Assembly: GCF_015351405.1 (NCBI RefSeq)
Contig: NZ_JADKMY010000001.1
Location: 1-64,000, forward strand
Direction of reading: 5' to 3'
Length of the DNA stretch: 64,000 nucleotides
DNA from: Corynebacterium suicordis DSM 45110
GTDB lineage: Bacteria > Actinomycetota > Actinomycetes > Mycobacteriales > Mycobacteriaceae
The notes under the pieces were generated by a model. That model was not told where the DNA came from. It worked only from the letters and a program-made list of their open reading frames with translations, and did no database searches. Of this stretch, positions 1 through 64,000 are shown in pieces. The translations under genes and the position numbers were made by a program. Each line of letters begins with the position of its first letter. The stretch's first letter is position 1.

Positions 1-422
1 GTGATCGGTCATCCGTACCACCCTGCAAGACACCAGAACGGTGTCAGGCGCAGGGCACTGTGGAATCTAAAAAATAAAAACTTGATTCATCACGCTATTG
101 AGTTCTCAAACATCATATGCACACAACAATCATCACACCGAAGTGCTTGTCATTGTGACGGATTTCCGAGTGTAGCCACAAAGTTAAGCTAAAGCAAATT
201 CTTTGTGAACTTCGAATCTTTGATTCACACACGCCACTCGGAGGAAGCGCCCACACCAAACTCAACAAAGGAATTTAGTGGGAAAGTGAGAAGATTCTCT
301 GCTTGTCAGGGCCTGTTGTCCTGCCAACCACTGACCTGCAGTGGCGGTGTCGGTCGCGCTGACTTGAATTAATCTACACACCACCCTGAACGAACACAAC
401 CCCGCAGGTCAAACATTATTTC
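1..422. other. Intergenic leader, no gene seen
   Basis: AT-rich stretch at the window edge, without a supported coding region, RNA gene or clear repeat. The only open frame (1-192, plus) is short and has no coding character. It lies downstream of the minus-strand permease and may hold the promoter of a gene outside the window. Confidence 0.5.
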
Positions 423-1703
423 CTAGGCGCGCAGCCCGAAGTAGTCCACGGCTTCCTTGTCGCGCATATCGATGCTCATCATTGTCTTGCGCAGAATCGC
501 TAATCCCAACGCCAGGATCACAACGGACACTCCTAGCTCCGCTAGTACGACAACCCACCAATCGACTCTCTGCATGAACTCCATGCTTTCCTCTGGAGCC
601 ATCAATCCGAACTCGAGCATCATCCACGTTGTCAACACCGCCAACGCTGCACTGGAGAATCCAAACAGGGCGGGAACGATCAGCAGCATTCCCCAACCCT
701 TCAGCCAATTGTTCAGCACAACTGCCATGGCCACGGCGAACGTGAGGATCGCTCCCACTGCAATTCCTGTGCTCAAGAACAGCGCTCCGCTGCCCAAAAC
801 TTGGCTGTCAAGGATCGCTGGGTAACCATTCTCCGGCGAATGAGACTCGCCAACTAGGCCCTGCAGCCCCACGACCAGTGCGAACAAGACGAACGCCCCA
901 GCAAATACCCATCGCAATTTTCCGATGAGTTCCCGCACCCAGGCACGGCGAGTTCCCCCAAAGGCCAGCCACGCGTTGAGGGTATCTCCCATGACTGAAC
1001 CCAGGATCACTCCTTGCACGCCGATAACACCCATCGTCACGGGAAAGAAGAAGCTGGAGAAGTCTTCCGGCCAACCAATCAGGGTCAGCACATAAAAGAT
1101 TGCCACTATGCCAAGAGAGAACAGGCTCGTGCGGATGAGCTGGAGATCCATCTTCCTCCCGGCCAGTTCCTGCAAAGCGTCGGTCACGACGGCCGGATCC
1201 TTAACCATCCTCCTTAACCACGGTTTGGCATCCGACTCCCTCTTGTCACCCTTCTCTTTAACCTCCTTCTTCTTGACTTCACTGCGCTCTTCGCGGGAGT
1301 CCCTGAACTCAGAAAGGAGAAAGCCAAGCTGCAGCAAGGTGACTACTGCCACCATCAGTTGACCATTCACCGTGCTCAGTGGCACAAAAGCCGCGATGAT
1401 CACCCACAGCATGGCTTGAGTAAACAGCATTCCCACCAGGGTCACGCTCACCTTGAGCTTCCGGATCTGCCGAGTAGATAGGGACAAGGCGCGCAGCGGT
1501 GCGGTTTCCCATGCCGGGATCCACCCCAGCACCGCTGCCGCGATCGCGGTGAAGACTAACCCGAACGCCCCTCCCCAATTCGCCTCCTCCAGTGGCGTAA
1601 ACCCAGTCTGCAACCCGACAGCAACCGGCCACAGCAGGAGGAAAACAAAGCTCATGTGCGTGAGCTGGATTCTGCCGATCTTCCACAACTTCGCGGGCAT
1701 CAT
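423..1703 (-). CDS. ABC transporter membrane (permease) subunit
   Basis: A 426-residue polytopic membrane protein with about nine to ten hydrophobic segments. A charged Lys/Glu-rich cytoplasmic stretch near residues 135-165 separates the two membrane halves. It is the third gene of a GntR-ATPase-permease operon; its ATG overlaps the stop of the ATPase gene (ATGA) and follows a strong GGAGGTGA ribosome site six bases upstream. No family-specific motif was recognised, so the permease call rests on topology and on tight coupling to the ATPase. This layout is typical of small exporters controlled by YtrA-type GntR regulators, which often respond to cell-wall or membrane stress. The substrate cannot be read from the sequence. 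Confidence 0.75.
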   Translation of the reverse strand: MMPAKLWKIGRIQLTHMSFVFLLLWPVAVGLQTGFTPLEEANWGGAFGLVFTAIAAAVLGWIPAWETAPLRALSLSTRQIRKLKVSVTLVGMLFTQAMLWVIIAAFVPLSTVNGQLMVAVVTLLQLGFLLSEFRDSREERSEVKKKEVKEKGDKRESDAKPWLRRMVKDPAVVTDALQELAGRKMDLQLIRTSLFSLGIVAIFYVLTLIGWPEDFSSFFFPVTMGVIGVQGVILGSVMGDTLNAWLAFGGTRRAWVRELIGKLRWVFAGAFVLFALVVGLQGLVGESHSPENGYPAILDSQVLGSGALFLSTGIAVGAILTFAVAMAVVLNNWLKGWGMLLIVPALFGFSSAALAVLTTWMMLEFGLMAPEESMEFMQRVDWWVVVLAELGVSVVILALGLAILRKTMMSIDMRDKEAVDYFGLRA

Positions 1704-2725
1704 GCCAAGTCACCTCCGCGTGGTGGCCCATTGACTAACGCTTCGCGCGTCACTCCTGAGTCCACCTCAGCCCCAATAGTGATCTCTCGGCCAGTCAACG
1801 CAAGAACTGATTGCTCAAGATCCGCCAATTGCATCCGTACTCCCGTGCCTTCCAAGGCCCGGCTCAAGCGACCAGCGCTCACGCGACCCCCGGAACTATC
1901 GGCGTGCAGATCAAGGGTGACTCTGCGTAGGCCGGCAGAGGTGGCGTCGGAAATGATGGAGGAAGGATCCAGACGAAGCGCGTCCACGGCGGAGGAAGAG
2001 CCGGAAAGGATGGCGATGCGCTCGGTGAAATCTTCCAGTTCGCCGAGACCAGTGATGCGGCCTTTGTCCAGGAGGATGACTGAATCGAGGATGCGGGAGG
2101 CGTCGTCGATGTGGTGGGTGGAGAGGATGATGGTGCGCGGATTGCGCTCCACATCGGCCATGAGGTGGCGGTAGAACTGTTCGCGGTTTTGCACGTCCAG
2201 GCCCAGGTAGGGCTCGTCGAGGAGGGTGATCGGGCATTGCGCGGCCAGGCCCATGACTATGCTGACCAGGGATTTCTGCCCGCGGGAGAGCTCGCTGAGG
2301 CGCTTGGAGGTGTCCAGATCAAAGTCTTCGATCAGCGCTTCTGCGTAATGCTGATCCCACGCCTCCCACCGCGCGGCGGCAATGGCGAAGAGCCTGCGCA
2401 CCTTGATGCCCTCCGGCCAGGGCACGTCCGGCCCAGAGAGGATGAGGCGATCCAGCGCGGCCTCGTTGTCCCAGACCGGCTGCCCGTCCACCAACACCTC
2501 GCCCTGCACCCGGAGCTGCCCGGCCATCGCGCGTAAAAGAGTGGTCTTACCTGCGCCATTCCTGCCGATAAGCCCGTATACGCGGCCTCCCGGGAGCGAC
2601 GCGGAAGCCTCATCCAAGGCCAGTGTCCCGCCGGAAAGAGCTCGTTTCACGGGGCCACCGAAACGGCGGGTGACGCGATTGAGTTCATAGGTTCCGGTGT
2701 GTTCTTTAAGTTCTCTGTGAGTCAT
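1700..2725 (-). CDS. ABC transporter ATP-binding protein
   Basis: A 341-residue nucleotide-binding subunit that would power the adjacent permease. Walker A is GRNGAGKTT near residue 54, the signature is LSRGQKS near residue 145, and Walker B with catalytic Glu is ITLLDEP near residue 166. A switch-region H (STHHIDDA) follows. Residues 230-341 form a C-terminal extension beyond the ordinary NBD, found in several exporter ATPases but not assigned here. The start overlaps the stop of the GntR gene and the end overlaps the start of the permease gene, so the three genes are translationally coupled. A copy of the dispersed GTGGCGTCG word lies in its 3' half. Confidence 0.9.
   Translation of the reverse strand: MTHRELKEHTGTYELNRVTRRFGGPVKRALSGGTLALDEASASLPGGRVYGLIGRNGAGKTTLLRAMAGQLRVQGEVLVDGQPVWDNEAALDRLILSGPDVPWPEGIKVRRLFAIAAARWEAWDQHYAEALIEDFDLDTSKRLSELSRGQKSLVSIVMGLAAQCPITLLDEPYLGLDVQNREQFYRHLMADVERNPRTIILSTHHIDDASRILDSVILLDKGRITGLGELEDFTERIAILSGSSSAVDALRLDPSSIISDATSAGLRRVTLDLHADSSGGRVSAGRLSRALEGTGVRMQLADLEQSVLALTGREITIGAEVDSGVTREALVNGPPRGGDLA
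1941..1961 (+). repeat. Dispersed GTGGCGTCG word
   Basis: Exact core followed by GAAATGATGGAG, inside the ABC ATPase gene. Confidence 0.55.
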
Positions 2726-3096
2726 TCGTAGAGTCCTCTGCTTTCGGAAACTTGGGTGATAAGGGTGGTGAGATCCTCGCGGTTCATTCCCAACTTGGCG
2801 GCCTCATCGATCAACGGGACCACGAAGTTGTGGGCGAAATTCTGTTTGCGGATAGACACGATCACTTTCTTGGCACCGGTTTCCACGAACATGCCCACCC
2901 CTCGCCTTTTGCTCAGCACACCCTGCTCCACCAGCAGCGCCAATCCCTTGCGGGCGGTGGCTGGGTTGATGTGATGAAAGGTGGCGAGTTCATTGGTGGA
3001 GGGAGCTCGTTCGCCCTCGGGAAGGGAGCCATCGACGATGGCATCTGCGATGAGATCCGCGACTTGTTGAAACAGGGGCACAGTGGCTTCTTCCAA
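2722..3096 (-). CDS. GntR-family (YtrA-type) transcriptional regulator
   Basis: A 124-residue protein with an N-terminal winged helix-turn-helix (about residues 10-75) and only a short C-terminal tail, the size expected of the YtrA subgroup that lacks a large effector domain. The start is TTG, chosen because AAAGGAG sits seven bases upstream. It is first in an operon with an ABC ATPase and permease and lies just downstream of a near-perfect inverted repeat. Family knowledge says such regulators repress their own operon and are released by envelope-active compounds; the inducer here is unknown. Confidence 0.85.
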   Translation of the reverse strand: MEEATVPLFQQVADLIADAIVDGSLPEGERAPSTNELATFHHINPATARKGLALLVEQGVLSKRRGVGMFVETGAKKVIVSIRKQNFAHNFVVPLIDEAAKLGMNREDLTTLITQVSESRGLYE

Positions 3097-3187
3097 CGTC
3101 GTGCTCCTTTCTGTGGCTTGAGCACTCGCCGAGCTCTAAATGCGCAGGTGAGGTGCTTTTCATTCTGAGGAAACCATGTGGTTTATC

Positions 3188-3211
3188 GGTTGGTTACCTG
3201 TGTAACTAACC
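3188..3211 (-). promoter_or_regulatory. Probable GntR operator (inverted repeat)
   Basis: Arms GGTTGGTTAC and GTAACTAACC flank a four-base CTGT spacer and match at nine of ten positions when one arm is reversed. It lies about 90 bp upstream of the GntR start. The GT...AC symmetry fits YtrA-type operators, so autorepression is the likely mode. Confidence 0.7.
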
Positions 3212-3283
3212 GTACAGCATCTTTTTCAGGCATGCTGGGGGACATAGAAACTGCAAACAAAGCGAAATGGACAATGACCCCTG

Positions 3284-4678
3284 ATGCTCGAAAGAACACT
3301 TGTTTTCGTAGACACCTCTTACTTACTGGCTAGCTTCTACAATTCTTGGGACACCGGCGCCCGAGCGCAGCTAGAAATCGACCTCCCAGAGGTAGTCGCC
3401 GTACTCGGGCGAATGGCCTCTGAACAGTTAAAACAACCCATCCACCGACAATATTGGTATGACGGAATCCCCGATTCCGGCCCCCACCGTTACCAACGAT
3501 CCCTGCGCAGCGAACCCGGTGTGCAATTGCGCGCTGGCCAGCTCATCGAATGGGGCGACCGGCGTACCCAAAAGGCAGTGGACACGCGCCTGGTAGCCGA
3601 TATGGTCATCACCGCCCTCAAGGGCAACGTCAGCGACATCATCCTGGTCTCCGGAGATGCAGACATGCTGCCCGGCGTGGAAGAAGCCGTTAACGCTGGC
3701 GTGCGCGTTCACCTCTATGGATTCGGCTGGGATTCCATGTCCAGCCAGCTGCGATTCGCCTGCGACACCACCACCATCCTGGATCCCCGCGATGACTTCC
3801 GCGACACCATGCGCCTCCAGGTCCTCGAAGGCCCGATGCAGCCGCACGTGAGCCCCTCCGCGGAAATCGAGCGCCCACTGGCCGATGCCGAACAACCCGA
3901 AGCTCCCGGCCCCTCCCCCATTCCCGTCCACGGCCTCGAGCCCACCGCCGGGGAGGAACCTTCTCCTTCTTCTTCCTCCTCTTCTTCCGACGCTACCTCT
4001 GACACTCCCGCTAACAGCCCTGCACCTGCGGAAACCGGATCTGCGGAGACGGAGAAGAAGCCCCGGCCGCGGCCTTCCCTCACCCAGGCAGCCCAAGCCG
4101 CAGCGAATGCCCCGTTTGAGCATCCCGTAAACAGCTCCGCGGATAGCGCTGCAGCCGCAGAAAATTCCGGCGCCGCGCCCAAGAAACCCGCAGCTCAGGC
4201 ACCTGCAGCTGAGCCCGCTGCCTCGCCGGCAGCGACCGCGGATGCCGTGGAAAAGAACCGCGTTCAGCAGGAAGAGAAGGCGGAAGCGGAAAGGGTGGCG
4301 TCGGCAAATAACGAACGTCACTCCGTGCCCACGCCGGGCAGCATGCCGCGGCCGAACCCAGGAATGATGGCGCGGCACCGCAAATTGCGCAGTCGTTATG
4401 TGCCGCTGCCCAACGAAGTGTGGGCCAGCTCGGGCGAGCAGAGCCCGTTTGATATCGGGCAGCAATACGCGGTGTGGTGGTACGACAACGGCGCCACTGA
4501 AACCCAGCAAGATAATGCCCACCTGCTCACCGGTGGCGGGCTGCCCCCGGAGATCGATCGCCCTTTGCTGCAGTTTGCCTGCGAGACTCTGCACGAATAC
4601 ACGCTCACCGAGGGGCAACGCGTGGGGTTGCGCGATGGATTTCACGCGGGGATCCGCGGGATCATGCTTCGTCGCTAA
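3284..4678 (+). CDS. NYN-domain (PIN-like) protein with disordered linker
   Basis: A 464-residue cytoplasmic protein. Residues 1-170 form a NYN/LabA-type PIN-like fold: an early Asp (FVDTSYL, residue 9) and a later SGDADM segment near residue 124 supply the acidic residues expected of the nuclease-like metal site. Residues about 190-350 are Pro/Ala/Ser/Glu-rich low complexity, including a run of serines. Residues 360-464 form a second folded segment that I do not recognise, possibly a nucleic-acid-binding module. NYN proteins are thought to be RNases or RNA-binding proteins. No strong ribosome site precedes the ATG. It stands directly upstream of aftA on the same strand with a 95-bp gap. Confidence 0.8.
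   Translation: MLERTLVFVDTSYLLASFYNSWDTGARAQLEIDLPEVVAVLGRMASEQLKQPIHRQYWYDGIPDSGPHRYQRSLRSEPGVQLRAGQLIEWGDRRTQKAVDTRLVADMVITALKGNVSDIILVSGDADMLPGVEEAVNAGVRVHLYGFGWDSMSSQLRFACDTTTILDPRDDFRDTMRLQVLEGPMQPHVSPSAEIERPLADAEQPEAPGPSPIPVHGLEPTAGEEPSPSSSSSSSDATSDTPANSPAPAETGSAETEKKPRPRPSLTQAAQAAANAPFEHPVNSSADSAAAAENSGAAPKKPAAQAPAAEPAASPAATADAVEKNRVQQEEKAEAERVASANNERHSVPTPGSMPRPNPGMMARHRKLRSRYVPLPNEVWASSGEQSPFDIGQQYAVWWYDNGATETQQDNAHLLTGGGLPPEIDRPLLQFACETLHEYTLTEGQRVGLRDGFHAGIRGIMLRR
4295..4315 (+). repeat. Dispersed GTGGCGTCG word
   Basis: Exact core followed by GCAAATAACGAA, inside the NYN gene. Confidence 0.55.
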
Positions 4679-4773
4679 ACATAGGGGTTAAAGCTGCGCC
4701 TCTACTGGGGGAGTCTGTGGATCGCGCGGATTGGGAAAAGGAATTGTCCCGGCGATATGCCAATATGTAATCC

Positions 4774-6906
4774 ATGAGCGCGAGCCCCCTCTCCCCGCAG
4801 GAGAAAACACCGGAAACCCAGGATCAGCCCAGCACTTCTGCCTCCACTGCTGTGGCTGCCAGTCAGTCCGCGCGCAGAGCTCCTCAGGATCCACTGTCTC
4901 TGCGCCAGACGCTGCTCCGCATGGTGGGCGTGGGGATCGCCGCAGCAGTATGCACGCTGGCGGCGTGGTTTGTTCTGGGTCGCGTGCAATGGCCGGCCTA
5001 CAACAGCAGCAACGTGCTGCGCTCGCTATCCACTGCCGGTTCAGCACTCGTGGTGATTGCGGTAGCGGGTGTCATCTGGCTCTGGCTGCACCCGCCACAT
5101 AACCGTCCCCTGGCCGCTTGGCTGCGCTGGGGTTCACAGGCAATCGCTTATCTGGCGCCGGCGGCGCTGGTCACTTCTACCTTGACGATTCCCCTGGCGG
5201 CCACGCGTCTGTACCTGGATGGTGTCACTGAAGACCAGGTATTCCGCACCCAATTCCTCACGCGGATGACCGACCAGCTGGGTTGGGAAGACATGGCGTA
5301 CCAGGACATGCCGAGCTTCTACCCCGGCCTGTGGTTCTTTTCAGGCGGAGCATTCGCCCGGATTACCGGGTTGGAAGGCTGGGCCGCGTTCCAGCCTTGG
5401 GCACTGATCACCTTGGCGGTGGCCGGGTGCATGCTGGTCCCAGTGTGGCAACGCATCACGGGATCCCTGGCGCTGGGCGCCGGGCTGGCGCTGATCACCA
5501 CGATGATTGTGGTGCGTGAAGCACCTGCGGAGCCCTACGCTGCCATCGTTGCCATGGGCATGCCTGCAGCGTTCATTTTGTCCCGGCGTGCGCTGGAAGG
5601 TGGTGCTGCTGCACTCGCGGGAACCATCATCTACCTGGGTCTATCAGCTAACCTCTACACGCTCTTCACCGCGATTTCTGCGCTGACGGTGGTGGTGATG
5701 GCCTTGGCCGTAACGCTGGAGCGCAAGTCCTGGAAACCGGTAATGCGCCTGGTGATCATTGGCGCGGCATCCATCGCCATTGCGCTTCTGGGATGGGGAC
5801 CTTACCTATGGGGAATGCTCACCCGGGCACACGGGCCAAGCCTGGCGCAGCATTATCTGCCGCTGGAAGGCGCCAGCATCCCCATGCCTTTCTTCAGCAA
5901 CCTCACGTTGTTCATCCTCGCTTTCCTGGCCGTGCTGTGGATGATTGTTCGCTTCCGCTCGCCCGGTGCGAATGCGCTGTTCGTGGGACTGGTGGTGAGC
6001 TACCTGTGGGTTCTCCTCTCCCTGGTTGCTCCTGTGCTTGGCACCACGCTGCTTTCCTTCCGCGTGGCAGTGCCCATCCTGATGATTCTGGGCGTGGGCG
6101 GAATCTTGGCCCTGGCGGATGTGCGTAACGCAGGGATCGCCCGCTTCTACCCTCAGGGTTGGATCACGGAACACGCCCGCACGGTTACAGCGATTTTCCT
6201 GGTGTTCTTCGCCGCCACGGGTGTGCACTTTGCCAGCACCACTACCCACGGTGTTCGCGAGCTCACGGATCGGGCATACACAGATACTGATGGTGATGCC
6301 TACCGCGGAGATATCGGCCCCGCAGACGCCACGCAGTACTACGCGGCAATCGATGAACTCATCTTCAACCACACGGGCCAGCGGGCCGGCTCCGTGGTGC
6401 TCACTGATGAACAAAACTTCATGGCGTTCTACCCGTACCACGGCTACCAGGCCATTACGGCGCACTATTCCAACCCTTTGGGTGAATTCATGCGTCGAAA
6501 TTCAGAGATCGAAACCTGGACGAAAATCGAAGATCCGGAGGAGCTCCGCGCGGCCATGGATGCTGCGGAGAAGGCCAACGGATGGAAGGCTCCGGACGCG
6601 CTCGTTCTCCGCGGTCAGCTAGAAGTGGAATCTCCGGCCTCCGCAGACAACAAATCCGCCGAAGCCGAGAACAAGAATCAGGCGCAGACCGAACCCGGGG
6701 AGGGCACGGAAGCGCCTGCGAGCGAGCTCCCCAAGGTCACCGGGACCGGGGACAGCACCTTCAACTACCTGGTTGCGGATGACCTCTTCCCCAGCACTCC
6801 CAATGTGCGCTTCCGCCAAGTTGAGTTCCCTGCGAGCGCGTTTGCCGAGGGCTGGGAACTGCACCAGGTTGGCCCGTTTGTGGTGGCATTGCGCACAGAT
6901 AAGTAG
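4774..6906 (+). CDS. aftA: Galactan 5-O-arabinofuranosyltransferase AftA
   Basis: A 710-residue multi-membrane GT-C glycosyltransferase (GT85) that adds the first arabinofuranose from decaprenyl-phospho-arabinose onto galactan, priming the arabinan of arabinogalactan. About eleven membrane helices span residues 45-490, with an acidic loop (GVTEDQVF, near residue 150) where GT-C enzymes hold their catalytic acids. Residues 490-710 form the external soluble domain. A Glu/Ala-rich insertion near residues 625-655 is longer than I would expect. The adjacency to emb is the classic order in corynebacteria and mycobacteria and supports the call. No strong Shine-Dalgarno sequence precedes the ATG. Confidence 0.9.
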   Translation: MSASPLSPQEKTPETQDQPSTSASTAVAASQSARRAPQDPLSLRQTLLRMVGVGIAAAVCTLAAWFVLGRVQWPAYNSSNVLRSLSTAGSALVVIAVAGVIWLWLHPPHNRPLAAWLRWGSQAIAYLAPAALVTSTLTIPLAATRLYLDGVTEDQVFRTQFLTRMTDQLGWEDMAYQDMPSFYPGLWFFSGGAFARITGLEGWAAFQPWALITLAVAGCMLVPVWQRITGSLALGAGLALITTMIVVREAPAEPYAAIVAMGMPAAFILSRRALEGGAAALAGTIIYLGLSANLYTLFTAISALTVVVMALAVTLERKSWKPVMRLVIIGAASIAIALLGWGPYLWGMLTRAHGPSLAQHYLPLEGASIPMPFFSNLTLFILAFLAVLWMIVRFRSPGANALFVGLVVSYLWVLLSLVAPVLGTTLLSFRVAVPILMILGVGGILALADVRNAGIARFYPQGWITEHARTVTAIFLVFFAATGVHFASTTTHGVRELTDRAYTDTDGDAYRGDIGPADATQYYAAIDELIFNHTGQRAGSVVLTDEQNFMAFYPYHGYQAITAHYSNPLGEFMRRNSEIETWTKIEDPEELRAAMDAAEKANGWKAPDALVLRGQLEVESPASADNKSAEAENKNQAQTEPGEGTEAPASELPKVTGTGDSTFNYLVADDLFPSTPNVRFRQVEFPASAFAEGWELHQVGPFVVALRTDK

Positions 6907-7007
6907 CAGATTAGTAGTTGTCGCGTTCTCCCAGCGCACGCCGGAAGGGACAGAGAGATTCCCCACGCTGGCTCTCTGCCCCAGAACCAACACAGCTCAC
7001 AGGGTTC

Positions 7008-7035
7008 TTGGGTTAGCCAACCGGTGCCGTAGAAT
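7008..7035 (+). promoter_or_regulatory. Candidate emb promoter, leaderless type
   Basis: TTGGGT (7008-7013) and TAGAAT (7030-7035) are 16 bases apart. The -10 element ends eight bases before the GTG start of emb, and no Shine-Dalgarno sequence is present, so transcription would start at or next to the start codon. Confidence 0.45.
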
Positions 7036-7043
7036 CCTCTCTT

Positions 7044-10000
7044 GTGACAAAACCGAATCTAGAAAAAACTGACAGAACCACTGCCACGAAGATCACGCGG
7101 AAACCCGCGCCTTCGCGGAAGTCTGTTGCCCAGCTCAAAACCTTCGCCATCATCACTGGCCTGCTTGGTTTTGTTCTGTTTTGTCTCACCCCGATCCTCC
7201 CGGTGAAGCAAGAGCATGCAGAGTTCACATGGCCACAGGGCAATGACCTCACCAGCGTGACTGCCCCGTTGATCTCCTACACCCCGGAGAAGATCGACCT
7301 GACGTTGCCGATCCAAGAGATCCGCAACCTCACCCCGGGTGAGACCACGGCGCTGTCCACCGTCCCAGAGAACAGCGATGATGCTTCCCTGCGCGGAATG
7401 TTCGTCCGTTCCACGAGCGATGGCATGGACGTGGTGGTGCGCAACGTGGTGCCGCTCAGCCTGACAACTGAGCAGGTGGAAGACCTCGGGTCTGATGCCG
7501 TACTGCGCATCAATGCTGATCATGAGCATTTTCGCGCGTGGATTCCGGATGAGTCCGATTCCGATGGAACGCCTTATGACGGTGTCATCCAGGATGATGT
7601 CCGCCCCATGGTCACGGGCATTTACTCTGAGCTAGTCAATACGCCAAAGACCGCCGAAGATGCCAAGGAAGCGGGCATCAACGCCACCATTTCGGTGGAT
7701 TCCCGCTTCACTTCCAAACCCACGGTCATCAAGCTCCTCGCAATGGGTCTGGGTCTGGTCATGATGGTGCTTTCCCTCGTGGGTCTGCACCGCATTGATC
7801 AGCTGGATGGTCGTCGTGGTGGGCGGTTCCTTCCCCGTCAGTGGTGGAAGCCTCGATTGCTCGATGTTGTGGTGGGCGGTTTCCTAGTCGCGTGGTTCTT
7901 CATCGGAGCCAATACCGCGGATGATGGTTACATCCTCACCATGGCGCGGGTTTCTGAAGAATCCGGTTACATGGCCAATTACTACCGTTGGTATGGCGTG
8001 CCGGAATCTCCGATCGGTTTTCCTTTCTATGACCTCCTAGCGCTGATGGCGAAGGTCTCCACGGCGTCCATCTGGATGCGCCTGCCCGCCTTGGCGGCGG
8101 GTCTGATCGTGTGGATGATCCTCTCCCGCGAGGTGCTTCCACGCTTGGGTGCGAAGATCGACCAGCGTCAGGTGGCGCACTGGACCATGGCCGCGATGTT
8201 CCTCATCTTCTGGATGACCTACAACAACGGCACCCGCCCAGAGCCCATCATCGCTCTGTTCTCGCTGCTGGCTTGGGTTTCTTTCGAGCGCGCCATTGCC
8301 TCGCACCGCCTGCTCCCCGCTGCCATCGGCACCATTTTCGCCACCCTGGCCCTGGGCGCCGGACCTACGGGCCTGATGGCCGTGGCTGCTTTGCTGGCAT
8401 CCCTGGGCGCGATCATCCGCATCGCCATCCGTCGCTTGCCGGCTTTGGGTGCAGAGAAGGGCTCCTCCAAGGGCTCCATCACCGTGGGCATGCTGGCGCA
8501 GATCGCCCCATTCTTGGCCGCTGGTACTGCCATTTTGGTAGGCGTGTTCGGCGATCAGACGCTCCGCTCCGTGCTCGAGGCCACCTCCGTGCGCAGCGCA
8601 GTTGGCCCTTCCATCCCGTGGTACCAGGAGTACTTGCGCTACACCGCTCTCCTGGAGACCACGGTGGATGGCTCCTTCCCGCGTCGCTTCACCATCCTCA
8701 TGCTGCTCTTTGCCTTCGGTGTGGTGATTGCCTCCACCCTGCGCAACGGTAAGGTGCCGGGTGCCGCTAAGGGCCCAAGCACCCGCCTGATGCTGGTCAT
8801 CGTGGGCACCATGTTCTTCATGGTCTTCACTCCCACCAAGTGGACGCACCACTTTGGCGTGTACGCGGGCGTGGGTGCCGCGTTGTTGGCCTTGGCCGCG
8901 GTGGCTGCTTCGCATTTCTCCCTTTCTTCTCGACGCAACCGCGTTCTCTTCATCGGCGCGAGCCTCATGCTCTTCGCTCTTGCCCTCGCGGGCACGAATG
9001 GCTGGTGGTACATCTCCAGCTACGGCGTGCCATGGTGGGATAAGACTCTGCAGCTCGGCGGCATTGAAGCCTCTTCCGTGATGCTCTTCATCTCGCTGTT
9101 GGTTCTGGTGTGGGGTGTGCTGGTCGGTTATCTTTCCGATATCCGCACCGCCCGCGCGCAGACAGATTCCGAAAAGGAAGAGATCCGCGCTATTGAAAAG
9201 CGCCGTACCTTGCGCTTCACCGGCTTGGCGGCTGCGCCGATGGCTGTTCTCACTGCCATCGTGGTTGTCTTCTCCATGGCTTCTCTGGCCAAGGGCTTTG
9301 TGAGCCAGTGGCCCGCGTACTCCGTGGGCAAGGGCAACGTGATGACACTAGCTGGAAACTCCTGCCAGATGGCTTCTGATGTGATGGTGGAAACGGATAC
9401 CAACGAGTCCTTCCTCACCGTTGCGGGTGGGGGCAAGCTCAAGGATTCCCTCACCTCTGATGGAGCGCGTGGGTTCGAACCCAACAATGTGCCCACCCGG
9501 ATTGAGCCTGGCAAGAGCAACTCTGACTCCTCGTCCACACCCCAAACTTCAGTGACCTCCCAGGATGCTTATCAGAACAGCGGTGCGGATTCTTCCAGCA
9601 CGGGAGCTTCCGCAACCGACGGCGCGGGCAGCCCGGCTTCGTCCAATGACTCTGCGGATTCCTCTTCCTCTTCCGAGGAAGAGTCAAAGTCCACGAAGGC
9701 GGATGATTCCGGCACGACCGGTGGCGTGAGCTCGGAGCAGGGCGTGAATGGTTCTCATGCACAGCTCCCGTTCTTCCTGGACAGCAAGAAGGTTCCCGTG
9801 CTGGGATCCTTCACTGAAGGGCTGCAGCTTCCTGCGCACATCTCGAGCCAGTGGTTCGAGCTGCCTGAGCTCAATGAGTCTCGCCCCATCATCACGTTCT
9901 CCGCTGCCGGAGAAGTGGCCCACATTGATATGAACGGCGTGTTCCAGTACGGCCAAGAACTCAAGGTTGAGTTCGGCAAAAAGAAGTCCGGAAAGTCGGT

Positions 10001-10607
10001 GGATTCGGAAGATAATTCCGAGGCTTACGAGTGGATCGGCGATTACCAGCCACTCGATATCGGCACCGCTCCGGAGTGGCGCAACATGCGCGTGCCGCAG
10101 GAGGCAATCCCCGAGGGCGCAGAGGTGATTCGCATCCGTGCCGTGGATACCAACCTCACCCCGGATCAGTGGTTGGCCTTCACCCCACCGCGCGCACCTG
10201 AGATGAAGTCGCTCAATGAGGTGATCGGTAGCGAGGCTCCCGGGCTGATCGACTGGTCCGCTGCCCTGCAGTTCCCTTGCCAGCGCCCGTATGACCACAA
10301 TGCTGGTGTAGCGGAAGTGCCTGAGTTCCGTATTTCTCCGGACCACACGGCACGCCGTGCGCACAGCCCGGTCATGGATTACATGGGTGGTGGCGCCTTG
10401 GGTCTCAGTGATATGACCACCAGCGCTACAGAGCTGCCCACGTATCTCCGGGATGATTGGCAGCGAGATTGGGGCGTGCTGGATCGTCTCCTCGTTGCGT
10501 CTTCGGGCGACGGCACCGCTCCAAAGCCCGCGGAGATCACCCATTCTGAGACCACGGAATTGGGTACCTACTACCCCGGACCGATGAAGATCACCACCAA
10601 GGACTAG
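7044..10607 (+). CDS. emb: Arabinosyltransferase Emb (EmbA/B/C family)
   Basis: An 1187-residue GT-C arabinosyltransferase (GT53) that extends the arabinan of arabinogalactan from decaprenyl-phospho-arabinose; the Emb proteins are the targets of ethambutol. A first helix near residues 33-52 is followed by a periplasmic domain. About twelve more helices follow, with the GT-C acidic motif in NTADDGYI near residue 293. A C-terminal periplasmic carbohydrate-binding-type domain fills residues 750-1187. Residues 820-900 are a Ser/Asp/Glu-rich low-complexity insertion within that domain. Corynebacteria usually carry one emb gene, as seen here, rather than three. The GTG start is leaderless-like. A strong hairpin terminator lies downstream. 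Confidence 0.93.
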   Translation: MTKPNLEKTDRTTATKITRKPAPSRKSVAQLKTFAIITGLLGFVLFCLTPILPVKQEHAEFTWPQGNDLTSVTAPLISYTPEKIDLTLPIQEIRNLTPGETTALSTVPENSDDASLRGMFVRSTSDGMDVVVRNVVPLSLTTEQVEDLGSDAVLRINADHEHFRAWIPDESDSDGTPYDGVIQDDVRPMVTGIYSELVNTPKTAEDAKEAGINATISVDSRFTSKPTVIKLLAMGLGLVMMVLSLVGLHRIDQLDGRRGGRFLPRQWWKPRLLDVVVGGFLVAWFFIGANTADDGYILTMARVSEESGYMANYYRWYGVPESPIGFPFYDLLALMAKVSTASIWMRLPALAAGLIVWMILSREVLPRLGAKIDQRQVAHWTMAAMFLIFWMTYNNGTRPEPIIALFSLLAWVSFERAIASHRLLPAAIGTIFATLALGAGPTGLMAVAALLASLGAIIRIAIRRLPALGAEKGSSKGSITVGMLAQIAPFLAAGTAILVGVFGDQTLRSVLEATSVRSAVGPSIPWYQEYLRYTALLETTVDGSFPRRFTILMLLFAFGVVIASTLRNGKVPGAAKGPSTRLMLVIVGTMFFMVFTPTKWTHHFGVYAGVGAALLALAAVAASHFSLSSRRNRVLFIGASLMLFALALAGTNGWWYISSYGVPWWDKTLQLGGIEASSVMLFISLLVLVWGVLVGYLSDIRTARAQTDSEKEEIRAIEKRRTLRFTGLAAAPMAVLTAIVVVFSMASLAKGFVSQWPAYSVGKGNVMTLAGNSCQMASDVMVETDTNESFLTVAGGGKLKDSLTSDGARGFEPNNVPTRIEPGKSNSDSSSTPQTSVTSQDAYQNSGADSSSTGASATDGAGSPASSNDSADSSSSSEEESKSTKADDSGTTGGVSSEQGVNGSHAQLPFFLDSKKVPVLGSFTEGLQLPAHISSQWFELPELNESRPIITFSAAGEVAHIDMNGVFQYGQELKVEFGKKKSGKSVDSEDNSEAYEWIGDYQPLDIGTAPEWRNMRVPQEAIPEGAEVIRIRAVDTNLTPDQWLAFTPPRAPEMKSLNEVIGSEAPGLIDWSAALQFPCQRPYDHNAGVAEVPEFRISPDHTARRAHSPVMDYMGGGALGLSDMTTSATELPTYLRDDWQRDWGVLDRLLVASSGDGTAPKPAEITHSETTELGTYYPGPMKITTKD

Positions 10608-10644
10608 TTTCCTGAAGAGCTAATCTTTGAGCTGGTCCACAAGC

Positions 10645-10678
10645 AATGCCCCGCACGAGAGCAACCGTGCGGGGCATT
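10645..10678 (+). terminator. Rho-independent terminator after emb
   Basis: A perfect 13-bp stem (AATGCCCCGCACG pairing with CGTGCGGGGCATT) with an eight-base loop, followed by TTCTTG. It closes the aftA-emb unit and is symmetrical enough to act on both strands. Confidence 0.85.
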
Positions 10679-10723
10679 TCTTGTGCGATAACCCTCACGA
10701 ACAAACCAAGAGCTTGAGACATG

Positions 10724-10758
10724 CAAAAACCCCGGGGACTCCGCAGAGTTCCTCGGGG
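10724..10758 (-). terminator. Terminator of the GH25 muramidase gene
   Basis: Arms CCCCGGGGACTC and GAGTTCCTCGGGG pair with one bulge around a four-base loop. On the minus strand the hairpin is followed by GTTTTTGC, as expected for termination of the convergent muramidase gene. Confidence 0.75.
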
Positions 10759-10795
10759 CTTGTGAGCGTATCCCTCTCAGCTAAGCCGAGCTAGA

Positions 10796-12169
10796 TTACT
10801 GGTTCAGGTTGGCCAACGCGGTGTCCACTGCCTCTGGAGGAAGCGGGGTTCCTGCTGGGGCGGGCTGCACGGCATCGGCAGCCTCGGAGAGACGCTCCAG
10901 TGCCTCTGGATCAGCGGGAACTTCACCGTTGTTCAGCTTCGCGTTCCAGTCCTGGGTTCCGCCGAATGCCTTCAGGATGCCCAGCAGCTGGGAAACCTGT
11001 ACAGAGTTTCCGTTGGAAGCCAAGCCCATCAGCGCATCCACGGGGATTGGCTTGCCGGAAGCGTTGACTTCCTGCAGAGCGCTAGCCAGCGCGAGCAATG
11101 CTGGAAGGGCGGTCTTGGCTGCATCGGCGGTACCAGCGGTGGTTTCGCTGTCTGCACCCGATGAACTCAAAGCGCCGCTGCCCTGAAGCATGCCCAAGCC
11201 CTGGGTAACCAGGACTTCTGGGCCGAGGCGACCACCGGCAACTCCCAACAGGAGCATCAGGAAGTCGGTGGTCAAAGGGATGTCCACGCCAGTGGCGTGT
11301 TCGATCTCGTTGATCACGTCTGCTTCGGCACCGGTGGCGTCGCGAATAGGTTCCACGACCTCCGAAACGTTGCCCACCAACGTGCCACTCGGGGAGCCGG
11401 AAGCCAGCTGCTTGAGCTGGGCATCGGAGCCGTAGTACTCGTTGAGATCCACGTTGCCGCGGATGCCATTGACGTTTCCGCTATCGCTGTACTGCCAGAA
11501 CGTCACGCTCTTCCAGCCACCGGGGATGGTGGAAGGGAGGTTCTGGTTGTAGTACGCCAACCACAACGGGTACTGGGAGAACTCGGTGGTGTTGGCCATC
11601 TTGTCGATCCAGAAGCTGTAGTAGGTGTACATGATCGGATCGCGCCCGGTCTGCTTCTTGATCTCGTCGATCCAATCGCGCACCCAGTTCTGCAGGGAGA
11701 CGGGATCCAACCCACCGTTCTCCTCGAGGTCCAGCACGGGTGGCAAGGATGGCTGTGGGCCGGTGGCCAGTGCGGTGGCGTAGTAGCGCGCCTGGGCGCG
11801 GGCGGAACCGTAGCTGGGCTTTGCGTAGTGGTAGCTACCGGGGACCACTCCGGCCTCTTGGGCCTTGAAGGAGTCTGAGCTGAAGTATGGGTTGAGGTAG
11901 CCCACGCCTTCGGTGGCTTTGATGAAGGCGTAGCTCTGACCGGATGCCTTGACGGCCTTCCAGTCAATTGCTGCTCCGTTGGGGTGCTGGTGAGAGGCGA
12001 TATCCACGCCTGGCAGAGCCCAAGAAGGTACGGGGACGATATCAGTGGCGACCAGGGCCGCGACTGTTACCGCAGAACCGAGCAGAGCCGCTGTGGTTAA
12101 GCGTGCGGGGACGGTAGTGCGCGCAGAACGGCGCCAAGGCATAGAAAGCATAAGCAACACCATACCCAA
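10796..12169 (-). CDS. Secreted GH25 lysozyme-like muramidase
   Basis: A 457-residue exported protein. Residues 1-50 contain a basic stretch followed by a hydrophobic core and an Ala-rich end, so a Sec signal or anchor is likely. Residues 54-245 form a glycoside hydrolase 25 domain, which cleaves the MurNAc-GlcNAc bond of peptidoglycan. The catalytic acids are visible as VDIASH (Asp56) and LDLEEN (Asp147, Glu149). Residues 265-457 are Ala/Leu/Gly-rich with no cell-wall-binding repeat that I recognise. Several in-frame ATGs (12169, 12163, 12151, 12142) are possible and no good ribosome site separates them. It may act in cell-wall turnover, near other envelope genes. Confidence 0.88.
   Translation of the reverse strand: MGMVLLMLSMPWRRSARTTVPARLTTAALLGSAVTVAALVATDIVPVPSWALPGVDIASHQHPNGAAIDWKAVKASGQSYAFIKATEGVGYLNPYFSSDSFKAQEAGVVPGSYHYAKPSYGSARAQARYYATALATGPQPSLPPVLDLEENGGLDPVSLQNWVRDWIDEIKKQTGRDPIMYTYYSFWIDKMANTTEFSQYPLWLAYYNQNLPSTIPGGWKSVTFWQYSDSGNVNGIRGNVDLNEYYGSDAQLKQLASGSPSGTLVGNVSEVVEPIRDATGAEADVINEIEHATGVDIPLTTDFLMLLLGVAGGRLGPEVLVTQGLGMLQGSGALSSSGADSETTAGTADAAKTALPALLALASALQEVNASGKPIPVDALMGLASNGNSVQVSQLLGILKAFGGTQDWNAKLNNGEVPADPEALERLSEAADAVQPAPAGTPLPPEAVDTALANLNQ
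11334..11354 (+). repeat. Dispersed GTGGCGTCG word, weak tail
   Basis: Exact core, tail CGAATAGGTTCC, inside the GH25 gene. Confidence 0.4.
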
Positions 12170-12327
12170 TGGTCACAAGATTAACACCCGTTACAGCTGT
12201 CACATTCGCAACATAAATCACAATATTCACTTAAATAGCAGCGAAACCGCAGGTTAAACGCACGCGCTTCCCCGAAAGAAAACAGAAAATTTTTCCGGGA
12301 AAAGTGTCCCAATTGGGATCTTTAGGT

Positions 12328-13299
12328 TTAATACACCTTGCTATACACCGTGACGGCTGGCTCCAGCCCGGCGCGTTGCAGCGGCTTTAACCTCCGCTGG
12401 TTGGCCACGATCAACCACACCACCGTGCCGGCCAGCATCAGCCACAGCACCACCCTGAACACCAGATTCGTGGCCCCGGACCACTCCAGGGGGAACTGCG
12501 CATTCCACGCGAAGTGCGCGCTCATGGCCAGCGCACCCCATCCGGCCAACTGCAGAAATCGCGCTGGGTGGCCTAAGCGCGGACCCTCATACATGGCTTT
12601 CCCGATTCCATAACCCACGATGCCCGTCATCAGCATGTGCAGCAAAGGAACCAGGATCAGGCGCATTCCATAGAAAACGATCACCCCGTACACATCAGAT
12701 TCGGGATGCAGCACGGCCAGATTCAGCGCGTACGTCATGTGCTCCACTGCGCCAAAGCCCAGGCCCACCAGCATTCCCGCTACTAATCCATGCCACGGAC
12801 GGTTCCACCAGGCTCGGCCAATCCACAGCAGGATCCACACTCCCAGCCCTTTGAGCACCTCTTCCGGCACCGCAGCCGCCAGGGACATGGACAGCGCATG
12901 CAACCCCAGCTTTTCCGAAACGCTCAGCCACGGGAAGGAAAACACTGCTCCGGCAAGCGTGGCCGCTACCACTCCTCCCCAGGCCAGAGCCATCAGCACC
13001 AATCGCAGAGGTGTGCCCCGGCTGATGGGAAGCAGCTTGATCGCCAGCGAAACCAACCCCAGTTCGGCGAAACAAATGCAGAGAGCCAGAATCATCGTGC
13101 CCACCCACTCGTCCGAACGGGGAAGGGCAAACAGCAATTCCATCCCCAGAGCTACGGATAGCGGGATGAGCAGCACCAGATACACCACGAACCACGCGTC
13201 CTTGAACAGCGTGAGCTTCGGCCGCACCTCTGCGGGAACGCTCTCATGGAATGCGCGCGGCACATGTGTGGCCACCCAGCGCTTCTTCGGTTTATTCAT
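12328..13299 (-). CDS. PrsW-family intramembrane metalloprotease
   Basis: A 323-residue membrane protein with about eight helices. The family's motifs are present in order: PEEVLK (Glu146, Glu147, Lys150), FGAVEH (Glu186), a helix His in LLHML (His221) and HFAWN (His262). PrsW proteins of Firmicutes cleave anti-sigma factors; actinobacterial members are mostly uncharacterised. The gene starts eight bases before the upstream hypothetical gene ends, so the two are probably coupled and may act together in envelope signalling. A 12-bp palindrome (12308-12319) lies just past the stop. Confidence 0.85.
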   Translation of the reverse strand: MNKPKKRWVATHVPRAFHESVPAEVRPKLTLFKDAWFVVYLVLLIPLSVALGMELLFALPRSDEWVGTMILALCICFAELGLVSLAIKLLPISRGTPLRLVLMALAWGGVVAATLAGAVFSFPWLSVSEKLGLHALSMSLAAAVPEEVLKGLGVWILLWIGRAWWNRPWHGLVAGMLVGLGFGAVEHMTYALNLAVLHPESDVYGVIVFYGMRLILVPLLHMLMTGIVGYGIGKAMYEGPRLGHPARFLQLAGWGALAMSAHFAWNAQFPLEWSGATNLVFRVVLWLMLAGTVVWLIVANQRRLKPLQRAGLEPAVTVYSKVY

Positions 13300-14086
13300 G
13301 CTGATCCACCGAATCCACCAGTTCTGCCCTCGTCTGCTCCACCTGATCGGCAGTGGCTGCGGCGATTTCCAGTGTCACCAGCGTGCCTCCCATCTGCTCG
13401 TCTTCCCCCGGGCGGAAAAAACTCACAATCTCGGTGGGTTGCGTGGCATCACCCGTAGAATCCTCAGACTGCAAACCCTGCACGGAATACACTTCCTCCG
13501 CGCCTGAATCCCGCAACACCAACGGGTTCTCCCGCTTAGCCTGGCTGGTGAACGGCTGCACCGCGGATTCCTGCACGTCCTCCAACCCCATCGCGCGAGC
13601 ACTGCGGGCCACCGCCAGCGGCACGTTGCTCACTCCCCCAACCCCATACATTCGCACCACCGCGTCCTGGCAGGAAAACGTAGCCACACCCATTTCCAGC
13701 GTGCTGCGCACCTCGCACTCCCCCAGTGCGTGGAAAGTCACGGGCCATTCGGGATCCGTGAGCACGGACTCAGCCAGGGCATCCTTTAGTTCCATCGGAG
13801 GGAGATCCGCTGGTTGGTTCAGGGTGGCGTCGATAAGAAAAGGAAAGCCCAGAGTTCCCACCAGACCCGCAATCACGATGAGCGAGTACGCCCACACGCG
13901 GTTCTTGGCCAGCGGAACGGGACGAAACTGCTGGTTGGGGTCACCGTGCGGTGGCCAAGTGGGTTGCATCGGCTGTCGCATCGGTTGCGGGACGGGCTGG
14001 AGCATCTGCGGCGGCAAGGCGGGAGGCACGGGAAACCGCACTCGGTGCTGGGGATTGTGCCGCGGCGGAAATTGTTGTGGATGCAT
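13292..14086 (-). CDS. Membrane-anchored hypothetical with Pro-rich N-terminus
   Basis: A 264-residue protein. Residues 1-55 are rich in Pro, Gln, His and Met and would face the cytoplasm. One helix spans about residues 63-85, and the rest is predicted to be outside the membrane. The external part has two Cys residues (in LGECEVR and TFSCQDA) that could form a disulfide, a pattern seen in many corynebacterial anchored proteins. No family recognised. It overlaps the PrsW gene by eight bases, so a substrate or partner role is possible but is only inference. It contains a good copy of the dispersed GTGGCGTCG word. Confidence 0.7.
   Translation of the reverse strand: MHPQQFPPRHNPQHRVRFPVPPALPPQMLQPVPQPMRQPMQPTWPPHGDPNQQFRPVPLAKNRVWAYSLIVIAGLVGTLGFPFLIDATLNQPADLPPMELKDALAESVLTDPEWPVTFHALGECEVRSTLEMGVATFSCQDAVVRMYGVGGVSNVPLAVARSARAMGLEDVQESAVQPFTSQAKRENPLVLRDSGAEEVYSVQGLQSEDSTGDATQPTEIVSFFRPGEDEQMGGTLVTLEIAAATADQVEQTRAELVDSVDQHE
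13824..13844 (+). repeat. Dispersed GTGGCGTCG word
   Basis: Exact core with strong tail ATAAGAAAAGGA, in the anchored hypothetical gene. Confidence 0.65.
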
Positions 14087-14134
14087 GACGCCTTCAGGCT
14101 AGGGAGAGGCCGAACACCTGTCTTGGGTGCCGTC

Positions 14135-14140
14135 TATGGT
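14135..14140 (+). promoter_or_regulatory. -10 hexamer of M13 peptidase gene
   Basis: TATGGT ends exactly seven bases before the ATG at 14148, with no ribosome site between, consistent with a leaderless transcript. Confidence 0.4.
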
Positions 14141-14147
14141 GGTGGGC

Positions 14148-16229
14148 ATGACTGAATTGAACAATACTTCCCCAGCGGACAACCTCCCAGATGATATTTC
14201 TGAAGCCCCCAGTGGGCGGGTGAGCGTGGCGCAGGATTTGTATCGTCATGTCAACGGCGCGTGGCTGAGCAGCCATCACATTCCGGCGGATCGCGCTGTG
14301 GACGGCACCTTCCACCAGCTCCGTGACCAGGCCGAGGAGGACGTGCGCGCCATCATCGAGGCCGCAGCGCAGGAAGAGCCCCACGGCCGGGTGGGCGCGT
14401 TATACGGCAGCTTCATGGATGAAACCGGGATTGAGCAGGCAGGTCTTTCGGTTCTCGACGCCGACCTCAACCCAATCCGCGATGCGAACAGCATGGAGGA
14501 TTTGGCTCGCGCGCTGGGCCAGCTGGATGTCACCGGTGTGGGTGGTGCCGTGGGTTATTGGGTGGAGAAGGATTCCGGTTCCGATGTAGAGCGTGCTTAC
14601 CTGGTGCAGACCGGTTTGGGTTTGCCGGATGAGGCGTACTACCGCGAGGAGCAGCACGCGCAGACGCGCGAGGCTTATGTGGAATTCGTGCAGGACATGC
14701 TGGAGCTGGCGAAGTCGCAGGCGCGTCCGGGGCGGTTTGCTGAGGCGAGCGCTGCGGAATCCGCGAAGGCCTTGATGGATTTTGAGACCCGTTTGGCTGC
14801 GGGTCATTGGGATCAGGTGGCCAGCCGTGATGCCGATAAGACGTATAACCCCACGTCCGTGGAGGATTTGCCCAGCGGTTTCCCCTTCCGGGAATGGCTG
14901 CAGGCCACGCATGTGGATGTGGAATCTGCGGGCGGATCCACCATCGTGGTGTGCCAACCCAGCTACTTGGAGCACGTGGCGGAACTGGCTGCGGGCGAAG
15001 ACGCAGCTGAGCTGGATACGTGGAAACTGTGGGCGTATTGGAGTGTGCTGCGTCAGCGCGCCGGGCTGTTGCCGCGGGAGATCGGCACGCGCAATTTCGA
15101 TTTCTATGGCCGCACGCTGAGCGGATCCACTGAACAGCGGGCACGTTGGAAGCGTGGCGTGAGCCTGGTGGAAGGCCAGGTTGGTGAAGAAGTGGGCAAG
15201 AAATTCGTGGCCGAGCACTTCCCTGCCGCATACAAGGACACCATGCTCACGCTGGTGGATTACTTGATCGCCGCGTACCGCGAGCGGATCGAGAAGCTGG
15301 AGTGGATGACGCCCGAAACCCGCGAAAAGGCGCTGGTGAAGCTGGGTAAGTTCCAGGCGAAGATCGGCTACCCGGATAAGTGGCGCAGCTTCGAGGGGTT
15401 GGAGTTCGGTACTGCCGGAGCAGACGTGATGGACAACGTGCGCGCGGCCAGCGAATTCAACCACGATTATGAAGTGAACAAGCTGGGTAAGCCCAGCGAT
15501 AAGGAAACCTGGTTCGCCACCCCGCAGACCGTGAACGCCTTCTATAACCCGGTGAAGAATGACATCACCTTCCCCGCTGCCATCCTCCGCCCACCGTTCT
15601 TCGATCCAGAAGCGGATATGGCCGGCAACTTCGGCGCAATCGGTGCCGTGATTGGGCATGAGATCGGCCACGGTTTCGATGACCAGGGCTCCAAATACGA
15701 TGGCGATGGCAACCTCAACTCCTGGTGGACCGATGAGGATCGCCAAGCGTTCACCAAGCTGACTGATCAGCTGGTGGTGCAGTTTGAAGGGCTGGTGCCC
15801 ACCGGGCTTAAGCAGCGCGGCATTGAGGAACACCACGTCAACGGCGCGTTCACACTCGGTGAGAACATCGGTGACCTCGGCGGATTGGGCATCGCCGTGG
15901 TGGCTTTGCGCCGCTATCTGGCTGATCAGGGGCAGGATTTCGAAACCGCTCCGAAGCTGCCGGTGGAAGGCCTGGTGGACGTGGAGGGTAACCCGGACAC
16001 CACCGAAAACTCAGCTTTGCAGCGCGTATTCCTGCGCTGGGCGCGCATCTGGCAGACCGCCATTCGCCCGCAGATGGCGGTGCAGTACGTGTCTATCGAC
16101 CCGCACTCCCCTGCCGAGTTCCGCTGCAACGTGGTGAGCAGCAATATCGCGGAGTTCTACCAGGCCTTCGATATCGCCCCCACCGATGAGATGTGGCTGG
16201 ACGAAGATTCCCGCGTCACCATTTGGTAG
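14148..16229 (+). CDS. pepO: M13-family zinc metallopeptidase (PepO/neprilysin-like)
   Basis: A roughly 693-residue zinc endopeptidase of the neprilysin family, the usual length. The zinc motif HEIGH lies near residue 504, preceded by the family sequence GAVIG. The third ligand Glu is in the ENIGDLGG motif near residue 570. The C-terminus ends in VTIW, matching the typical C-x-x-W-like ending of the family. No signal peptide is evident, so it may be cytoplasmic or leave by a non-classical route; a GTG 21 bases upstream would only add seven residues. The mycobacterial homologue Zmp1 affects host interaction, but a role here is not shown. Confidence 0.9.
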   Translation: MTELNNTSPADNLPDDISEAPSGRVSVAQDLYRHVNGAWLSSHHIPADRAVDGTFHQLRDQAEEDVRAIIEAAAQEEPHGRVGALYGSFMDETGIEQAGLSVLDADLNPIRDANSMEDLARALGQLDVTGVGGAVGYWVEKDSGSDVERAYLVQTGLGLPDEAYYREEQHAQTREAYVEFVQDMLELAKSQARPGRFAEASAAESAKALMDFETRLAAGHWDQVASRDADKTYNPTSVEDLPSGFPFREWLQATHVDVESAGGSTIVVCQPSYLEHVAELAAGEDAAELDTWKLWAYWSVLRQRAGLLPREIGTRNFDFYGRTLSGSTEQRARWKRGVSLVEGQVGEEVGKKFVAEHFPAAYKDTMLTLVDYLIAAYRERIEKLEWMTPETREKALVKLGKFQAKIGYPDKWRSFEGLEFGTAGADVMDNVRAASEFNHDYEVNKLGKPSDKETWFATPQTVNAFYNPVKNDITFPAAILRPPFFDPEADMAGNFGAIGAVIGHEIGHGFDDQGSKYDGDGNLNSWWTDEDRQAFTKLTDQLVVQFEGLVPTGLKQRGIEEHHVNGAFTLGENIGDLGGLGIAVVALRRYLADQGQDFETAPKLPVEGLVDVEGNPDTTENSALQRVFLRWARIWQTAIRPQMAVQYVSIDPHSPAEFRCNVVSSNIAEFYQAFDIAPTDEMWLDEDSRVTIW

Positions 16230-16275
16230 GTGCGCGGGTGGGGTGAGGGCGCGGGCTGCCCGCTAACCCCCGCCC

Positions 16276-17094
16276 CTATTTCGGCTGGAAATCCTCCGGC
16301 GCGAAGAGATCCGGCTCATGGGCTTCATCCATCTCCGGGGTGTATTCCTCCACCTCGGCCAGGTTGAGCAGAGCGCCGGTGGGATCCTGAATGGTGGCCA
16401 TCCGGCCAAATTCAGAAACCCATGGGGTGCGCACGACGGTGCCGCCCAGGGATTCCACCTGCGCCACTGCTTCATCCACGTTGAGCACGCCCATGTAGAG
16501 CGTCCACATGGAGGGCTGCCCCTCCAGGCCTGCGGTGTCCCACATGCCTGCCAGGGGGTTGGCCTCCCACTCACCCGTGGCATAACGGAACTCATCGGTA
16601 TCGTTCATCAGCTTGATATCCCACCCGGAGAGCTGGTGGTAGAACTCCAGCGTGGCATCCCAGTTCTTGCCAACCATGAGCTCGTGCCACACCGGGGTGC
16701 CCGGCTCACCAGCAGCAAAGAATGCCTGCTCATCCGAGGGACGCTTCAAGCCGATGGTGGCTCCACTGGGATCCACCAGCACGCTCATCTTGCCGCGTGG
16801 GCCAAGATCGCGTGGTTCCAAAGCGCTTTCCGCTCCTGCCTTCACGGCGTTCTTGTGCACTGTTTCCAGCTGCGGTGCGTACAACATCAGCCCCCAGATC
16901 GGCGAAGACGTTTCCGGGATCTTGCCGATCCCCGCCACGGGCATGCCCGAGCGCTTCGCGGTGAGGTACCCCTCGGATTCCTCTACGAATTCCCACCCGA
17001 AAAGCGGGCCGTAGAAGTCCTGCGCGGTCTGCAGATCCGTGGTGGCCAGGTCCAGCCAGATGGGCATTCCAGGTTCAGCTACCAGTGCTGGCAT
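16276..17094 (-). CDS. VOC-superfamily protein with two glyoxalase-like domains
   Basis: A 272-residue protein with two tandem vicinal-oxygen-chelate modules, roughly residues 8-125 and 140-260. Each has the beta-alpha-beta-beta-beta pattern and conserved Trp-His-type openings (IWLDLATT and VWHELMV). Such proteins include hydroxylases, resistance proteins and dioxygenases, and the substrate cannot be inferred. The start is ATG at 17094, chosen because GGAGGA lies eight bases upstream and the ATG overlaps the stop of the S4 gene as TAATG; an upstream GTG is itself part of the ribosome site. Coupled translation with the S4 protein is likely. Confidence 0.82.
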   Translation of the reverse strand: MPALVAEPGMPIWLDLATTDLQTAQDFYGPLFGWEFVEESEGYLTAKRSGMPVAGIGKIPETSSPIWGLMLYAPQLETVHKNAVKAGAESALEPRDLGPRGKMSVLVDPSGATIGLKRPSDEQAFFAAGEPGTPVWHELMVGKNWDATLEFYHQLSGWDIKLMNDTDEFRYATGEWEANPLAGMWDTAGLEGQPSMWTLYMGVLNVDEAVAQVESLGGTVVRTPWVSEFGRMATIQDPTGALLNLAEVEEYTPEMDEAHEPDLFAPEDFQPK

Positions 17095-17432
17095 TACATG
17101 TTCCTCCACTTTTCGGGATCAAAATCATCGTCGGCGGTAGCTTCATCGAAGTATTCGCCGAGGTCATCATCGTCTTCTTGTTCGACGCCACCTCCGGCGC
17201 CCACCACGCGCGTCACCGCCAACACGTCATTGGTTTCGGGATCCAGCATCGCCACTTCATCGCCGTGGCGCAGTACCTTGCCCCGGCGAGTGTCTACTTC
17301 ACCGTTCACGGTGATTACTCCTGAGGCAATGACTTCCTTGGCCAGCCCTCCGGTCTCCACGAGGTTGGCCAGTTTGATGAACTGCCCGAGGCGGATTTCC
17401 GCGTCTCGGATGGGGATGTCCTGAATCTGCAT
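17094..17432 (-). CDS. Small S4-domain RNA-binding protein (YbcJ-like)
   Basis: A 112-residue protein. Residues 1-75 match an S4 fold, with IRLGQFIKLANLV as the first helix and the GVITVNGEV turn typical of the YbcJ/YaaA group that binds structured RNA. The tail (residues 85-112) is very acidic, with an Asp/Glu run. ATG at 17432 is preferred over GTG at 17438 because a TAGACT hexamer ends exactly seven bases upstream, fitting a leaderless transcript. It is the first gene of a two-gene unit with the VOC protein. A copy of the dispersed word lies in the region encoding the acidic tail. Confidence 0.8.
   Translation of the reverse strand: MQIQDIPIRDAEIRLGQFIKLANLVETGGLAKEVIASGVITVNGEVDTRRGKVLRHGDEVAMLDPETNDVLAVTRVVGAGGGVEQEDDDDLGEYFDEATADDDFDPEKWRNM
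17171..17191 (-). repeat. Dispersed GTGGCGTCG word
   Basis: Exact core with tail AACAAGAAGACG, in the region encoding the acidic tail of the S4 protein. Confidence 0.65.
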
Positions 17433-17506
17433 GCCCACTAGTCTATGCCCTGAGTCTTTCGGCCTTCACTCGCGGAGCGTTCAGGCATGAGCCACGCACG
17501 AAAACC

Positions 17507-18202
17507 TCACAGCACCGCGAGGATCTTCTCTATCCCGCCATGCAGCAAGAAGAGTGCAAGGAGCAGGAAGATTGCTCCCGCGATCATTTCAATCAGCGGG
17601 TTGATCTGCCGCAGCTTCTCCGCCCACGCGGGCAGGCTCACCATCCAGGCGAATCCGCAGAACCAGAGCAGCCCCACGGCTGTCATCATCAGCAGCACCA
17701 GCAGGCGTTCGGGGACACTGATGTCTACCGGCAGGAACTGGGCAAAGACAGCGCCGAAGAACAGCAGGGCCTTGGGGTTGGACAGGTTGGTGGCCAGTCC
17801 CAACCGCCAAGCCTGTGATGGGGTGAGCTCGGTGGCGGAAACCGCAGCGCTTGCTGGATGTGCTTGTGGGTCAGGGGTGGCGTCGGAAAGAGAAGATTTT
17901 TGCTTTAAGCGCTGCTCGCGCCACCCGCCGAGGAGCGAGCCGATGCCCATGCGCAGGAGGAATAGCCCACCGGCCAGGTACAGAACGGCGAGGATCCAGG
18001 GGAAGGCGGCGATGAGCGCCGATAGGCCTGCCATGGTGACGACGGGCCACAGGATATTGCCCGTGCAGATTCCCACTGCCACCCACAGGGCGGCTCGGCG
18101 GGAACGCGAGCCCACACGGATGAGCTGCACCGTGTCCGGCCCCGGCGAGGCGATGGCGGCGATCCAGGTGCCCAATAATCCCAGGTAAGCGGCAAGAGTC
18201 AT
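17507..18202 (-). CDS. LysE-family amino acid/solute exporter
   Basis: A 231-residue inner-membrane protein with about six helices and the family's opening segment (IASPGPDT, near residue 18), which marks LysE/RhtB exporters. A variable cytoplasmic loop between helices 3 and 4 (about residues 95-130) is Ser/Ala/Pro-rich and carries a copy of the dispersed GTGGCGTCG word. The substrate is not predictable: relatives export basic, branched or hydroxylated amino acids. It stands alone on the minus strand between the S4/VOC pair and gltD. Confidence 0.85.
   Translation of the reverse strand: MTLAAYLGLLGTWIAAIASPGPDTVQLIRVGSRSRRAALWVAVGICTGNILWPVVTMAGLSALIAAFPWILAVLYLAGGLFLLRMGIGSLLGGWREQRLKQKSSLSDATPDPQAHPASAAVSATELTPSQAWRLGLATNLSNPKALLFFGAVFAQFLPVDISVPERLLVLLMMTAVGLLWFCGFAWMVSLPAWAEKLRQINPLIEMIAGAIFLLLALFLLHGGIEKILAVL
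17877..17897 (+). repeat. Dispersed GTGGCGTCG word
   Basis: Exact core with tail GAAAGAGAAGAT, in the region encoding the variable loop of the LysE exporter. Confidence 0.65.
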
Positions 18203-18251
18203 GCGCGTTTAGACCGAGAAATTACTGCGGCACCTGGAAGGTCGGCGCAGG

Positions 18252-19790
18252 TTACGCACGCAGCGCCACATCGGTGGGGTTGATGGGGCGAGGCAGTGCG
18301 GATTCACCCATGAGCGCGCGGTCAACCTCTGCGGCCACGGAGCGGCCTTCGGAGATTCCCCACACGATCAGAGACTGACCACGGCCGGCGTCGCCTGCCA
18401 CGAACACTGGGGTGTCGCGGAAAGCCTCGGACTGGGCGGTGGCGCGGAAGGCATCATCGCGGACCAAGCGGCCGCGCTGATCAATCTCCAGATCCAGGTC
18501 CTCCACCACGGGAGTGCGCTCCACGGAGACAAAGCCCATGGCCAGCAGCACCAGGTCTGCCTCCATCGAGAATTCGGTGCCCTCGACGTTCTCCAGACCC
18601 TTTTCACCGAAGCGGCACTGCGCACCATTCAGGCCGGTGACCTTGCCATCTTCACCAACGAGTTCCACGGTGTTGGTGGACCAGCCACGCTTGCCCAGCA
18701 CGGCACCCTCTTCGCGAGCCTCCAGGCCCAGTTTCGCCACGAGCTCCTCTGACTCTTCACCGGTGATGGCGTAATCGCCTTCCTCGTGAGCAGAAGCCAG
18801 ACGCATCTTCAGTGGGTAGGTAGGCCAAGGGGTAGTCTCGGCCCGCTCCTCTGGAGGCTTCGGCATGATGTCGAACTGATGCACAGACTTCGCACCCTGG
18901 CGCAGGGCGGTGCCGAAGCAGTCCGTACCCGTATCGCCGCCGCCGATGATGACCACGTTCTTGCCCTTGGCATCGATCGGTGCGGTATCGGTATCGCCGT
19001 AGCCCACGCGGTTGGCGTAGGGCAGGTATTCCATGGCCTGGTACACGCCCTCCAGCTCTCGGCCGGGAACGGGCAGGTCGCGGCCCACGGTGGAGCCGAT
19101 GGCCAGCACGATGGCGTCGAAGTTCTGCAGATCCTCGCCGGTTGGAGAGGTGTTCAGCTGGAACTTGGTGCCCTCGGCCTGCATCTGTTCGATGCGACGG
19201 TCGATCCATTGCTTCTGCATCTTGAACTCTGGCACGCCATAGCGCATCAGACCGCCAACGCGATCCTCGCGCTCAAAAAGGGTGACATCGTGCCCAGCGC
19301 GGGTGAGCTGCTGAGCAGCTGCCATGCCGGCGGGGCCGGAACCGACCACAGCCACGGACTGGCCAGTCTTGAAGGTGGGCTTGATGGGGACAACCCAGCC
19401 CTCTTTGTAGGCGCGCTCCACGATGGTGAGCTCGACGGTCTTGATATTCACCGGATCGCTGCCGATGCCCAGCACACATGCACCTTCACAAGGTGCAGGG
19501 CACAGACGACCGGTGAATTCCGGGAAGTTGTTGGTGGCGTGCAAGCGGTCATACGCTTCCTTCCACCGATCCTGGCGAACCAGGTCATTCCACTCCGGGA
19601 TCAGGTTGCCCAGTGGACAACCGTCATGGCAGAAGGGGATGCCACAATCCATGCAGCGCGTGGCCTGGATCTGGACCTGTTCATCGGAGAAGTCTTCGTA
19701 GACTTCCTTCCAGTCCAGCAGACGCAGTGGGACTGGGCGGTGCTCAGCTGCAGCGCGAGCGTACTTCTGAAAGCCGTGCGGATCAGCCAT
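18252..19790 (-). CDS. gltD: Glutamate synthase (NADPH) small subunit GltD
   Basis: A 512-residue flavoprotein that passes electrons from NADPH through FAD to the large subunit, allowing glutamine plus 2-oxoglutarate to become two glutamates. Residues 35-110 hold the Cys-rich segment for two 4Fe-4S clusters (CMDCGIPFCHDGC and CEGAC). An FAD-binding GSGPAGMAAA motif lies near residue 150 and an NADPH-binding GGGDTGTD near residue 287. The C-terminal FAD segment (VFVAGDAGRG) is intact. Its ATG overlaps the gltB stop as TAATG, so the subunits are coupled in translation. The length is normal for the family. Confidence 0.97.
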   Translation of the reverse strand: MADPHGFQKYARAAAEHRPVPLRLLDWKEVYEDFSDEQVQIQATRCMDCGIPFCHDGCPLGNLIPEWNDLVRQDRWKEAYDRLHATNNFPEFTGRLCPAPCEGACVLGIGSDPVNIKTVELTIVERAYKEGWVVPIKPTFKTGQSVAVVGSGPAGMAAAQQLTRAGHDVTLFEREDRVGGLMRYGVPEFKMQKQWIDRRIEQMQAEGTKFQLNTSPTGEDLQNFDAIVLAIGSTVGRDLPVPGRELEGVYQAMEYLPYANRVGYGDTDTAPIDAKGKNVVIIGGGDTGTDCFGTALRQGAKSVHQFDIMPKPPEERAETTPWPTYPLKMRLASAHEEGDYAITGEESEELVAKLGLEAREEGAVLGKRGWSTNTVELVGEDGKVTGLNGAQCRFGEKGLENVEGTEFSMEADLVLLAMGFVSVERTPVVEDLDLEIDQRGRLVRDDAFRATAQSEAFRDTPVFVAGDAGRGQSLIVWGISEGRSVAAEVDRALMGESALPRPINPTDVALRA

Positions 19791-22700
19791 TACTTCACTT
19801 CCTCCATGATTGCGGCAGAGATGCCATCTTTATCCAGACCCTGCTCTTCAGCGCGCGTGATGGCGGTGAGAACTCGGGCGTAATCGCGCGGCATGACCTT
19901 GATCAGCTTGGAAGGATCAACTTCCACATCGGATCCGGTCAGTCGCTTGTGCGTAGCGATGGTCTCTTCCAGCCACGCCAGCTCTTCTTGGTCGGTGACT
20001 TCTTGGATGTCCACCAGTTCGGTGTTGATGCGGTTTTCCACACCGGAACCGTCGTTGAGCAGGTAAGCGATGCCACCGGACATGCCGGCTGCGAAGTTCA
20101 GGCCCACCTTGCCGAGGACCAGCACGCGGCCACCCGTCATGTACTCACAACCATGGTTGCCGATGCCTTCCACCACTGCGGTGACACCCGAGTTACGCAC
20201 GCAGAAGCGCTCGCCCACGGAGCCGTGGATGTAAAGCTCACCCGAAACTCCACCGAAGCCCAGCACGTTGCCAGCGATGATGTCTGCCTGCACATCGGCT
20301 GCTCCATCATCCATTGGTGGGCGGATGACGATGCGTCCACCGGAGAGGCCCTTGCCCACGTAGTCGTTGGCGTCACCCGTCAGGGTCAGGGTCATGCCGG
20401 CTGGCACGAAGGCGCCGAAGGAGTTACCTGCGGATCCCTTGAAGTTCAGGTTCACGGTGTCCGTTGGCAGGCCATCGCGGCCGGCCACGCGGGAGATCAT
20501 GGAACCGGTCATGGTGCCCACGGTGCGGTTCACGTTGGTGATTGGGTAATCCAGCGTGATGGAGACATCTTCGCCGTCTGCTGCCCGGCGGATGGTCTCT
20601 TCCGCGTCCTTGCGGATCTGGTTGTCCAGCGCCTTGTCCAGGGCGTGATCCTGGGTCTTGGTGCAGTAGAGATCCTGGTGCATGAAGGGGCTCTCTGGCT
20701 GCGCGAAGATGGGGCTCAGGTCCAGCTTGTTAGCGGACTTGTGCTCGCCTTCCATCGTGGCCTGGCGCAGCACCTCGGAGTGGCCCACGGCCTCTTCGAT
20801 GGTGCGGAAGCCCAGCTCAGCGAGGTATTCGCGAACCTCTTCAGCGATGAACTGGAAGAAGTTGACCACGTGGTCAGCCTGACCGGTGTACTTCTTGCGC
20901 AGCTCTGGGTTCTGCGTCGCCACGCCTACTGGACAGGTATCCAGGTGGCAGACGCGCATCATGATGCAGCCGGAAACCACCAGCGGTGCGGTAGCGAAAC
21001 CGAACTCTTCAGCACCAAGCAGCGCCGCGATAACCACGTCGCGACCAGTCTTGAGCTGACCATCACACTGCACGGTGATGCGGTCGCGCAGACCGTTCAT
21101 CAGCAGGGTCTGCTGGGTCTCCGCCAGTCCGAGCTCCCATGGCCCACCCGCATGCTTGAGGGAGGTCAGTGGGGATGCACCGGTGCCACCATCGTGGCCG
21201 GAGATCAGCACCACATCCGCGTGTGCCTTGGACACGCCCGTTGCCACGGTGCCGACGCCCTGCTCGGACACTAGCTTCACGTGAATACGTGCATCCGGGT
21301 TGGCGTTCTTCAGATCGTGGATCAGCTGTGCCAGGTCCTCGATGGAGTAAATATCGTGGTGCGGTGGAGGGGAAATGAGTCCCACACCTGGGGTGGTGAC
21401 GCGCACTTCTGCGATCCATGGGTACACCTTGTGCGGAGGCAGCTGGCCACCTTCACCGGGCTTTGCACCCTGGGCCATCTTGATCTGAATATCCGTGCAG
21501 TTATTCAGGTAGTGGCTGGTCACACCGAAGCGGCCGGAGGCCACCTGCTTGATGGCGGAACGGCGCCAATCGCCATTCTCATCGCGATCAAAGCGGGCTG
21601 GATCCTCGCCGCCTTCACCGGAGTTGGACATGCCCTTGAGACGGTTCATCGCGATAGCCAGGGTCTCATGAGCCTCAGCGGAGATGGAACCGTAGGACAT
21701 TGCGCCGGTGGCGAAACGCTTCACGATCTCGCTGACTGGTTCCACCTCATCAATGGAGATGGGCTTGCGATCACTCTTGAGCTCGAAGAGTCCGCGCAGC
21801 GTAGCCAGGCGACGAGACTGATCGTCCACCTTGCGGGTGTACTCCTTGAAGATGCGGTACTGCCCGGTGCGGGTAGCGTGCTGCAGCTTGAAGACGGTCT
21901 CTGGGTTGAACAGGTGGTACTCGCCTTCACGGCGCCACTTGTACTCGCCACCGACCAGCAGGTCGCGGTGCGCGGCCTCTTCTGGGCGAGGCAGGAATGC
22001 GAAGCGGTGACGCTCAGCCACATCGGCGGCGATCTCATCCAGGCCCACGCCGGAGATTGGGGAGAATGCGCCGGTGAAGTACTCGTCCAGCAGGTTCTGG
22101 TGCAGGCCGGTGATATCGACCAGCTGGGAACCGCGGTAGCTGCTCACCGTGGAGATGCCCATCTTGGACATGATCTTCAGGATGGAGTAGCCAGCGGCGT
22201 GCAGGAAGTTCTTGCGAGCCTGCTCGGCGGAGACATCGCCCAGGCGACCCTGCTCATGGAGAGAGTCGATGGACATGAGAGCCATGTAGGGGTTGATGGC
22301 GTCGGCACCGAAGGTCAGCAACATGGCGAAGTGGTGAACCTCGCGGGCGTCGCCGGACTCGATGATCAAAGAGGCGCGCGTGCGTGTCTTTTCCTTCACC
22401 AAGTGCTGGTGCACAGCGGAGGTGAGCAGCAGCGATGGGATCGGAGCGTTGCGCTCGTCGGAATCGCGGTCGGTGAGGAAGATGAGGGTCTTGCCGTCCT
22501 CGATGGCGGCGGAGACTTCGCGACGAATGCGGGCGATGGCATCCGCCATGCCGCGTCCACCGTGGGCCACTGGGTAGAGGCCGGAGATGCGCGCAGCCTG
22601 GAATGCGCTGTACTTCTCCTGCTCGCCAGCGTTGGCCAGCTTGGCCAGATCCTCATTGGAGAGCACTGGGCTGTCCAGGTGGATGCGGTGCGCAGCCTCT

Positions 22701-24379
22701 GGAGTGGGGCTCAGGACATCGCCCTGTGCTCCCAACTGCGTGAACAGCGAGGTAACCATCTTCTCGCGCAGGGAGTCCAGTGGAGGGTTGGTCACCTGCG
22801 CGAAGCGCTGAGCGAAGTAGTCGTACAGCACCCGCGCGCGGTTGGACAGCGCGGCGATCGGCGTATCCGTACCCATGGAACCGGTGGCTTCAGCTGCGGT
22901 GATGGCCATCGGACGGATGAGGGTATCCACCTCTTCCTCGGTGTAGCCGAACACGCGTTGGCGCAACACGATGCGCTCGTGGTTCATCGGTACGCCTTCA
23001 CCGGCGGGCAGCTCTTCGGTGCGAACCAGATTCTCTTCAACCCACTGCTGGTAAGGCTGCTCAAGGAGCGTGGCCTTCACTTCTTCATCGGTGTAGATCT
23101 TGCCTTGGGAAGTGTCCACCAGGAACATGCGACCGGGCTCCACGCGGGTGCGCTGCACGATATCCGCATCGGGGATTTCCAGCACGCCCGCCTCGGATCC
23201 CATCACCACGAGGCCATCCTTGGTGATGCAGATACGGCCGGGGCGCAGACCATTGCGGTCCAGCACAGAGCCGATTACGGTGCCGTCGGTAAAGGCTAGC
23301 GCAGCTGGTCCATCCCACGGCTCCATGAGGGAGGAGTGGTACTCGTAGAAGCCACGGATCTCCGGATCCAGGTTCTCGTTGCGCTCCCACGCCTGTGGAA
23401 CCATCATCAACACAGCGTGTGGCAGTGAACGTCCACCGAGGTGCAGCAGCTCCAGGGTCTCATCGAAGCGGCCGGTGTCCGAGCTATCTGGGTTACAGAT
23501 AGGCAGGACGCGGGAGATATCTCCCAGCACCTCGGAGTTGATCTGGGATTCGCGGGCGCGCATCCAGTTTTCGTTTCCGCGGACGGTATTGATCTCACCG
23601 TTGTGCGCGAGCATGCGGTACGGGTGAGCCAATGGCCAGGATGGGAAAGTGTTGGTGGAGAAGCGGGAGTGCACGATGGCCAGCGCGGATTCCACGCGCT
23701 CATCCTGCAGGTCCAAGTAGAAATCGCGCAGCTGCGGGGTGGTGAGCATCCCCTTGTACACAACGGTGCGTGCAGAAAGGGAAGGGAAGTAGACGGTTTC
23801 GCCGCCGGCGCCTTCGCCAGCTCCCTTATGTCCAAGCTCTCGCTCGGCGCGCTTGCGGACGAACCAGGCAGCGCGGTCTAGCTCTAGGCCGGACAGGGGG
23901 TTGCCCTCGGCATCTTCGCCAGCGATGAACAGCTGGGAGAAGATCGGCTCCACGTCGCGGGCCATTGCACCGAGGGAGGAATCATCCACGGGCAGGTCGC
24001 GCCAGCCGAGGAACGTCAGACCCTCTTCGCGGACGATGGTTTCCACATCGCGCATGGCCTCGAGTGCTGCCATGCGAGAGTTAGGGAGGAATGCGATGCC
24101 GGTGGCATAATCGCCAGCTTCCGGCAGCTCTACGCCCTGCTTGCTCATCTCTTCCCGGTAGAAGCGATCTGGCACCTGGATCAGAATGCCGGCACCATCA
24201 CCGGTGTTCTTCTCCGCACCGGCAGCGCCGCGGTGATCCAGGTTTACTAGTGCTGTAATGCCTTTTTCCACGATGTCGCGGGAGGCTCGGCCATGTGCAT
24301 CGGCTACGAATGCGACACCACACGCATCGTGTTCAAACTGCGGATCGTAGAGACCCTGGCGTGGAGGGTAATTCGTCAT
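19790..24379 (-). CDS. gltB: Glutamate synthase large subunit GltB
   Basis: A 1529-residue GOGAT alpha subunit. A short propeptide (residues 1-19) precedes the class-II amidotransferase domain, which would begin at the nucleophile Cys20 (HDACGVAF). A central domain and an FMN-binding synthase barrel follow, including [12 protein letters not shown] near residue 1045. The 3Fe-4S cluster cysteines are in [13 protein letters not shown]. The C-terminal beta-helix GXGXG domain covers about residues 1260-1480. Expression of gltBD in corynebacteria is usually controlled by AmtR, but I saw no convincing AmtR box upstream; two adjacent palindromes at 24557-24581 are the only candidate sites. Confidence 0.97.
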
Positions 24380-24755
24380 GTCTAGTGGCCTTACTGTTCG
24401 TCACGTCAAAAAATTTCTAGCAAGCGCAGTCGCGGGGTGAGCAACTCCTTGAGTGAGGCGTGAGGGCTCTTTCCCGGGGTACTTGGAACAGCCACTATCA
24501 CATGTCTCAAGGTGGTTTTTTTCCTACAGTTCCGCAATCCCACCGCGTACTCAAAATTAGGGTTGCCTAAGTTGTCAACTTTGGCATTCAATCCCACGCG
24601 TTAAGTCGCTCAACTGGGGAGACGAATTATTCTAAACATATTCTCATAACCCTCACCGGACAACGAGAGAACTTCGTACGTCTTTCAACCCCGCGGAAAC
24701 ACAGTGAGCCCGCTCACGTATCCGCACGCATCGCCCCCCCAGCGAGCCGCTCGGT
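24380..24755. other. Intergenic region between gltB and tag
   Basis: A 376-bp gap upstream of gltB and downstream of tag. It is less GC-rich than its surroundings and holds two abutting palindromes (24557-24581), but no supported gene or RNA. The 63-codon minus-strand frame inside has no coding features. Confidence 0.5.
24557..24581. promoter_or_regulatory. Two overlapping palindromes upstream of gltB
   Basis: TTAGG-GTTG-CCTAA (24557-24570) runs directly into AAGTTG-T-CAACTT (24569-24581). Both are perfect inverted repeats about 180 bp upstream of the gltB start. They could be operator sites. Neither fits the AmtR consensus, nor the full 19-bp DtxR consensus. Confidence 0.35.
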
Positions 24756-25460
24756 CTATTCCGCTGTCTCCGCCACGCGGTCATTCACCATTCCAATGGC
24801 TTGCATGAGCGCGTAACACGTCACAGGGCCCACAAACTTGAATCCGCGTCGCTTGAGCTCCTTGGCCATCGCCACTGCTTCCTCGTTATACGTGGGGATC
24901 TCCTCCACATGCTGTGGCTGCTCGTGGTGCCGCGGTGCAAAAGACCAGATCAGCACAGGCAAACCCGGGGCCAACATGTTCGCTACCCCGCCCAAGACCT
25001 CCCGCGCAGGGGAGTCCTCGGGGAGCTTCTGCAGGTCGGGGTCATCTCGCAGGGCGATGGTGGCTTCCGCGTTGGCGTAGACCGCTGCGTGCTTTTGCTT
25101 ATTACGGATAAGGCGCGGATCAGCCAGGGCATCTTCACGCTGCTCTTCGCTCATGGCGCTGATGCGGGTGGCGTCGAAAAGAAAGAAGACGCGTCTAAAC
25201 GCCGAACGCTTAGCCAAGATGGCGGACCAGGAGAGGCCGGATTGGAAGCCTTCGAGGCAGATCCGTTCCAGCAGGCCGTGCTCATTGATGATCTTGCGGC
25301 CCCACTCGCCCTCGTAGTAATCGAAGTTCATCTCGCTGCGGTACGCCCACGCTGGGCGGCCCACACCATCGGTGCCCACCACCTGGCCACCGGGAGTCAA
25401 TTGTTCTGTGGGCTGAATGGCAGGCTCGCGCGCTGCGGAATCTGCGTTGTCCGAAGTCAT
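24756..25460 (-). CDS. tag: DNA-3-methyladenine glycosylase I (Tag)
   Basis: A 234-residue HhH glycosylase that removes 3-methyladenine from alkylated DNA. Residues 38-225 match Tag: YYEGEWG near the start, the family segment EGFQSGLSW with its base-binding Glu and Trp, and the C-terminal FVGPVTCYALMQAIGMVNDR. The N-terminal 37 residues are a variable, probably disordered extension. The zinc-binding residues of E. coli Tag are not obvious. A near-perfect copy of the dispersed word sits where the family has a permissive FxxFDP-type turn (here FFLFDAT). A second, unrelated alkyl-purine glycosylase (Mpg) lies at 56440. Confidence 0.9.
   Translation of the reverse strand: MTSDNADSAAREPAIQPTEQLTPGGQVVGTDGVGRPAWAYRSEMNFDYYEGEWGRKIINEHGLLERICLEGFQSGLSWSAILAKRSAFRRVFFLFDATRISAMSEEQREDALADPRLIRNKQKHAAVYANAEATIALRDDPDLQKLPEDSPAREVLGGVANMLAPGLPVLIWSFAPRHHEQPQHVEEIPTYNEEAVAMAKELKRRGFKFVGPVTCYALMQAIGMVNDRVAETAE
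25168..25188 (+). repeat. Dispersed GTGGCGTCG word
   Basis: Exact core with tail AAAAGAAAGAAG, inside tag. Confidence 0.7.
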
Positions 25461-25605
25461 ACTTATTTTTTACCCGTTCTGGCCGTGCAGCCTCTGTAAT
25501 GCGGTTGAAATGCGGTGAATTTTTCTCGGGGTTTCCTGACTGACTCCGCCAACTTAGCCAACCTCCAGGACGCACCAGCGCATTCACGCACTCACGCTGG
25601 GCAAG

Positions 25606-25634
25606 TTATCCACAGCACCCTCGCCTGTGGATAA
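25606..25634. promoter_or_regulatory. Inverted pair of consensus DnaA boxes
   Basis: TTATCCACAG (25606-25615) and its exact reverse complement CTGTGGATAA (25625-25634) are separated by nine bases. Each includes the perfect DnaA box TTATCCACA. They sit in the gap between tag and the small membrane gene, about 120 bp upstream of the latter. There is no dnaA/dnaN nearby, so this is not an obvious origin. Confidence 0.7.
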
Positions 25635-25749
25635 GTCATCACCCCCACAAGTGCATGTTTTTCATGGCTGTGCATTATTAGTGTCTGGATTTCGGACATC
25701 AGCTGCTAATCTTGAAAATCCAAAGCATGCATCATGGAAAGAGGACCCG

Positions 25750-26061
25750 ATGCTAGAAGACCAAGACCTTGGCACGTTCCGCGCTACCATCCCTGAGCGC
25801 GGTGGCTTCCTCTATCCTGATGGCTCCCCGATTTCCCTGGCAGAGCGCGCCGATGCTACTCCCGAAAACGCGGTTGACCTGCCCATTGATACTGATGAGA
25901 GCACTCCCCACAATTCCGCGTTCTTCCTGCGAATCCTGTTCATTTTCGCGATCATGATGACTGTCGTGGCCCTGTCCATCTACTGGCTCATTGCTCACAG
26001 CACCCCGCCAGCTACCGGGGATGTCGGACAGCCCGCAGCGTATTACGCCCCTCAGAATTGA
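25750..26061 (+). CDS. Small single-pass membrane protein, unknown
   Basis: A 103-residue protein. It has a soluble N-terminus of about 58 residues, one hydrophobic helix (about residues 60-82) and a short Pro/Ala-rich tail. ATG at 25750 is chosen because GAGGA lies just upstream; longer upstream frames lack a ribosome site. No family recognised. Its stop overlaps the start of hrpB as TGATG, so the two genes are coupled, but a functional link is not evident. The upstream region holds an inverted pair of DnaA boxes. Confidence 0.65.
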   Translation: MLEDQDLGTFRATIPERGGFLYPDGSPISLAERADATPENAVDLPIDTDESTPHNSAFFLRILFIFAIMMTVVALSIYWLIAHSTPPATGDVGQPAAYYAPQN

Positions 26062-28682
26062 TGGCTGATCTCCCCTTTTTTGCAGGTAAAGAGGCATTTC
26101 TTTCGGCGCTTTCACAGCATCGCACCGCGGTGGTTCAGGCCCCTCCAGGAACCGGCAAGACCACCCTGGCACCTATCTACACCCGCGAATTCCTCCGTGA
26201 CCAGCAATTTTCCCAGTTTTCTTCTACCGAAAACCAGCAGGATACCGCTGCCCAGCTCACTCCCCGGGTCCTCGTCACTCAGCCTCGACGCATCGCCGCA
26301 CGCGCTGCAGCCACCCGTTTAGCGGAACTTTACGGCTGGAATTTAGGGAGCACGGTTGGCTACACGATACGCGGGGAATTGCAGACAAATGCAGAAACAG
26401 AAATTGAGTTTATGACCTCTGGCGTGCTGTTACGCCGACTTTTGCGCGACCCAGACCTCCCCGGAGTGGGCGCAATCATCATCGATGAAATCCACGAGCG
26501 TCACGTGGAATCAGACCTCATTTTTGGCATGCTGGCTCAACTCCGCGAACTTCGCGAAGACCTGGTTGTGGTGGCCATGTCCGCCACCGTGGACGCCCAA
26601 CGCTTCGCCACCGCGCTGAACGCGCCCATTGTGGATGTCCCAAACCCCATCCATCCGCTGGAAATTCATCATTCCACCAGCGAGCATTCCATTGCACAGC
26701 GCGATCCCCTCGCTCGCCCCGGCGCGACTGGCTCGGTGGAGGACTTCGTGTTCCGGCGGATCGTCGAGGCCCTCGAGGCCACGGATTCGGACTCGCCATC
26801 CCCCGGCGATCTCCTGGCCTTCGTACCCACCATCCGCGGCACGGAACTGCTGGCAGAGAGGCTAAACGGGCACATAATTGGAAATTTCCACATTTCTGCG
26901 CTGCCGCTGCATGGCAGCCTCTCGCCCGCTGCACAGTCACGCGTAATTGCACCCGTGCGCGAGTTTGACGCCCCCACCCGCCGAGTCATCATCGCCACCG
27001 ATGTGGCCGAGTCCTCCCTCACCGTCCCCGGGGTGCGAGTAGTGGTGGATTCCTGCCTCTCGCGCGTCTCCCGCCAGGATTCCTCCCGCGGGATGTCTCA
27101 GCTGGTCACGGAGTCCGCCAGCCGCGCATCCACCATCCAACGCGCCGGTCGTGCGGGCCGCGAAGGCCCAGGCCAGGTGTTCCGCTGCCTCACCGCGGAG
27201 CAGTGGTCGCACCTTTCCGCGTTTTCTCCCCCGGCCATTCTCACCTCCGACCTCACCAGCGCCCTGTTGGATTGCGCCGTATGGGGAGCGCCAGGCGGCG
27301 TGGATCTTCCCCTCCCCGATAGTTTCCCCGAACTGCCCGCCCGCGCGGCCACCGAGGCACTCGTTCGCCTCGGCGCGCTCACTGCCCCCACCGATTCGCA
27401 CCCTTTTGGGCAGGTCACGCAGTTAGGAACTGTTCTGGCCGGCATGCCCGTGGATCCTCATTTGGCCCGTGGTGGGTTGCTGGCCTCGCGCTTGGTGGAT
27501 GTGGATTTGGTTGCCAAGGTTCTCTTTCTTCTCGACGCCACCCCGGACCCATCCACTCCCCTCATCAGGCAGGTGAAATCCCTCCGCTCGCAAGACCAGG
27601 GTGTACGCCGCATGCGCAGGATCGTGGAGCAACATCGTTCACGCCGCGCTTTGGAGAATCTGCTCCCGGAGATCTCTCCGGATGCTGCCCGGGATTTCAC
27701 TGCCGCCATGAGCACGGACACCGCCATTGGATTGACCGTGGCCTGCTGTTTTCCGCAGCTCATTGCCCGGCGCGTGGTGGCTGCCACTGGGGAATTGACG
27801 GATCGCGTACTCACCGTCGGTGGCACGGGTGCACAACTGAGCAGAGAGCTGCTGGCAACAGGCCAGCCCTCCGGCAATGGAGGAGAATCCCAGTGGTGTG
27901 CCGTGGCAGATATTGCCCGTGCCCATACCCGGGATGGCACCGGGGCTCGCGTGCGCAGCGCGGTGTGGATTCCGGAGGAGATTGCGGTGTGGGCAGGAGG
28001 TGGCGTCGAAAAGAAAAGAACGGCCACGTACGATCCCGACACACGCAAGATCAAGGCCCGGGAGGTGCGGCAGCTGGGCGCGATTCTGATGTCCCAAGCC
28101 CCGGCGCAGGCCACCAAGGAAGAGGCGCACCTTGCCGTACGGGAGGCGTTGGCAGAGCATGGGGCGTCCGCGATTCCGATGAGTCAGGGGGCATCATCGC
28201 TGCTCAAGAGGGTGCAGTTCCTGCATCGGCAGGGAGTGGAGGGCTATCCGGATGTCTCGGGCGAGCTGCCGGAGGAGGTGAGCAGTTTCGCCGCCGAGGA
28301 CCTGGTGGCTGGGCGCACGCCGGATATCGCTGGCTTGCTGCGGGGAGTACTGCCGTGGAATCAGCCCATTGATGAGTTGGCGCCCGAGCACGTAGAGCTA
28401 CCCAGCGGGCGGCGGGCGAAGATCACCTATCCTCCGGTTGATGAGGCGGGCCCGCCAGTGGTGGCAACGAAGCTGCAGGATGCGTTCGGGCTGTTCAGCT
28501 CGCCGGAGATCGCTAGTGTGCCCGTGCAGTTTCACTTGCTCTCACCCGCGGGCAGGCCGCTGGCGGTGACCGATGACCTGCAGAGTTTCTGGGCCGGGCC
28601 GTATCAGGGAGTGCGTAAAGATATGCGGGGGCGCTACCCGAAGCACAAGTGGCCGGAGGATCCGGCGGCGGAGTTCGGTTAG
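26061..28682 (+). CDS. hrpB: ATP-dependent DExH helicase HrpB
   Basis: An 873-residue DEAH/RHA-type RNA helicase-like protein. It has the motifs in order: Walker A PPGTGKTT (about residue 28), IIDEIHERH (near 140), MSATVD (near 173), TDVAESSLT (near 315) and QRAGRAGREGPG (near 358). A HrpB-specific C-terminal domain ends with the usual RYPKHKWPEDP segment. HrpB is widespread, but its RNA target is poorly defined. The gene carries two copies of the dispersed word in opposite orientations, at 27521-27541 and 28000-28020; the second is the best match in the window. It is convergent with esrI, whose stop lies four bases inside. Confidence 0.93.
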   Translation: MADLPFFAGKEAFLSALSQHRTAVVQAPPGTGKTTLAPIYTREFLRDQQFSQFSSTENQQDTAAQLTPRVLVTQPRRIAARAAATRLAELYGWNLGSTVGYTIRGELQTNAETEIEFMTSGVLLRRLLRDPDLPGVGAIIIDEIHERHVESDLIFGMLAQLRELREDLVVVAMSATVDAQRFATALNAPIVDVPNPIHPLEIHHSTSEHSIAQRDPLARPGATGSVEDFVFRRIVEALEATDSDSPSPGDLLAFVPTIRGTELLAERLNGHIIGNFHISALPLHGSLSPAAQSRVIAPVREFDAPTRRVIIATDVAESSLTVPGVRVVVDSCLSRVSRQDSSRGMSQLVTESASRASTIQRAGRAGREGPGQVFRCLTAEQWSHLSAFSPPAILTSDLTSALLDCAVWGAPGGVDLPLPDSFPELPARAATEALVRLGALTAPTDSHPFGQVTQLGTVLAGMPVDPHLARGGLLASRLVDVDLVAKVLFLLDATPDPSTPLIRQVKSLRSQDQGVRRMRRIVEQHRSRRALENLLPEISPDAARDFTAAMSTDTAIGLTVACCFPQLIARRVVAATGELTDRVLTVGGTGAQLSRELLATGQPSGNGGESQWCAVADIARAHTRDGTGARVRSAVWIPEEIAVWAGGGVEKKRTATYDPDTRKIKAREVRQLGAILMSQAPAQATKEEAHLAVREALAEHGASAIPMSQGASSLLKRVQFLHRQGVEGYPDVSGELPEEVSSFAAEDLVAGRTPDIAGLLRGVLPWNQPIDELAPEHVELPSGRRAKITYPPVDEAGPPVVATKLQDAFGLFSSPEIASVPVQFHLLSPAGRPLAVTDDLQSFWAGPYQGVRKDMRGRYPKHKWPEDPAAEFG
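27521..27541 (-). repeat. Dispersed GTGGCGTCG word
   Basis: Exact core with tail AGAAGAAAGAGA, inside hrpB. Confidence 0.7.
28000..28020 (+). repeat. Dispersed GTGGCGTCG word, best copy
   Basis: Exact core with tail AAAAGAAAAGAA, inside hrpB, 460 bp from an inverted copy. Confidence 0.75.
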
Positions 28683-30046
28683 CTCGCGTCAACCGGCTCG
28701 GCATGCTCCCCGCGGGTCACCATGATGGAGCTCAACGTGGAATCCAGTCCCACATTCACCGTAGGCAGGTTCGCGCTGCTGTCCTTCTCGCCTCGGACGA
28801 TGTACTCGTCGGCACCAGTGCAGGGAGTATCGGACATCACCGAGGTTCGACATTCCACGACCACCCGGTAGGAACCACCCGAGGTGTCCTCTGGAATGAC
28901 CAGCTCCACGTCAGAGAGCTGTGCATTGATCTCCACCTTCTGCTGCCCATCGTCCTTCAACACACCCGATGCGCCATCTAAGCGGTTGAAGTTGATCACA
29001 CCTGTAGACAATGCGTAGTCCAGTTCTGCATAGCTGACCTGCGGATTGAGAACCCTATCGGTCTGGGTGAGCGTATTCTTCGTCGGATCGTCGCTGTCGC
29101 TGGGTTCAATGAAGACAAGGAAACCGAAGGCTGCGAACACACTCAGCGCTACGGCCGCCACCGCGGTGGCTACGAAAATGCGCACCGCCGTGCCCCAGCC
29201 ACGCTTCCGCTTGCCCTCCCCGGAGTACGCGGAGGCGCCATACATGGCGTCGCCTTCATCAGGATCCGGCAAGTGCCAGGCGAAGGGCGCCGTGCCCAAG
29301 GGGTCCCAGCTGGGCGGAACTTGCCTGGCGTGATGCTGCTCAAAACCGGGCGCTGCAACGTAGGTCTGTTCGTTGTCCCCGTTGAGCGGCGGGTTCACCG
29401 TGTGTGGGGTGCTGGCCGCTTGCAGAGGGGCGCCCGCCGCGTTGTCCGTGTAGGGCTGACCTGCGAATTGCCCGGAATCTTGCCCAGCAAAATCCGCAGC
29501 ATACGCCCCGGCATAGAAGTCCTTATAAGGCACTGGCTCTCGCTGGTGCAGCAAGAAGGCCACCAGCGCTGCCACCACAACCCCGGTCCAATCCAGCGAA
29601 CTATAGGCCGACCCAATGGGGAAAACACTCAGCCCCACCAAGATCACAATGACCCAACCCAAGTTCACATCCTGGGAATAGCGCTTGTCCTTGATGCCCT
29701 TGACCATGGCCTCGATCGGGCTCAGCGGCACGGTGTAGCGCGGCAGCACCAGCAGCAAACCGAAGTACAGCAGAATTCCCAGCCCGGAGAAGAAGCACAG
29801 GGCCAGGAACACAAAGCGGATCAACAGCGGCGAGACCTGGTAGCGCACGCCGATTCCCTCAGCCACACCTCCAAGCCACGCCCCGGACTTTTGCGAGGAG
29901 GGGATTCGCACCGGCCGGGTGCGCCACATCTCGGAGAGACTGAAATTACTCTTCCGAGCCACGTCCACATTGTTAACGGGGAACGCACTGCCGTATTGAT
30001 TGTTGTCATTGCCGAGCGAGCCATCTGGATACCTGTTGTTCATCAT
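28679..30046 (-). CDS. esrI: PspC-domain membrane protein, EsrI-like inhibitor
   Basis: A roughly 455-residue protein. After an N-terminal tail, a PspC domain (about residues 38-90; WLGGVAEGIGVRY) is followed by further hydrophobic segments to about residue 165. A Pro/Gln-rich linker, another helix near residue 290 and an exported C-terminal domain follow. It is transcribed divergently from a PspC-containing sensor kinase with 113 bp between starts. This is the arrangement of the C. glutamicum EsrISR three-component system, in which EsrI inhibits the kinase until envelope stress occurs. ATG at 30046 (or 30043) is preferred over 30082 because a purine-rich ribosome site precedes it. Confidence 0.78.
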   Translation of the reverse strand: MMNNRYPDGSLGNDNNQYGSAFPVNNVDVARKSNFSLSEMWRTRPVRIPSSQKSGAWLGGVAEGIGVRYQVSPLLIRFVFLALCFFSGLGILLYFGLLLVLPRYTVPLSPIEAMVKGIKDKRYSQDVNLGWVIVILVGLSVFPIGSAYSSLDWTGVVVAALVAFLLHQREPVPYKDFYAGAYAADFAGQDSGQFAGQPYTDNAAGAPLQAASTPHTVNPPLNGDNEQTYVAAPGFEQHHARQVPPSWDPLGTAPFAWHLPDPDEGDAMYGASAYSGEGKRKRGWGTAVRIFVATAVAAVALSVFAAFGFLVFIEPSDSDDPTKNTLTQTDRVLNPQVSYAELDYALSTGVINFNRLDGASGVLKDDGQQKVEINAQLSDVELVIPEDTSGGSYRVVVECRTSVMSDTPCTGADEYIVRGEKDSSANLPTVNVGLDSTLSSIMVTRGEHAEPVDAS

Positions 30047-30159
30047 GCTTCTCAGTCTCGCTTTCCTCGCCCGCCCGCACATCGGGGAATTCCCCTGATC
30101 CCGCTTTTTCAGGGTAAACCCCGATTCTCCCCGATGCCCCCAGCTGGCACACTATTAAT

Positions 30160-31485
30160 ATGACCGGCTCCCCCACTTCCTCCTCTCGTGGCTCTTGGCC
30201 ATGGGCGCGTCGCGCAGCTGCCACCGTGCCTCCGACCGCGTATCCGGAGTTCTTCCGAGTCCGGGAAAACCGCATGATCGGCGGCGTCTGCACGGGTTTG
30301 GCGGCTCACCTCGGGGTGGATCTGCGCTGGGTTCGCCTCGCGTTCGCCATCATGCTCATCTCCCCCGGCCTCGCGGTGCCTCTCTATATTGGCCTATGGA
30401 TTTTTACCGACGCCAAACCCGTCACCTCCCAAGCCCTTTCCTCCGTTGCTCACAGGAGAGCAGTCGAGGGCGCGCCGGGAGTCCAAGGCTTGGACTCGAT
30501 TAATCGGCCCCGGAAGTCCGAGGATTGGGTCTTCCTCGCACTGGGTCTGTTGTTGCTCGTCTTGGGAACCACCATTACTGCTGGTACCGCGCCTGTCATG
30601 GTGGGTCTCATCGTGGCCACTCTCGGTGTGCTCTTGGTGTGGCAGACCTTCGGTTTCCGGGACTCCCAAGGCACCCACAAGAATCGATGGTTGCACTTGG
30701 CCAGTCTCGTCGGCGGTGTGGTGCTGCTGATCTTGGGGCTGGGTGGCACCATCGCTGTGTTGAGTTTTCAGGATTCCCAGCTGTCCAATACCTCGATCAT
30801 GGGCTGGGCTCTGCTGGCATCCTTGCTGCTCATCGTGGGGTTTGTGGTGGTTCTGGTTCCGTTGTGGCTGCGGCTGTGGACCATGGCCAATAAGTCCGCG
30901 ATGGAACGCGCCGCGGAGGCAGAGCGGGCGGAGATTGCCAGCCGCATTCACGATTCCGTTCTGCAGACCCTGACCATGATTCAAAAGAACTCTCAGGAGC
31001 CGCAGACTGTGACCCTGGCGCGCAGCCAGGAGCGTCAGCTGCGGCAATGGCTGTTTGGGACTGAAGAATCTGTGGCTCCGGAAACCCTGCTCGGCGCGGT
31101 GCGCGTTGCCTGCGGTGAGGTGGAGGATCACTACGGGATTCGTGTCCGACCTGTATTGATTGGTGCGGATCGGCCCACAGATGATGCCTCCCTGGCGCTG
31201 GTTCTGGCTGGTCGCGAGGCAATGGTGAACGCCGCGAAACATTCCCATTGCGATGAGATCAACGTGTTCCTGGACGCAGAAGATGAATCCGGCGATATCC
31301 AGCTCTTTGTGCGAGATCGCGGCCCCGGTTTTTCCCTCGATTCAATCCCTGCGGATAGACAGGGCGTGCGACAGTCAATTATGGGGCGGATGGAACGCGC
31401 TGGCGGTAGCGTGGAAATTGACTCCGATTCCAGCGGAACGGAAGTCATCCTGACCCTTCCCGCTCAGCGTTTTACAGCTCAATAG
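30160..31485 (+). CDS. esrS: PspC-domain sensor histidine kinase, EsrS-like
   Basis: A 441-residue membrane kinase. An N-terminal PspC domain (residues 31-88; MIGGVCTGLAAHLGV) is followed by four more helices to residue 240 and a HisKA_3-type dimerisation helix with His264 in RIHDSVLQT. An HATPase domain follows, with N-box EAMVNAAKHS near residue 347 and RDRGPGF near residue 387. Extracytoplasmic sensing domains are absent, so the signal probably comes from the membrane or from the PspC partner. It lies 22 bp upstream of its response regulator. In C. glutamicum this pair controls a cell-envelope stress response to antibiotics. Confidence 0.85.
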   Translation: MTGSPTSSSRGSWPWARRAAATVPPTAYPEFFRVRENRMIGGVCTGLAAHLGVDLRWVRLAFAIMLISPGLAVPLYIGLWIFTDAKPVTSQALSSVAHRRAVEGAPGVQGLDSINRPRKSEDWVFLALGLLLLVLGTTITAGTAPVMVGLIVATLGVLLVWQTFGFRDSQGTHKNRWLHLASLVGGVVLLILGLGGTIAVLSFQDSQLSNTSIMGWALLASLLLIVGFVVVLVPLWLRLWTMANKSAMERAAEAERAEIASRIHDSVLQTLTMIQKNSQEPQTVTLARSQERQLRQWLFGTEESVAPETLLGAVRVACGEVEDHYGIRVRPVLIGADRPTDDASLALVLAGREAMVNAAKHSHCDEINVFLDAEDESGDIQLFVRDRGPGFSLDSIPADRQGVRQSIMGRMERAGGSVEIDSDSSGTEVILTLPAQRFTAQ

Positions 31486-31507
31486 TTTTTAGGAGTTCTG
31501 CCTCGCC

Positions 31508-32311
31508 ATGACTGCTCTTCCCGATGGCCCCATCCGCGTCTTCTTGGTGGACGATCATTCCATGTTTCGCGCAGGGGTCCGGTCCGAGCTCATGACGGTC
31601 GGTGCAGGCGTCGTGGATGTGGTGGGCGACGCGGGATCTGTGCAGGAGGCTACCGCCGGCATTGAGGCAAGCCAACCAGATGTAGTTCTCTTGGATGTCC
31701 ACATGCCCGATGGTGGGGGTTTGGCAGTGCTGCGCGCGGGCATGGATTCCTCGTCCACCGCTCAGTATCTGTGCTTGAGCGTCTCCGATTCTGCGGAGGA
31801 CGTGATCGCGCTCATCCGGGGCGGCGCGCGCGGGTATGTCACCAAATCCATCCGCAGCGAGGAATTGGTGGACGCGATCCGACGCATTCATGCCGGCGAC
31901 GCTGTCTTTTCTCCCCGCCTGGCCGGCTATGTTCTCGACGCCTTCAGTTCCCAGCCCGCCGCATCCACACCTACGAACACCCCTCAACCGCACCCAGGTT
32001 CCACCGGCGCTGACCCCGGCGCAACGGCTCAAGACAATTCCGTCGCGACAGCCGATGACCTGCGCAAACGTGGCGTCCCAGCGGATGAGGTGGCCGAGGT
32101 GCAGGAAGGCGAGAATCTGCTTGACGAGCTCACCCGCAGGGAACGCGAAGTGCTGCGCCTGCTCGCCCGCGGATACACCTACAAGGAGATGGCCGGAAAG
32201 CTGTTCATCAGCGTGAAGACGGTGGAAACTCACGTCTCCAACATCTTGCGCAAGACCCAGCACACCAATCGTCATAGTTTGAGCCGCTGGGTCACCGATA
32301 ACCGGCTCTAA
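31508..32311 (+). CDS. esrR: NarL/LuxR-family response regulator, EsrR-like
   Basis: A 267-residue regulator. The receiver domain (residues 8-125) has acidic pocket residues VDDH near 15, phospho-acceptor Asp63 (LLDVHMPD) and Lys116 (VTKS). An unusually long Pro/Thr/Ala-rich linker (about residues 145-200) leads to a LuxR-type HTH (LTRREREVLRLL to VKTVETHVSNIL, residues 207-255). It is the output partner of the kinase directly upstream. A strong terminator follows 20 bp after the stop. Confidence 0.88.
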   Translation: MTALPDGPIRVFLVDDHSMFRAGVRSELMTVGAGVVDVVGDAGSVQEATAGIEASQPDVVLLDVHMPDGGGLAVLRAGMDSSSTAQYLCLSVSDSAEDVIALIRGGARGYVTKSIRSEELVDAIRRIHAGDAVFSPRLAGYVLDAFSSQPAASTPTNTPQPHPGSTGADPGATAQDNSVATADDLRKRGVPADEVAEVQEGENLLDELTRREREVLRLLARGYTYKEMAGKLFISVKTVETHVSNILRKTQHTNRHSLSRWVTDNRL

Positions 32312-32331
32312 CCGCGCGTCTCGGCATAAGA

Positions 32332-32359
32332 AAAGACCCAGCATTTCTGCTGGGTCTTT
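32332..32359 (+). terminator. Terminator after the EsrSR pair
   Basis: A perfect 12-bp stem, AAAGACCCAGCA with TGCTGGGTCTTT, around a TTTC loop. It is AT-flanked on both sides and so can also serve the convergent glsB-like gene. Confidence 0.88.
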
Positions 32360-32382
32360 AGCTCGTGGTGAGGGGAAAGTGA

Positions 32383-32676
32383 TTAACGACGACCGGTAAC
32401 CAGCTTGAAGATCCACAGCAAGAGACATGCACCGATCAAGCAGGTGATGAAGCTGAAGATCCAGCCACCGCTGGACAGGCCGATGAGGGTGAACAGGAAG
32501 CCACCGAGGAAGCCACCGATGATACCGACGATGATGTTGGCCAGGAGGCCCATCTGGGCGTCGGTGCCCATGATCTTAGAACCGATCCATCCGGCGAGAC
32601 CGCCGATGATGATCCAACCAATGAAACCGAGTGCGGGAGTGGCGTTATCGCCAGCTGCAAGAATTAGAGTATCCAT
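32383..32676 (-). CDS. GlsB/YeaQ/YmgE-family stress membrane protein
   Basis: A 97-residue protein of three helices rich in glycine (WIIIGGLAGWIG, IIVGIIGGFLGG), typical of the GlsB/YeaQ group linked to general and envelope stress. A fourth hydrophobic segment lies near the C-terminus before a short basic tail (TGRR). ATG at 32676 gives the usual family N-terminus; an upstream in-frame ATG (32724) would add an implausible extension. It is convergent with the EsrR-like gene and may belong to the same stress output, which is inference from position. Confidence 0.85.
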   Translation of the reverse strand: MDTLILAAGDNATPALGFIGWIIIGGLAGWIGSKIMGTDAQMGLLANIIVGIIGGFLGGFLFTLIGLSSGGWIFSFITCLIGACLLLWIFKLVTGRR

Positions 32677-32780
32677 GGAAGTAAGTATACCGAAAATACA
32701 TACACTTCCAACAAAAGAATGCACCTTTGAGTTTCCTGGGAGTCTCTAAGCAGCTCCCTGTGTGCAAAATTTTGCCCAGT

Positions 32781-33896
32781 TTAAACCTTCTGCCGAGTGC
32801 GGTTCAGCAGGATCCACGCCTCTTCATTCATTTGCCGGATTACCTCTTCGGCGGGCTGCTCAGAAACCAGCAATTCAATGCCCTCACCTGCGTGAAGCTT
32901 CAAATCGCTCTCGAATTCCCCGCCCGGGCCGCGAGCCGCGATGAGCTCCTGATCCGTGACATCGCCGCGCTCAGAAAGCTCCGCGTACACGTCAGTAAAT
33001 CCATTGGAAACTGTACGTGTGGGCCATTTCACAGAATCCCAGCCGACCTGTTCGGCGCGGTCGTAAATATCAGTCAGGATGGTCGCCCGGCCACTAGCCT
33101 GGATAGCTGCTGACCGCAGCTCCTCAGAACCCAATGCCTCCGGGCTCCCCAGCAAAGCGGTGCCGATCCACGCGGCATCCGCACCTGCTGCCAGGGCTGC
33201 GGCCACTCCGCGCCCAGCCCCAATGCCACCAGCCACCGCAGCTGGCACACCAGGAGCAGCGCGCATCAGGTAATCCAGAATGATCTGCATCAGCGGCATG
33301 GTGCCCATCCGGCCGGTATGTCCGCCTGCGTCAGTTCCCTGAATGCAGATCACGTCTACTTCTGCGGCCAGCGCCTGCTTCACCTGCGAGACATCGTTCA
33401 CGGGCGCGACCACGGAAATTCCCAGGTCATGTGCCTGCTCTACATAATTGGCAGCGTCGCCGAATCCCAGGCTGATCACCTTTGGGCGCGCGTCCAGCAC
33501 GGCTTGCCAGACTTCGGGCTTATCTTCCAGGTCCCAGACCATCACGCCGATGCCAAAGTTTCCCAGTTCCAGATCCCCAGCCTGGGAGCCACTGCCCAGC
33601 GTAACGCCACTGGAATCCCCGCGGCCGAGCATCTTGCGCGCCACGCTCTCGCCAGATTTCCGCTGGCCACGCTGGATACCCTCGCGGGCGATGCGCGCGT
33701 TTTCGGCGATCCATTCCGGAGTGGCGTTAGACCCCACCCCGAACATTCCCAAGCCGCCTGCTCGGGACACTGCGGCAGCAAGTTCGCCACCCGAACGTCC
33801 AGCCATCGGCGCGCCGATGATCGGAACTTCAATGTCCCACAGTTGTGTCAATCGAGTAGTGACGGTGTGATTATCTGTCGAGATTGCTTCAACCAC
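32781..33896 (-). CDS. Nitronate monooxygenase-family FMN oxidoreductase
   Basis: A 371-residue TIM-barrel flavoprotein of the nitronate monooxygenase / 2-nitropropane dioxygenase family. The N-terminal PIIGAPMAG motif (about residues 25-33), the central QGTDAGGHTGR (near residue 195, holding the catalytic-type His) and the phosphate-binding GGIGAGRG (near 233) are intact. These enzymes oxidise alkyl nitronates or, in some members, act on other substrates. The start is GTG, supported by GGGAG nine bases upstream. It stands alone on the minus strand. Confidence 0.85.
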   Translation of the reverse strand: MVEAISTDNHTVTTRLTQLWDIEVPIIGAPMAGRSGGELAAAVSRAGGLGMFGVGSNATPEWIAENARIAREGIQRGQRKSGESVARKMLGRGDSSGVTLGSGSQAGDLELGNFGIGVMVWDLEDKPEVWQAVLDARPKVISLGFGDAANYVEQAHDLGISVVAPVNDVSQVKQALAAEVDVICIQGTDAGGHTGRMGTMPLMQIILDYLMRAAPGVPAAVAGGIGAGRGVAAALAAGADAAWIGTALLGSPEALGSEELRSAAIQASGRATILTDIYDRAEQVGWDSVKWPTRTVSNGFTDVYAELSERGDVTDQELIAARGPGGEFESDLKLHAGEGIELLVSEQPAEEVIRQMNEEAWILLNRTRQKV

Positions 33897-34109
33897 CGCG
33901 CCCGTCTCCCATCGATTGATTATTTGCTGGTGAATAGGTTACTAGCTCCATTCAAACATCTCATCTTATTCTTATTTTAGGATCACCCCTACCTGCGCCC
34001 TTCGCGTCCGTTACCTGCGACGCGACCAGTGCCCCCGACCGCCCCTAAACCCGCAGCAACCGCCAGCAACCAAGCAGCAAACTCCCAGCCCAGATCCCTC
34101 AGGGACGGC

Positions 34110-34115
34110 TAAGGT
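34110..34115 (+). promoter_or_regulatory. -10 hexamer, leaderless type
   Basis: TAAGGT ends exactly seven bases before the ATG at 34123. The overlapping AAGGTGG could also act as a ribosome site, so the two readings compete. Confidence 0.35.
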
Positions 34116-34122
34116 GGATTCC

Positions 34123-34452
34123 ATGAGCAATTCCAGCATCTCACTCAAGTCCGCCAAAGAAGTCAATACCGCTGCCGTGGTCGCCACCGGTCTCCTCGGT
34201 GGGTGGCTCACCGCCCGCGAAACCGGCATCCGCCCACTCGGCGGAGTCATCCTCGCCGCTGCTGGTGGTTACGCCGCTCGTTCATGGAACGCGAAGGTCG
34301 GCCCCGCCGCTGCTGCTGGCCTGACCGCTGGTTACGTGGGGGCTTTCGGCCTCTCCCATCCGCTGGCCAAGAAGCTGGGCTCTTGGCCTGCAGTTCTGGC
34401 CGTCACGGCCGCAACTGCCGGCGCTGCGTACGCCGTTTCTGATTCCAAGTAA
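34123..34452 (+). CDS. Small Gly/Ala-rich membrane protein, unknown
   Basis: A 109-residue protein with about three hydrophobic segments of Ala/Gly/Val composition (for example AAVVATGLLGGWLTA and GLTAGYVGAFGLSHP) and little charge. It resembles small actinobacterial membrane proteins of unknown role and contains no motif I recognise. ATG at 34123 is chosen over GTG at 34114 because of the upstream TAAGGTGG element. It is convergent with the flavodoxin-like gene. Confidence 0.6.
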   Translation: MSNSSISLKSAKEVNTAAVVATGLLGGWLTARETGIRPLGGVILAAAGGYAARSWNAKVGPAAAAGLTAGYVGAFGLSHPLAKKLGSWPAVLAVTAATAGAAYAVSDSK

Positions 34453-34500
34453 CCCAAATTCCACGTAGCCCCCCCGGTTGCTTCCGCATCAGGCGTTAAT

Positions 34501-34989
34501 TTAAGACGCCACCCGCCCCACCACCGCTTGAGCCATCTCCTCAAGTTCCCCGTGGTGGGGCTCAATTTCGCCCGTGAACTCCACCGGTTCGGCGCACGGT
34601 GAGAAGCCGTAGCCAGTGGTTATGCTGCGCATGGCCTTGGCCGCGCCGGTGGTGTCGTATCCCCCGCGGATCCACCAGCTCATGGGAATGCCGTGCAAAT
34701 CCTCACCTACCGCGTAAAAAGTGGAATCGAAGTAGTGTTTGAGCGCTCCGGAGATGTACCCGAAGTTCGCGGTCGTTCCAAAGATCACCCCGGCCGCTTC
34801 CCGCAGTTGTTCCACATCCGGCTCCAAGGCATTAACTTCTTCAATCTCAATCCCCTGCTGCGCGCGCTGGTCCGCTGGCAGTAGTTCGTTGACCATGTCT
34901 GCTGCGGCGCGGGCGGCGTCGAGAACAAAATCACTGAGCGCACGGGTGGCGGGCGTGGGGGAATGATGAATCACGAGGATCTTTGCCAT
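34501..34989 (-). CDS. Flavodoxin-like NAD(P)H-dependent oxidoreductase
   Basis: A 162-residue flavodoxin-fold protein. The phosphate-binding loop for FMN is HHSPTPATRAL (residues 8-18), the middle segment is FGTTANFGYISGALKHYFD (near 71-89), and a Gly-rich strand (SWWIRGGYDTTG) follows. This pattern belongs to the NADPH-dependent FMN reductase / WrbA-like group. Partner and substrate are unknown. A ribosome site (GGAG) precedes the ATG. Confidence 0.8.
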   Translation of the reverse strand: MAKILVIHHSPTPATRALSDFVLDAARAAADMVNELLPADQRAQQGIEIEEVNALEPDVEQLREAAGVIFGTTANFGYISGALKHYFDSTFYAVGEDLHGIPMSWWIRGGYDTTGAAKAMRSITTGYGFSPCAEPVEFTGEIEPHHGELEEMAQAVVGRVAS

Positions 34990-35081
34990 GTTTTGCTCCG
35001 GTACGTGCAGGGCGGGCTTTTTCCTGCGGGCTGGGTGTCTGTTCGTTTTGCGTGCGTTAACAGCCTACGATGTAGGACGTT

Positions 35082-37745
35082 ATGGCGAACGCAGCTCGGA
35101 CAGGTTTCCGAACAGATATTGAGGGGCTTCGCGGTTTAGCGATTGCCCTGGTGGTTGTGTTCCACGTCTTTGTGGGCAAGGTTTCCGCAGGTGTGGACGT
35201 GTTCTTGCTGCTCGGTGGCATATTCTTTTTCTCCACGCAGCTGAAGAACGCCCGCAACCCCGAGGGCCTCACGCTGGTGCAGTCCTTCTTGCGCATCGTT
35301 CGGCGGCTTTTCCCGCTGCTGGCCACGGTGATTGCGGTGAGCCTGGCTGCCAGTTTCTTTGTGCTCAGCAAGCTCCATCACGTGAACACGGCCAAGGATG
35401 CGGCGGCAGCACTCGGGTATTTCATCAACTGGGAACTGGCGTATTCCGGCCGCGAGTACACCAATGTTCGCAACTCGGTGAGCCCTTTCCAGCACCTGTG
35501 GTCGATGTCCGCGCAGATGCAGATTTACTTGGCATCCTTGCTGGTCGTGGTGCTGATTGCCCATATTTTTCGACGCCACGCTCAACCCGCGATGGCGGTT
35601 GTCCTGGCGGCTGCTACGGCTGGCTCCTTCGGCTATGCCGCGTGGTTGAATCAGCATGATCAAGCTCTGAATTACTACTCCACTTTCACCCGCTTCTGGG
35701 AAGTGGGATTGGGCGGCCTGGTGGGTTTGTGGCTGCTGCGCAAGCGGGAGGACGGCACCGCTGCGATCCCCGCTATTCCCACTGCTGCGCGCTGGGTGAT
35801 GGGCATCGTGGGTCTGGCTGCCATTATTTGTACTGGCTTGTTCTTGGATGGCGCGTCGCAATTCCCCGGTCCATGGACGCTGATCCCGCTGTTGGGCGCG
35901 GCCCTGGTGGTGATCGCCGGAACGGGTGGTGAGCCCAAGGGAGTCACCCGCTTGCTGGAGTCCAAGCCTTTCCAGTTCTTGGGGCGGATCTCCTATGCGC
36001 TGTACCTGTGGCATTGGCCAATCCTGGTGCTGGCGGTGGCTTGGATGGGGCAGCGAACCCATGCCAATCGCACTGCTGGCGCCGAAAGTGGCGTGAGCGG
36101 AACCATGGTGAATCCGCTGGTCGGCATCGCGGTGATTGCCTTCAGCCTGCTGCTGGCGTGGCTAACCACCAAGTTGGTGGAAAAGCCGCTGCGTCAGGAT
36201 GGCAAGCCTGCTCGCAGCTGGGTTGTCTCCGATCCGCAGTACGTCAAGAATTCTTTCCAGGTGTGGCCCAAGACCGTGGGCGCGCTGCTCATCGTGGGCT
36301 TGGCGGCGTTTGTGCTGGCCAGCCCTCCTATTTTGGACCGCCAGGCGCGGGCGAATACGGATGCGCTGATGGCGCAGTCCGAGGATCGGTCCATCTACCC
36401 CGGTGCGGAGTCATTCTTGGCGGATGCCCCCACACCGGAGGGCCAGCCGCTGATTCCGCCTTTGGAGGATTTCGAGGCCCTGCTTCCTGCCACCCAACCG
36501 GATGGCTGCCAGATCGGGTTTGAACCAGCCGTGGTGGTGACGCACAAGGATTACAACAACTCTGACGAAGAGTGCGCATATGGCGATGTGAACTCTGACC
36601 GCACGTTGTACGTGATCGGCGGATCTCACTCCGAGCAGTACATGCCGGCAATGGACCGGATCGGTAAGCACCAGGGCATCAAGGTTCAGCCTTTGCTGAA
36701 GATGGGTTGCCCGGTGGGTTCCACCGTTCCGCTGTGGACGGGTGAGGATTACCCATCGTGCCGCGAGTGGTCCGCTGAAGTGATGGATTACATCCTGGAA
36801 AACCCTCCCACCGAGGGCATTTTCATGACCGGCACGCGACCTTCCGATCACATCGGCAACGGCCCGGAGATGGTGCCCGCAGAGTATGTGGACATCGTGA
36901 AGCGCTTCTCCGACGCCGGAATCTTCTCCTACTTGGTGCGAGATAGCCCGTGGCAGACCTACCGTTTCCCCATGGTTGGCCAGTTCAACCAGCGCTCCTG
37001 TGTGATGGAGATGATGGAGGGGACGTTCGAGGGCAACGGGGATGAGTCTTACGACGGTTCCGATTTCCCCGGAGTAGAGAACGAGGACGCCCCCACGCTG
37101 GAGGAAATCACCACAATCAACAGCGTATGTGGCTCCGCGGTGGAGGAATCCCTCTTGCCGGTGAGCCCGCAGGAAGAGGCCTACGCGGGTCTTGATGTGC
37201 GCACCATCGACCTCACCAACGCTTTCTGCCGCGATGGCTGGTGCCCGTCCATCATCGGCAACATGAACGTCTACCGCGATGCTCACCACTTCACCAATAC
37301 CTTTGCGGAGTCCATGGCTCCGGAGTTGGAGCGTCAGATGTTCGCGCAGCCAGCACTTCCGCCACTCCCACCGCTGAAGCCGTTCGTGGCCTTCCCACCG
37401 GCGGATGGTGCGCTCGAGGTGACTCCCGAGCCCGATCCTGAGCCTGAGCACTTCGGTCCTCGCGTGATGGGCCGGGTGGATAAGGATGAGTTCGAGGCCT
37501 TCGAGGGCGCTGGCGAAGCTGCTGCACCGGCAGGTTCAGGCGCAGGTGCGGGCTCGGCTGGCGGTGGCTCCGGAACAAGTGCAGGTGCAGGTGGCGCCAA
37601 TGGCGGCGGGCAGAAGTACGACCCGATCACTGGCTACCCCATCGAGCCCTCCACCGGCTTGGCCTATGATCCGAACACTGGCGCGGTAGTCACCCCGGGT
37701 TACCAGTCGCCGAACCCCACGTATGGTGGCGGCTATGGCTACTGA
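35082..37745 (+). CDS. AT3-SGNH membrane acyltransferase
   Basis: An 887-residue OafA/OatA-type acyltransferase. Residues 8-420 form the AT3 membrane domain (TDIEGLRGLAIALVV at the start, about ten to eleven helices) that brings acyl groups across the membrane. The external SGNH-like domain (about 440-770) has a variant first block, GGSHS near residue 512 rather than GDSH, and the catalytic-type YRDAHHF near residue 731. Residues 800-887 are a Gly/Ala/Ser-rich tail ending in Gly/Tyr, probably disordered. Such enzymes acetylate peptidoglycan, arabinogalactan or trehalose mycolates in corynebacteria; the target here is not settled. A TACGAT hexamer lies ten bases before the ATG. Confidence 0.85.
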   Translation: MANAARTGFRTDIEGLRGLAIALVVVFHVFVGKVSAGVDVFLLLGGIFFFSTQLKNARNPEGLTLVQSFLRIVRRLFPLLATVIAVSLAASFFVLSKLHHVNTAKDAAAALGYFINWELAYSGREYTNVRNSVSPFQHLWSMSAQMQIYLASLLVVVLIAHIFRRHAQPAMAVVLAAATAGSFGYAAWLNQHDQALNYYSTFTRFWEVGLGGLVGLWLLRKREDGTAAIPAIPTAARWVMGIVGLAAIICTGLFLDGASQFPGPWTLIPLLGAALVVIAGTGGEPKGVTRLLESKPFQFLGRISYALYLWHWPILVLAVAWMGQRTHANRTAGAESGVSGTMVNPLVGIAVIAFSLLLAWLTTKLVEKPLRQDGKPARSWVVSDPQYVKNSFQVWPKTVGALLIVGLAAFVLASPPILDRQARANTDALMAQSEDRSIYPGAESFLADAPTPEGQPLIPPLEDFEALLPATQPDGCQIGFEPAVVVTHKDYNNSDEECAYGDVNSDRTLYVIGGSHSEQYMPAMDRIGKHQGIKVQPLLKMGCPVGSTVPLWTGEDYPSCREWSAEVMDYILENPPTEGIFMTGTRPSDHIGNGPEMVPAEYVDIVKRFSDAGIFSYLVRDSPWQTYRFPMVGQFNQRSCVMEMMEGTFEGNGDESYDGSDFPGVENEDAPTLEEITTINSVCGSAVEESLLPVSPQEEAYAGLDVRTIDLTNAFCRDGWCPSIIGNMNVYRDAHHFTNTFAESMAPELERQMFAQPALPPLPPLKPFVAFPPADGALEVTPEPDPEPEHFGPRVMGRVDKDEFEAFEGAGEAAAPAGSGAGAGSAGGGSGTSAGAGGANGGGQKYDPITGYPIEPSTGLAYDPNTGAVVTPGYQSPNPTYGGGYGY
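35559..35579 (-). repeat. Dispersed GTGGCGTCG word
   Basis: Exact core with tail AAAAATATGGGC, inside the AT3-SGNH acyltransferase gene. Confidence 0.6.
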
Positions 37746-38421
37746 GCCCGCACCAACCAACCCCAGCAAGGCAGGCGCACCGCGCGTGCTGAGCACCAAC
37801 GTGGCTGCTCCCCAGCCAGATCCGGCCGGAGCCGACCGCGTCAGTGGCATAGATAAGAAGCCATGCGCTGGTATCTCCGTTTTCACTCCCGGCCCCAATT
37901 ACGGCGATGGTTCCGGGGTGCGCGGAGATGTGGTGGGTGATTCCAAGCATCACGGTGGCGCGCAGAAGGCCGTGTACGCGATGGCTCGCGAAGAGCTGGA
38001 TTTCTGGGAGTCCGAGCTAGGCAAAACGTTGCCCGATGGTGCGTTCGGTGACAATCTCACCACTGTCGGTGTGGATTGGGCTTCCGTGATTATCAACCAG
38101 CAGGTGTTCGTGGGTTCCGCTGTGTTGGAGGTATCCGTTGCCCGTCAGCCATGCCGCACGTTCGGCGCGTGGTTGGAGCAAAAGGGCTGGATGAAAACTT
38201 TTACTCAGCGCGCCCAGCCCGGGTGCTATTTCCGGGTGGTACGCCCCGGCGAGATCTCTCCCGGTGATGCGATCAGTTTCGGTCCGGCTCCTGACCACGG
38301 CGTGACGATGGGCGAGGCGTTCCGCGCCAAGATGGGCGACAAAGAACTGGCTCGCAAGGCAGTCGACGCAGGCTGTTTGCCAGCGATGTACCAAGAGCAG
38401 TTGGAGCGCCTACTCCGCTAG
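37735..38421 (+). CDS. MOSC-domain protein
   Basis: A 228-residue MOSC protein. The N-terminal 40 residues are variable. The core has HHGGAQKAVYA near residue 88, GAFGDNLTT near 112, and the conserved Cys presumed to bind the molybdenum-sulfur group in VARQPCRTFG near residue 138. MOSC proteins of the YiiM type reduce N-hydroxylated compounds or carry sulfur for molybdenum enzymes. The start overlaps the end of the acyltransferase gene. The 3' end overlaps the convergent sirtuin gene by 12 bases. Confidence 0.85.
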   Translation: MATEPAPTNPSKAGAPRVLSTNVAAPQPDPAGADRVSGIDKKPCAGISVFTPGPNYGDGSGVRGDVVGDSKHHGGAQKAVYAMAREELDFWESELGKTLPDGAFGDNLTTVGVDWASVIINQQVFVGSAVLEVSVARQPCRTFGAWLEQKGWMKTFTQRAQPGCYFRVVRPGEISPGDAISFGPAPDHGVTMGEAFRAKMGDKELARKAVDAGCLPAMYQEQLERLLR

Positions 38422-39264
38422 TTGGGCGGATTGTTCCTCCCCGAGCGCGTCAACAATCGGGGGAAGGCCGATTGCTGCCGTCGTTCGCAAGGACCACGTG
38501 CATATATCCGTCAGATCTGTTCTCTCCGGGCTGATTTCCACGATCAGCTTGCCATTCTCCGCAGCGATATTCGGCAACCCAGCCGCAGGCCACACCACCC
38601 CAGACGTGCCCACAATCACCACCAGGTCGGCCGAGCTCATCGCGTCTTCCGCTTGCTCCCATTCATCGTACGGCAGCGGCTCCCCAAACCACACCACACC
38701 CGGGCGCACTGGATTCCCGCACAACGAGCACTCCTTCGGCGTCACCCGCTCCACCTGCTCCTCCGGCAATTCCGGGCTGCGAGCCGGCTTCTCGCAGATG
38801 GAGCAACGGTACGCAAACAGGCTGCCATGTAGATGTGCGATATCCGGCCGGGTCAGCCCGAGGTCATCGAAGGCCCTTTCGTGCAGGTCATCGATGTTTT
38901 GCGTGGTCACATGCAATTCGACGCCACCCTTGTCCCCCCAGCGTGCCACCGCCCGGTGCCCATCATTTGGCTGCGCTCTCTGACACAGCGTCCCCCGCCA
39001 CAGGTACCAAGCAAGCATGGGTTCAGGATCCTTTGCCCAAGAATCCACGCTGGCCATGGCTAGGGGATCCACCCTGGACCAGATGCCTGTCTGCGCATCG
39101 CGGAACGTATCTAACCCGGAGTCCTTGCTCATCCCCGCGCCGGTGAACACCTCCACCTTGCGGGCGTCCCGCGCTGTCTGGAGGAGATCTGTGGGCAAAT
39201 CGATTTCCTGCCCGCGAGAATCCACGGGATGGCCGTCTGGGCTGAACTCGATAACTTCGCTCAT
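38410..39264 (-). CDS. Sir2-family NAD-dependent deacylase
   Basis: A 284-residue sirtuin. The NAD-binding motif GAGMSKDSGLDTFRD (residues 42-56), TQNIDDLH (near 121) and the catalytic LHGS (His near 146) are intact. The zinc site is two Cys pairs, CSIC near 156 and CSLC near 182. The protein removes acyl groups from lysines using NAD. A TACCCT hexamer ends exactly seven bases before the ATG, without a ribosome site, suggesting a leaderless transcript. It is the last host-type gene before the low-GC island. Confidence 0.92.
   Translation of the reverse strand: MSEVIEFSPDGHPVDSRGQEIDLPTDLLQTARDARKVEVFTGAGMSKDSGLDTFRDAQTGIWSRVDPLAMASVDSWAKDPEPMLAWYLWRGTLCQRAQPNDGHRAVARWGDKGGVELHVTTQNIDDLHERAFDDLGLTRPDIAHLHGSLFAYRCSICEKPARSPELPEEQVERVTPKECSLCGNPVRPGVVWFGEPLPYDEWEQAEDAMSSADLVVIVGTSGVVWPAAGLPNIAAENGKLIVEISPERTDLTDICTWSLRTTAAIGLPPIVDALGEEQSAQLAE
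38907..38927 (-). repeat. Dispersed GTGGCGTCG word, weak tail
   Basis: Exact core, tail AATTGCATGTGA, inside the sirtuin gene; the last copy before the island. Confidence 0.45.
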
Positions 39265-39371
39265 GCCCCCGAGGGTAGCGGGTATTTCATCCGATATTTG
39301 CGTAGCTTCTACCTTAAGATCAGAGAACGCTCATAATAGAATTCTAAACATTGGAAACGGCAGTAGGAACT

Positions 39372-42053
39372 ATGATGAACACTGAATTAGATCCCAAAGA
39401 TCTTGATTATGTATATCAGGAGCTCGAAGAAAAACTTCGACTTGGCCTGAGCCTAAATGATGCTGAGCATGCACTAGCCCACCCAGCATCACCATGGGCG
39501 CAGCCTATACCAGCTGAATACATTGAGGCAGCAGTCAAAAGGTATAGCGCAGAAAACGACTTGCTTTATCAGCGAAATAATCTGGTTTCGATGGTGAACA
39601 CAGAGAAGCAAACCGGTCGTTGGTACTTGGGACCGAAAGAATCCGATAAGTACTGGCCGGTTGTAAGCGAATCGATCAGAGCGAAATTGGGGCCAACCGC
39701 CCTCGACTCCATCGACATAGCTTCAACTGAAATACTCGGATCTTTGCGCCCGCCAGGCGAATCGAACATTAATAGGCGCGGGCTAGTCCTTGGCTATGTG
39801 CAGAGTGGAAAAACCACTAACTTTCTTTCTCTTATCGCCAAAGCCGCGGACGTCGGGTACAAATTTTTCATTATTCTCACCGGAATTACGAACAATCTGC
39901 GAAAACAAACCCAAGTTCGCATCGAGCAAGATCTCATAAATGTCACTCCTCAATGGCACAATCTCACTAGTGCTGATCAAGATTTCAGTAACGTTCATGC
40001 TCGCAATGCCAGCACCCTATTGTCTACCACCGAAAACCGAGTGATCGCGGTGGTCAAAAAGAACGGAACGGTTCTCAAAAAACTCAATCATTTCTTGATC
40101 AGCGGGGAAATGGCAGCTAAGAATTGCCCCATCCTCATTATTGATGACGAAGCTGACCAAGCATCAATTAATATCAGTAACCGCGCGAAGAACGAACAAT
40201 CTACAATCAATGCGCAAATCCGGAGGCTTGTGAGTCTTCCAAAAGTTGCTTATGTCGCATACACCGCAACGCCGTTTGCAAATATTCTGATTAATCCGAA
40301 TGACCTTGAGGATCTTTATCCCAGAGATTTCATCCATGTATTACCGAAACCAGACGGATACTTTGGAACCGAATCTATTTTCGGGCGTGAATTACTCTCC
40401 GGAGAATCTGATGAAGAGGTGGATGACGGTCTGCCTATCACGCGAACTATCCCAGCTGAAGAGTCAAAAGCTCTACAACCGAGCGCACGATCACCTCAGG
40501 ATGAATGGGACCTTTATGTTCCGGAAAGCCTCTGTGACGCAATCAACTGGTTCATTCTTGCTTCGGCCGCTCGGCTTTCGCGTGGTCAAGGTAACAAGCA
40601 CAGTTCAATGCTCGTACACACTTCCGTCCGAACTGTTGTTCATGAAAATACCGCTAAACTTATTCGTGAAGTTTTAGATCGCACCACAAAAGATTTCGAA
40701 AGCGGTGCAAACCATTCGAAATTCCAAGAAATTTGGGAAAACGAGTCAAATGCTGTCGATCCGGATCTATTTGGGCTGCAACCCGCGGTCTTTGACGATG
40801 TAAAATCCCACATCAGCTCTGTACTCAACGCCATCCAGGTTGTCACGGACAATCAAAAGTCGACCGAGCGGCTCGCGTACCGTGATGATGCGCCAAACAC
40901 GGTCATTGCAGTCGGTGGAAATACCTTGGCCCGCGGACTCACTCTGGAGGGGTTGTCAGTCAGTTACTTTGTCCGAAATTCAAGCGCGTACGATACGTTG
41001 TTGCAGATGGGACGCTGGTTTGGTTTCCGATTTGGATATGCGGACCTCACTCGGATTTGGATGACCGACGAATTGCTTTCTTGGTTCCGGGATTTGGCTG
41101 GAGTCGAAGCAGACCTGCGCCAAGAACTTGCCCAGTATGCAAGTGGAAACATCACCCCCATGGATTACCAAGCAAAGATTAGGACTAGCCCCTACTTGGA
41201 AATCACCAGTCGAGCAAAGGCCCAGGAAGTCCGAGAAGTTAGCCTCTCGTTTAGCGGACAGCGCGTCCAAACCATTCTTTTCCACCATAAGAATGAGGAA
41301 TGGCTAGCGCAGAACCTCGAGGCTGCTCGTGGACTTTCAGCACAAATTCTCCAGTCCGGCGCACCAACTTTGTCGAAGAAGAATGGCACTCAAGTTTTCC
41401 GCAGCGTCAGTACCGACATCATTCTCGACTTTCTAGACACTTACCAGTTCCACGAAGATTCCGTGATTGGGCGTGATGCCGGGAAGAAGATGGCAGGCTA
41501 TATTCAAGGTGAAAAGGAGGGGTCGATTCGAGAATGGAGCGTATCGTTCTTTGGCCGAACTGATACCGAAGGACTCAATACTATAGACATTGGGCTATCT
41601 AACGCACTTGGATTGATTCGGCGCACGCAAACACGTGATTCTGGGCAGACAGCCAACATCAAAAGCTTGGTCGGTTCTCTCGACAGATTGAACGATTTCA
41701 ACAAGACCCCTGAGATTGAAAACCAGCTGAAGGAAGACATTGCCAACAGCTCGGCAAGCCGGGAAAGCATCCTGATTGACTACCACGAAAATCATGTCGG
41801 CCAAGACGTCGGCCACATTGCGATTTACGCCATTGACAAGGATTCCTCCACGACCTCCTCCAACCGCAAGGATCTAGAAGCCGTTGATCATATGATTGGA
41901 GTTGGTATCTTCTTCCCTCGCGCTGCAAAGGTTGAGCATACCTTTGACTATGTGAGCGCTCTCCAACCAGATGAAGAGCTAATGGATATCTACGCCGAGC
42001 AAGAGGAAGAGCAGCATGAACTCTTTCTCCAAGAGGAAAACGCTAGTGAATAG
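39372..42053 (+). CDS. Z1-domain SF2 helicase-like ATPase
   Basis: An 893-residue protein, first gene of the island operon. It has Walker A GYVQSGKT (about residues 141-148), Walker B IIDDEAD (256-262) and a motif III-like YTATPFAN (297-304). The Z1 signature of the second RecA-like half is NTLARGLTLEG (517-527), then QMGRWFGFR (545-553) with the arginine-finger region. Z1 proteins occur beside MutL-like ATPases and 5mC methyltransferases in predicted anti-phage systems; the helicase or translocase function is inferred. The C-terminal 300 residues are unassigned and end in an acidic Glu/Gln run. ATG at 39372 (or 39375) follows AGGA; an upstream TTG at 39351 has no ribosome site. Confidence 0.88.
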   Translation: MMNTELDPKDLDYVYQELEEKLRLGLSLNDAEHALAHPASPWAQPIPAEYIEAAVKRYSAENDLLYQRNNLVSMVNTEKQTGRWYLGPKESDKYWPVVSESIRAKLGPTALDSIDIASTEILGSLRPPGESNINRRGLVLGYVQSGKTTNFLSLIAKAADVGYKFFIILTGITNNLRKQTQVRIEQDLINVTPQWHNLTSADQDFSNVHARNASTLLSTTENRVIAVVKKNGTVLKKLNHFLISGEMAAKNCPILIIDDEADQASINISNRAKNEQSTINAQIRRLVSLPKVAYVAYTATPFANILINPNDLEDLYPRDFIHVLPKPDGYFGTESIFGRELLSGESDEEVDDGLPITRTIPAEESKALQPSARSPQDEWDLYVPESLCDAINWFILASAARLSRGQGNKHSSMLVHTSVRTVVHENTAKLIREVLDRTTKDFESGANHSKFQEIWENESNAVDPDLFGLQPAVFDDVKSHISSVLNAIQVVTDNQKSTERLAYRDDAPNTVIAVGGNTLARGLTLEGLSVSYFVRNSSAYDTLLQMGRWFGFRFGYADLTRIWMTDELLSWFRDLAGVEADLRQELAQYASGNITPMDYQAKIRTSPYLEITSRAKAQEVREVSLSFSGQRVQTILFHHKNEEWLAQNLEAARGLSAQILQSGAPTLSKKNGTQVFRSVSTDIILDFLDTYQFHEDSVIGRDAGKKMAGYIQGEKEGSIREWSVSFFGRTDTEGLNTIDIGLSNALGLIRRTQTRDSGQTANIKSLVGSLDRLNDFNKTPEIENQLKEDIANSSASRESILIDYHENHVGQDVGHIAIYAIDKDSSTTSSNRKDLEAVDHMIGVGIFFPRAAKVEHTFDYVSALQPDEELMDIYAEQEEEQHELFLQEENASE

Positions 42054-43050
42054 AATCCCGAAAAGTTCACAGTTTTTCAGTGAGATCCGTGAGCAAACGC
42101 TACACGGAAATTACCAGGGTGAAACCCAGCTCCGATTAGGTTTGTATTTTCCGAACGGCGAGCTAAGGGCATTTTTCGATTCTGAAAAAAACAGTATTGG
42201 TTTAGTGATCCCTGTCGATGAGCGCGTCTACTCAAATCTGCGCAACGATACACGGAGTAAAGCTATACAAATTATTCGGCTACGCTCCGATGGAAAACCA
42301 ACAATAAGACTCGCACTGCACAGTTTGAAATTTTCAAGCATTTTCTACATATTTGTAGACGAGTACATGCATGACGTAGTCAGTTCAGGCTCCATTGAAG
42401 CAGACCATGTCTTCTTAATGCTGCACAAATGGAGACAGCTTTTCGAAAAGAATTTTCCCACCGAGCGTCGCTTGAGTCCAGAAGAACAAATGGGTTTGCT
42501 CTGCGAACTAGAAGTCTTACTCAAACTAGTCGAACTTAATGGCCCAGCCGCACTAGAGTATTGGGTTGGTCCGAACCGCTCGCCTCATGATTTTGAACTC
42601 GATTCCAAATCGCTAGAGTGTAAAGCCACCGGCAGCTCGAACGAGCTGCGCATCAAAATACACGGCGCGAAACAGCTGGAGCGCCTCAGCGAGAAAGCCT
42701 TATTGCTAGTAGTTCGACGATATCGGCTTGACCCGTCAGGCACGTTTTCATTGCCGATCGCATTCGACTTATTGCAGCAACGACTACCTTCGCACATCGA
42801 TAGACTCATTGAGAAATTTCAAGATTTGGAATACCCCATTCCCGACGGGTTCTCTTCCGAGTTTTTAAATTTCACCCCCTTAGAAGCTTTCGAATTTGAA
42901 GTAGTTGAAGATTTCCCGCGTGTGAAAGGTGCCAACATAGACAGTCGTATTAAGCAGTTGAGCTATGTTCTAGAACTCTCTTCACCCGAAAGCATCCCAG
43001 GTTATAAGAAGCATGTTGATCACATTTCAGAAAGCGATCTGAACCGATGA
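42016..43050 (+). CDS. PD-(D/E)XK motif nuclease-like protein
   Basis: A 344-residue protein. The nuclease signature is visible at about residues 187-205: SPHDFEL, then SLECKAT, that is an Asp after a Pro-His pair and a Glu-Cys-Lys, matching the PD-(D/E)XK motif family associated with Z1 operons. The upstream helix has a candidate extra Glu in LLCELEVLLKL. It probably supplies DNA cleavage. The ATG at 42016 has an AGAGGAAG ribosome site and overlaps the Z1 gene by 38 bases; a GTG at 42046 would reduce this to eight. Its end overlaps the next start as ATGA. Confidence 0.82.
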   Translation: MNSFSKRKTLVNRIPKSSQFFSEIREQTLHGNYQGETQLRLGLYFPNGELRAFFDSEKNSIGLVIPVDERVYSNLRNDTRSKAIQIIRLRSDGKPTIRLALHSLKFSSIFYIFVDEYMHDVVSSGSIEADHVFLMLHKWRQLFEKNFPTERRLSPEEQMGLLCELEVLLKLVELNGPAALEYWVGPNRSPHDFELDSKSLECKATGSSNELRIKIHGAKQLERLSEKALLLVVRRYRLDPSGTFSLPIAFDLLQQRLPSHIDRLIEKFQDLEYPIPDGFSSEFLNFTPLEAFEFEVVEDFPRVKGANIDSRIKQLSYVLELSSPESIPGYKKHVDHISESDLNR

Positions 43051-44987
43051 GTCTTTTCCATCACAAGCAGCCAATCTCCGCGCAGGGGGCAACGTACGCC
43101 AACTCGTTCACCCAGACAATGAAGGGTCAATCCCTCGATATTTGGGATATGTTCACTCGCGAGTCTCTACAAAATAGCTGGGACGCAAGAGACAGAACGT
43201 CCGACGAAGACGGCGTTTCTTTTCAGATCAACTTCACTGAGCTCAATCCGAACGAAATAGCCGTCCTCCGGAACGAAATTTTTGGTTCTTCGACTCTTGG
43301 CCTAGAAAGACTTGGGACTGCGCTCAAGCGCGATTCAATGAGCCTACTACTTGTTTCAGACTCAGGTACGAACGGTCTTCGCGGGCCGTCGACTGCCGCG
43401 TCATCGTCTGATGGCGCGGCAGACTTTGTATCTTTTGTTCGAAATATTGGACGGAGCAACTCCAAGGAACTAGCCGGCGGAACATATGGGTTCGGCAAAG
43501 GCGTTTTCTTCATCATTAGCGAAGTAAGTACGGTGCTCGTTTATACTCGCACCACAGATGAAATTGGCCAGCCAGTGAATAGATTCATTGCCATGGCCAA
43601 CGGGGATAGCTTTGATATCGACAACGTCCCCTATACCGGACGGCATTGGTGGGGTTTGCGCAAGATCGAGCGATCTCAAGCAAACATTACTGAATACGCA
43701 GATCCACTTACAGGGGATGCAGCCGACTCTCTCGCTTCGATACTGGGAATGTCCGACCATTTTTCAGAAGAACGCCCCACCGGCACCTGCATCGCTGTGT
43801 TGAATCCGAATTTTAATGAGACGCCTGAGCAAGGTTTAACGTCGATTGCTCGCTCACTGACGCGATGGGCTTGGCCGCATATGATTCCTGTTGAAACTGG
43901 AATGGACCCTATTGATTTTAGCGTCACTTGCAACGGGGAGGATATAGAGATTCCAAATCCTCTTGAAGACCCAGCGCTCAAGCACTTCGTAGACATGTAC
44001 GAGGAAGCACTCGAGATAGAGCTGGGCTCTTCTCAAAATGTATGGACCTCAACGTTTCGACACCGGGTTGCCGAAGTGTTTACTGAGAGGCCCAAGAAGA
44101 AGAAGCTTGGGAACCTCGCAGTCATTAACCTAGCGAAGGCTATCCCAGAAGATAAAACAGTAATCGGCAAAGAGATTTCCAACCATATTGCGACGATGCG
44201 AAACCCTCGAATGGTCGTTGAATATTATAAGGGCCCTCGACCGCTGAGTGGCGCGAACTATTGTGGAGTGTTCATCGCGGATCCCGATGCAGACGAAGTC
44301 TTCGCGCGAAGTGAACCTGCCGCCCACCACGAGTGGAATCACCAAACTTCATCCCATGACCCCAACGTCTTAGAACGCTTCTGGGGTGCTAACGCAAAGA
44401 CTAGATCAAATCCTGTTCGGGTATTTTTTACTCGTTTGAAATCACTCCTTTCAGACGAAGGCAGAAATGGAAATTCAACGAGCGATGCAGAAAATTTCGC
44501 ATCTTTAACCAGACTGTCCTCTCGCCTCGGCTCTTCAATTGCTAACGCCCGAGGTGGCACTGACCTCCGCACCCCTCGAACCAAACCAGCTCTTTCAGGC
44601 GCCAAACCTCCAGCACTCTCCGGCTCAAAACCTAATGTGCAAGCACGCTTAATTGCACTTAAACGGGCAGGTGACAATATTGAAGCAACGTTCAACTGCG
44701 AGATCTCTGTTCCCACGGGTGGTTCAAATTATCGGGTCTTCCCTCGCCCATATCTCGACTCTGACCGCGGAAAGATTAGTGCAAAAGAATTGATTGAAGC
44801 TGGGCTGCAGGCACCGGAATTCTTGGGATGGGAAGATTCACAAACTGCTCATCGCTTGATGGATTTAACTTTTGCTCCGGGAAAACACGAAGTTTCAGCC
44901 TGTTTCTTACAGCCAGCCAACTCGGCTCTCGGCGTCACGTTCGACTTTGAAATTGCCCCGCAGGAGATGGAGAACCAAGATGTCTAA
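43047..44987 (+). CDS. GHKL-fold (Hsp90/MutL-type) ATPase, large
   Basis: A 646-residue protein. Three Bergerat ATP-binding motifs can be read: an N-box RESLQNSWDA (residues 38-47), a DxG motif SDSGTNGL (104-111) and a Gly-rich lid GTYGFGKG (145-152). The remaining 450 residues have no recognised domain; a Ser/Lys/Pro-rich hinge with repeated ALSG units lies near residues 510-530 before a beta-rich C-terminus. The gene is tied by ATGA to the nuclease gene and overlaps the next gene by eight bases. A second GHKL ATPase in the same locus, besides the MutL-like one, is unusual. The function is probably an ATP-driven switch or clamp; the partner is unknown. Confidence 0.75.
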   Translation: MSLFHHKQPISAQGATYANSFTQTMKGQSLDIWDMFTRESLQNSWDARDRTSDEDGVSFQINFTELNPNEIAVLRNEIFGSSTLGLERLGTALKRDSMSLLLVSDSGTNGLRGPSTAASSSDGAADFVSFVRNIGRSNSKELAGGTYGFGKGVFFIISEVSTVLVYTRTTDEIGQPVNRFIAMANGDSFDIDNVPYTGRHWWGLRKIERSQANITEYADPLTGDAADSLASILGMSDHFSEERPTGTCIAVLNPNFNETPEQGLTSIARSLTRWAWPHMIPVETGMDPIDFSVTCNGEDIEIPNPLEDPALKHFVDMYEEALEIELGSSQNVWTSTFRHRVAEVFTERPKKKKLGNLAVINLAKAIPEDKTVIGKEISNHIATMRNPRMVVEYYKGPRPLSGANYCGVFIADPDADEVFARSEPAAHHEWNHQTSSHDPNVLERFWGANAKTRSNPVRVFFTRLKSLLSDEGRNGNSTSDAENFASLTRLSSRLGSSIANARGGTDLRTPRTKPALSGAKPPALSGSKPNVQARLIALKRAGDNIEATFNCEISVPTGGSNYRVFPRPYLDSDRGKISAKELIEAGLQAPEFLGWEDSQTAHRLMDLTFAPGKHEVSACFLQPANSALGVTFDFEIAPQEMENQDV

Positions 44988-45873
44988 CCCGCTTAGTCTC
45001 GGATATCCATTACCTTCAGATAGCTGCTTCCACATTTCTAACTGGGATTTTTCAATCGATGGCGAGCACCTCGAAAAGAGAAATACCGACGAGCCATTCA
45101 GTTACTACAGTACAGTCGCCTGCACGTTGGGTCTCGAAGTAGAGCTTGAAGAGATTCGAAAACAATGCGGATTCTCAGACGTCGAACACACAGGCGTAGA
45201 ACTAGGAGTTGCACTCGTTTGGTTTTCAAGCGGGACCAAACAGCGTGGAAGTCAGATGATCAAGTCTTTGAAGGACGGGTTCAACGAGCTTCACCTAGAA
45301 CTCCCAGGAACTATCCTGGGTGGTGAGCTGGAAGTTCACGTGGTCGTCTTTCTCAAATCTGGAGCACGGGACACGAAAGATGCAATCACTGCCACTCTCC
45401 CAGGTTCGATCCTTTGGCAAAGCAACCGGCAATCGATAGCACTCGAAGGTGAGGGCGCCCGTTTCGCTATTGCCCCCTTGGACTTCAAGAAAGCGGGGAT
45501 CCACTCTCCGGATGCAATGTGGAGAGTAGAATTCACAGGGAGTCTATTCGCTCCTGCGCAAGCAGCGATATTGGTATACATCAACTCTGGAAACTCCATA
45601 TCCAAATTGATGCTTACTAAACCAGATAGCCGCGAGTCGATAATGTGGCACCAATTCTTAGAAGCAGATGTAATTAGCCAACTGCTGCTACACGGATCCA
45701 AGCATGCCTCCGATCTTAAGGATCTTACTGCCGAAGATGAAGGTTCACTAGGCGAGTCAATCAAATCACTTTTTGACAGCCTCTTCCCAGGTCAAGACCC
45801 TGAAAGTTTCAACGAACGGCCAAACGCCTTAACGGCTGCTGCTCAAGCTCTTGTATTTAGGAATGCACAATGA
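44980..45873 (+). CDS. Defence-island protein of unknown function
   Basis: A 297-residue soluble protein with alternating hydrophobic/charged strands suggesting a beta-rich N-terminal two thirds and a helical C-terminus. No family recognised. ATG at 44980 is chosen because GGAG lies seven bases upstream and the start nests in the previous stop (ATGTCTAA); a longer frame from 44872 would overlap the ATPase gene by over 100 bases. Its end overlaps the next start as ATGA. The strict coupling suggests that it is a stoichiometric subunit. Confidence 0.7.
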   Translation: MSNPLSLGYPLPSDSCFHISNWDFSIDGEHLEKRNTDEPFSYYSTVACTLGLEVELEEIRKQCGFSDVEHTGVELGVALVWFSSGTKQRGSQMIKSLKDGFNELHLELPGTILGGELEVHVVVFLKSGARDTKDAITATLPGSILWQSNRQSIALEGEGARFAIAPLDFKKAGIHSPDAMWRVEFTGSLFAPAQAAILVYINSGNSISKLMLTKPDSRESIMWHQFLEADVISQLLLHGSKHASDLKDLTAEDEGSLGESIKSLFDSLFPGQDPESFNERPNALTAAAQALVFRNAQ

Positions 45874-46649
45874 CACACATAGCGATTTACTACCCACGGT
45901 TAAGCAGAGCACACAGCTTAGCAATCATTCGCAAAATTCTGCCCTTGACTGTTCGTGAAACAACTAGCCACTGCGGAACTACTCATGAAATGCAGTATTT
46001 CTACGATCCTACGAAGGCAATTGACCACAAGGGTCTAGGTCCCGTCCGTCAACAAATCGTTGCCATGGCCACGACCCTAGGATTCCCAGATTTGCCAATT
46101 GCTGGCGCTCACAAGTCAGTTTTTGACCGGGCAGCCGCTGGAATTCTAGACGACGGTTTGTCGATTCTTCCTGCTGAAGCTGCCTCCGAAGACGTCTGGA
46201 ACTTCATCACGCTTGTACTCCTCCCCGACGTCGCTAAATGGCGGTACCCCAACAAGGACAAGAACCCTACTTATGAACGCTGGTTAGGGTCTGACCGAAA
46301 CGTGTTTAGGAAACTTTGGTGGCGGGAGGCGACATTGGGTCGAGAGCTCAGCAATCAGCTGGGTGAAGATCAAGTTGTAGCGATCATGGAACGGCCCCGG
46401 CTCGGCGGAAATGGAGACTTGGCTAGGGCTATTGCTAAGGCATACCTCCAGATGGCCGCAAGCTATGAATCTATTCCCCGCGAAAAGATCATGCGTATCG
46501 GTGCAATGAACGTTAGGCGCCGTGTGCCCTTCTTGGCCTTTGAGGTGCTGGACACTTCCCAATTGGAGCAATGCGTAGTCGATATCTTCGAAGAAGCCAC
46601 TTCGGCCTACAGCAACTTGCTCCGCCGAGAGGGCGCTACCACCGAGTAA
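45870..46649 (+). CDS. DUF6339-like protein
   Basis: A 259-residue soluble helical protein. A central segment, EDVWNFITLVLLPDVAKWRYP (about residues 108-128), followed by FRKLWWRE and RLGGNGDLARAIAKAY, fits my memory of the DUF6339 family, which recurs next to Z1 and PD-(D/E)XK genes. The biochemical role is unknown. It is the last of five overlapping genes; an 86-bp gap then separates it from the MutL-like gene. The assignment is from pattern memory only. Confidence 0.6.
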   Translation: MTHIAIYYPRLSRAHSLAIIRKILPLTVRETTSHCGTTHEMQYFYDPTKAIDHKGLGPVRQQIVAMATTLGFPDLPIAGAHKSVFDRAAAGILDDGLSILPAEAASEDVWNFITLVLLPDVAKWRYPNKDKNPTYERWLGSDRNVFRKLWWREATLGRELSNQLGEDQVVAIMERPRLGGNGDLARAIAKAYLQMAASYESIPREKIMRIGAMNVRRRVPFLAFEVLDTSQLEQCVVDIFEEATSAYSNLLRREGATTE

Positions 46650-46735
46650 CCCAATCGTTACCACTGCGGCCTGGTACCCTGAACAAGCCCTGCCGTGCCC
46701 TAGACCCATCGCTATAGAACGAGGCTCTGAATTCA

Positions 46736-48016
46736 ATGCGTAAGACCGTATCCGTGACCCCCTCTGCAAGACGTCTGACAAATTCACTACGGGACATCGG
46801 ATACAGCTTTGAATCAGCCATTGCCGATCTCGTCGACAACAGCATTGCCGCCGGCAGCAAGCAAATCGAGATTGAGATAGTTTTCTCGGGAGAAAAATCC
46901 CATGTTGTCATCATCGATGATGGCGATGGAATGAGCCCCGAAGAACTCAATGAAGCATTTCGATTCGGCAGTCAACGAACCTATCAGTCAGGTCAACTTG
47001 GTAGGTACGGCCTCGGCTTAAAAACCGCTTCGTTATCTCAATGCCGGCGACTAACAGTCTTTACCCGCGAAAAACGCAGTGGAACGAAGAGTGCGAATTG
47101 TTTGGATCTAGATTTCATCAATGAAACTGATAATTGGCTCATTACTGAACCTGAACCAGACCATAGAACGGAAGATATCCTCAAGCATCTATCCCCCAAT
47201 GGGACTGTCGTTTTGTGGGACAATCTAGACCGACTTCTTCCGTCGAATAATCCGTCCAGCACGTGGGCTCGGAAGAAATTTGAAACCCTTAGTTCTCGAT
47301 TGAAAACGCATCTGTCTGCTGTATTCCACCGCTTTCTATCAGGTGAAGGCGTCCCTCCAATCACTATCTCAATCAACGGCGTCAATCTACAACCTTGGGA
47401 TCCGTTTGCGCGTTCCGAATCGAAAACAGAACTTGTCACCACCGATAAGTTTGAAATAGACTCCCGATTCTCGTCTGGGCAAGTCGTCGTCAAGTCGTAT
47501 TGCCTACCGTCTAGGTCACAATTTTCCACCCAGGAAGCCTTCGAAGCCGCCGGAGGAATCCGGAAATGGAACCGCCAACAAGGACTCTATATTTACCGTG
47601 CAAATCGCTTGGTTCAATGGGGTGGTTGGGATTCAATCCGAACGCTTGATGAACACACCAAACTGGCACGAGTGTCTCTTGATTTCGGGACTGAGTTGGA
47701 TGACGAATTCAATATCAATGTCGCAAAAATGCGCGTCACCGTCCCTGCTTCACTGAAGAAGCTAATGTCTCGTTCAATTAGCGACGTCTGCGCCCGTGCG
47801 GATTCCCGGTACCGGAAAGATAAGAATTCGCGAGTTGCCGAACAACAGGAGTCAGAAGAAGTAACGTCGGCGCCCACAGGTTACGCACCCGGAGCGGAAG
47901 TTGGCTTAGCTCTCAAGTCAGCTGCTGCTAGGTCAGGTAATTTTTCCGCATTCAAAAAGATCGCTGAGCTACTGAAACAAGAGGACCCAGATTTGGCAAA
48001 ACTGCTGGGTCTCTAA
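46736..48016 (+). CDS. MutL-like GHKL ATPase
   Basis: A 426-residue ATPase with the Bergerat fold of MutL/MORC proteins. The N-box is SAIADLVDNS (Glu/Asp region, Asn35), G1 is DDGDGM (61-66) and the lid is GRYGLGLKTAS (89-99). After about residue 230 the sequence leaves typical MutL; there is no MutL nuclease motif, so it is closer to stand-alone defence ATPases. The gene follows the DUF6339 gene after 86 bp, with GAGG 11 bases before the ATG. Its stop overlaps the stop of the convergent methyltransferase gene by four bases. Confidence 0.88.
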   Translation: MRKTVSVTPSARRLTNSLRDIGYSFESAIADLVDNSIAAGSKQIEIEIVFSGEKSHVVIIDDGDGMSPEELNEAFRFGSQRTYQSGQLGRYGLGLKTASLSQCRRLTVFTREKRSGTKSANCLDLDFINETDNWLITEPEPDHRTEDILKHLSPNGTVVLWDNLDRLLPSNNPSSTWARKKFETLSSRLKTHLSAVFHRFLSGEGVPPITISINGVNLQPWDPFARSESKTELVTTDKFEIDSRFSSGQVVVKSYCLPSRSQFSTQEAFEAAGGIRKWNRQQGLYIYRANRLVQWGGWDSIRTLDEHTKLARVSLDFGTELDDEFNINVAKMRVTVPASLKKLMSRSISDVCARADSRYRKDKNSRVAEQQESEEVTSAPTGYAPGAEVGLALKSAAARSGNFSAFKKIAELLKQEDPDLAKLLGL

Positions 48017-49977
48017 GCAAATGGTAGAGCAACCTCATTTTCAGGCACGCCGAATCGATCGCACATGCTTGCGATAGGGCAGTCATGGCAATGAGGTCTT
48101 TCGATTCGGCAATGACTGATGGTCAGTTCCACTAGGCCAAGGTGAGCAGCACGAGAATTTTCGTTAAGCCCGAGCATCCTTGCTACGGATAGCCGGCCAT
48201 CCGTTTGGCGATTCCTGCGTTCTGAAGGCAAAGACTGGAACCGAGACGTTAGTCTAACGACACCAGTAGTCGCCAATACGGGCTCCTCAGACTTAGCTCC
48301 TTGCCCCAGACTAATGGGAGCAATTAACTCCACCATGGAAGCTTCGCTTGCGCGCAGAACTGGCAATTTAGATCGGTCGATCTTACTTTCCCAAAGTGCA
48401 GCCGGGGAGTCTCTTAATTGAGATGCAAAATCCATCAACCGATCAACCTTCTTAACCTCCCCAATGCCCGTGAGCATGTCAGCGAGAACTTCTACTGTGT
48501 CTTCAGGAACACTGGGCTGGTCTTGAGTTGGTTCTTCCATAGAATCGATCACCGGCCAGATTTGATCAATAATCGGTTTCCTAGAACGACTCAACAGCAT
48601 GACGCCGAGAGCAGCCTTCCATCGAGAGTCTGTCCACAACCACGGATTCAACCGAGCGTTCGCAGGTTTATCCCGGAACCATTTTGCGATTGAAGACGAT
48701 ATGTCCCTAGCCCCTTGAACTTTGGGTTTTTTCCTGTCCAAAGACTGCTTTACAGCTACGGAGATTGCAGCAGCAGCTCGAGGCGGAACTGCGTTCCCGA
48801 TTTGCTTAAATGCTGCGCTAGGTGGGCCGTTAAAACGAAAATCATCTGGGAAGGTCTGTATCCGGGCAGCCTCACGAACCGTGATAGTCCGAGGCTGCCG
48901 AGGGTGGATATATGAATAGCCATCTTTCGAAATGTGCGCGGTGATAGTCCGAGAGAGGTCGTCTTCTGAAAGTTTATTGTATTTGTCGTTATAGATATCA
49001 GTTCGATACCGACGGAGATGATCTGGAAGATCTGAATATTTAGTTGAGTCGTCCATCAGTTCGAATGCTTCTCGGTCATCCTCGCGTACTGGCCGAGTAA
49101 TGTGATCATATAGTTTGTGCTGGTCAGCTTTCGACACACGTCGTCTGATGTACTTCTGGAATCCGGTTTTAGGATGATCGTACTCAGTCCATCCTTGCGC
49201 GCCACCTTGTGGTCGCCATCCCCCTTCAACCTGCGGCATCTCGCCAATTGCATTCCACAGTGTTACTTTTTCTTGGAACTCAGCGGGCCAAGTGAATTCA
49301 TATCCATCACGAAATGCCACCAATATTAGTCGTTGACGAGTTTGCGGGACGCCATATTTCCACATTTCTATGACTTTTTCATATACAGAGTAACCGAGTT
49401 GCTCTAGTTCTTCGATCATGGATCGGAGAATGAACATTTCTTCATCTAAAGCCATGTCTGGAACATTTTCCATGATGATAGCTGCTGGCTTAGCTCGGCT
49501 TACAATCTCTAAATAAGAACGCCATAAATCTCTTCTCTGATCATGGGGTTCTCTCTGGCCTTTTTCAACCAGTTTTCGAATGCCATTTCTTCCGGCTTTT
49601 GAGAATGGCTGGCAAGGCGGGCCCCCTGCTAGAATCTCAATTTCACATTCATCCATCAATTCCGAGATTCGAACGATCGATTCTTCAGTGGATAGATCCC
49701 AATCTGCGGATAAACCTCCAAAATGGTGGCGGTGCGTTTTCACGGCTTCAAGGTAATGGTCCACTCCGAGAACTACTTTGAACCCCGCTTCTTCTAGCCC
49801 AAGAGAAATGCCTCCCGCCCCCGAGAAAAGATCCGCTGCAAGAGTAAACCCTTGCTTTTTCAGACCTTTGCAGTAACTCTTGAATTCATTCAAATCCCTG
49901 CAATGATCAGGATGCGGTTCAAGATCCAAAAACGGGCCCCGAATCTGTGTCACCGTGTAATCAGGTTGGGCGTTCAA
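48013..49977 (-). CDS. 5-methylcytosine methyltransferase fused to EndoIII-like Fe-S domain
   Basis: A 654-residue fusion. Residues 44-410 are a DNA (cytosine-5) methyltransferase: FSGAGG (51-56), PPCQPF with catalytic Cys122, MENV (169-172), QTRQR (212-216), a target-recognition region about 230-345, and QIGNAVPPR (392-400). Residues 425-645 resemble the HhH-GPD glycosylase fold of endonuclease III: VMLLSRSR (459-466), TGIGEVKK (503-510), a degenerate HhH near 537-550, and Cys623, Cys630, Cys633, Cys639 in exact C-X6-C-X2-C-X5-C spacing for a 4Fe-4S cluster. The positions of the catalytic Lys and Asp appear to be Ser544 and Thr570, so activity is doubtful. The start is TTG with GGAGGA just upstream. 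Confidence 0.87.
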   Translation of the reverse strand: MNAQPDYTVTQIRGPFLDLEPHPDHCRDLNEFKSYCKGLKKQGFTLAADLFSGAGGISLGLEEAGFKVVLGVDHYLEAVKTHRHHFGGLSADWDLSTEESIVRISELMDECEIEILAGGPPCQPFSKAGRNGIRKLVEKGQREPHDQRRDLWRSYLEIVSRAKPAAIIMENVPDMALDEEMFILRSMIEELEQLGYSVYEKVIEMWKYGVPQTRQRLILVAFRDGYEFTWPAEFQEKVTLWNAIGEMPQVEGGWRPQGGAQGWTEYDHPKTGFQKYIRRRVSKADQHKLYDHITRPVREDDREAFELMDDSTKYSDLPDHLRRYRTDIYNDKYNKLSEDDLSRTITAHISKDGYSYIHPRQPRTITVREAARIQTFPDDFRFNGPPSAAFKQIGNAVPPRAAAAISVAVKQSLDRKKPKVQGARDISSSIAKWFRDKPANARLNPWLWTDSRWKAALGVMLLSRSRKPIIDQIWPVIDSMEEPTQDQPSVPEDTVEVLADMLTGIGEVKKVDRLMDFASQLRDSPAALWESKIDRSKLPVLRASEASMVELIAPISLGQGAKSEEPVLATTGVVRLTSRFQSLPSERRNRQTDGRLSVARMLGLNENSRAAHLGLVELTISHCRIERPHCHDCPIASMCDRFGVPENEVALPFA

Positions 49978-50171
49978 GAGGTTCCTCCATCTAATATCCG
50001 GTCAATCATACCGAGAGGACTCATCAGTTGCGCCTCTAGCCTCCACATTCGGGTTTGTATTTTCACAGCGCAACGGGTGTTCTCTGCCCCCAATGACCAA
50101 AGCACAACGAGTACCATGATCCACAGACCACCCCTCGCCAAGCACACAACCACCACAGAAAGGCCACCACC

Positions 50172-50489
50172 ATGATCGTCACCACCACCAACACCGTCGA
50201 AGGCCAGACCATCAGCCAATACATCCGCGTTGTCGCAGGTGAAACCGTTGTGGGCATCAATATGCTCAAGGACATTACCGCTGGTTTCCGCAACATCGTT
50301 GGCGGCCGTTCCGGCGACTACGAAGGCGAGATCAAGCAGGCTCGCGAGATGGCCCTGGGTGAGATGGTGCAGCGCGCCATCGAGCTCGGTGCAAACGGCG
50401 TGGTTGGCGTGGATATCGATTACGAATCCCTCGGCCAGGGCGGCATGATCATGGTCACCGCCTCCGGCACCGCTGTCACTCTCTCTTAG
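50172..50489 (+). CDS. YbjQ/UPF0145 family protein
   Basis: A 105-residue cytoplasmic protein with the YbjQ pattern: GQTISQYIRVVAGE near the start, the Gly-rich GGRSGDYEGEI (near 44-54), and GANGVVGVDIDYE (near 73-85). The family forms pentamers and has been called heavy-metal-binding, but no function is established. The gene marks the return to host base composition on the right side of the island. Confidence 0.88.
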   Translation: MIVTTTNTVEGQTISQYIRVVAGETVVGINMLKDITAGFRNIVGGRSGDYEGEIKQAREMALGEMVQRAIELGANGVVGVDIDYESLGQGGMIMVTASGTAVTLS

Positions 50490-50495
50490 GACAGA

Positions 50496-51269
50496 TCACA
50501 CCTGGTCAAGCGGCTTGATCAGGATCGTCTCCACGTCCATGTGCCGTGGTCGAGACGCCAGCCAGCGAACCGTCTCGGCGATGTCCTCTGCCGCCAGGTT
50601 GAGCTTGTCCGCGTAGACCTCGGCAGCCTTGGCCTCGTCTCCCTTGAATCGGTTGGTGGAGAAGTCCGTGGCCACTCGGCCCGGATCCAGCTGGCACACA
50701 CGCACGCCGTGTTCTGCGAACTCCATGCGCATCACATCCGTCAGCGCGGTCTCACCGAATTTCGCGGCGTTGTAACCGGCTCCACCTCGGTAAGCCGCTC
50801 GTCCAGCCATGGAGACCATGTTGATCACCTGCGGGGCATCCGTCGCCTTGAGCTGGTCGAATAGTGCACGGGTGACCTGCAGCGTTCCCATGACATTGGC
50901 CTCAAACATCCATCGCCAGTCCTCGGGATCTGCGTCCAGCACCGGATCCAGGCCACGCGCACCGCCTGCATTGTTCACCAGGAGATCGATCCCCCGCCCC
51001 GCGGTGACCTCCTCCAAGTCCTGGGTGAAGGCATCAATGGATTGTTGATTGGTGACGTCGAGAACCAACACACTTGCGTTCCCACCCTCAGCAACAATGC
51101 GCGCCTCTACCTCCCGCAATTTCTCTTCCCGTCGCGCGGCGAGGACCACATGCCAGCCATCGGCAGCTAGGAATTCCGCGGTGGCTGCACCGATACCTGC
51201 ACTTGCGCCAGTAATTACGGCGAAACGTCCCTTCGGGTGCAAAATTTTGTATTTATCGACGATGCTCAT
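50496..51269 (-). CDS. Short-chain dehydrogenase/reductase
   Basis: A 257-residue SDR. The NAD(P)-binding GASAGIGAA lies near residue 22, the NNAGG structural motif near 95, a Ser in the active-site strand (NMVSMAG) and the catalytic YNAAK near 160. An Arg-rich segment after the second strand (AARREEKL) favours NADP(H). This is close to the YdfG/3-hydroxy acid dehydrogenase group, but the substrate is unknown. Several upstream in-frame ATGs exist (51317, 51290); 51269 gives the normal SDR N-terminus. Confidence 0.85.
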   Translation of the reverse strand: MSIVDKYKILHPKGRFAVITGASAGIGAATAEFLAADGWHVVLAARREEKLREVEARIVAEGGNASVLVLDVTNQQSIDAFTQDLEEVTAGRGIDLLVNNAGGARGLDPVLDADPEDWRWMFEANVMGTLQVTRALFDQLKATDAPQVINMVSMAGRAAYRGGAGYNAAKFGETALTDVMRMEFAEHGVRVCQLDPGRVATDFSTNRFKGDEAKAAEVYADKLNLAAEDIAETVRWLASRPRHMDVETILIKPLDQV

Positions 51270-51436
51270 GCCTAACAAACTTACGCCCATTTTCTGCGGA
51301 TGAATTTGCAGGTTCACATGCGCAGATTGGTCGTATCGCGCGCGCTCAGGGTGTTGAACCTATATCGTGAAAACAGCTAGTTTTTTGCACCACATGCAAT
51401 GCGTTCCGTGACGAAGAGAATTTGAGGAGAAGGCTC

Positions 51437-52588
51437 GTGACAAACAACAATCCTTATGGCGAAAATTCCAACGGCCGCGGATTCGATGGGCAGGGTTCAC
51501 CCAACCCGGGTTCCAACGATCAGACCGGACAGTCGGGTCAGTCAGGTAACCAAGGCCAGCCACAGCCAGGCCAGAGCCCGCAGCCGGGATCGAGTAATCC
51601 TTATGGCGGACAAGCACCAGACAACCAGCAGTACGGCGCTCAGCCGGGCCAGCCAGGTCAATCCGGACAGCCGAACCAGCCTTATGGTGCACAACCAGGG
51701 CAACCCGGTCAGTCAGGTCAGCTAGGCCAAGCCCAGCCAGGACAGGGTCAGTCGCAGTTCAACCCGCCGTATGGCGCACAGCCAGGACAGCCCGGCCAGC
51801 AGGGCCAAGGTAATCCTTATGGCGCTCAGCCCGGGCAGCCAGGTCAGGCGTCGTTCAGCAGCCAACCAGGGCAGCCAGGTCAACCGAACCAGAGCCAGCC
51901 TTACGGCTCTCAGTTTGGTGGCGCGCAGCCTACCGGTGGCGGCCAGAATGGAAGCGGCAAGGCAGCGGGCCTCATCATCGGCGCGCTGGTTCTGATCATC
52001 GCGTTGATCGCCGGTGCCTACTTCCTCTTCGTCAATGACGATAAGAAGGACGATGCCGATCCCACCACGTCCACCACGAGCTCCTCGGCGGCGACTAGCG
52101 ATCCAACGACCACGTCGGATTCCTCCAGCTCCTCGTCCACTTCATCCAGCAGCACGGGCATCGCCTCCCCGGATGGCTCCATGCCAGCGGCGTTCAAGAC
52201 GAGCCTGCCCCACGATCTGACCGATTGGGTCTACAAGTGTGAAGAGGTGGAGTTCACCCTCGATTACGAGGAACTCGACAAACCAGATCGCCCGATGAAC
52301 GGATCCAGCTGCAAGGGCTCCGCGGATTCACCATTCACGTACTCCACCATTGATTTCATTGATGACAAGGAATACGCGGACAACGTGGTGGATCGCACCC
52401 ATGCAGCGAAGAAACAGCTGATCGCTTCCGATGAATCCAACGATTTCGCTGCTATCTCCGGTAAGTACGACAGCCTGAACAACCTAGTTATCGTGAACCC
52501 TGAAGAAGGCAAGGTCATGGAAGTTCAGTACGCCACGGAAGACAAGATGCGTAAGGCTCTCACCGACTTGGGCTACCAAGTGCCTTAG
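51437..52588 (+). CDS. Gln/Pro/Gly-repeat membrane-anchored protein
   Basis: A 383-residue protein. Residues 1-175 are made of degenerate GQPGQ / PYGAQPGQPGQ repeats, low in charge and likely disordered on the cytoplasmic side. One helix (about residues 181-201) is followed by a KKDDAD stop, a Ser/Thr-rich spacer (210-245) and an external folded domain (250-383) with two Cys (YKCEEVEF and GSSCKGS) likely to form a disulfide. No family recognised. The GTG start is supported by GAGGAGAAGG just upstream. Repeat length may vary between strains. Confidence 0.72.
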   Translation: MTNNNPYGENSNGRGFDGQGSPNPGSNDQTGQSGQSGNQGQPQPGQSPQPGSSNPYGGQAPDNQQYGAQPGQPGQSGQPNQPYGAQPGQPGQSGQLGQAQPGQGQSQFNPPYGAQPGQPGQQGQGNPYGAQPGQPGQASFSSQPGQPGQPNQSQPYGSQFGGAQPTGGGQNGSGKAAGLIIGALVLIIALIAGAYFLFVNDDKKDDADPTTSTTSSSAATSDPTTTSDSSSSSSTSSSSTGIASPDGSMPAAFKTSLPHDLTDWVYKCEEVEFTLDYEELDKPDRPMNGSSCKGSADSPFTYSTIDFIDDKEYADNVVDRTHAAKKQLIASDESNDFAAISGKYDSLNNLVIVNPEEGKVMEVQYATEDKMRKALTDLGYQVP

Positions 52589-52606
52589 GCTTCAGCGCCT
52601 AAGGCA
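52581..52606. terminator. Hairpin in a run of degenerate GCCTTAGGC repeats
   Basis: A perfect 10-bp stem, TGCCTTAGGC with GCCTAAGGCA, and a six-base loop begins inside the last codons of the repeat protein gene. Three further degenerate units (CGCCTTAGGCTCTAG, GTGCCTTATGTTCCAG, GTGCCCTAAGCTTCGA) run to the stop of the convergent GNAT gene. It probably terminates transcription, although no T-run is present. Confidence 0.5.
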
Positions 52607-52647
52607 GCAAACGCCTTAGGCTCTAGGTGCCTTATGTTCCAGGTGCC

Positions 52648-53208
52648 CTAAGCTTCGAAAGCCTCTGGGAACTTCACAGTTCCGGCAGGCACTTCATCTC
52701 CGGCCAGTGCTTGGACCAGCAGCTTGGACTGATCGTGATCCGGGTATTCCAAGCCCTTGGCCGGGGTGAATCCGAAGCGGGAGAAGAATTCTACGTCGTC
52801 GTAGACAACCACGGCGGCGGCACCCAAGCCATGCAGCGCGCCAATCGCGTGGTTGACCAGGCCGGAGCCGATGCCGCCATCCTGCAGGTCAGGCAGCACG
52901 GCAACTGGGCCGATGGCGTACACATCGGGGATCTTGGTCTTGCCGTCCTCGGCGGTGACTTCCACGGGAAGCACGGAGATGTGACCCACTGGGCGGCCTT
53001 CGTTGATGGACACGAAGCTGAAAGTCAGCTGACCTGCATCGCGGAGCTTTTCCACCACGTATCCCTGGTGGCCATCGCCACCTGGGTTGTCCGCGAACGC
53101 CTGCAGCACGAGCGCGTTAATAACTCCCACTTCCGCCGGCCGCTCCGGGCGAATGTGCGTGACTCGGTTCGGATCATAGGACTGGTTGTTTTCAGAGTTA
53201 TCAGTCAT
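52648..53208 (-). CDS. GNAT-family N-acetyltransferase (YhbS-like)
   Basis: A 186-residue acetyltransferase. The acetyl-CoA-binding segment is visible as IGPVAVLPDLQDGGIGSGL (about residues 92-110), preceded by a central strand (VGHISVLPVEV) and followed by the FFSRFGF segment of YhbS-like members. The acceptor is unknown. A TAATCT hexamer ends exactly seven bases before the ATG, without a ribosome site, suggesting a leaderless message. The C-terminal GTVKFPEAF is typical of the subgroup. Confidence 0.85.
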   Translation of the reverse strand: MTDNSENNQSYDPNRVTHIRPERPAEVGVINALVLQAFADNPGGDGHQGYVVEKLRDAGQLTFSFVSINEGRPVGHISVLPVEVTAEDGKTKIPDVYAIGPVAVLPDLQDGGIGSGLVNHAIGALHGLGAAAVVVYDDVEFFSRFGFTPAKGLEYPDHDQSKLLVQALAGDEVPAGTVKFPEAFEA

Positions 53209-53312
53209 GTCTTCGAGATTACCCCGCGATCCGCCCTCTCGCTCCCACGATTTTCGCGCGGTTTTGTAGCAGTCCTCGCGCCAACCCTCACGTTAGGCCA
53301 GCGCCAGCCCTG

Positions 53313-54488
53313 CTAGCGCGCGATCTTCGCCAGCGCCGATTCCAGGTCTGCCAGCAGGTCTTCAATGTTCTCGATGCCCACGGAGAGCCGCACCAAATCC
53401 CGCGGGACCTCCAGCTGAGAGCCCGCTACGGACTGGTGAGTCATCGTCGCCGGGTGCTCCAGCAGAGACTCCACACCGCCCAGGGATTCCGCCAGGCAGA
53501 ACAACTCGGTGGACATGCACAGAGCCAGGGCTTCTTCCTCACTGCGCATCCGCACGGAGATCATGCCGCCAAAGCCCTTACCCGTGCCCTGCCGCGCCGC
53601 AATCTCGTGATCCGGGTGCGAAGGAAGACCCGGATACAGCACCTGGACAACTTCCTCGCGGGACTCTAGGAACTCCGCGATGGCCTGCGCATTCTGGCAG
53701 TGTCGATCCATCCGCACGCCCAGGGTTTTTACGCCACGCGCGTTGAGGTAGGCGTCGAAAGGAGAGGCGATTGGGCCGGCGCCACCGAGGAGGAAATCTA
53801 CGGCCTCGTCCAGCTCGGCGCTGTTGTGCACGATCGCCCCGCCCACCACGTCCGAGTGCCCGCCGATGTACTTGGTGGTCGAGTGAACCACCACGTCCGC
53901 GCCCAGATCCAGCGGTCGTTGCAGGTAGGGGCTGCAGAACGTGTTGTCCACGATGAGTGTGGCACCGGATCCCTTGATTTTCGACGCCACCTCGGCCACA
54001 TCAGTAATCGCCAACAGCGGGTTGGTGGGGGTCTCCACCCAGACAACCTTGGTGTTGTCCTGCAGGGCGTCGGCTACCTGCTGGGGCTTAGTGGTGTCCA
54101 CCACGCTGAACTCAATTCCCCACTGGGTGAACACGGAATCGATGAGGCGGTAGGTTCCGCCGTAGGCGTCATGGCCCATGATGAGGTGATCGCCGGGGCG
54201 GAGGATGGCGCGCAGAATGATGTCCGTGGCGGCCATTCCGGAGGCGAAGACTTTGCCGAACTGTCCGCCCTCGAGTGCTGCGATGGTCTTGGCCAGGCTC
54301 GCAACGGTGGGGTTGGCCACGCGTCCATATTCAAAGCCTCCGCGCAGGTCGTTGGGGGCGTTTTGCGCGAATGTGGTGGAGGCGTAGATGGGGATGTTGA
54401 TGGATCCCATGGCTTGATCGGGTTCGTAGCCAGCGTGGATGGCTGCGGTATCAAAACCGCCTGCATGCTGGGAGTTTTCCGTTGCCAT
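53313..54488 (-). CDS. metB: Cystathionine gamma-synthase MetB
   Basis: A 391-residue PLP enzyme of trans-sulfuration that joins O-acyl-homoserine and cysteine to cystathionine. The fold-type I features are present: YGRVANPT (near 49), SGMAATD (near 83), the PLP-contacting VDNTF (near 179) and the Schiff-base Lys in HSTTKYIGGHSDVVGG (near 207). Cystathionine gamma-lyase is close in sequence, but the actinobacterial context and the McbR-like site upstream favour MetB. A ribosome site (GGAG) precedes the ATG. Confidence 0.9.
   Translation of the reverse strand: MATENSQHAGGFDTAAIHAGYEPDQAMGSINIPIYASTTFAQNAPNDLRGGFEYGRVANPTVASLAKTIAALEGGQFGKVFASGMAATDIILRAILRPGDHLIMGHDAYGGTYRLIDSVFTQWGIEFSVVDTTKPQQVADALQDNTKVVWVETPTNPLLAITDVAEVASKIKGSGATLIVDNTFCSPYLQRPLDLGADVVVHSTTKYIGGHSDVVGGAIVHNSAELDEAVDFLLGGAGPIASPFDAYLNARGVKTLGVRMDRHCQNAQAIAEFLESREEVVQVLYPGLPSHPDHEIAARQGTGKGFGGMISVRMRSEEEALALCMSTELFCLAESLGGVESLLEHPATMTHQSVAGSQLEVPRDLVRLSVGIENIEDLLADLESALAKIAR
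53970..53990 (-). repeat. Dispersed GTGGCGTCG word
   Basis: Exact core with tail AAAATCAAGGGA, inside metB; the first exact copy after the island. Confidence 0.6.
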
Positions 54489-54597
54489 GTCGGCTCCTTC
54501 GGTGGGTAGTTGGTGCGCGTGATGCGTGTTGGAAAGTTACATTTCGGTTGATGCAGGGTGTTGCTGCGCATCGAATGCAACGTGTTGAGACCCAGAA

Positions 54598-54613
54598 TAG
54601 ACCAAGCTGTCCA
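54598..54613 (-). promoter_or_regulatory. McbR-like operator upstream of metB
   Basis: TAGAC-N6-GTCCA matches the C. glutamicum McbR consensus TAGAC-N6-GTCTA at nine of ten fixed positions. It lies 110 bp upstream of metB. McbR represses sulfur amino acid genes, including metB, in C. glutamicum. Confidence 0.55.
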
Positions 54614-54700
54614 TTTTGCGAACATTTCCGGAGAACCGGGGAATTCTCACCGCGCGCCACGTCCCCAAAACACCACGCTCCCACTCCCCATCCCCACAGC

Positions 54701-54706
54701 TACGGT
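54701..54706 (+). promoter_or_regulatory. -10 hexamer of sugar O-acetyltransferase gene
   Basis: TACGGT ends exactly seven bases before the ATG at 54714. A GGAGG that overlaps the gap could instead serve as a ribosome site on a longer transcript. Confidence 0.35.
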
Positions 54707-54713
54707 GGAGGCC

Positions 54714-55379
54714 ATGACCTCACCTGATCCAGACTCCTTCTCCGCCGCGCAGCTCAAGCGCGAACTACAGATGACCCCAGCAGAGCTGCAGCAAATCCTC
54801 CAAAAAGAAACCGAGGCCAACCCCCGCGCCCACTTCGAGCGCATGAACGCCGGGCAGCTGTATCACGCTGATGACCCCCTCATCCGCGAGCACCACTGGC
54901 ATGGAAAATCGCTGGCCCAACGGTTCAACCGCCTGGACTTCGCGGACATGGAAGGCAGGCACCAGATCCTCGAAGAGCTCCTGGGCACCTATGACCGCAG
55001 TGTCACCATCGTCCCCGAATTCCTGGTGGATTATGGCCACAACATCCACATTGGTAGCGATGCCTTCGTGAATTTCCAAGGCCTCTTCCTGGACATTTGC
55101 CCCATCGTTATCGGCGAAGGCGCGCTGATCGGCCCGCGCTGTCAGCTCCTCGCGCCGCTGCATCCACTGGAGAATCTGCAGCTGCGCCGAGCTGGATTCG
55201 AGTACGGCGGGCCCATCACCATCGGCGCCAACGCCTGGCTGGCTGGCGGGGTGACGGTCTGCCCGAATGTGACAATCGGGGAGAATTCCGTCATCGGTGC
55301 TGGCAGCGTGGTCACGCGGGACATCCCCGCCGGGGTGGTGGCGGTCGGGTCGCCCGCCCGGGTAGTGCGGGAACTATAG
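54714..55379 (+). CDS. maa: Sugar O-acetyltransferase (Maa/LacA/NodL type)
   Basis: A 221-residue hexapeptide-repeat acetyltransferase. An N-terminal helical segment (residues 10-70) precedes the left-handed beta-helix (about 80-215) with repeated [IV]-G-x-x units such as IHIGSDAFVN, IGANAWLAGGVTVCP and IGENSVIGAGSVVTRDIP. The catalytic His of this family is expected in LLAPLHPL near residue 144. It transfers acetyl from acetyl-CoA to maltose, galactosides or similar sugars. The N-terminus is about 20 residues longer than in E. coli Maa. Confidence 0.9.
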   Translation: MTSPDPDSFSAAQLKRELQMTPAELQQILQKETEANPRAHFERMNAGQLYHADDPLIREHHWHGKSLAQRFNRLDFADMEGRHQILEELLGTYDRSVTIVPEFLVDYGHNIHIGSDAFVNFQGLFLDICPIVIGEGALIGPRCQLLAPLHPLENLQLRRAGFEYGGPITIGANAWLAGGVTVCPNVTIGENSVIGAGSVVTRDIPAGVVAVGSPARVVREL

Positions 55380-55387
55380 TTCCCCCT

Positions 55388-56404
55388 ATGTTGTTGGTCG
55401 CGTGCGGAATCCTCGTTGGTTGTCTTCTCCCTATCCAAACTGCGGCGAACACCCGCTTGAAGATGAGCGTCGGCACGCCAATTTCGGCCACTTTCTACTC
55501 CTTCCTCATCGGCTTCAGCCTGCTGGTGATCACCTCCCTGGTGACAACCGGAGCCATCCTCCCCGGCATCATCGATTTCGGAGCTTCTGCTTCGCCGGAT
55601 TACGCCGGGGCGCCGTGGTGGATCTGGCTGGGCGGCGTAGCTGGCGTGGGCATGCTCCTGGGCAACATCCTCCTGTTCCCCCGCCTCGGCGCACTGCAAA
55701 CGGTAGTGCTGCCGATCGCCGGGCAGATCATATCCGGCCTGCTCATCGACCAATTCGGCCTCTTCCACGCCCCACACACCCCGCTGACCATCCCCCCCGT
55801 GCTGGGCGCATTGTTGGTGATCCTAGGCGTGCTCATCACCGTGGGCGTGGTGCGTCCGCCTCGCAGTGGCAGGTTCTTCTCTTCTCATTCGACGCCACTT
55901 CCCACCGAACCAGTATCCGCCCCCGGCCCACAGATCTGGCTGTGGCGGCTCCTCGGAGTGTTCATCGGCGGGTTTACTGCCGTTCAGGCTTCGATCAATT
56001 CCCAGCTCGGCGTGCTGCTGAGCTCTCCCGTGCGTGCCGCGACGGTCAGCTTCGCAGTGGGCGTGACAGTGCTGGCCTTATTGGTTATCTTCGGCAGGCA
56101 ACCGCTGAAGGTGACCCAACCTAAGCCGGGGTCTGAGTTGGCGTCGAAAGGTAAAAAGAATCCCCCATGGATGTGGATCGGCGGTTTCATCGGTGCTGGA
56201 TTCGTGACTACGCAAGCAATCCTGGTGGGTGAAATCGGCACCGGTATGACAGTCATTTCTGCACTGATGGGCATGATGGTGGGCTCTTTGCTGGTGGACC
56301 GATTCGGACTGATGGGGGCTCCACGCGTGCCGGTGACCAAGGCGAAGCTCGCTGGCCTCCTCGTGATGCTGGTGGGCGTGGCGATGGTCCGACTGGTGGG
56401 CTAA
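55388..56404 (+). CDS. DMT-superfamily (DUF606/YdcZ-like) transporter
   Basis: A 338-residue membrane protein with two internally similar halves of about five helices each (half one opens with LLPIQTAANTRLKMSVGTP, half two with FTAVQASINSQLGVLLSSP). This is the duplicated form of the YdcZ/DUF606 family, a branch of the drug/metabolite transporters; the substrate is unknown. Two copies of the dispersed GTGGCGTCG-type word, in opposite orientations, fall in the loops at residues 165-180 and 245-255. A TATAGT hexamer ends seven bases before the ATG, consistent with a leaderless start. Confidence 0.82.
   Translation: MLLVACGILVGCLLPIQTAANTRLKMSVGTPISATFYSFLIGFSLLVITSLVTTGAILPGIIDFGASASPDYAGAPWWIWLGGVAGVGMLLGNILLFPRLGALQTVVLPIAGQIISGLLIDQFGLFHAPHTPLTIPPVLGALLVILGVLITVGVVRPPRSGRFFSSHSTPLPTEPVSAPGPQIWLWRLLGVFIGGFTAVQASINSQLGVLLSSPVRAATVSFAVGVTVLALLVIFGRQPLKVTQPKPGSELASKGKKNPPWMWIGGFIGAGFVTTQAILVGEIGTGMTVISALMGMMVGSLLVDRFGLMGAPRVPVTKAKLAGLLVMLVGVAMVRLVG
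55878..55898 (-). repeat. Dispersed GTGGCGTCG word
   Basis: Exact core with tail AATGAGAAGAGA, in the DMT transporter gene; a near-copy (TTGGCGTCGAAAGG) lies at 56137 in the opposite orientation. Confidence 0.65.
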
Positions 56405-56439
56405 CTGCTCAGCTGGCTATGCCCTAAGCTGGAGAAACA

Positions 56440-57033
56440 ATGATTGATTTCACTCAGCCCGCAAATATCGTCGCACCACAATTGCTCGGGGCAGTGCTCC
56501 GTCACGGACCAGTGACCGTACAACTCACCGAGGTTGAGGCATACCTCGGGGAGGCAGACCCGGCGTCGCACGCATACAACGGCCCCACCCCACGTTGCGC
56601 CACCATGTTCGGCCCACCGAGCCACCTCTACGTCTATGCCAGCTACGGCATCCACCGCGCCGGCAACCTGGTGTGCAGCCCAGATGGCACCGCAGGCGGA
56701 GTGCTCATGCGCAGCGCGCGGGTGCTCGGCGGGATGGATGTCGTGCGTGAACGGCGCGGAATTAAACCTGTCGATGAAGGACTGGCACGCGGACCCGGAA
56801 ACCTGGGCAGCACGCTGGGATTGGATCTGCACCTCAATGGCCTCAAGCTGGTGCAGGTGGACGAACCATTTGACCTCAACGTGCCCGTTCCGGACGACGC
56901 TCTCTATATCCACGAAGGTGAGAATGTGTCCGAGTTTCGTGTGGGACCGCGCATCGGCATCACCAAGAATGCGGATGCACCGCTGCGCTTTTGGATCCCC
57001 GGGGACAAAACCGTCACGTACCCACGGCGCTAG
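56440..57033 (+). CDS. mpg: 3-methyladenine DNA glycosylase (Mpg/AAG type)
   Basis: A 197-residue alkyl-purine glycosylase of the mammalian AAG fold, unrelated to Tag. The signature EVEAYLGEADPASHAY with the catalytic Glu (near residue 30), MFGPPSHLYVYASYGIH (near 56-72) and RGPGNLGSTLG (near 114-124) are intact. It excises 3-methyladenine, hypoxanthine and ethenoadenine in characterised relatives. GGAG precedes the ATG. Two imperfect direct repeats (CTAGTCCCTTCGCGG / CTAGCCCCTCGCGG) follow the stop. Confidence 0.92.
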   Translation: MIDFTQPANIVAPQLLGAVLRHGPVTVQLTEVEAYLGEADPASHAYNGPTPRCATMFGPPSHLYVYASYGIHRAGNLVCSPDGTAGGVLMRSARVLGGMDVVRERRGIKPVDEGLARGPGNLGSTLGLDLHLNGLKLVQVDEPFDLNVPVPDDALYIHEGENVSEFRVGPRIGITKNADAPLRFWIPGDKTVTYPRR

Positions 57034-57063
57034 TCCCTTCGCGGCACTAGCCCCTCGCGGTGT

Positions 57064-57909
57064 CTAACCTGCGAATTCCCGCGTTGGCATGCCCTTTACC
57101 CCTGGCTCCACATGGAACAACGCCCCAGCGCGAGGCTCCTCGCCTTCGGGCAAGTCCTCGCGTGAAGTGGTGATGTACAGCTCATCCAAATTGGCCCCGC
57201 CGAAAGTGCACGCGGTCACCTTGGTAGCTGGCAGGTTGATGACCTGGTCCAGTTTCCCCTCCGGCGAATAACGATGCATCGCGCCCTGATTAGCAATCGC
57301 GGTCCAAATGCCTCCCTCTGCATCCACCGTGAGGCCATCTGGCCTGCCGGAATCTGCGATGGTGGTCAGGGTGCGCCGGTTATGCAGGCCGTTTTCCAGT
57401 GAGTAATCGAAGACACTGACCGAGAATGTCGCGGTGTCGTTGTAATACGCGAGGGTTCCATCGGGTCCCCATTCCAACCCGTTGGAGACCGTCACGCCCT
57501 CCAACACGATGTCGACCGATCCATCCGGGCTCAATCGAAACACCTTGGCTGCACCCGGGGTTTGGTCATATGCCATGGAACCGCAATAGAACCGGCCATC
57601 GGGATCGCATCCGCCCTCGTTCATGCGGATCTTCTTGCTGGACCAAACCTCCGGCAGCGTGGTGATCTCCCCTGCGGAGTCCATGAGAGCAAAGCCGCGC
57701 TCCACCCCAATCACCGCTCCCCCGTCACGTCGTGGGCGAACTGCCGCAGCAATAGCCCCAACGTGCTTCCGCGTGACGTTTCCGCTGCTCGTTAGCGTTA
57801 ATACATCCCCCGCAAGCATGTCCACCCAGTGGAGAACCCCTTCTCGAGGAAACCACACCGGTCCTTCCCCGTGATAGGTGATGGAATCTGTAATTTGCTC
57901 AACCTGCAT
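57064..57909 (-). CDS. SMP-30/gluconolactonase-family lactonase
   Basis: A 281-residue six-bladed beta-propeller. The metal-ligand segments are in place: GEGPVWFP (Glu near 15), MNEGGCDPDG (near 95), SNGLEW (Asn near 142) and DGLTVDAEGGIW (Asp near 192). Such enzymes hydrolyse sugar lactones. The gene starts two bases after the upstream dehydrogenase gene ends, so the two would act in sequence: sugar to lactone, then lactone to acid. The preferred sugar is unknown. Confidence 0.88.
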   Translation of the reverse strand: MQVEQITDSITYHGEGPVWFPREGVLHWVDMLAGDVLTLTSSGNVTRKHVGAIAAAVRPRRDGGAVIGVERGFALMDSAGEITTLPEVWSSKKIRMNEGGCDPDGRFYCGSMAYDQTPGAAKVFRLSPDGSVDIVLEGVTVSNGLEWGPDGTLAYYNDTATFSVSVFDYSLENGLHNRRTLTTIADSGRPDGLTVDAEGGIWTAIANQGAMHRYSPEGKLDQVINLPATKVTACTFGGANLDELYITTSREDLPEGEEPRAGALFHVEPGVKGMPTREFAG

Positions 57910-57911
57910 GG

Positions 57912-59336
57912 TTATTTTTCCTCCGACGCAATATCAATTCTTGCTGGTCCGTCACTACCGGCTGCGTAATCCTGCATCGGCACTTTGCCCTGCGCCCAAT
58001 CTTCGAGAACCGGAGTGAGCACCCGCCATGCCAGCTCGGATTCCGCCGCACCGGCGGCCAGCTTTTGACCATCGGAGAGGAAATCCGCGAGCACATTCGC
58101 GTACGGGCTAAGGTGCGATTCTGGCTGCTCCCCCGCGAGATCCAATGAGCGGGGACCACCCTTGCTGCCACCGGCATTGAGGCCAGCATCGAGACTAAAG
58201 CTGGCGTCAAATGGCCCATCGATCCCCAGCCACAGTTGGGAGCCTGCATCCGCCCGCCCAGTCTTTCGGAAGGTGACCTCCAGGCCCTTCCTCCGGGCCG
58301 AAAGTGCTTTGCCTGCGCGAAGCCTGAACGTGGTTCCCTTCCAGCGAGGCGAGTCCACCTCCAGCAATACCTCCGCGTAGGTTTCGGTGCCCCGTTCCTC
58401 CGACACCCCATCCTCATCGACAAAATCCGGGACGCTCCGCCCCTGGCCATCTGCATCATCGGTGAGGGTCCCGGCGGTATAGCGGCCGCGATTACTCCGA
58501 TGCGTGGGATCATCCGTGCGGAGAACATGGGCCGATTTGAGCAGGTCAACCTTCAATTGGTGGAGTTCCTTGGTATCGACGCCACCATCGCTAGCAAAGC
58601 TGGGTAGATCAATGATGGACGTGATGAGGACCTGCATCATGTGGTTCTGCATGACGTCCTTGAGCGCGCCAGTGTTGTCATAGAACTCTGCCCGCCCCTC
58701 AAGCGCCATCGTTTCTTCCCACAGAACGGCAATTTCCTCGATGTGTCCCGAACTCCACACCGCCTCTGGGAAGGGATTGTTCGCGCGGAGATCAAACATG
58801 GCTTGCAGTGGCTCCATACCGAGGGCGTGATCCACGTTAAAGACCGTGCGATCTGGATCAGCAAAGAGTTTTTTCAACAGGCCACCCAATTCCTTGGCTC
58901 CATTGAGATCCTCACCGAATGGTTTCTCCATGGCTATTCGGCTCCCTTCTGGGAGGTCTGCAGAGGCCAGAGCCTGAAGTGCCTCCGTCATCACAGAGGG
59001 GGGCAAGGCCAGGTAGCACGCGATGGGTTCATCTGAATTTTCCTGAACCGCGGAGATGACCTCGTTCACGCTGTCGCTTGCAGTGACATCAGCAGGCACG
59101 TAGCTGATCCGCTGCACGAGGCGCTCGCGGGCGTCGGGGGCTAATTCCGAGGCGAACTCTTCAAGCTGCTGGGATGCGTGCTCACGGAACCATTCATCAT
59201 CGCCGTCTTCGACAGAACTGCAAATAATGCGCAATTCATCAAGCGCGCCTTCGTGTTCCAACTCAACAAGCGCGGGGAGAAGTAATCGGCTGGCGAGGTC
59301 TCCCGTTGCACCAAAAAGCACCAATGACGTGAGCAT
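57912..59336 (-). CDS. Glucose-6-phosphate dehydrogenase-family protein, divergent
   Basis: A 474-residue dehydrogenase. The NADP-binding GATGDLASRLLLP (residues 9-21), EKPFGED (near 138-144) and the general-base His in QNHMMQ (near 227) are present. The active-site block normally DHYLGKE reads DHALGMEP (near 167), replacing both the Tyr and the substrate-phosphate-contacting Lys. It is not beside opcA, tal or tkt as the housekeeping zwf is, but is directly coupled to an SMP-30 lactonase. I infer a paralogue acting on a different sugar or sugar phosphate. A ribosome site (AGGA) lies upstream. Confidence 0.8.
   Translation of the reverse strand: MLTSLVLFGATGDLASRLLLPALVELEHEGALDELRIICSSVEDGDDEWFREHASQQLEEFASELAPDARERLVQRISYVPADVTASDSVNEVISAVQENSDEPIACYLALPPSVMTEALQALASADLPEGSRIAMEKPFGEDLNGAKELGGLLKKLFADPDRTVFNVDHALGMEPLQAMFDLRANNPFPEAVWSSGHIEEIAVLWEETMALEGRAEFYDNTGALKDVMQNHMMQVLITSIIDLPSFASDGGVDTKELHQLKVDLLKSAHVLRTDDPTHRSNRGRYTAGTLTDDADGQGRSVPDFVDEDGVSEERGTETYAEVLLEVDSPRWKGTTFRLRAGKALSARRKGLEVTFRKTGRADAGSQLWLGIDGPFDASFSLDAGLNAGGSKGGPRSLDLAGEQPESHLSPYANVLADFLSDGQKLAAGAAESELAWRVLTPVLEDWAQGKVPMQDYAAGSDGPARIDIASEEK
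58565..58585 (-). repeat. Dispersed GTGGCGTCG word, weak tail
   Basis: Exact core, tail ATACCAAGGAAC, inside the G6PDH-like gene. Confidence 0.45.
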
Positions 59337-59477
59337 ATCGGGTTGTCCTAACTTTGCATTCTGTGAATCATCACTTCAACTGCGAAACCGCGTGATCAGC
59401 TCAACATGCGATACAGCTGGAATGCTGCGCGGGATCCAAGATACTCCGTAGTCCTCACCCGCGAGCTTGTCACGGAA

Positions 59478-59483
59478 TACACT
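59478..59483 (+). promoter_or_regulatory. -10 hexamer, leaderless type
   Basis: TACACT ends exactly seven bases before the ATG at 59491, and no ribosome site lies between. Confidence 0.4.
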
Positions 59484-59490
59484 GGCCGTC

Positions 59491-60153
59491 ATGAACATCG
59501 CGGACATTCCGGGCATCGCGGCACCTGCCAAGCGCGCGCTTGCGGACAAGGGTTACTCGACGCTGCAGGATCTCGCGGGTACATCCGCCCAAGAACTTGG
59601 AGAGTTGCACGGGGTGGGACCCCGGGTGTTGGAGCGGCTACAAGCGGCCCTGGAGAAAGAAGACCTTTCGCTTTCCGGCGATGTCCCTGAGCCCACGGAT
59701 CGGACCCCGACTATCACCAAGGGACACACGGGCGTGACGGCATCGGATGTGAAAACTAGGCCCACCGATCGCAGCCCCGAGCAGTTCATCGAGGAGTTGG
59801 AATGGCCCCGGCGCGTTGAGCACGGTCGTGAACTCCTGGCTCTGTTCAACCAGGTCACGGGAGCGGAACCGGTGATGTGGGGGCCAACGATGATCGGCTA
59901 CGGCGAGGTTCATTACGTCTCCCCGGCTGGTCGCGAAGGCGATTGGTTCCAGCTCGGCTTCAGCCCACGCAAGGCATCGCTCTCGCTCTACGGTTTACAG
60001 GGCGCTCCGCGGAGCGAAGAATTGCTGGCCAAGCTGGGTAAGCACAAGCGGGGTGCGGGTTGTGTATACGTGAACAAGCTGGAGGATATTGACATGGATG
60101 TCCTCGCAGAGCTCGTTCAGCACGCGTGGGAATCGGACGCGCAGGACTGCTAA
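59491..60153 (+). CDS. DUF1801 protein with N-terminal helix-hairpin-helix domain
   Basis: A 220-residue protein. Residues 3-58 form a compact helical HhH-type domain (IPGIAAPAKRALADKG and LGELHGVGPRVLERLQAAL), a DNA-binding-like fold. Residues 85-215 match DUF1801 (EWPRRVEHGRELLALF, GPTMIGYGEVHYVSP and LGKHKRGAGCVYVNKLEDID). DUF1801 domains occur alone in most genomes and are structurally YdhG-like with no fixed function. The fusion suggests nucleic-acid contact, but this is inference. A frame starting 24 bases upstream is possible but lacks support. Confidence 0.8.
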   Translation: MNIADIPGIAAPAKRALADKGYSTLQDLAGTSAQELGELHGVGPRVLERLQAALEKEDLSLSGDVPEPTDRTPTITKGHTGVTASDVKTRPTDRSPEQFIEELEWPRRVEHGRELLALFNQVTGAEPVMWGPTMIGYGEVHYVSPAGREGDWFQLGFSPRKASLSLYGLQGAPRSEELLAKLGKHKRGAGCVYVNKLEDIDMDVLAELVQHAWESDAQDC

Positions 60154-60163
60154 TTCAAATCCT

Positions 60164-60943
60164 CTAGCAGCGGTTAAGTTCCCGGTCCATTGCATCGCGC
60201 TCAGCCGGGGTAACCCATAGCTGATATTCGGCCTTCACCTGAATCTGCAGGCTCACGTACTGGCAACGAAATGCCTTGTTGGCGGGAAGCCAGGTGGCGG
60301 CATCGCCAGCACTCTTCTGCTGATTGGCTGGGCCATCCACCGCCAGCAAATTCAAGGGATCGTTGGCGAACTGCTCGCGGCGTTCCGGAGAGAGCTGCTG
60401 CGCTCCCTTTTGCCAGGCGTCGGCCAAGGCCACCACATGATCAATCTGCACCAGCACGGAAGTGTCCTGGCCGCGCACAAAGTTGATGGTGGTGCCGGTG
60501 TACGGGTCATCCAAAACCCCGCTGAGTACCTTGCATCCCTTCGGCGCCTCCGCGTTGTGCAAATCCCGCGCCAGCACATCATTGCGCTGGTCACAACCGT
60601 TTCGGTCGATATCCTTCCAGTTCTCCCCGAACTGCTCCCGCGCATAGCCCGTCTTCGGTGCCCTGCCCTTTACCTCTAATCCGGAAAGAAGCGCGCGCAT
60701 GGCAGCGGCCTGGTTGGATTCCGGGGCATCAGTGGTATCTGGAGCAGGCGCAGGAGCAACGGGTGAATCCGCGGGTGCTGAGGGATCCACCTCAGCGGGA
60801 GCTGGAGGGATCGCCTCTTCCGTCACGGTGGTGGTCGTGGTGCTCGCGGGTACCTGTTGCGCTAGTTCCGAAATACTGGAACAACCCGTGAGCAACAGCG
60901 CGGCCGCGCTCAGCGACGCTGCTGCCTTCACGATCGCGTTCAT
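60164..60943 (-). CDS. Secreted HNH-type (DUF1524) lipoprotein
   Basis: A 259-residue exported lipoprotein. A signal with lipobox LLTGCSS puts the lipidated Cys near residue 20. A Thr/Pro/Ala-rich spacer (30-75) is followed by a DUF1524/HNH-type domain (about 90-255) with NGCDQRND, the catalytic-type VDHVVALADAW (His near residue 164), and NLLAVDGPANQQKS. Such exported nucleases are common in actinobacteria and may scavenge external DNA. The ATG at 60943 is preferred over 60979 because it gives a normal signal peptide. It lies downstream of the GT87 gene on the same strand. Confidence 0.85.
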   Translation of the reverse strand: MNAIVKAAASLSAAALLLTGCSSISELAQQVPASTTTTTVTEEAIPPAPAEVDPSAPADSPVAPAPAPDTTDAPESNQAAAMRALLSGLEVKGRAPKTGYAREQFGENWKDIDRNGCDQRNDVLARDLHNAEAPKGCKVLSGVLDDPYTGTTINFVRGQDTSVLVQIDHVVALADAWQKGAQQLSPERREQFANDPLNLLAVDGPANQQKSAGDAATWLPANKAFRCQYVSLQIQVKAEYQLWVTPAERDAMDRELNRC

Positions 60944-60986
60944 CCTCGGGGAGTCACCACAGAAAAACTTCATGCTCAATGTCTAC

Positions 60987-62426
60987 TCACGGCTGAGACA
61001 GCTTTGCTGCTGGCGTCGAATTAATCGAACGCGCATCCGCATCCTCCACGGAGCCCGCAGCGCCAGAATCAGTCACCTTCGGCGCCCGCAACGCGGTGAC
61101 CAGCAGCACCACCAGCATGAGCACGCCGGTCAGGCCCTGCGCATTGGCTTGGAAGTACTCTGGGAAGACCATTCCATGCAGCTCAGGGTGCAATTCGTAC
61201 TTGTTCCCGTACATCACGTGGAGTCCCTCGTAATGCGCGTAGATGGACAAGGCGGCGGTTCCCAGAATCGCCCAGTTCAGCGGGCGGAAAAGCACCACCA
61301 ACAGCAACACCACACCGGCCCAGTGGTGAGTCACGGCCAAGGGGGAAGCCACCACGATGCCCAGCACCACCAGCAACAGGGAATCCACGGGCCGCCCGGC
61401 GCGCTCCAGCCGCATCGCGCCCCAAATGCACAGCAGGGCGATCACGATGAAGCCCGGTCCCATGATCATCTGGGCTAGTTCCTGGTCCATTCCGGCACGG
61501 GAAAGCAGACCGGTCAGAGCCTGATTTGGCGGGTACAGCGGCGGGCCACCGCGGTCGGATGCGAAGAACTCCGTGGTCCAGAAGTACAACGAATCCGAGG
61601 GTCGCAACACCCAGCCGATCAACGCGGTGAGCACGAAGAACCCAGCGGATCGAGCCAGTGACCACCAATCCTTCCGCGCCAAGAAAATCACCGCGTACGC
61701 AGCCGGGGTGATCTTGATGCCCGCTGCCAGGCCAATTCCCAAGCCGCGTAACTTCCGCGGGGTGAACCCCAGCACATCAGCGGTCACCAGAAGAATCAGG
61801 AAGATGTTGATCTGCCCGTACATCACGTGAGATTCAATGGGTTCCAAGCTGATGGCAAAGCCGGTGAGTGCCAGGGCCCACAGCCACCACGTTCCGTGGG
61901 AGAGCCAGCGCAGCTTCCCACCGAAAGCCTGATTGAGCTTGCTGCCCTCCGGCCCGGCGGCTCGTCCCAACCCGGCGCGATACGCCGCCATGGCGATCAC
62001 TCCGAACACCGCCGCGTAGCTGGCCAGCGTCCACCACACCTCCATGCGGTCTTCCTGCATGAACCCCAGCGGCACGAACAATCCCGCCGCAAACGGTGGA
62101 TAGATGAACCGGAATCCACTACGCGTGGGGAAATCATCGGAGTACAGGGCATTGCCGTCCATCAGCGCCTTGCCCGCATCCTGGAATACGCCCACATCCA
62201 GCAGGAATGCGTTCAGCGCGTGCTCGATTCCCTCATTAGCGTGGTACACCAAGGAGTACAGTCCAGCGATCCAGATCAAAGGTGCGCACAGCTGCACCAA
62301 CCGCGGCAGCTGCGGGAGCATCTGTGGAGTAAGCAGATTGCGCGATTGAGAGGGATTACGCGTGGGGAGAGCCATCTTTCGGCTCAGGGCACTGGCAAAG
62401 TCCGAGCGCTGTGCATTGTCAGCCAT
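60987..62426 (-). CDS. GT87-family polyprenyl-phosphate glycosyltransferase
   Basis: A 479-residue GT-C enzyme with about eleven helices. The acidic segment after the first helix (FLLDVGVFQDAGKAL near residue 80) holds the presumed catalytic Asp pair of GT87, and the YPPFAAGLF and YGQINIFLILL segments are typical. GT87 includes the arabinofuranosyltransferase AftC and mannosyltransferases such as PimE; the sequence alone does not decide between them. It would use a decaprenyl-phosphate sugar outside the membrane to build arabinan or lipoglycan. A TAGAGT hexamer ends eight bases before the ATG. It precedes the HNH lipoprotein gene. Confidence 0.78.
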   Translation of the reverse strand: MADNAQRSDFASALSRKMALPTRNPSQSRNLLTPQMLPQLPRLVQLCAPLIWIAGLYSLVYHANEGIEHALNAFLLDVGVFQDAGKALMDGNALYSDDFPTRSGFRFIYPPFAAGLFVPLGFMQEDRMEVWWTLASYAAVFGVIAMAAYRAGLGRAAGPEGSKLNQAFGGKLRWLSHGTWWLWALALTGFAISLEPIESHVMYGQINIFLILLVTADVLGFTPRKLRGLGIGLAAGIKITPAAYAVIFLARKDWWSLARSAGFFVLTALIGWVLRPSDSLYFWTTEFFASDRGGPPLYPPNQALTGLLSRAGMDQELAQMIMGPGFIVIALLCIWGAMRLERAGRPVDSLLLVVLGIVVASPLAVTHHWAGVVLLLVVLFRPLNWAILGTAALSIYAHYEGLHVMYGNKYELHPELHGMVFPEYFQANAQGLTGVLMLVVLLVTALRAPKVTDSGAAGSVEDADARSINSTPAAKLSQP

Positions 62427-62453
62427 GCGTTCAAACTCTAGTGAGCGCGCATG

Positions 62454-63326
62454 CTACTTATCCAACTGCGCTGCCAACCAATCGGACACAATCGGCCAGA
62501 GCTGCGCGTTCTTCGAACGGTAGAACCCCATGTGACCCACCGGGCCGTTCTCCGTGCCCTTGCCACATTCGATATCCCGCTTTTCCACATCAGCGGACGT
62601 GGCCTGGTCCGTCAGCACGTCCACTGCTTTGCGGTTTGCCCAAAGGTCATCGGTGAAGACCAGCGACAGCAACGGGCCCGTAGCCTGGTTGAATCTTTGC
62701 TTGAGGTCCAGGGTGGCGTCGTCAAAGAAATAGTTGCGCTTGCGCGTCCAACTCCCCCACTGGTTCATCACGCCCACGGGGATGGATTTGCCAATGCCCA
62801 TCTTCTCCACGGGCACATATCCCAGGAATCGGGAGGTCAGCGGGGTTACCACGTTGAAGACAATTCCGATGCGCAAGCGTTCCGGCAGCGTGCTGATCAA
62901 GCGAGTGATTCCCGCGTGCGCGGCCACCATCACCATCGCATGCACCTGCTGCTCGCGCTGGGTAGCGATCATCCCGTGCGCGCCCACTGAGTGCCCCACC
63001 GCGAGGATCTTCCGGTCCGGGTAGCGCTGCTTCATCCATTCGGTGGCGGCGGGGACATCGTTGAGAATCCACTGGGACATCAACATGTCCTTATCTTTGG
63101 CGTCCCCGGGCTGCTCGCTGAGTCCGGAACCGCGCAGGTCATAGATCAGCGTGGGCCAGCCGCGACTGGCAAGGTGCTCCGCGAACTTGGCGTAGAGGTG
63201 CTGATTGACCCCGGTTGCCGGGTGGAGGACTACGGCCGCGCGAGTATCTTCAACCTCAGCTTCAGGGAGAATGAGCTGGCCTGTGAGTTGATGGCCGTCG
63301 TCCGTGGTGATGGTGAGCTTATCCAT
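62454..63326 (-). CDS. Alpha/beta hydrolase
   Basis: A 290-residue serine hydrolase-fold protein. The oxyanion region HPATGVNQHLYAKF (near residue 38), DLRGSGLS (near 70) and the nucleophile elbow GHSVGAHG (Ser near 114) are visible, with a His in GPVGHMGFYR near residue 268. It is similar to a group annotated as serine aminopeptidase S33-like hydrolases. The substrate is unknown. ATG at 63326 is chosen; longer upstream frames enter the intergenic region and the divergent gene. A copy of the dispersed word lies within the gene and another lies in the intergenic region with the divergent DUF4442 gene. Confidence 0.82.
   Translation of the reverse strand: MDKLTITTDDGHQLTGQLILPEAEVEDTRAAVVLHPATGVNQHLYAKFAEHLASRGWPTLIYDLRGSGLSEQPGDAKDKDMLMSQWILNDVPAATEWMKQRYPDRKILAVGHSVGAHGMIATQREQQVHAMVMVAAHAGITRLISTLPERLRIGIVFNVVTPLTSRFLGYVPVEKMGIGKSIPVGVMNQWGSWTRKRNYFFDDATLDLKQRFNQATGPLLSLVFTDDLWANRKAVDVLTDQATSADVEKRDIECGKGTENGPVGHMGFYRSKNAQLWPIVSDWLAAQLDK
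62713..62733 (+). repeat. Dispersed GTGGCGTCG word
   Basis: Exact core with tail TCAAAGAAATAG, inside the alpha/beta hydrolase gene. Confidence 0.6.
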
Positions 63327-63340
63327 AGCGCCCAAGGTTA

Positions 63341-63361
63341 CATTTTTATATCCGACGCCAC
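63341..63361 (-). repeat. Dispersed GTGGCGTCG word, intergenic
   Basis: Exact core with tail GATATAAAAATG, the only exact copy outside a gene, between the divergent hydrolase and DUF4442 genes. Confidence 0.6.
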
Positions 63362-63372
63362 GCTCAAATAGG

Positions 63373-63378
63373 TAGACT
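63373..63378 (+). promoter_or_regulatory. -10 hexamer of DUF4442 gene
   Basis: TAGACT ends exactly seven bases before the ATG at 63386, with no ribosome site. Confidence 0.4.
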
Positions 63379-63385
63379 GGTGCAA

Positions 63386-64000
63386 ATGAAACTGCTTCAG
63401 AATCCCGGCACCGTACTGCGCGATGTGCAGAAGTCGATTGCCCGTTTGCCCCTGACTGCGACCTCGTGGGCAATGCAATCCCCAGAGCGCCTTCGTCGCA
63501 CCATGAACCTGTGGCCGCCACTGGCCGGTGGCGGCATCCGGATCACGGACATCAGCGAGGACTGGCGTCAAGCTCGAATTGAGATCAAGCTAGCACCGTG
63601 GAATGCCAACATGCACGGCGCGGTATTCGGTGGCACGCTCTACGCCATGACGGATTTCCTGTTCGGCACCATCATCGCCCGAGTGCTGGGCAAGGAATTC
63701 GAAGTGTGGACCCGCACGGGCACCTTCCAGTACCTGGCGCCCGGCCGCAACGGTGCGTATATGGAAGTGGAATTTGACCGAGAGATGGAGAAATGGGTGC
63801 GGGAGACCGTTGCCCAGGACGGTTACTGCAACGTCCCTTACACCTGCGTGATCAAGAACCGCGATGGATCAGTGGTGGGCATCGGCCAGCAGAGCCTGCA
63901 CGCTCGCCCTCGTGGTGGCGGTAAGCGTGCCGACGCCCCGCAGCAGGCAAAACACGCTAATGGCCTGGTGCTGGAATCATTGGCCACCACGCTGATCTGG
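63386..64000 (+). CDS. DUF4442 / hotdog thioesterase-like protein (partial)
   Basis: The first 205 codons of a gene running off the window. The translation starts MKLLQNPGTVLRD and contains NANMHGAVFGGTLYAMTDF (near residue 73-91), the hotdog-fold helix with the active-site region of PaaI-like thioesterases, then FQYLAPGRNG. A DUF4442 thioesterase role on acyl-CoA esters is likely. The divergent alpha/beta hydrolase gene starts 59 bp away, and a dispersed word copy lies between them. The C-terminal end and total length are not visible. Confidence 0.75.
   Translation, partial: MKLLQNPGTVLRDVQKSIARLPLTATSWAMQSPERLRRTMNLWPPLAGGGIRITDISEDWRQARIEIKLAPWNANMHGAVFGGTLYAMTDFLFGTIIARVLGKEFEVWTRTGTFQYLAPGRNGAYMEVEFDREMEKWVRETVAQDGYCNVPYTCVIKNRDGSVVGIGQQSLHARPRGGGKRADAPQQAKHANGLVLESLATTLIW

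Follow-up and report, generated by a model that had tools for sequence, protein, structure and literature searches.

A Z1/DUF4420/GHKL island of Corynebacterium suicordis with a conserved five-gene core and an apparently separable methylase/MORC cassette: a candidate 5mC restriction-modification system

Described systems and the composition of the island

The protein families considered here, or a system built from them, have been predicted three times from gene neighborhoods (2008, 2017, and 2022). Iyer et al. (2008; PMC2292703) described the families in MORC and paraMORC operons and predicted a role in restriction-modification. In Corynebacterium diphtheriae BH8, an island (CDBH8_0988-0994) encoding Z1 and DUF4420 proteins, a Dcm-like methylase, and three unclassified proteins has replaced a PLD-nuclease SF2 helicase gene (pfam11907) and a MutT-like gene, and Puigbo et al. 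(2017; PMC5379612) left open whether this island is one system. Miller, Stern, and Burstein (2022; PMC9523054) predicted a defense system whose Type I, according to the main text, is widely distributed, comprises a Z1 protein of ~925 residues, a PD-(D/E)XK protein (DUF4420, printed as DUF4220), a cytosine methylase, and three further genes, and is associated with DNA repair endonucleases; only Type II was likened there to the MZA system. In CglI and NgoAVII, which include a 5mC methylase, a Z1/DEAD ATPase is required for NTP-dependent cleavage by a separate nuclease (PMC4267653). We found no experimental work on the system described below in the searchable literature, which omits most subscription journals.

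The window, i.e., the whole 64,000-nucleotide stretch of C. suicordis DNA that was analyzed, contains a seven-gene island at positions 39372 to 49977, with six open reading frames on the plus strand and one on the minus strand. The plus-strand genes encode Z1, an SF2 (DEAD-like) ATPase with a Z1 domain (893 residues; 39372 to 42053; Pfam Z1, E = 1e-71); a DUF4420/PD-(D/E)XK nuclease resembling MzaD (344 residues; 42016 to 43050; Pfam DUF4420, E = 3e-37); GHKLa, a paraMORC2-type GHKL ATPase (646 residues; 43047 to 44987); X, a 297-residue protein with no known family (44980 to 45873); D6339, an all-helical protein of the DUF6339 family (259 residues; 45870 to 46649); and GHKLb, a prokaryotic MORC ATPase resembling MzaB (426 residues; 46736 to 48016). 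The minus-strand gene encodes MT, a 5mC methyltransferase fused to a MutY-like domain (654 residues; 48013 to 49977; DNA_methylase, E = 4e-61). The Z1 and DUF4420 genes overlap by 38 bp (42016 to 42053), and the next three overlaps are of 4 bp (DUF4420/GHKLa), 8 bp (GHKLa/X), and 4 bp (X/D6339). A gap of 86 bp (46649 to 46736) precedes the GHKLb gene, which is convergent with the MT gene, their stop codons overlapping at 48013 to 48016. The GC content is 0.46 to 0.53 in the island (39 to 50 kb) versus 0.53 to 0.66, mostly 0.57 to 0.64, in the rest of the window. Ahead of the operon lies a weak promoter-like site (TTAAGA-17-TAGAAT; 39314 to 39342, plus strand), in a region that has fewer such sites than shuffled sequences. 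This layout is the one given by an earlier sequence-only reading of the same DNA (five overlapping genes, a sixth after 86 bp, and a convergent 5mC methylase in a low-GC block). Its assignments of Z1, of two GHKL ATPases, and of the methylase also hold, based on Pfam matches and, for GHKLa, on conserved motifs.

Comparison with Type I of Miller et al. revealed the same stated composition. The combination of Z1, PD-(D/E)XK (DUF4420), and cytosine methylase is present, and the agreement extends to the number of genes, the three further ones being unnamed in the main text. The association with repair endonucleases is found among relatives of the island (see below), though not in this window. The main text mentions no cassette combining MORC with a MutY-fused methylase, and MORC is mentioned there for Type II. 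Type I anticipates in part, by its stated composition, the novelty that the sequence-only reading had claimed for this gene set. The operons of Iyer et al. share with the island and its relatives an SF2 helicase with the motif DThhQXuRhFG, an E-D-ExK nuclease, paraMORC2 and MORC GHKL ATPases, a cytosine methylase, and Vsr; in the part of that article available to us, X and DUF6339 are unnamed and the MutY-like fusion is undescribed. The C. diphtheriae BH8 island, compared by description only, additionally encodes an EcoRII-like enzyme and an HTH-containing methylase. CglI and NgoAVII have in common with the island a Z1/DEAD ATPase, a separate nuclease, and a 5mC methylase; they differ in that their nuclease combines PLD and B3 domains, whereas that of the island is a DUF4420 PD-(D/E)XK protein accompanied by the GHKL, X, and DUF6339 proteins. 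The core proteins of DISARM and BREX were not found; matches were limited to MT, with generic methylase models that include DrmMII.

The relationship with MZA is one of homologous subunits. Z1, DUF4420, and GHKLb are homologous to MzaC, MzaD, and MzaB, respectively (E = 3e-119 for the MzaC-like match of Z1 and 6e-70 for the MzaB-like match of GHKLb), in agreement with the earlier description of a conserved multigene system related to MZA. The equivalog scores are far below the cutoffs (MzaB, 236 for a cutoff of 850 bits; MzaC, 399 for 1500; MzaD, 71 for 420), and the earlier proposal of a relative or new subtype of MZA that gains a PD-(D/E)XK protein is not supported. The PD-(D/E)XK gene is no addition to MZA, since MzaD belongs to that family. 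The island is not MZA, from which it differs by the absence of AIPR (MzaE) and MzaA and by the presence of a second GHKL ATPase, X, DUF6339, and a methylase. No match to AIPR was detected among the seven proteins, and this copy has no Vsr gene in the window, both as the earlier reading had stated. The MzaA model (NF041931) matched only two loci in the same genome, ~1.1 Mb away and below the cutoff. Besides these matches, near 1.13 Mb, the model responds in 10 of 14 control genomes, a pattern that would fit sigma factors, as mzaA is called in the main text of PMC9523054.

The PADLOC set PDC-M33 (A, B, and C) is a triad without Z1 and DUF4420, in which the genes for a GHKL protein, a middle protein, and a DUF6339-like protein are ordered as in the island and encode products of similar size. 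GHKLa matched PDC-M33A over the GHKL domain only (E = 9e-14), some D6339 orthologues matched M33C, and X did not match M33B (hhalign probability, 2%). Two distant loci (L035 and L036) matched all three models. In L035 (7728 to 15435), the PDC-M33 triad is convergent with a gene set that encodes a 5mC methylase together with a helicase containing Z1 and an endonuclease, the latter two being classed as Type II by PADLOC. Altogether, the island is a variant of an already predicted kind of system; the new elements, described below, are the cassette, the probable replacement of the core as a block, and the association of DUF6339 with the cassette.

The five-gene core

Scanning genomes with the single GHKLa protein of the window found no relatives, whereas an alignment-based search of 84,980 species genomes found 298, and 80 of these loci were retrieved. 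A survey of 200 other Corynebacterium genomes added 14 loci containing the core, and 90 loci remained after duplicates and the two distant loci L035 and L036 were dropped. All five core genes (Z1, DUF4420, GHKLa, X, and D6339) were found in one order and on one strand in 87 of the 90 loci. The exceptions were L044 (DUF4420 undetected), L056 (a long overlapping frame, for which the order was flagged), and L108 (end of the contig). Since loci were recovered via GHKLa, conservation of this gene is by construction, which does not apply to the four others. The fixed order, new in this analysis, excludes chance assembly of the core and answers the possibility, raised by the sequence-only reading, that co-occurrence of the genes might not be conserved. 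The loci originate from Actinomycetota, Chloroflexota, and Pseudomonadota. Sets encoding GHKL, X, and DUF6339 were also found on plasmids of Agrobacterium, Synechococcus, and Halobaculum; searches of phage records and of viral contigs, at the sensitivity chosen, yielded no relative of GHKLa.

A 5mC methylase gene adjoins the core in 85 of the 90 loci. An ORF with the Vsr motif GCFWH does so in 59, being absent from this copy and from some relatives, and Vsr ranks first or second among Pfam families by frequency in the tallied flanks. Three loci (L025, L027, and L039) contain a full core and no methylase in the stretch examined, indicating either that the methylase lies further away or that a linked methylase is not obligatory. 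Together with L024, they form a group of four related Corynebacterium cores without the cassette, and in the three of these that were tested a ParA-like ATPase gene follows the DUF6339 gene. L063 contains, close to the first set and on the opposite strand, a further Z1-DUF4420-GHKL set of a different type.

The active-site residues of the core enzymes are preserved. The Z1 motifs QSGKT, DDEAD, and DTLLQMGRWFG are invariant or nearly so in 91 sequences, the DThhQXuRhFG motif of Iyer et al. being present in 89 of them, and Z1 is predicted to be a probable DNA translocase. In DUF4420, residues E164, D192, and E201-x-K203, which correspond to the E-D-ExK signature of Iyer et al., are conserved in 100% of 89 sequences. 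GHKLa has no Pfam match; in 89 sequences, it retains the motifs ExxxN, DxGT, and GxGK and an ExxxH signature (E423-H427) whose E and H positions are 100% conserved. According to the part of PMC2292703 available to us, ExxxH is the defining signature of paraMORC2. In two species, GHKLa is split, into two pieces ~1.4 kb apart in L031 (6947 to 10307) and into two overlapping frames in L034 (7284 to 9171).

The two remaining core proteins are less readily assigned. X matched no family at the curated cutoffs of the profile libraries. Its AlphaFold2 model (pLDDT, 90.8; pTM, 0.72) combines a β-rich N-terminal part with a helical C-terminal part, and searches with this model returned no PDB fold match at E ≤ 0.001 and only two weak BFVD matches among viral folds. 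Sequence-profile searches of the PDB were negative for both GHKLa and X. The DUF6339-like assignment made previously is weak for the protein of the window alone (E = 0.11) and holds via its orthologues, which match DUF6339 above the Pfam cutoff (E = 3e-14 to 5e-5). The D6339 model is all-helical (pLDDT, 95.6) and has no fold match in the PDB.

The methylase/MORC cassette and probable exchange of the core

GHKLb matched HATPase_c_3 (E = 7e-35) and carries the S5-domain motif of MORC proteins (GhXhhpXXRhl; GLYIYRANRLV in the window), which was present in 27 of 27 GHKLb sequences versus 1 of 89 GHKLa sequences. The catalytic 5mC domain and target-recognition region of MT (residues 46 to 405; 48763 to 49842, minus strand) have intact PCQPFS, ENV, and QRQR-region motifs. 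A GHKLb gene accompanied the MutY-fused methylase in 26 of 26 loci and was found in none of the 63 loci lacking the fusion (Fisher P = 5e-23, not corrected for relatedness). The pair is found on either side of the core and in both orientations. In a search for standalone cassettes among 200 Corynebacterium genomes, close GHKLb relatives were found only in the nine genomes that have the core. Together, these sequence comparisons point to the MORC-type ATPase and the MutY-fused methylase being one cassette separable from the core, a unit that is new here. The single seven-gene unit implied by the sequence-only reading gives way to a five-gene core and this cassette. The target-recognition region and the catalytic part of the 26 cassette methylases are equally conserved (mean identity of 68% for each), and these methylases therefore probably belong to one specificity class. 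In the other methylases, the corresponding values are 26% and 36%.

The C-terminal partner of the methylase, previously noted only as a fusion, can now be assigned as a MutY-like (HhH-GPD) iron-sulfur domain (residues 425 to 640; 48058 to 48705, minus strand). A profile of 26 sequences matched PDB structures of MutY (E = 2e-15, over almost the full domain) and 1kea, a G-T mismatch enzyme (E = 2e-13). The four cysteines of the iron-sulfur cluster are 96 to 100% conserved. The position of the catalytic Asp is mostly occupied by T, A, or N, with no Asp nearby in any of 27 sequences, and MutY-type glycosylase activity is therefore not expected. Replacement of Vsr by the fusion was considered and rejected, the Asp being lost and the Vsr motif being present in 22 of the 26 fusion loci as well.

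The trees of core and cassette are incongruent: the window clusters with L021 and L022 in that of the core and with L030 and L029 in that of the cassette. Approximately unbiased (AU) tests rejected the opposite groupings (P = 2.5e-5, 1.7e-7, and 1.2e-5), with P values that are somewhat optimistic, as the groups were picked after the identities had been seen. In a related species (G010; loci L030 and L192), the island occupies the same chromosomal site, with flanking genes 71 to 86% identical to those of the window except for one (43%). The methylase (74%) and GHKLb (65%) are similarly conserved, whereas the five core proteins are just 25 to 42% identical. This difference, which affects all of the core proteins, suggests that the core was probably replaced en bloc beside an inherited cassette, the simplest reading and one that is new here; independent arrival of the two islands at the same site is less likely. 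The pair formed by the window and G010, with different cores and an orthologous methylase, allows asking where specificity lies in a multisubunit restriction system.

The chromosomal site of the island is variable between relatives. In G015 (L184, 5336 to 8793), genes for a DUF3427/PLD-like helicase and a NUDIX protein lie between the same flanking genes, YbjQ and Sir2; this pair is of the kind reported as displaced in C. diphtheriae BH8. In G017 (L185, 7090 to 8406), a Fic-family gene is next to Sir2 in the corresponding place.

Proposed function and the DUF6339 protein

We lean, with modest confidence, toward the prediction that the island encodes an ATP-dependent multisubunit 5mC restriction-modification system directed against foreign DNA. 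This reading is favored because the active-site residues of Z1, of the nuclease, and of both GHKL ATPases are invariant or nearly so, because a 5mC methylase adjoins nearly all of the cores, and because the motif of Vsr, the repair partner of 5mC methylases, is found beside most of them. Further reasons are that NTP-dependent cleavage by CglI and NgoAVII is powered by Z1/DEAD ATPases, that restriction-modification (2008) and putative defense (2022) are the roles previously assigned to these families, and that the chromosomal site varies, with a helicase/NUDIX pair in one relative and a Fic gene in another. The three cores without a methylase, the lack of a recognizable target-recognition domain among the core proteins, and the lack of any match suggesting DNA binding for X and DUF6339 in the PDB fold search (and, for X, in the viral one) count against it. 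In such a system, the methylase would mark one sequence in the host genome; marking of self DNA, as the sequence-only reading had proposed, is plausible. On incoming DNA, an ATP-gated complex of GHKLa, X, and DUF6339 would then form at unmarked sites, and its DUF6339 subunit would make contact with the methylase side. By analogy with CglI, Z1 would translocate on the DNA, and the DUF4420 PD-(D/E)XK protein would cut it. The cassette is proposed to add the MORC ATPase as a DNA clamp and a MutY-like domain that reads DNA instead of repairing it, which would amount to reuse of a repair enzyme fold in defense.

Alternatively, in the manner of Type IV systems, the core could attack methylated or wrongly methylated DNA, the methylase/MORC cassette controlling the core rather than providing classical host protection. 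The core works beside methylases whose target-recognition regions are diverse (26% identity outside the cassette), and its apparent replacement beside a conserved methylase suggests that it may not read a fixed motif. We nevertheless consider this reading unlikely, since near-universal linkage to a methylase (85 of 90 loci) is a better fit to self protection and since a methylation-targeting nuclease would be harmful beside an active 5mC methylase. Abortive infection or growth arrest as in MZA, with phage sensing by GHKL and Z1 proteins and an effector that harms the cell, is rather unlikely despite the homology to MzaB, MzaC, and MzaD; AIPR and MzaA are missing, the MZA models score far below their cutoffs, and no toxin-like subunit was recognized among the proteins of the island. 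Quite improbable is a main role in repair, or in maintenance of methylation, in response to 5mC deamination. The two MutL-family ATPases, the MutY-like fusion, and the Vsr motif beside many cores would suit such a role; against it, the catalytic Asp is missing from all 27 MutY-like sequences, coexistence with Vsr in most fusion loci indicates that the fusion is no Vsr substitute, and the distribution is patchy, in a variable site. Finally, that unrelated defense genes merely lie side by side, which the differing histories of the methylase side and the core might suggest, is very improbable and is strongly disfavored for the core by the census (overlapping genes whose order is kept in 87 of 90 loci from several phyla); it would apply, if at all, only to the cassette.

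For the restriction-modification system that we favor, the comparison yields testable parts, namely, a core of five genes in fixed order, a methylase/MORC cassette that can be separated from it, and a candidate contact protein. With the other four core proteins as the yardstick, D6339 proteins of cassette-bearing loci are more alike than expected, by 3.8 identity points (0 of 1,000 permutations, P < 0.001, also with labels permuted by cluster), and D6339 is the sole core protein that tracks the presence of the cassette. The effect is limited in the D6339 tree, where label changes are only slightly fewer (5 versus 6 to 7). Positional hitchhiking was rejected as the cause, as the effect holds with the cassette upstream of Z1. 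X, also considered as the subunit following the methylase class, showed no class effect and was rejected. The effect is confined to the contrast between cassette and no cassette; D6339 does not follow methylase identity in general (partial r = -0.25 among non-cassette methylases), and it is Z1 that tracked methylase identity in that group (r = 0.36, P = 0.007), a correlation left unexplained. Based on these comparisons, D6339 is proposed to link the core to the cassette, an association that is new here and is not established as a link to sequence specificity. A more specific version of the model would consist of interchangeable blocks, in which a core devoid of its own target specificity takes it from the methylase cassette via DUF6339 and can be swapped beside the same methylase, the cassette here contributing a MORC ATPase and, as a reader of DNA, a MutY-like domain derived from a repair enzyme; we regard this version as possible, although doubtful. 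In 17 loci, mostly from Streptomyces (L084, L110, and 15 others), D6339 is fused to a 5mC methylase. Another methylase was found alongside the fusion in the census, and the two enzymes could reflect an asymmetric target site.

What the first reader, a model, noticed from the sequence alone, without database searches (positions are those of the whole stretch)
48013..49977. DNA cytosine methyltransferase fused to an endonuclease III-like iron-sulfur domain
Seen: complete m5C methylase motifs (FSGAGG, PCQ, ENV, QxRxR, GN.VPP) in residues 44-410, followed in the same frame by a C-terminal segment ending in four Cys with the exact EndoIII spacing 6-2-5. Known: m5C methylases are often accompanied by a separate Vsr endonuclease or by a T:G mismatch glycosylase of EndoIII type (as with Mig of Methanothermobacter) to repair deaminated 5mC. 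Inferred: here the repair or reading function is fused to the methylase itself. I do not recall this fusion as a standard architecture.
Basis: partly seen in the sequence, partly recalled or inferred. Interest (0 to 1): 0.85.

Follow-up and report, generated by a model that had tools for sequence, protein, structure and literature searches.

The report
DNA methylase fused to dead glycosylase
A bacterial DNA-cytosine methylase in a probable phage-defence operon carries at its end a DNA-repair glycosylase fold that has kept its iron-sulphur site but lost its cutting residues in every relative examined, so it is probably a DNA-gripping or docking part rather than a repair enzyme.

Summary
The fusion is real (minus strand, 654 aa, TTG start). 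Residues 48-408 are a complete m5C methylase. Residues ~425-645 are an unannotated domain homologous over its whole length to the MutY/Mig branch of HhH-GPD glycosylases; the homology does not depend on the Cys loop. The four Cys (623/630/633/639; spacing 6-2-5) and the two Arg that follow the catalytic Asp in active enzymes are kept in 39-40 of 40 fused homologs. The catalytic Asp, its Asn/His partner at +2 and the hairpin Lys/Tyr are absent in 40/40. The fold call is therefore right. The inferred repair role is not supported: a separate Vsr gene lies within 2 kb of the fused methylase in 20 of 27 genomes. The gene closes a seven-gene low-GC island (Z1, DUF4420 nuclease, GHKL ATPase, two unknowns, MzaB-like GHKL, methylase) that matches the published 'Type I' Z1/DUF4420/methylase putative defence system. 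Best reading: a non-catalytic Fe-S DNA-binding or assembly module on the methylase. The fusion is conserved in Actinomycetota and found once in a cyanobacterial plasmid; I found no description of it.

The parts
48013..49977 (-). fused gene: m5C DNA methyltransferase + C-terminal HhH-GPD-like Fe-S domain, 654 aa, TTG start
48754..49836 (-). C5-cytosine methyltransferase domain (residues 48-408), all motifs present
   Evidence: Pfam PF00145 3.9e-61; motifs
48043..48705 (-). degenerate HhH-GPD domain of the MutY/Mig branch (about residues 425-645)
   Evidence: profile vs PDB; hhalign with shuffled and Cys-loop-removed controls
48061..48111 (-). four-Cys loop C-x6-C-x2-C-x5-C (residues 623-639), predicted 4Fe-4S site
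   Evidence: EndIII_4Fe-2S below cut-off, E=0.26; conserved in 40 homologs
48268..48270 (-). T570, at the position of the catalytic Asp of active HhH-GPD glycosylases
   Evidence: hhalign alignment; Asp in 16/16 active, 0/40 fused
48193..48255 (-). conserved R575, R579, N589, D593-G594-R595 constellation
   Evidence: column counts 40, 39, 37, 37 (D or E), 37, 38 of 40
39378..42053 (+). Z1-domain SF2-type ATPase (MzaC-like)
   Evidence: PF10593 1.4e-71; MzaC 2.6e-119, below its equivalog cut-off
42016..43050 (+). DUF4420 PD-(D/E)XK nuclease-like protein (MzaD-like)
   Evidence: PF14390 2.7e-37
43047..44987 (+). GHKL-type ATPase (PDC-M33A-like); N-box and glycine boxes seen by eye
   Evidence: PADLOC PDC-M33A 9.3e-14
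44974..45873 (+). conserved protein of unknown family, 299 aa
   Evidence: conserved in the islands; no family hit above cut-off
45870..46649 (+). DUF6339-like protein
   Evidence: weak Pfam hit E=0.11; plasmid homologous systems annotated DUF6339
46736..48016 (+). GHKL/MutL-like ATPase (MzaB-like), overlapping the end of the methylase gene by 4 bases, tail to tail
   Evidence: PF13589 6.7e-35; MzaB 5.8e-70, below its equivalog cut-off

Best explanation
The protein is the methylase of a seven-gene restriction-like (probable anti-phage) system with a Z1 ATPase, a DUF4420 PD-(D/E)XK nuclease and two GHKL ATPases. Its methylase domain is predicted active and marks self DNA. Its C-terminal domain descends from a MutY/Mig-type glycosylase and has become non-catalytic: it is predicted to hold a 4Fe-4S cluster and to keep the Cys-Arg-DNA-backbone half of the glycosylase machinery, while the Asn-Asp catalytic half is gone. 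It most likely grips DNA (or docks the methylase in the restriction complex) and so helps target recognition or the self/non-self decision. Deaminated 5mC is repaired by the separate Vsr protein where the system has one. Shown: homology, conservation, residue loss, Vsr neighbourhood, operon context. Inferred: cluster, DNA grip, role in the complex, anti-phage function.
For: Whole-length profile homology independent of the Cys loop: no-Cys-loop score 105.9 and N-half score 71.6, against shuffled maxima 16.6 and 12.3. Asp 0/40, N/H at +2 0/40, but Arg at +5 40/40 and Arg at +9 39/40; in 16 active relatives Asp 16/16, N/H 15/16, Arg 16/16 and 16/16. In MUTYH the bridge runs Cys290-Arg241-Asn238-Asp236, Arg241 also contacts the DNA backbone, and breaking the bridge leaves cluster and DNA binding but no activity (PMC12000561). 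Cys 40/40/40/39 and a new N-DGR constellation in 37-38/40. Purifying selection, dN/dS 0.07-0.23. Vsr within 2 kb in 20/27 genomes. Seven-gene island conserved in distant actinobacteria; low GC 0.489 vs 0.60 flanks.
Against: DNA binding and the cluster are untested. A crenarchaeal HhH-GPD with Ser in place of Asp is active (PMC11754123), so Asp loss alone does not prove inactivity. Five of nine Corynebacterium carriers, the window's genome among them, have no Vsr at all, so a repair role there is not excluded by the neighbourhood argument. One homolog (L007) has altered spacing at the fourth Cys.
Confidence: 0.66

Rival explanations
1. The domain is an active glycosylase with non-canonical catalytic residues (for T:G, 5mC or phage-modified bases), so the methylase carries its own repair or a restriction glycosylase.
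For: Fe-S and Arg network kept; an acidic residue five positions before the Asp site in 37/40 (E565 in the window) and Glu at the MutY base-protonating position in 25/40; precedent of an active HhH-GPD with Ser for Asp (PMC11754123).
Against: Asp, +2 N/H and hairpin K/Y all absent in 40/40; the crenarchaeal enzyme's essential Glu134 is at the hairpin position (Asp-18), where the fused family has Ala/Ser/Gly and at most one acid; the MutY Glu position is Val in the window protein; Vsr beside the gene in most genomes.
Confidence: 0.1
2. The domain is a protein-protein docking module for the GHKL/Z1 restriction complex that no longer touches DNA.
For: Found with this type of system in most neighbourhoods read; faster evolution than the methylase domain, as expected of a partner-adapting part; a related Corynebacterium island has the methylase fused to an Xre HTH instead (PMC5379612), so accessory modules are exchangeable.
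Against: The residues kept are the ones that link the cluster to the DNA backbone in MUTYH; the exchangeable module in the related island is itself a DNA-binding one.
Confidence: 0.17
3. The four Cys bind zinc and the resemblance to HhH-GPD is incidental.
For: The Pfam Fe-S model is below its cut-off in every member tested; no metal assay.
Against: Homology persists with the Cys loop removed (Prob 98.7, score 105.9 vs shuffled maximum 16.6).
Confidence: 0.05

Closest known systems
MutY / Mig glycosylases (HhH-GPD with 4Fe-4S)
   Same: whole-length profile homology, Cys spacing, Arg at Asp+5 and +9
   Different: no catalytic Asp, no +2 Asn/His, no hairpin Lys/Tyr, hairpin glycines mostly lost; fused to a methylase; no MutY C-terminal domain
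Type I Z1/DUF4420/cytosine-methylase putative defence system (Miller et al. 2022, PMC9523054)
   Same: Z1 protein, DUF4420 protein, cytosine methylase, further uncharacterised genes; strong association with DNA-repair endonucleases
   Different: the section read does not mention a domain fused to the methylase; no Vsr in the window; I counted seven genes, the paper six
mzaABCDE (Gao et al. 2020, known to me; models in PADLOC/NCBIfam)
   Same: MzaB-, MzaC- and MzaD-like proteins
   Different: all far below equivalog cut-offs; no AIPR protein seen; methylase present
MORC/paraMORC restriction systems (Iyer et al. 2008, PMC2292703)
   Same: GHKL ATPase + SFII helicase + Dcm + Vsr in one neighbourhood
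   Different: paper text has no mention of a glycosylase or HhH fusion

Membership tests
C5-cytosine DNA methyltransferase | SAM-binding, PCQ, ENV, QxRxR and GNxVPP motifs in order | tested here: met
HhH-GPD glycosylase superfamily (MutY/Mig branch) | whole-domain sequence homology | tested here: met
HhH-GPD glycosylase superfamily (MutY/Mig branch) | catalytic Asp of the GPD motif | tested here: not met
   0/40 fused; 16/16 active relatives
HhH-GPD glycosylase superfamily (MutY/Mig branch) | helix-hairpin-helix LPGxG hairpin with K/Y | tested here: not met
   first Gly 13/40, second 2/40, K or Y 0/40
HhH-GPD glycosylase superfamily (MutY/Mig branch) | C-x6-C-x2-C-x5-C loop | tested here: met
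   Pfam PF10576 below cut-off
HhH-GPD glycosylase superfamily (MutY/Mig branch) | bound 4Fe-4S cluster and base excision | not testable with these tools
   needs purified protein
Type I Z1/DUF4420/methylase system (PMC9523054) | Z1 protein, DUF4420 protein and cytosine methylase together | tested here: met
Type I Z1/DUF4420/methylase system (PMC9523054) | anti-phage activity | not testable with these tools
   the paper calls it putative
mzaABCDE | MzaB, C, D above NCBIfam equivalog cut-offs | tested here: not met
   236 vs 850, 399.5 vs 1500, 71 vs 420 bits

The most novel reading that the evidence does not exclude
A cytosine methylase that uses a repurposed, non-cutting glycosylase fold with an Fe-S cluster to read the state of DNA (mismatched, modified or hemimethylated bases, or redox/charge state) and thereby gate methylation or restriction by the GHKL/Z1 complex.
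Probability: 0.2. Interest if true: 0.78.

Novelty: new variant of a known kind. Interest (0 to 1): 0.52.

Why it matters
Fe-S clusters are not expected in bacterial cytosine methylases, and this domain is invisible to Pfam and NCBIfam at their cut-offs, so the architecture goes unnoticed in a widespread class of putative defence systems. It gives a natural dead glycosylase in which cluster and DNA-backbone contacts are kept without catalysis, which makes the question of what the cluster does apart from catalysis directly testable, and it offers an entry to how the Z1/DUF4420/GHKL systems recognise DNA.

Tried and rejected
Repair-by-fusion replacing Vsr: rejected as the general explanation because Vsr and the fusion co-occur. 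mzaABCDE membership: rejected on cut-offs. Viral contigs: no relative; phages: no match to the GHKL protein; plasmids: no match to the C-terminal domain by single-sequence search, though the Synechococcus plasmid methylase carries it on inspection. Literature searches for a methylase/HhH-GPD fusion found none; the library is open-access only. A C-terminal 'LF' tail resembling a sliding-clamp motif was considered and not pursued: it is in a minority of homologs.

Full report
What is there. The ORF lies on the minus strand: 48013 is the stop side and 49977 the first base of a TTG start preceded by GGAGG. It encodes 654 aa. Pfam finds a C5-cytosine methyltransferase at 48-408 (E=3.9e-61), with motifs in order. 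The four C-terminal Cys are residues 623, 630, 633 and 639, spacing 6-2-5. Pfam's EndoIII Fe-S model only reaches E=0.26, below its cut-off, and NCBIfam's MutY model E=0.005. In ten diverse fused homologs no Pfam glycosylase or Fe-S model reaches its cut-off either.

Is the C-terminal domain an EndoIII-type domain? A profile of nine same-genus homologs matched Protein Data Bank chains of MutY (2.3e-10), Mig (1.2e-8) and EndoIII (5e-4), in two stretches, one in the N-terminal half and one around the Cys loop. A 40-sequence profile against 16 relatives with intact active sites gave Prob 99.6 over 203 columns. Controls: with the Cys loop removed the score is 105.9 against a maximum of 16.6 in 40 column shuffles; the N-terminal half alone scores 71.6 against 12.3. 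Score by subgroup: a short MutY/Mig-type group 151, MutY-type 130, Nth-type 95. The subgroup labels are mine; one member of the first group is about as near to MutY as to Mig, so I say MutY/Mig branch and not Mig. The comparison sets came from searches with this profile, which favours near members in the ranking but not in the shuffle control.

Is it an enzyme? In the hhalign alignment the catalytic Asp falls on T570. In 16 active relatives the Asp is 16/16 (they were selected for it), Asn or His at +2 is 15/16, Arg at +5 and +9 16/16, and Lys or Tyr at -18 16/16. In 40 fused proteins Asp is 0/40 (T, G, A, S, N, R, K), +2 is mostly Gly and never Asn/His, while Arg at +5 is 40/40 and at +9 39/40. 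The hairpin position that carries Lys/Tyr/Ser in glycosylases is Ala, Ser, Gly, Val, Leu or Asp, with no Lys or Tyr. In human MUTYH the bridge Cys290-Arg241-Asn238-Asp236 links cluster to active site, Arg241 also contacts the DNA backbone, and variants R241Q and N238S keep cluster and DNA binding but are inactive (PMC12000561). The fused family thus keeps the cluster-and-Arg half and has lost the Asn-Asp half. The domain is not decaying: Cys 40/40/40/39, a new N589...D/E593-G594-R595 constellation in 37-38 of 40, and dN/dS 0.07-0.23 in five close pairs, higher than 0.02-0.13 for the methylase part (the script stopped on an N base after five pairs, and dS is near saturation in some). Caution: a crenarchaeal HhH-GPD with Ser in place of Asp is active through a Glu at the hairpin position (PMC11754123); that Glu has no conserved counterpart here.

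Distribution. All nine same-genus orthologs (the window's own and eight others at 55-75% identity) have the extension; the next methylases drop to about 32% and lack it. The fusion is found in Corynebacterium, Mycobacterium/Mycolicibacterium, Micromonospora, Plantactinospora, Blastococcus, in further unnamed actinobacterial families and in a Synechococcus elongatus plasmid methylase next to a DUF6339 gene. It is sporadic (9 of 201 genus genomes counting the window's; 16 of 394 class genomes), as expected of a mobile defence system. The genome-contig scan used a single peptide pattern, so other phyla were hardly sampled.

Setting. The gene is the last, convergent member of a seven-gene island: Z1 protein, DUF4420 protein, a GHKL-like ATPase, two unknowns (one DUF6339-like), an MzaB-like GHKL ATPase, and the methylase. 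The same set recurs in Micromonospora, Mycolicibacterium, Blastococcus and other Corynebacterium, and parts of it in more distant genomes. Island GC is 0.489 against 0.60-0.61 in the flanks. The set matches Type I of the putative Z1/DUF4420/methylase defence system found by gene-embedding (PMC9523054), which that paper notes is associated with DNA-repair endonucleases, and the MORC/paraMORC restriction neighbourhoods with Dcm and Vsr (PMC2292703).

Who repairs deaminated 5mC? A Vsr-family gene lies within 2 kb of the fused methylase in 20 of 27 genomes searched; two have it elsewhere, and five (the window's genome included) have none. The fusion therefore did not replace Vsr in general. The window's genome also has two ordinary HhH-GPD genes elsewhere.

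Mechanism. I commit to a non-catalytic, Fe-S-stabilised DNA-gripping or assembly module on the methylase of a restriction-like defence system. The homology, residue losses and neighbourhood are shown; the cluster, DNA grip and anti-phage role are inferred.

Noticed in passing
L089 (G842), 7014-11790: Two fused methylases of different subfamilies point at each other with a Vsr gene between them; two other genomes (G866, G897) show the same arrangement by coordinates.
   Followed up: partly
L070, 3895-5817 (Synechococcus elongatus plasmid): A cyanobacterial plasmid methylase carries the same Fe-S extension beside a DUF6339 gene; a second DUF6339-containing set lies elsewhere on the same plasmid.
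   Followed up: partly
window 44974-45873 and 45870-46649: Two conserved island proteins of unknown function travel with the system in most well-covered islands; the first has no family match.
   Followed up: no
C-terminal ends of L004-L006, L008, L009, L024-L028, L081, L083: About a third of the fused proteins end in -LF or -LY, which loosely resembles sliding-clamp-binding tails; not general.
   Followed up: no
window 39351-49977: The island is about 11 points lower in GC than both flanks, between a Sir2-like gene and a YbjQ-like gene (named by eye), consistent with horizontal gain.
   Followed up: partly
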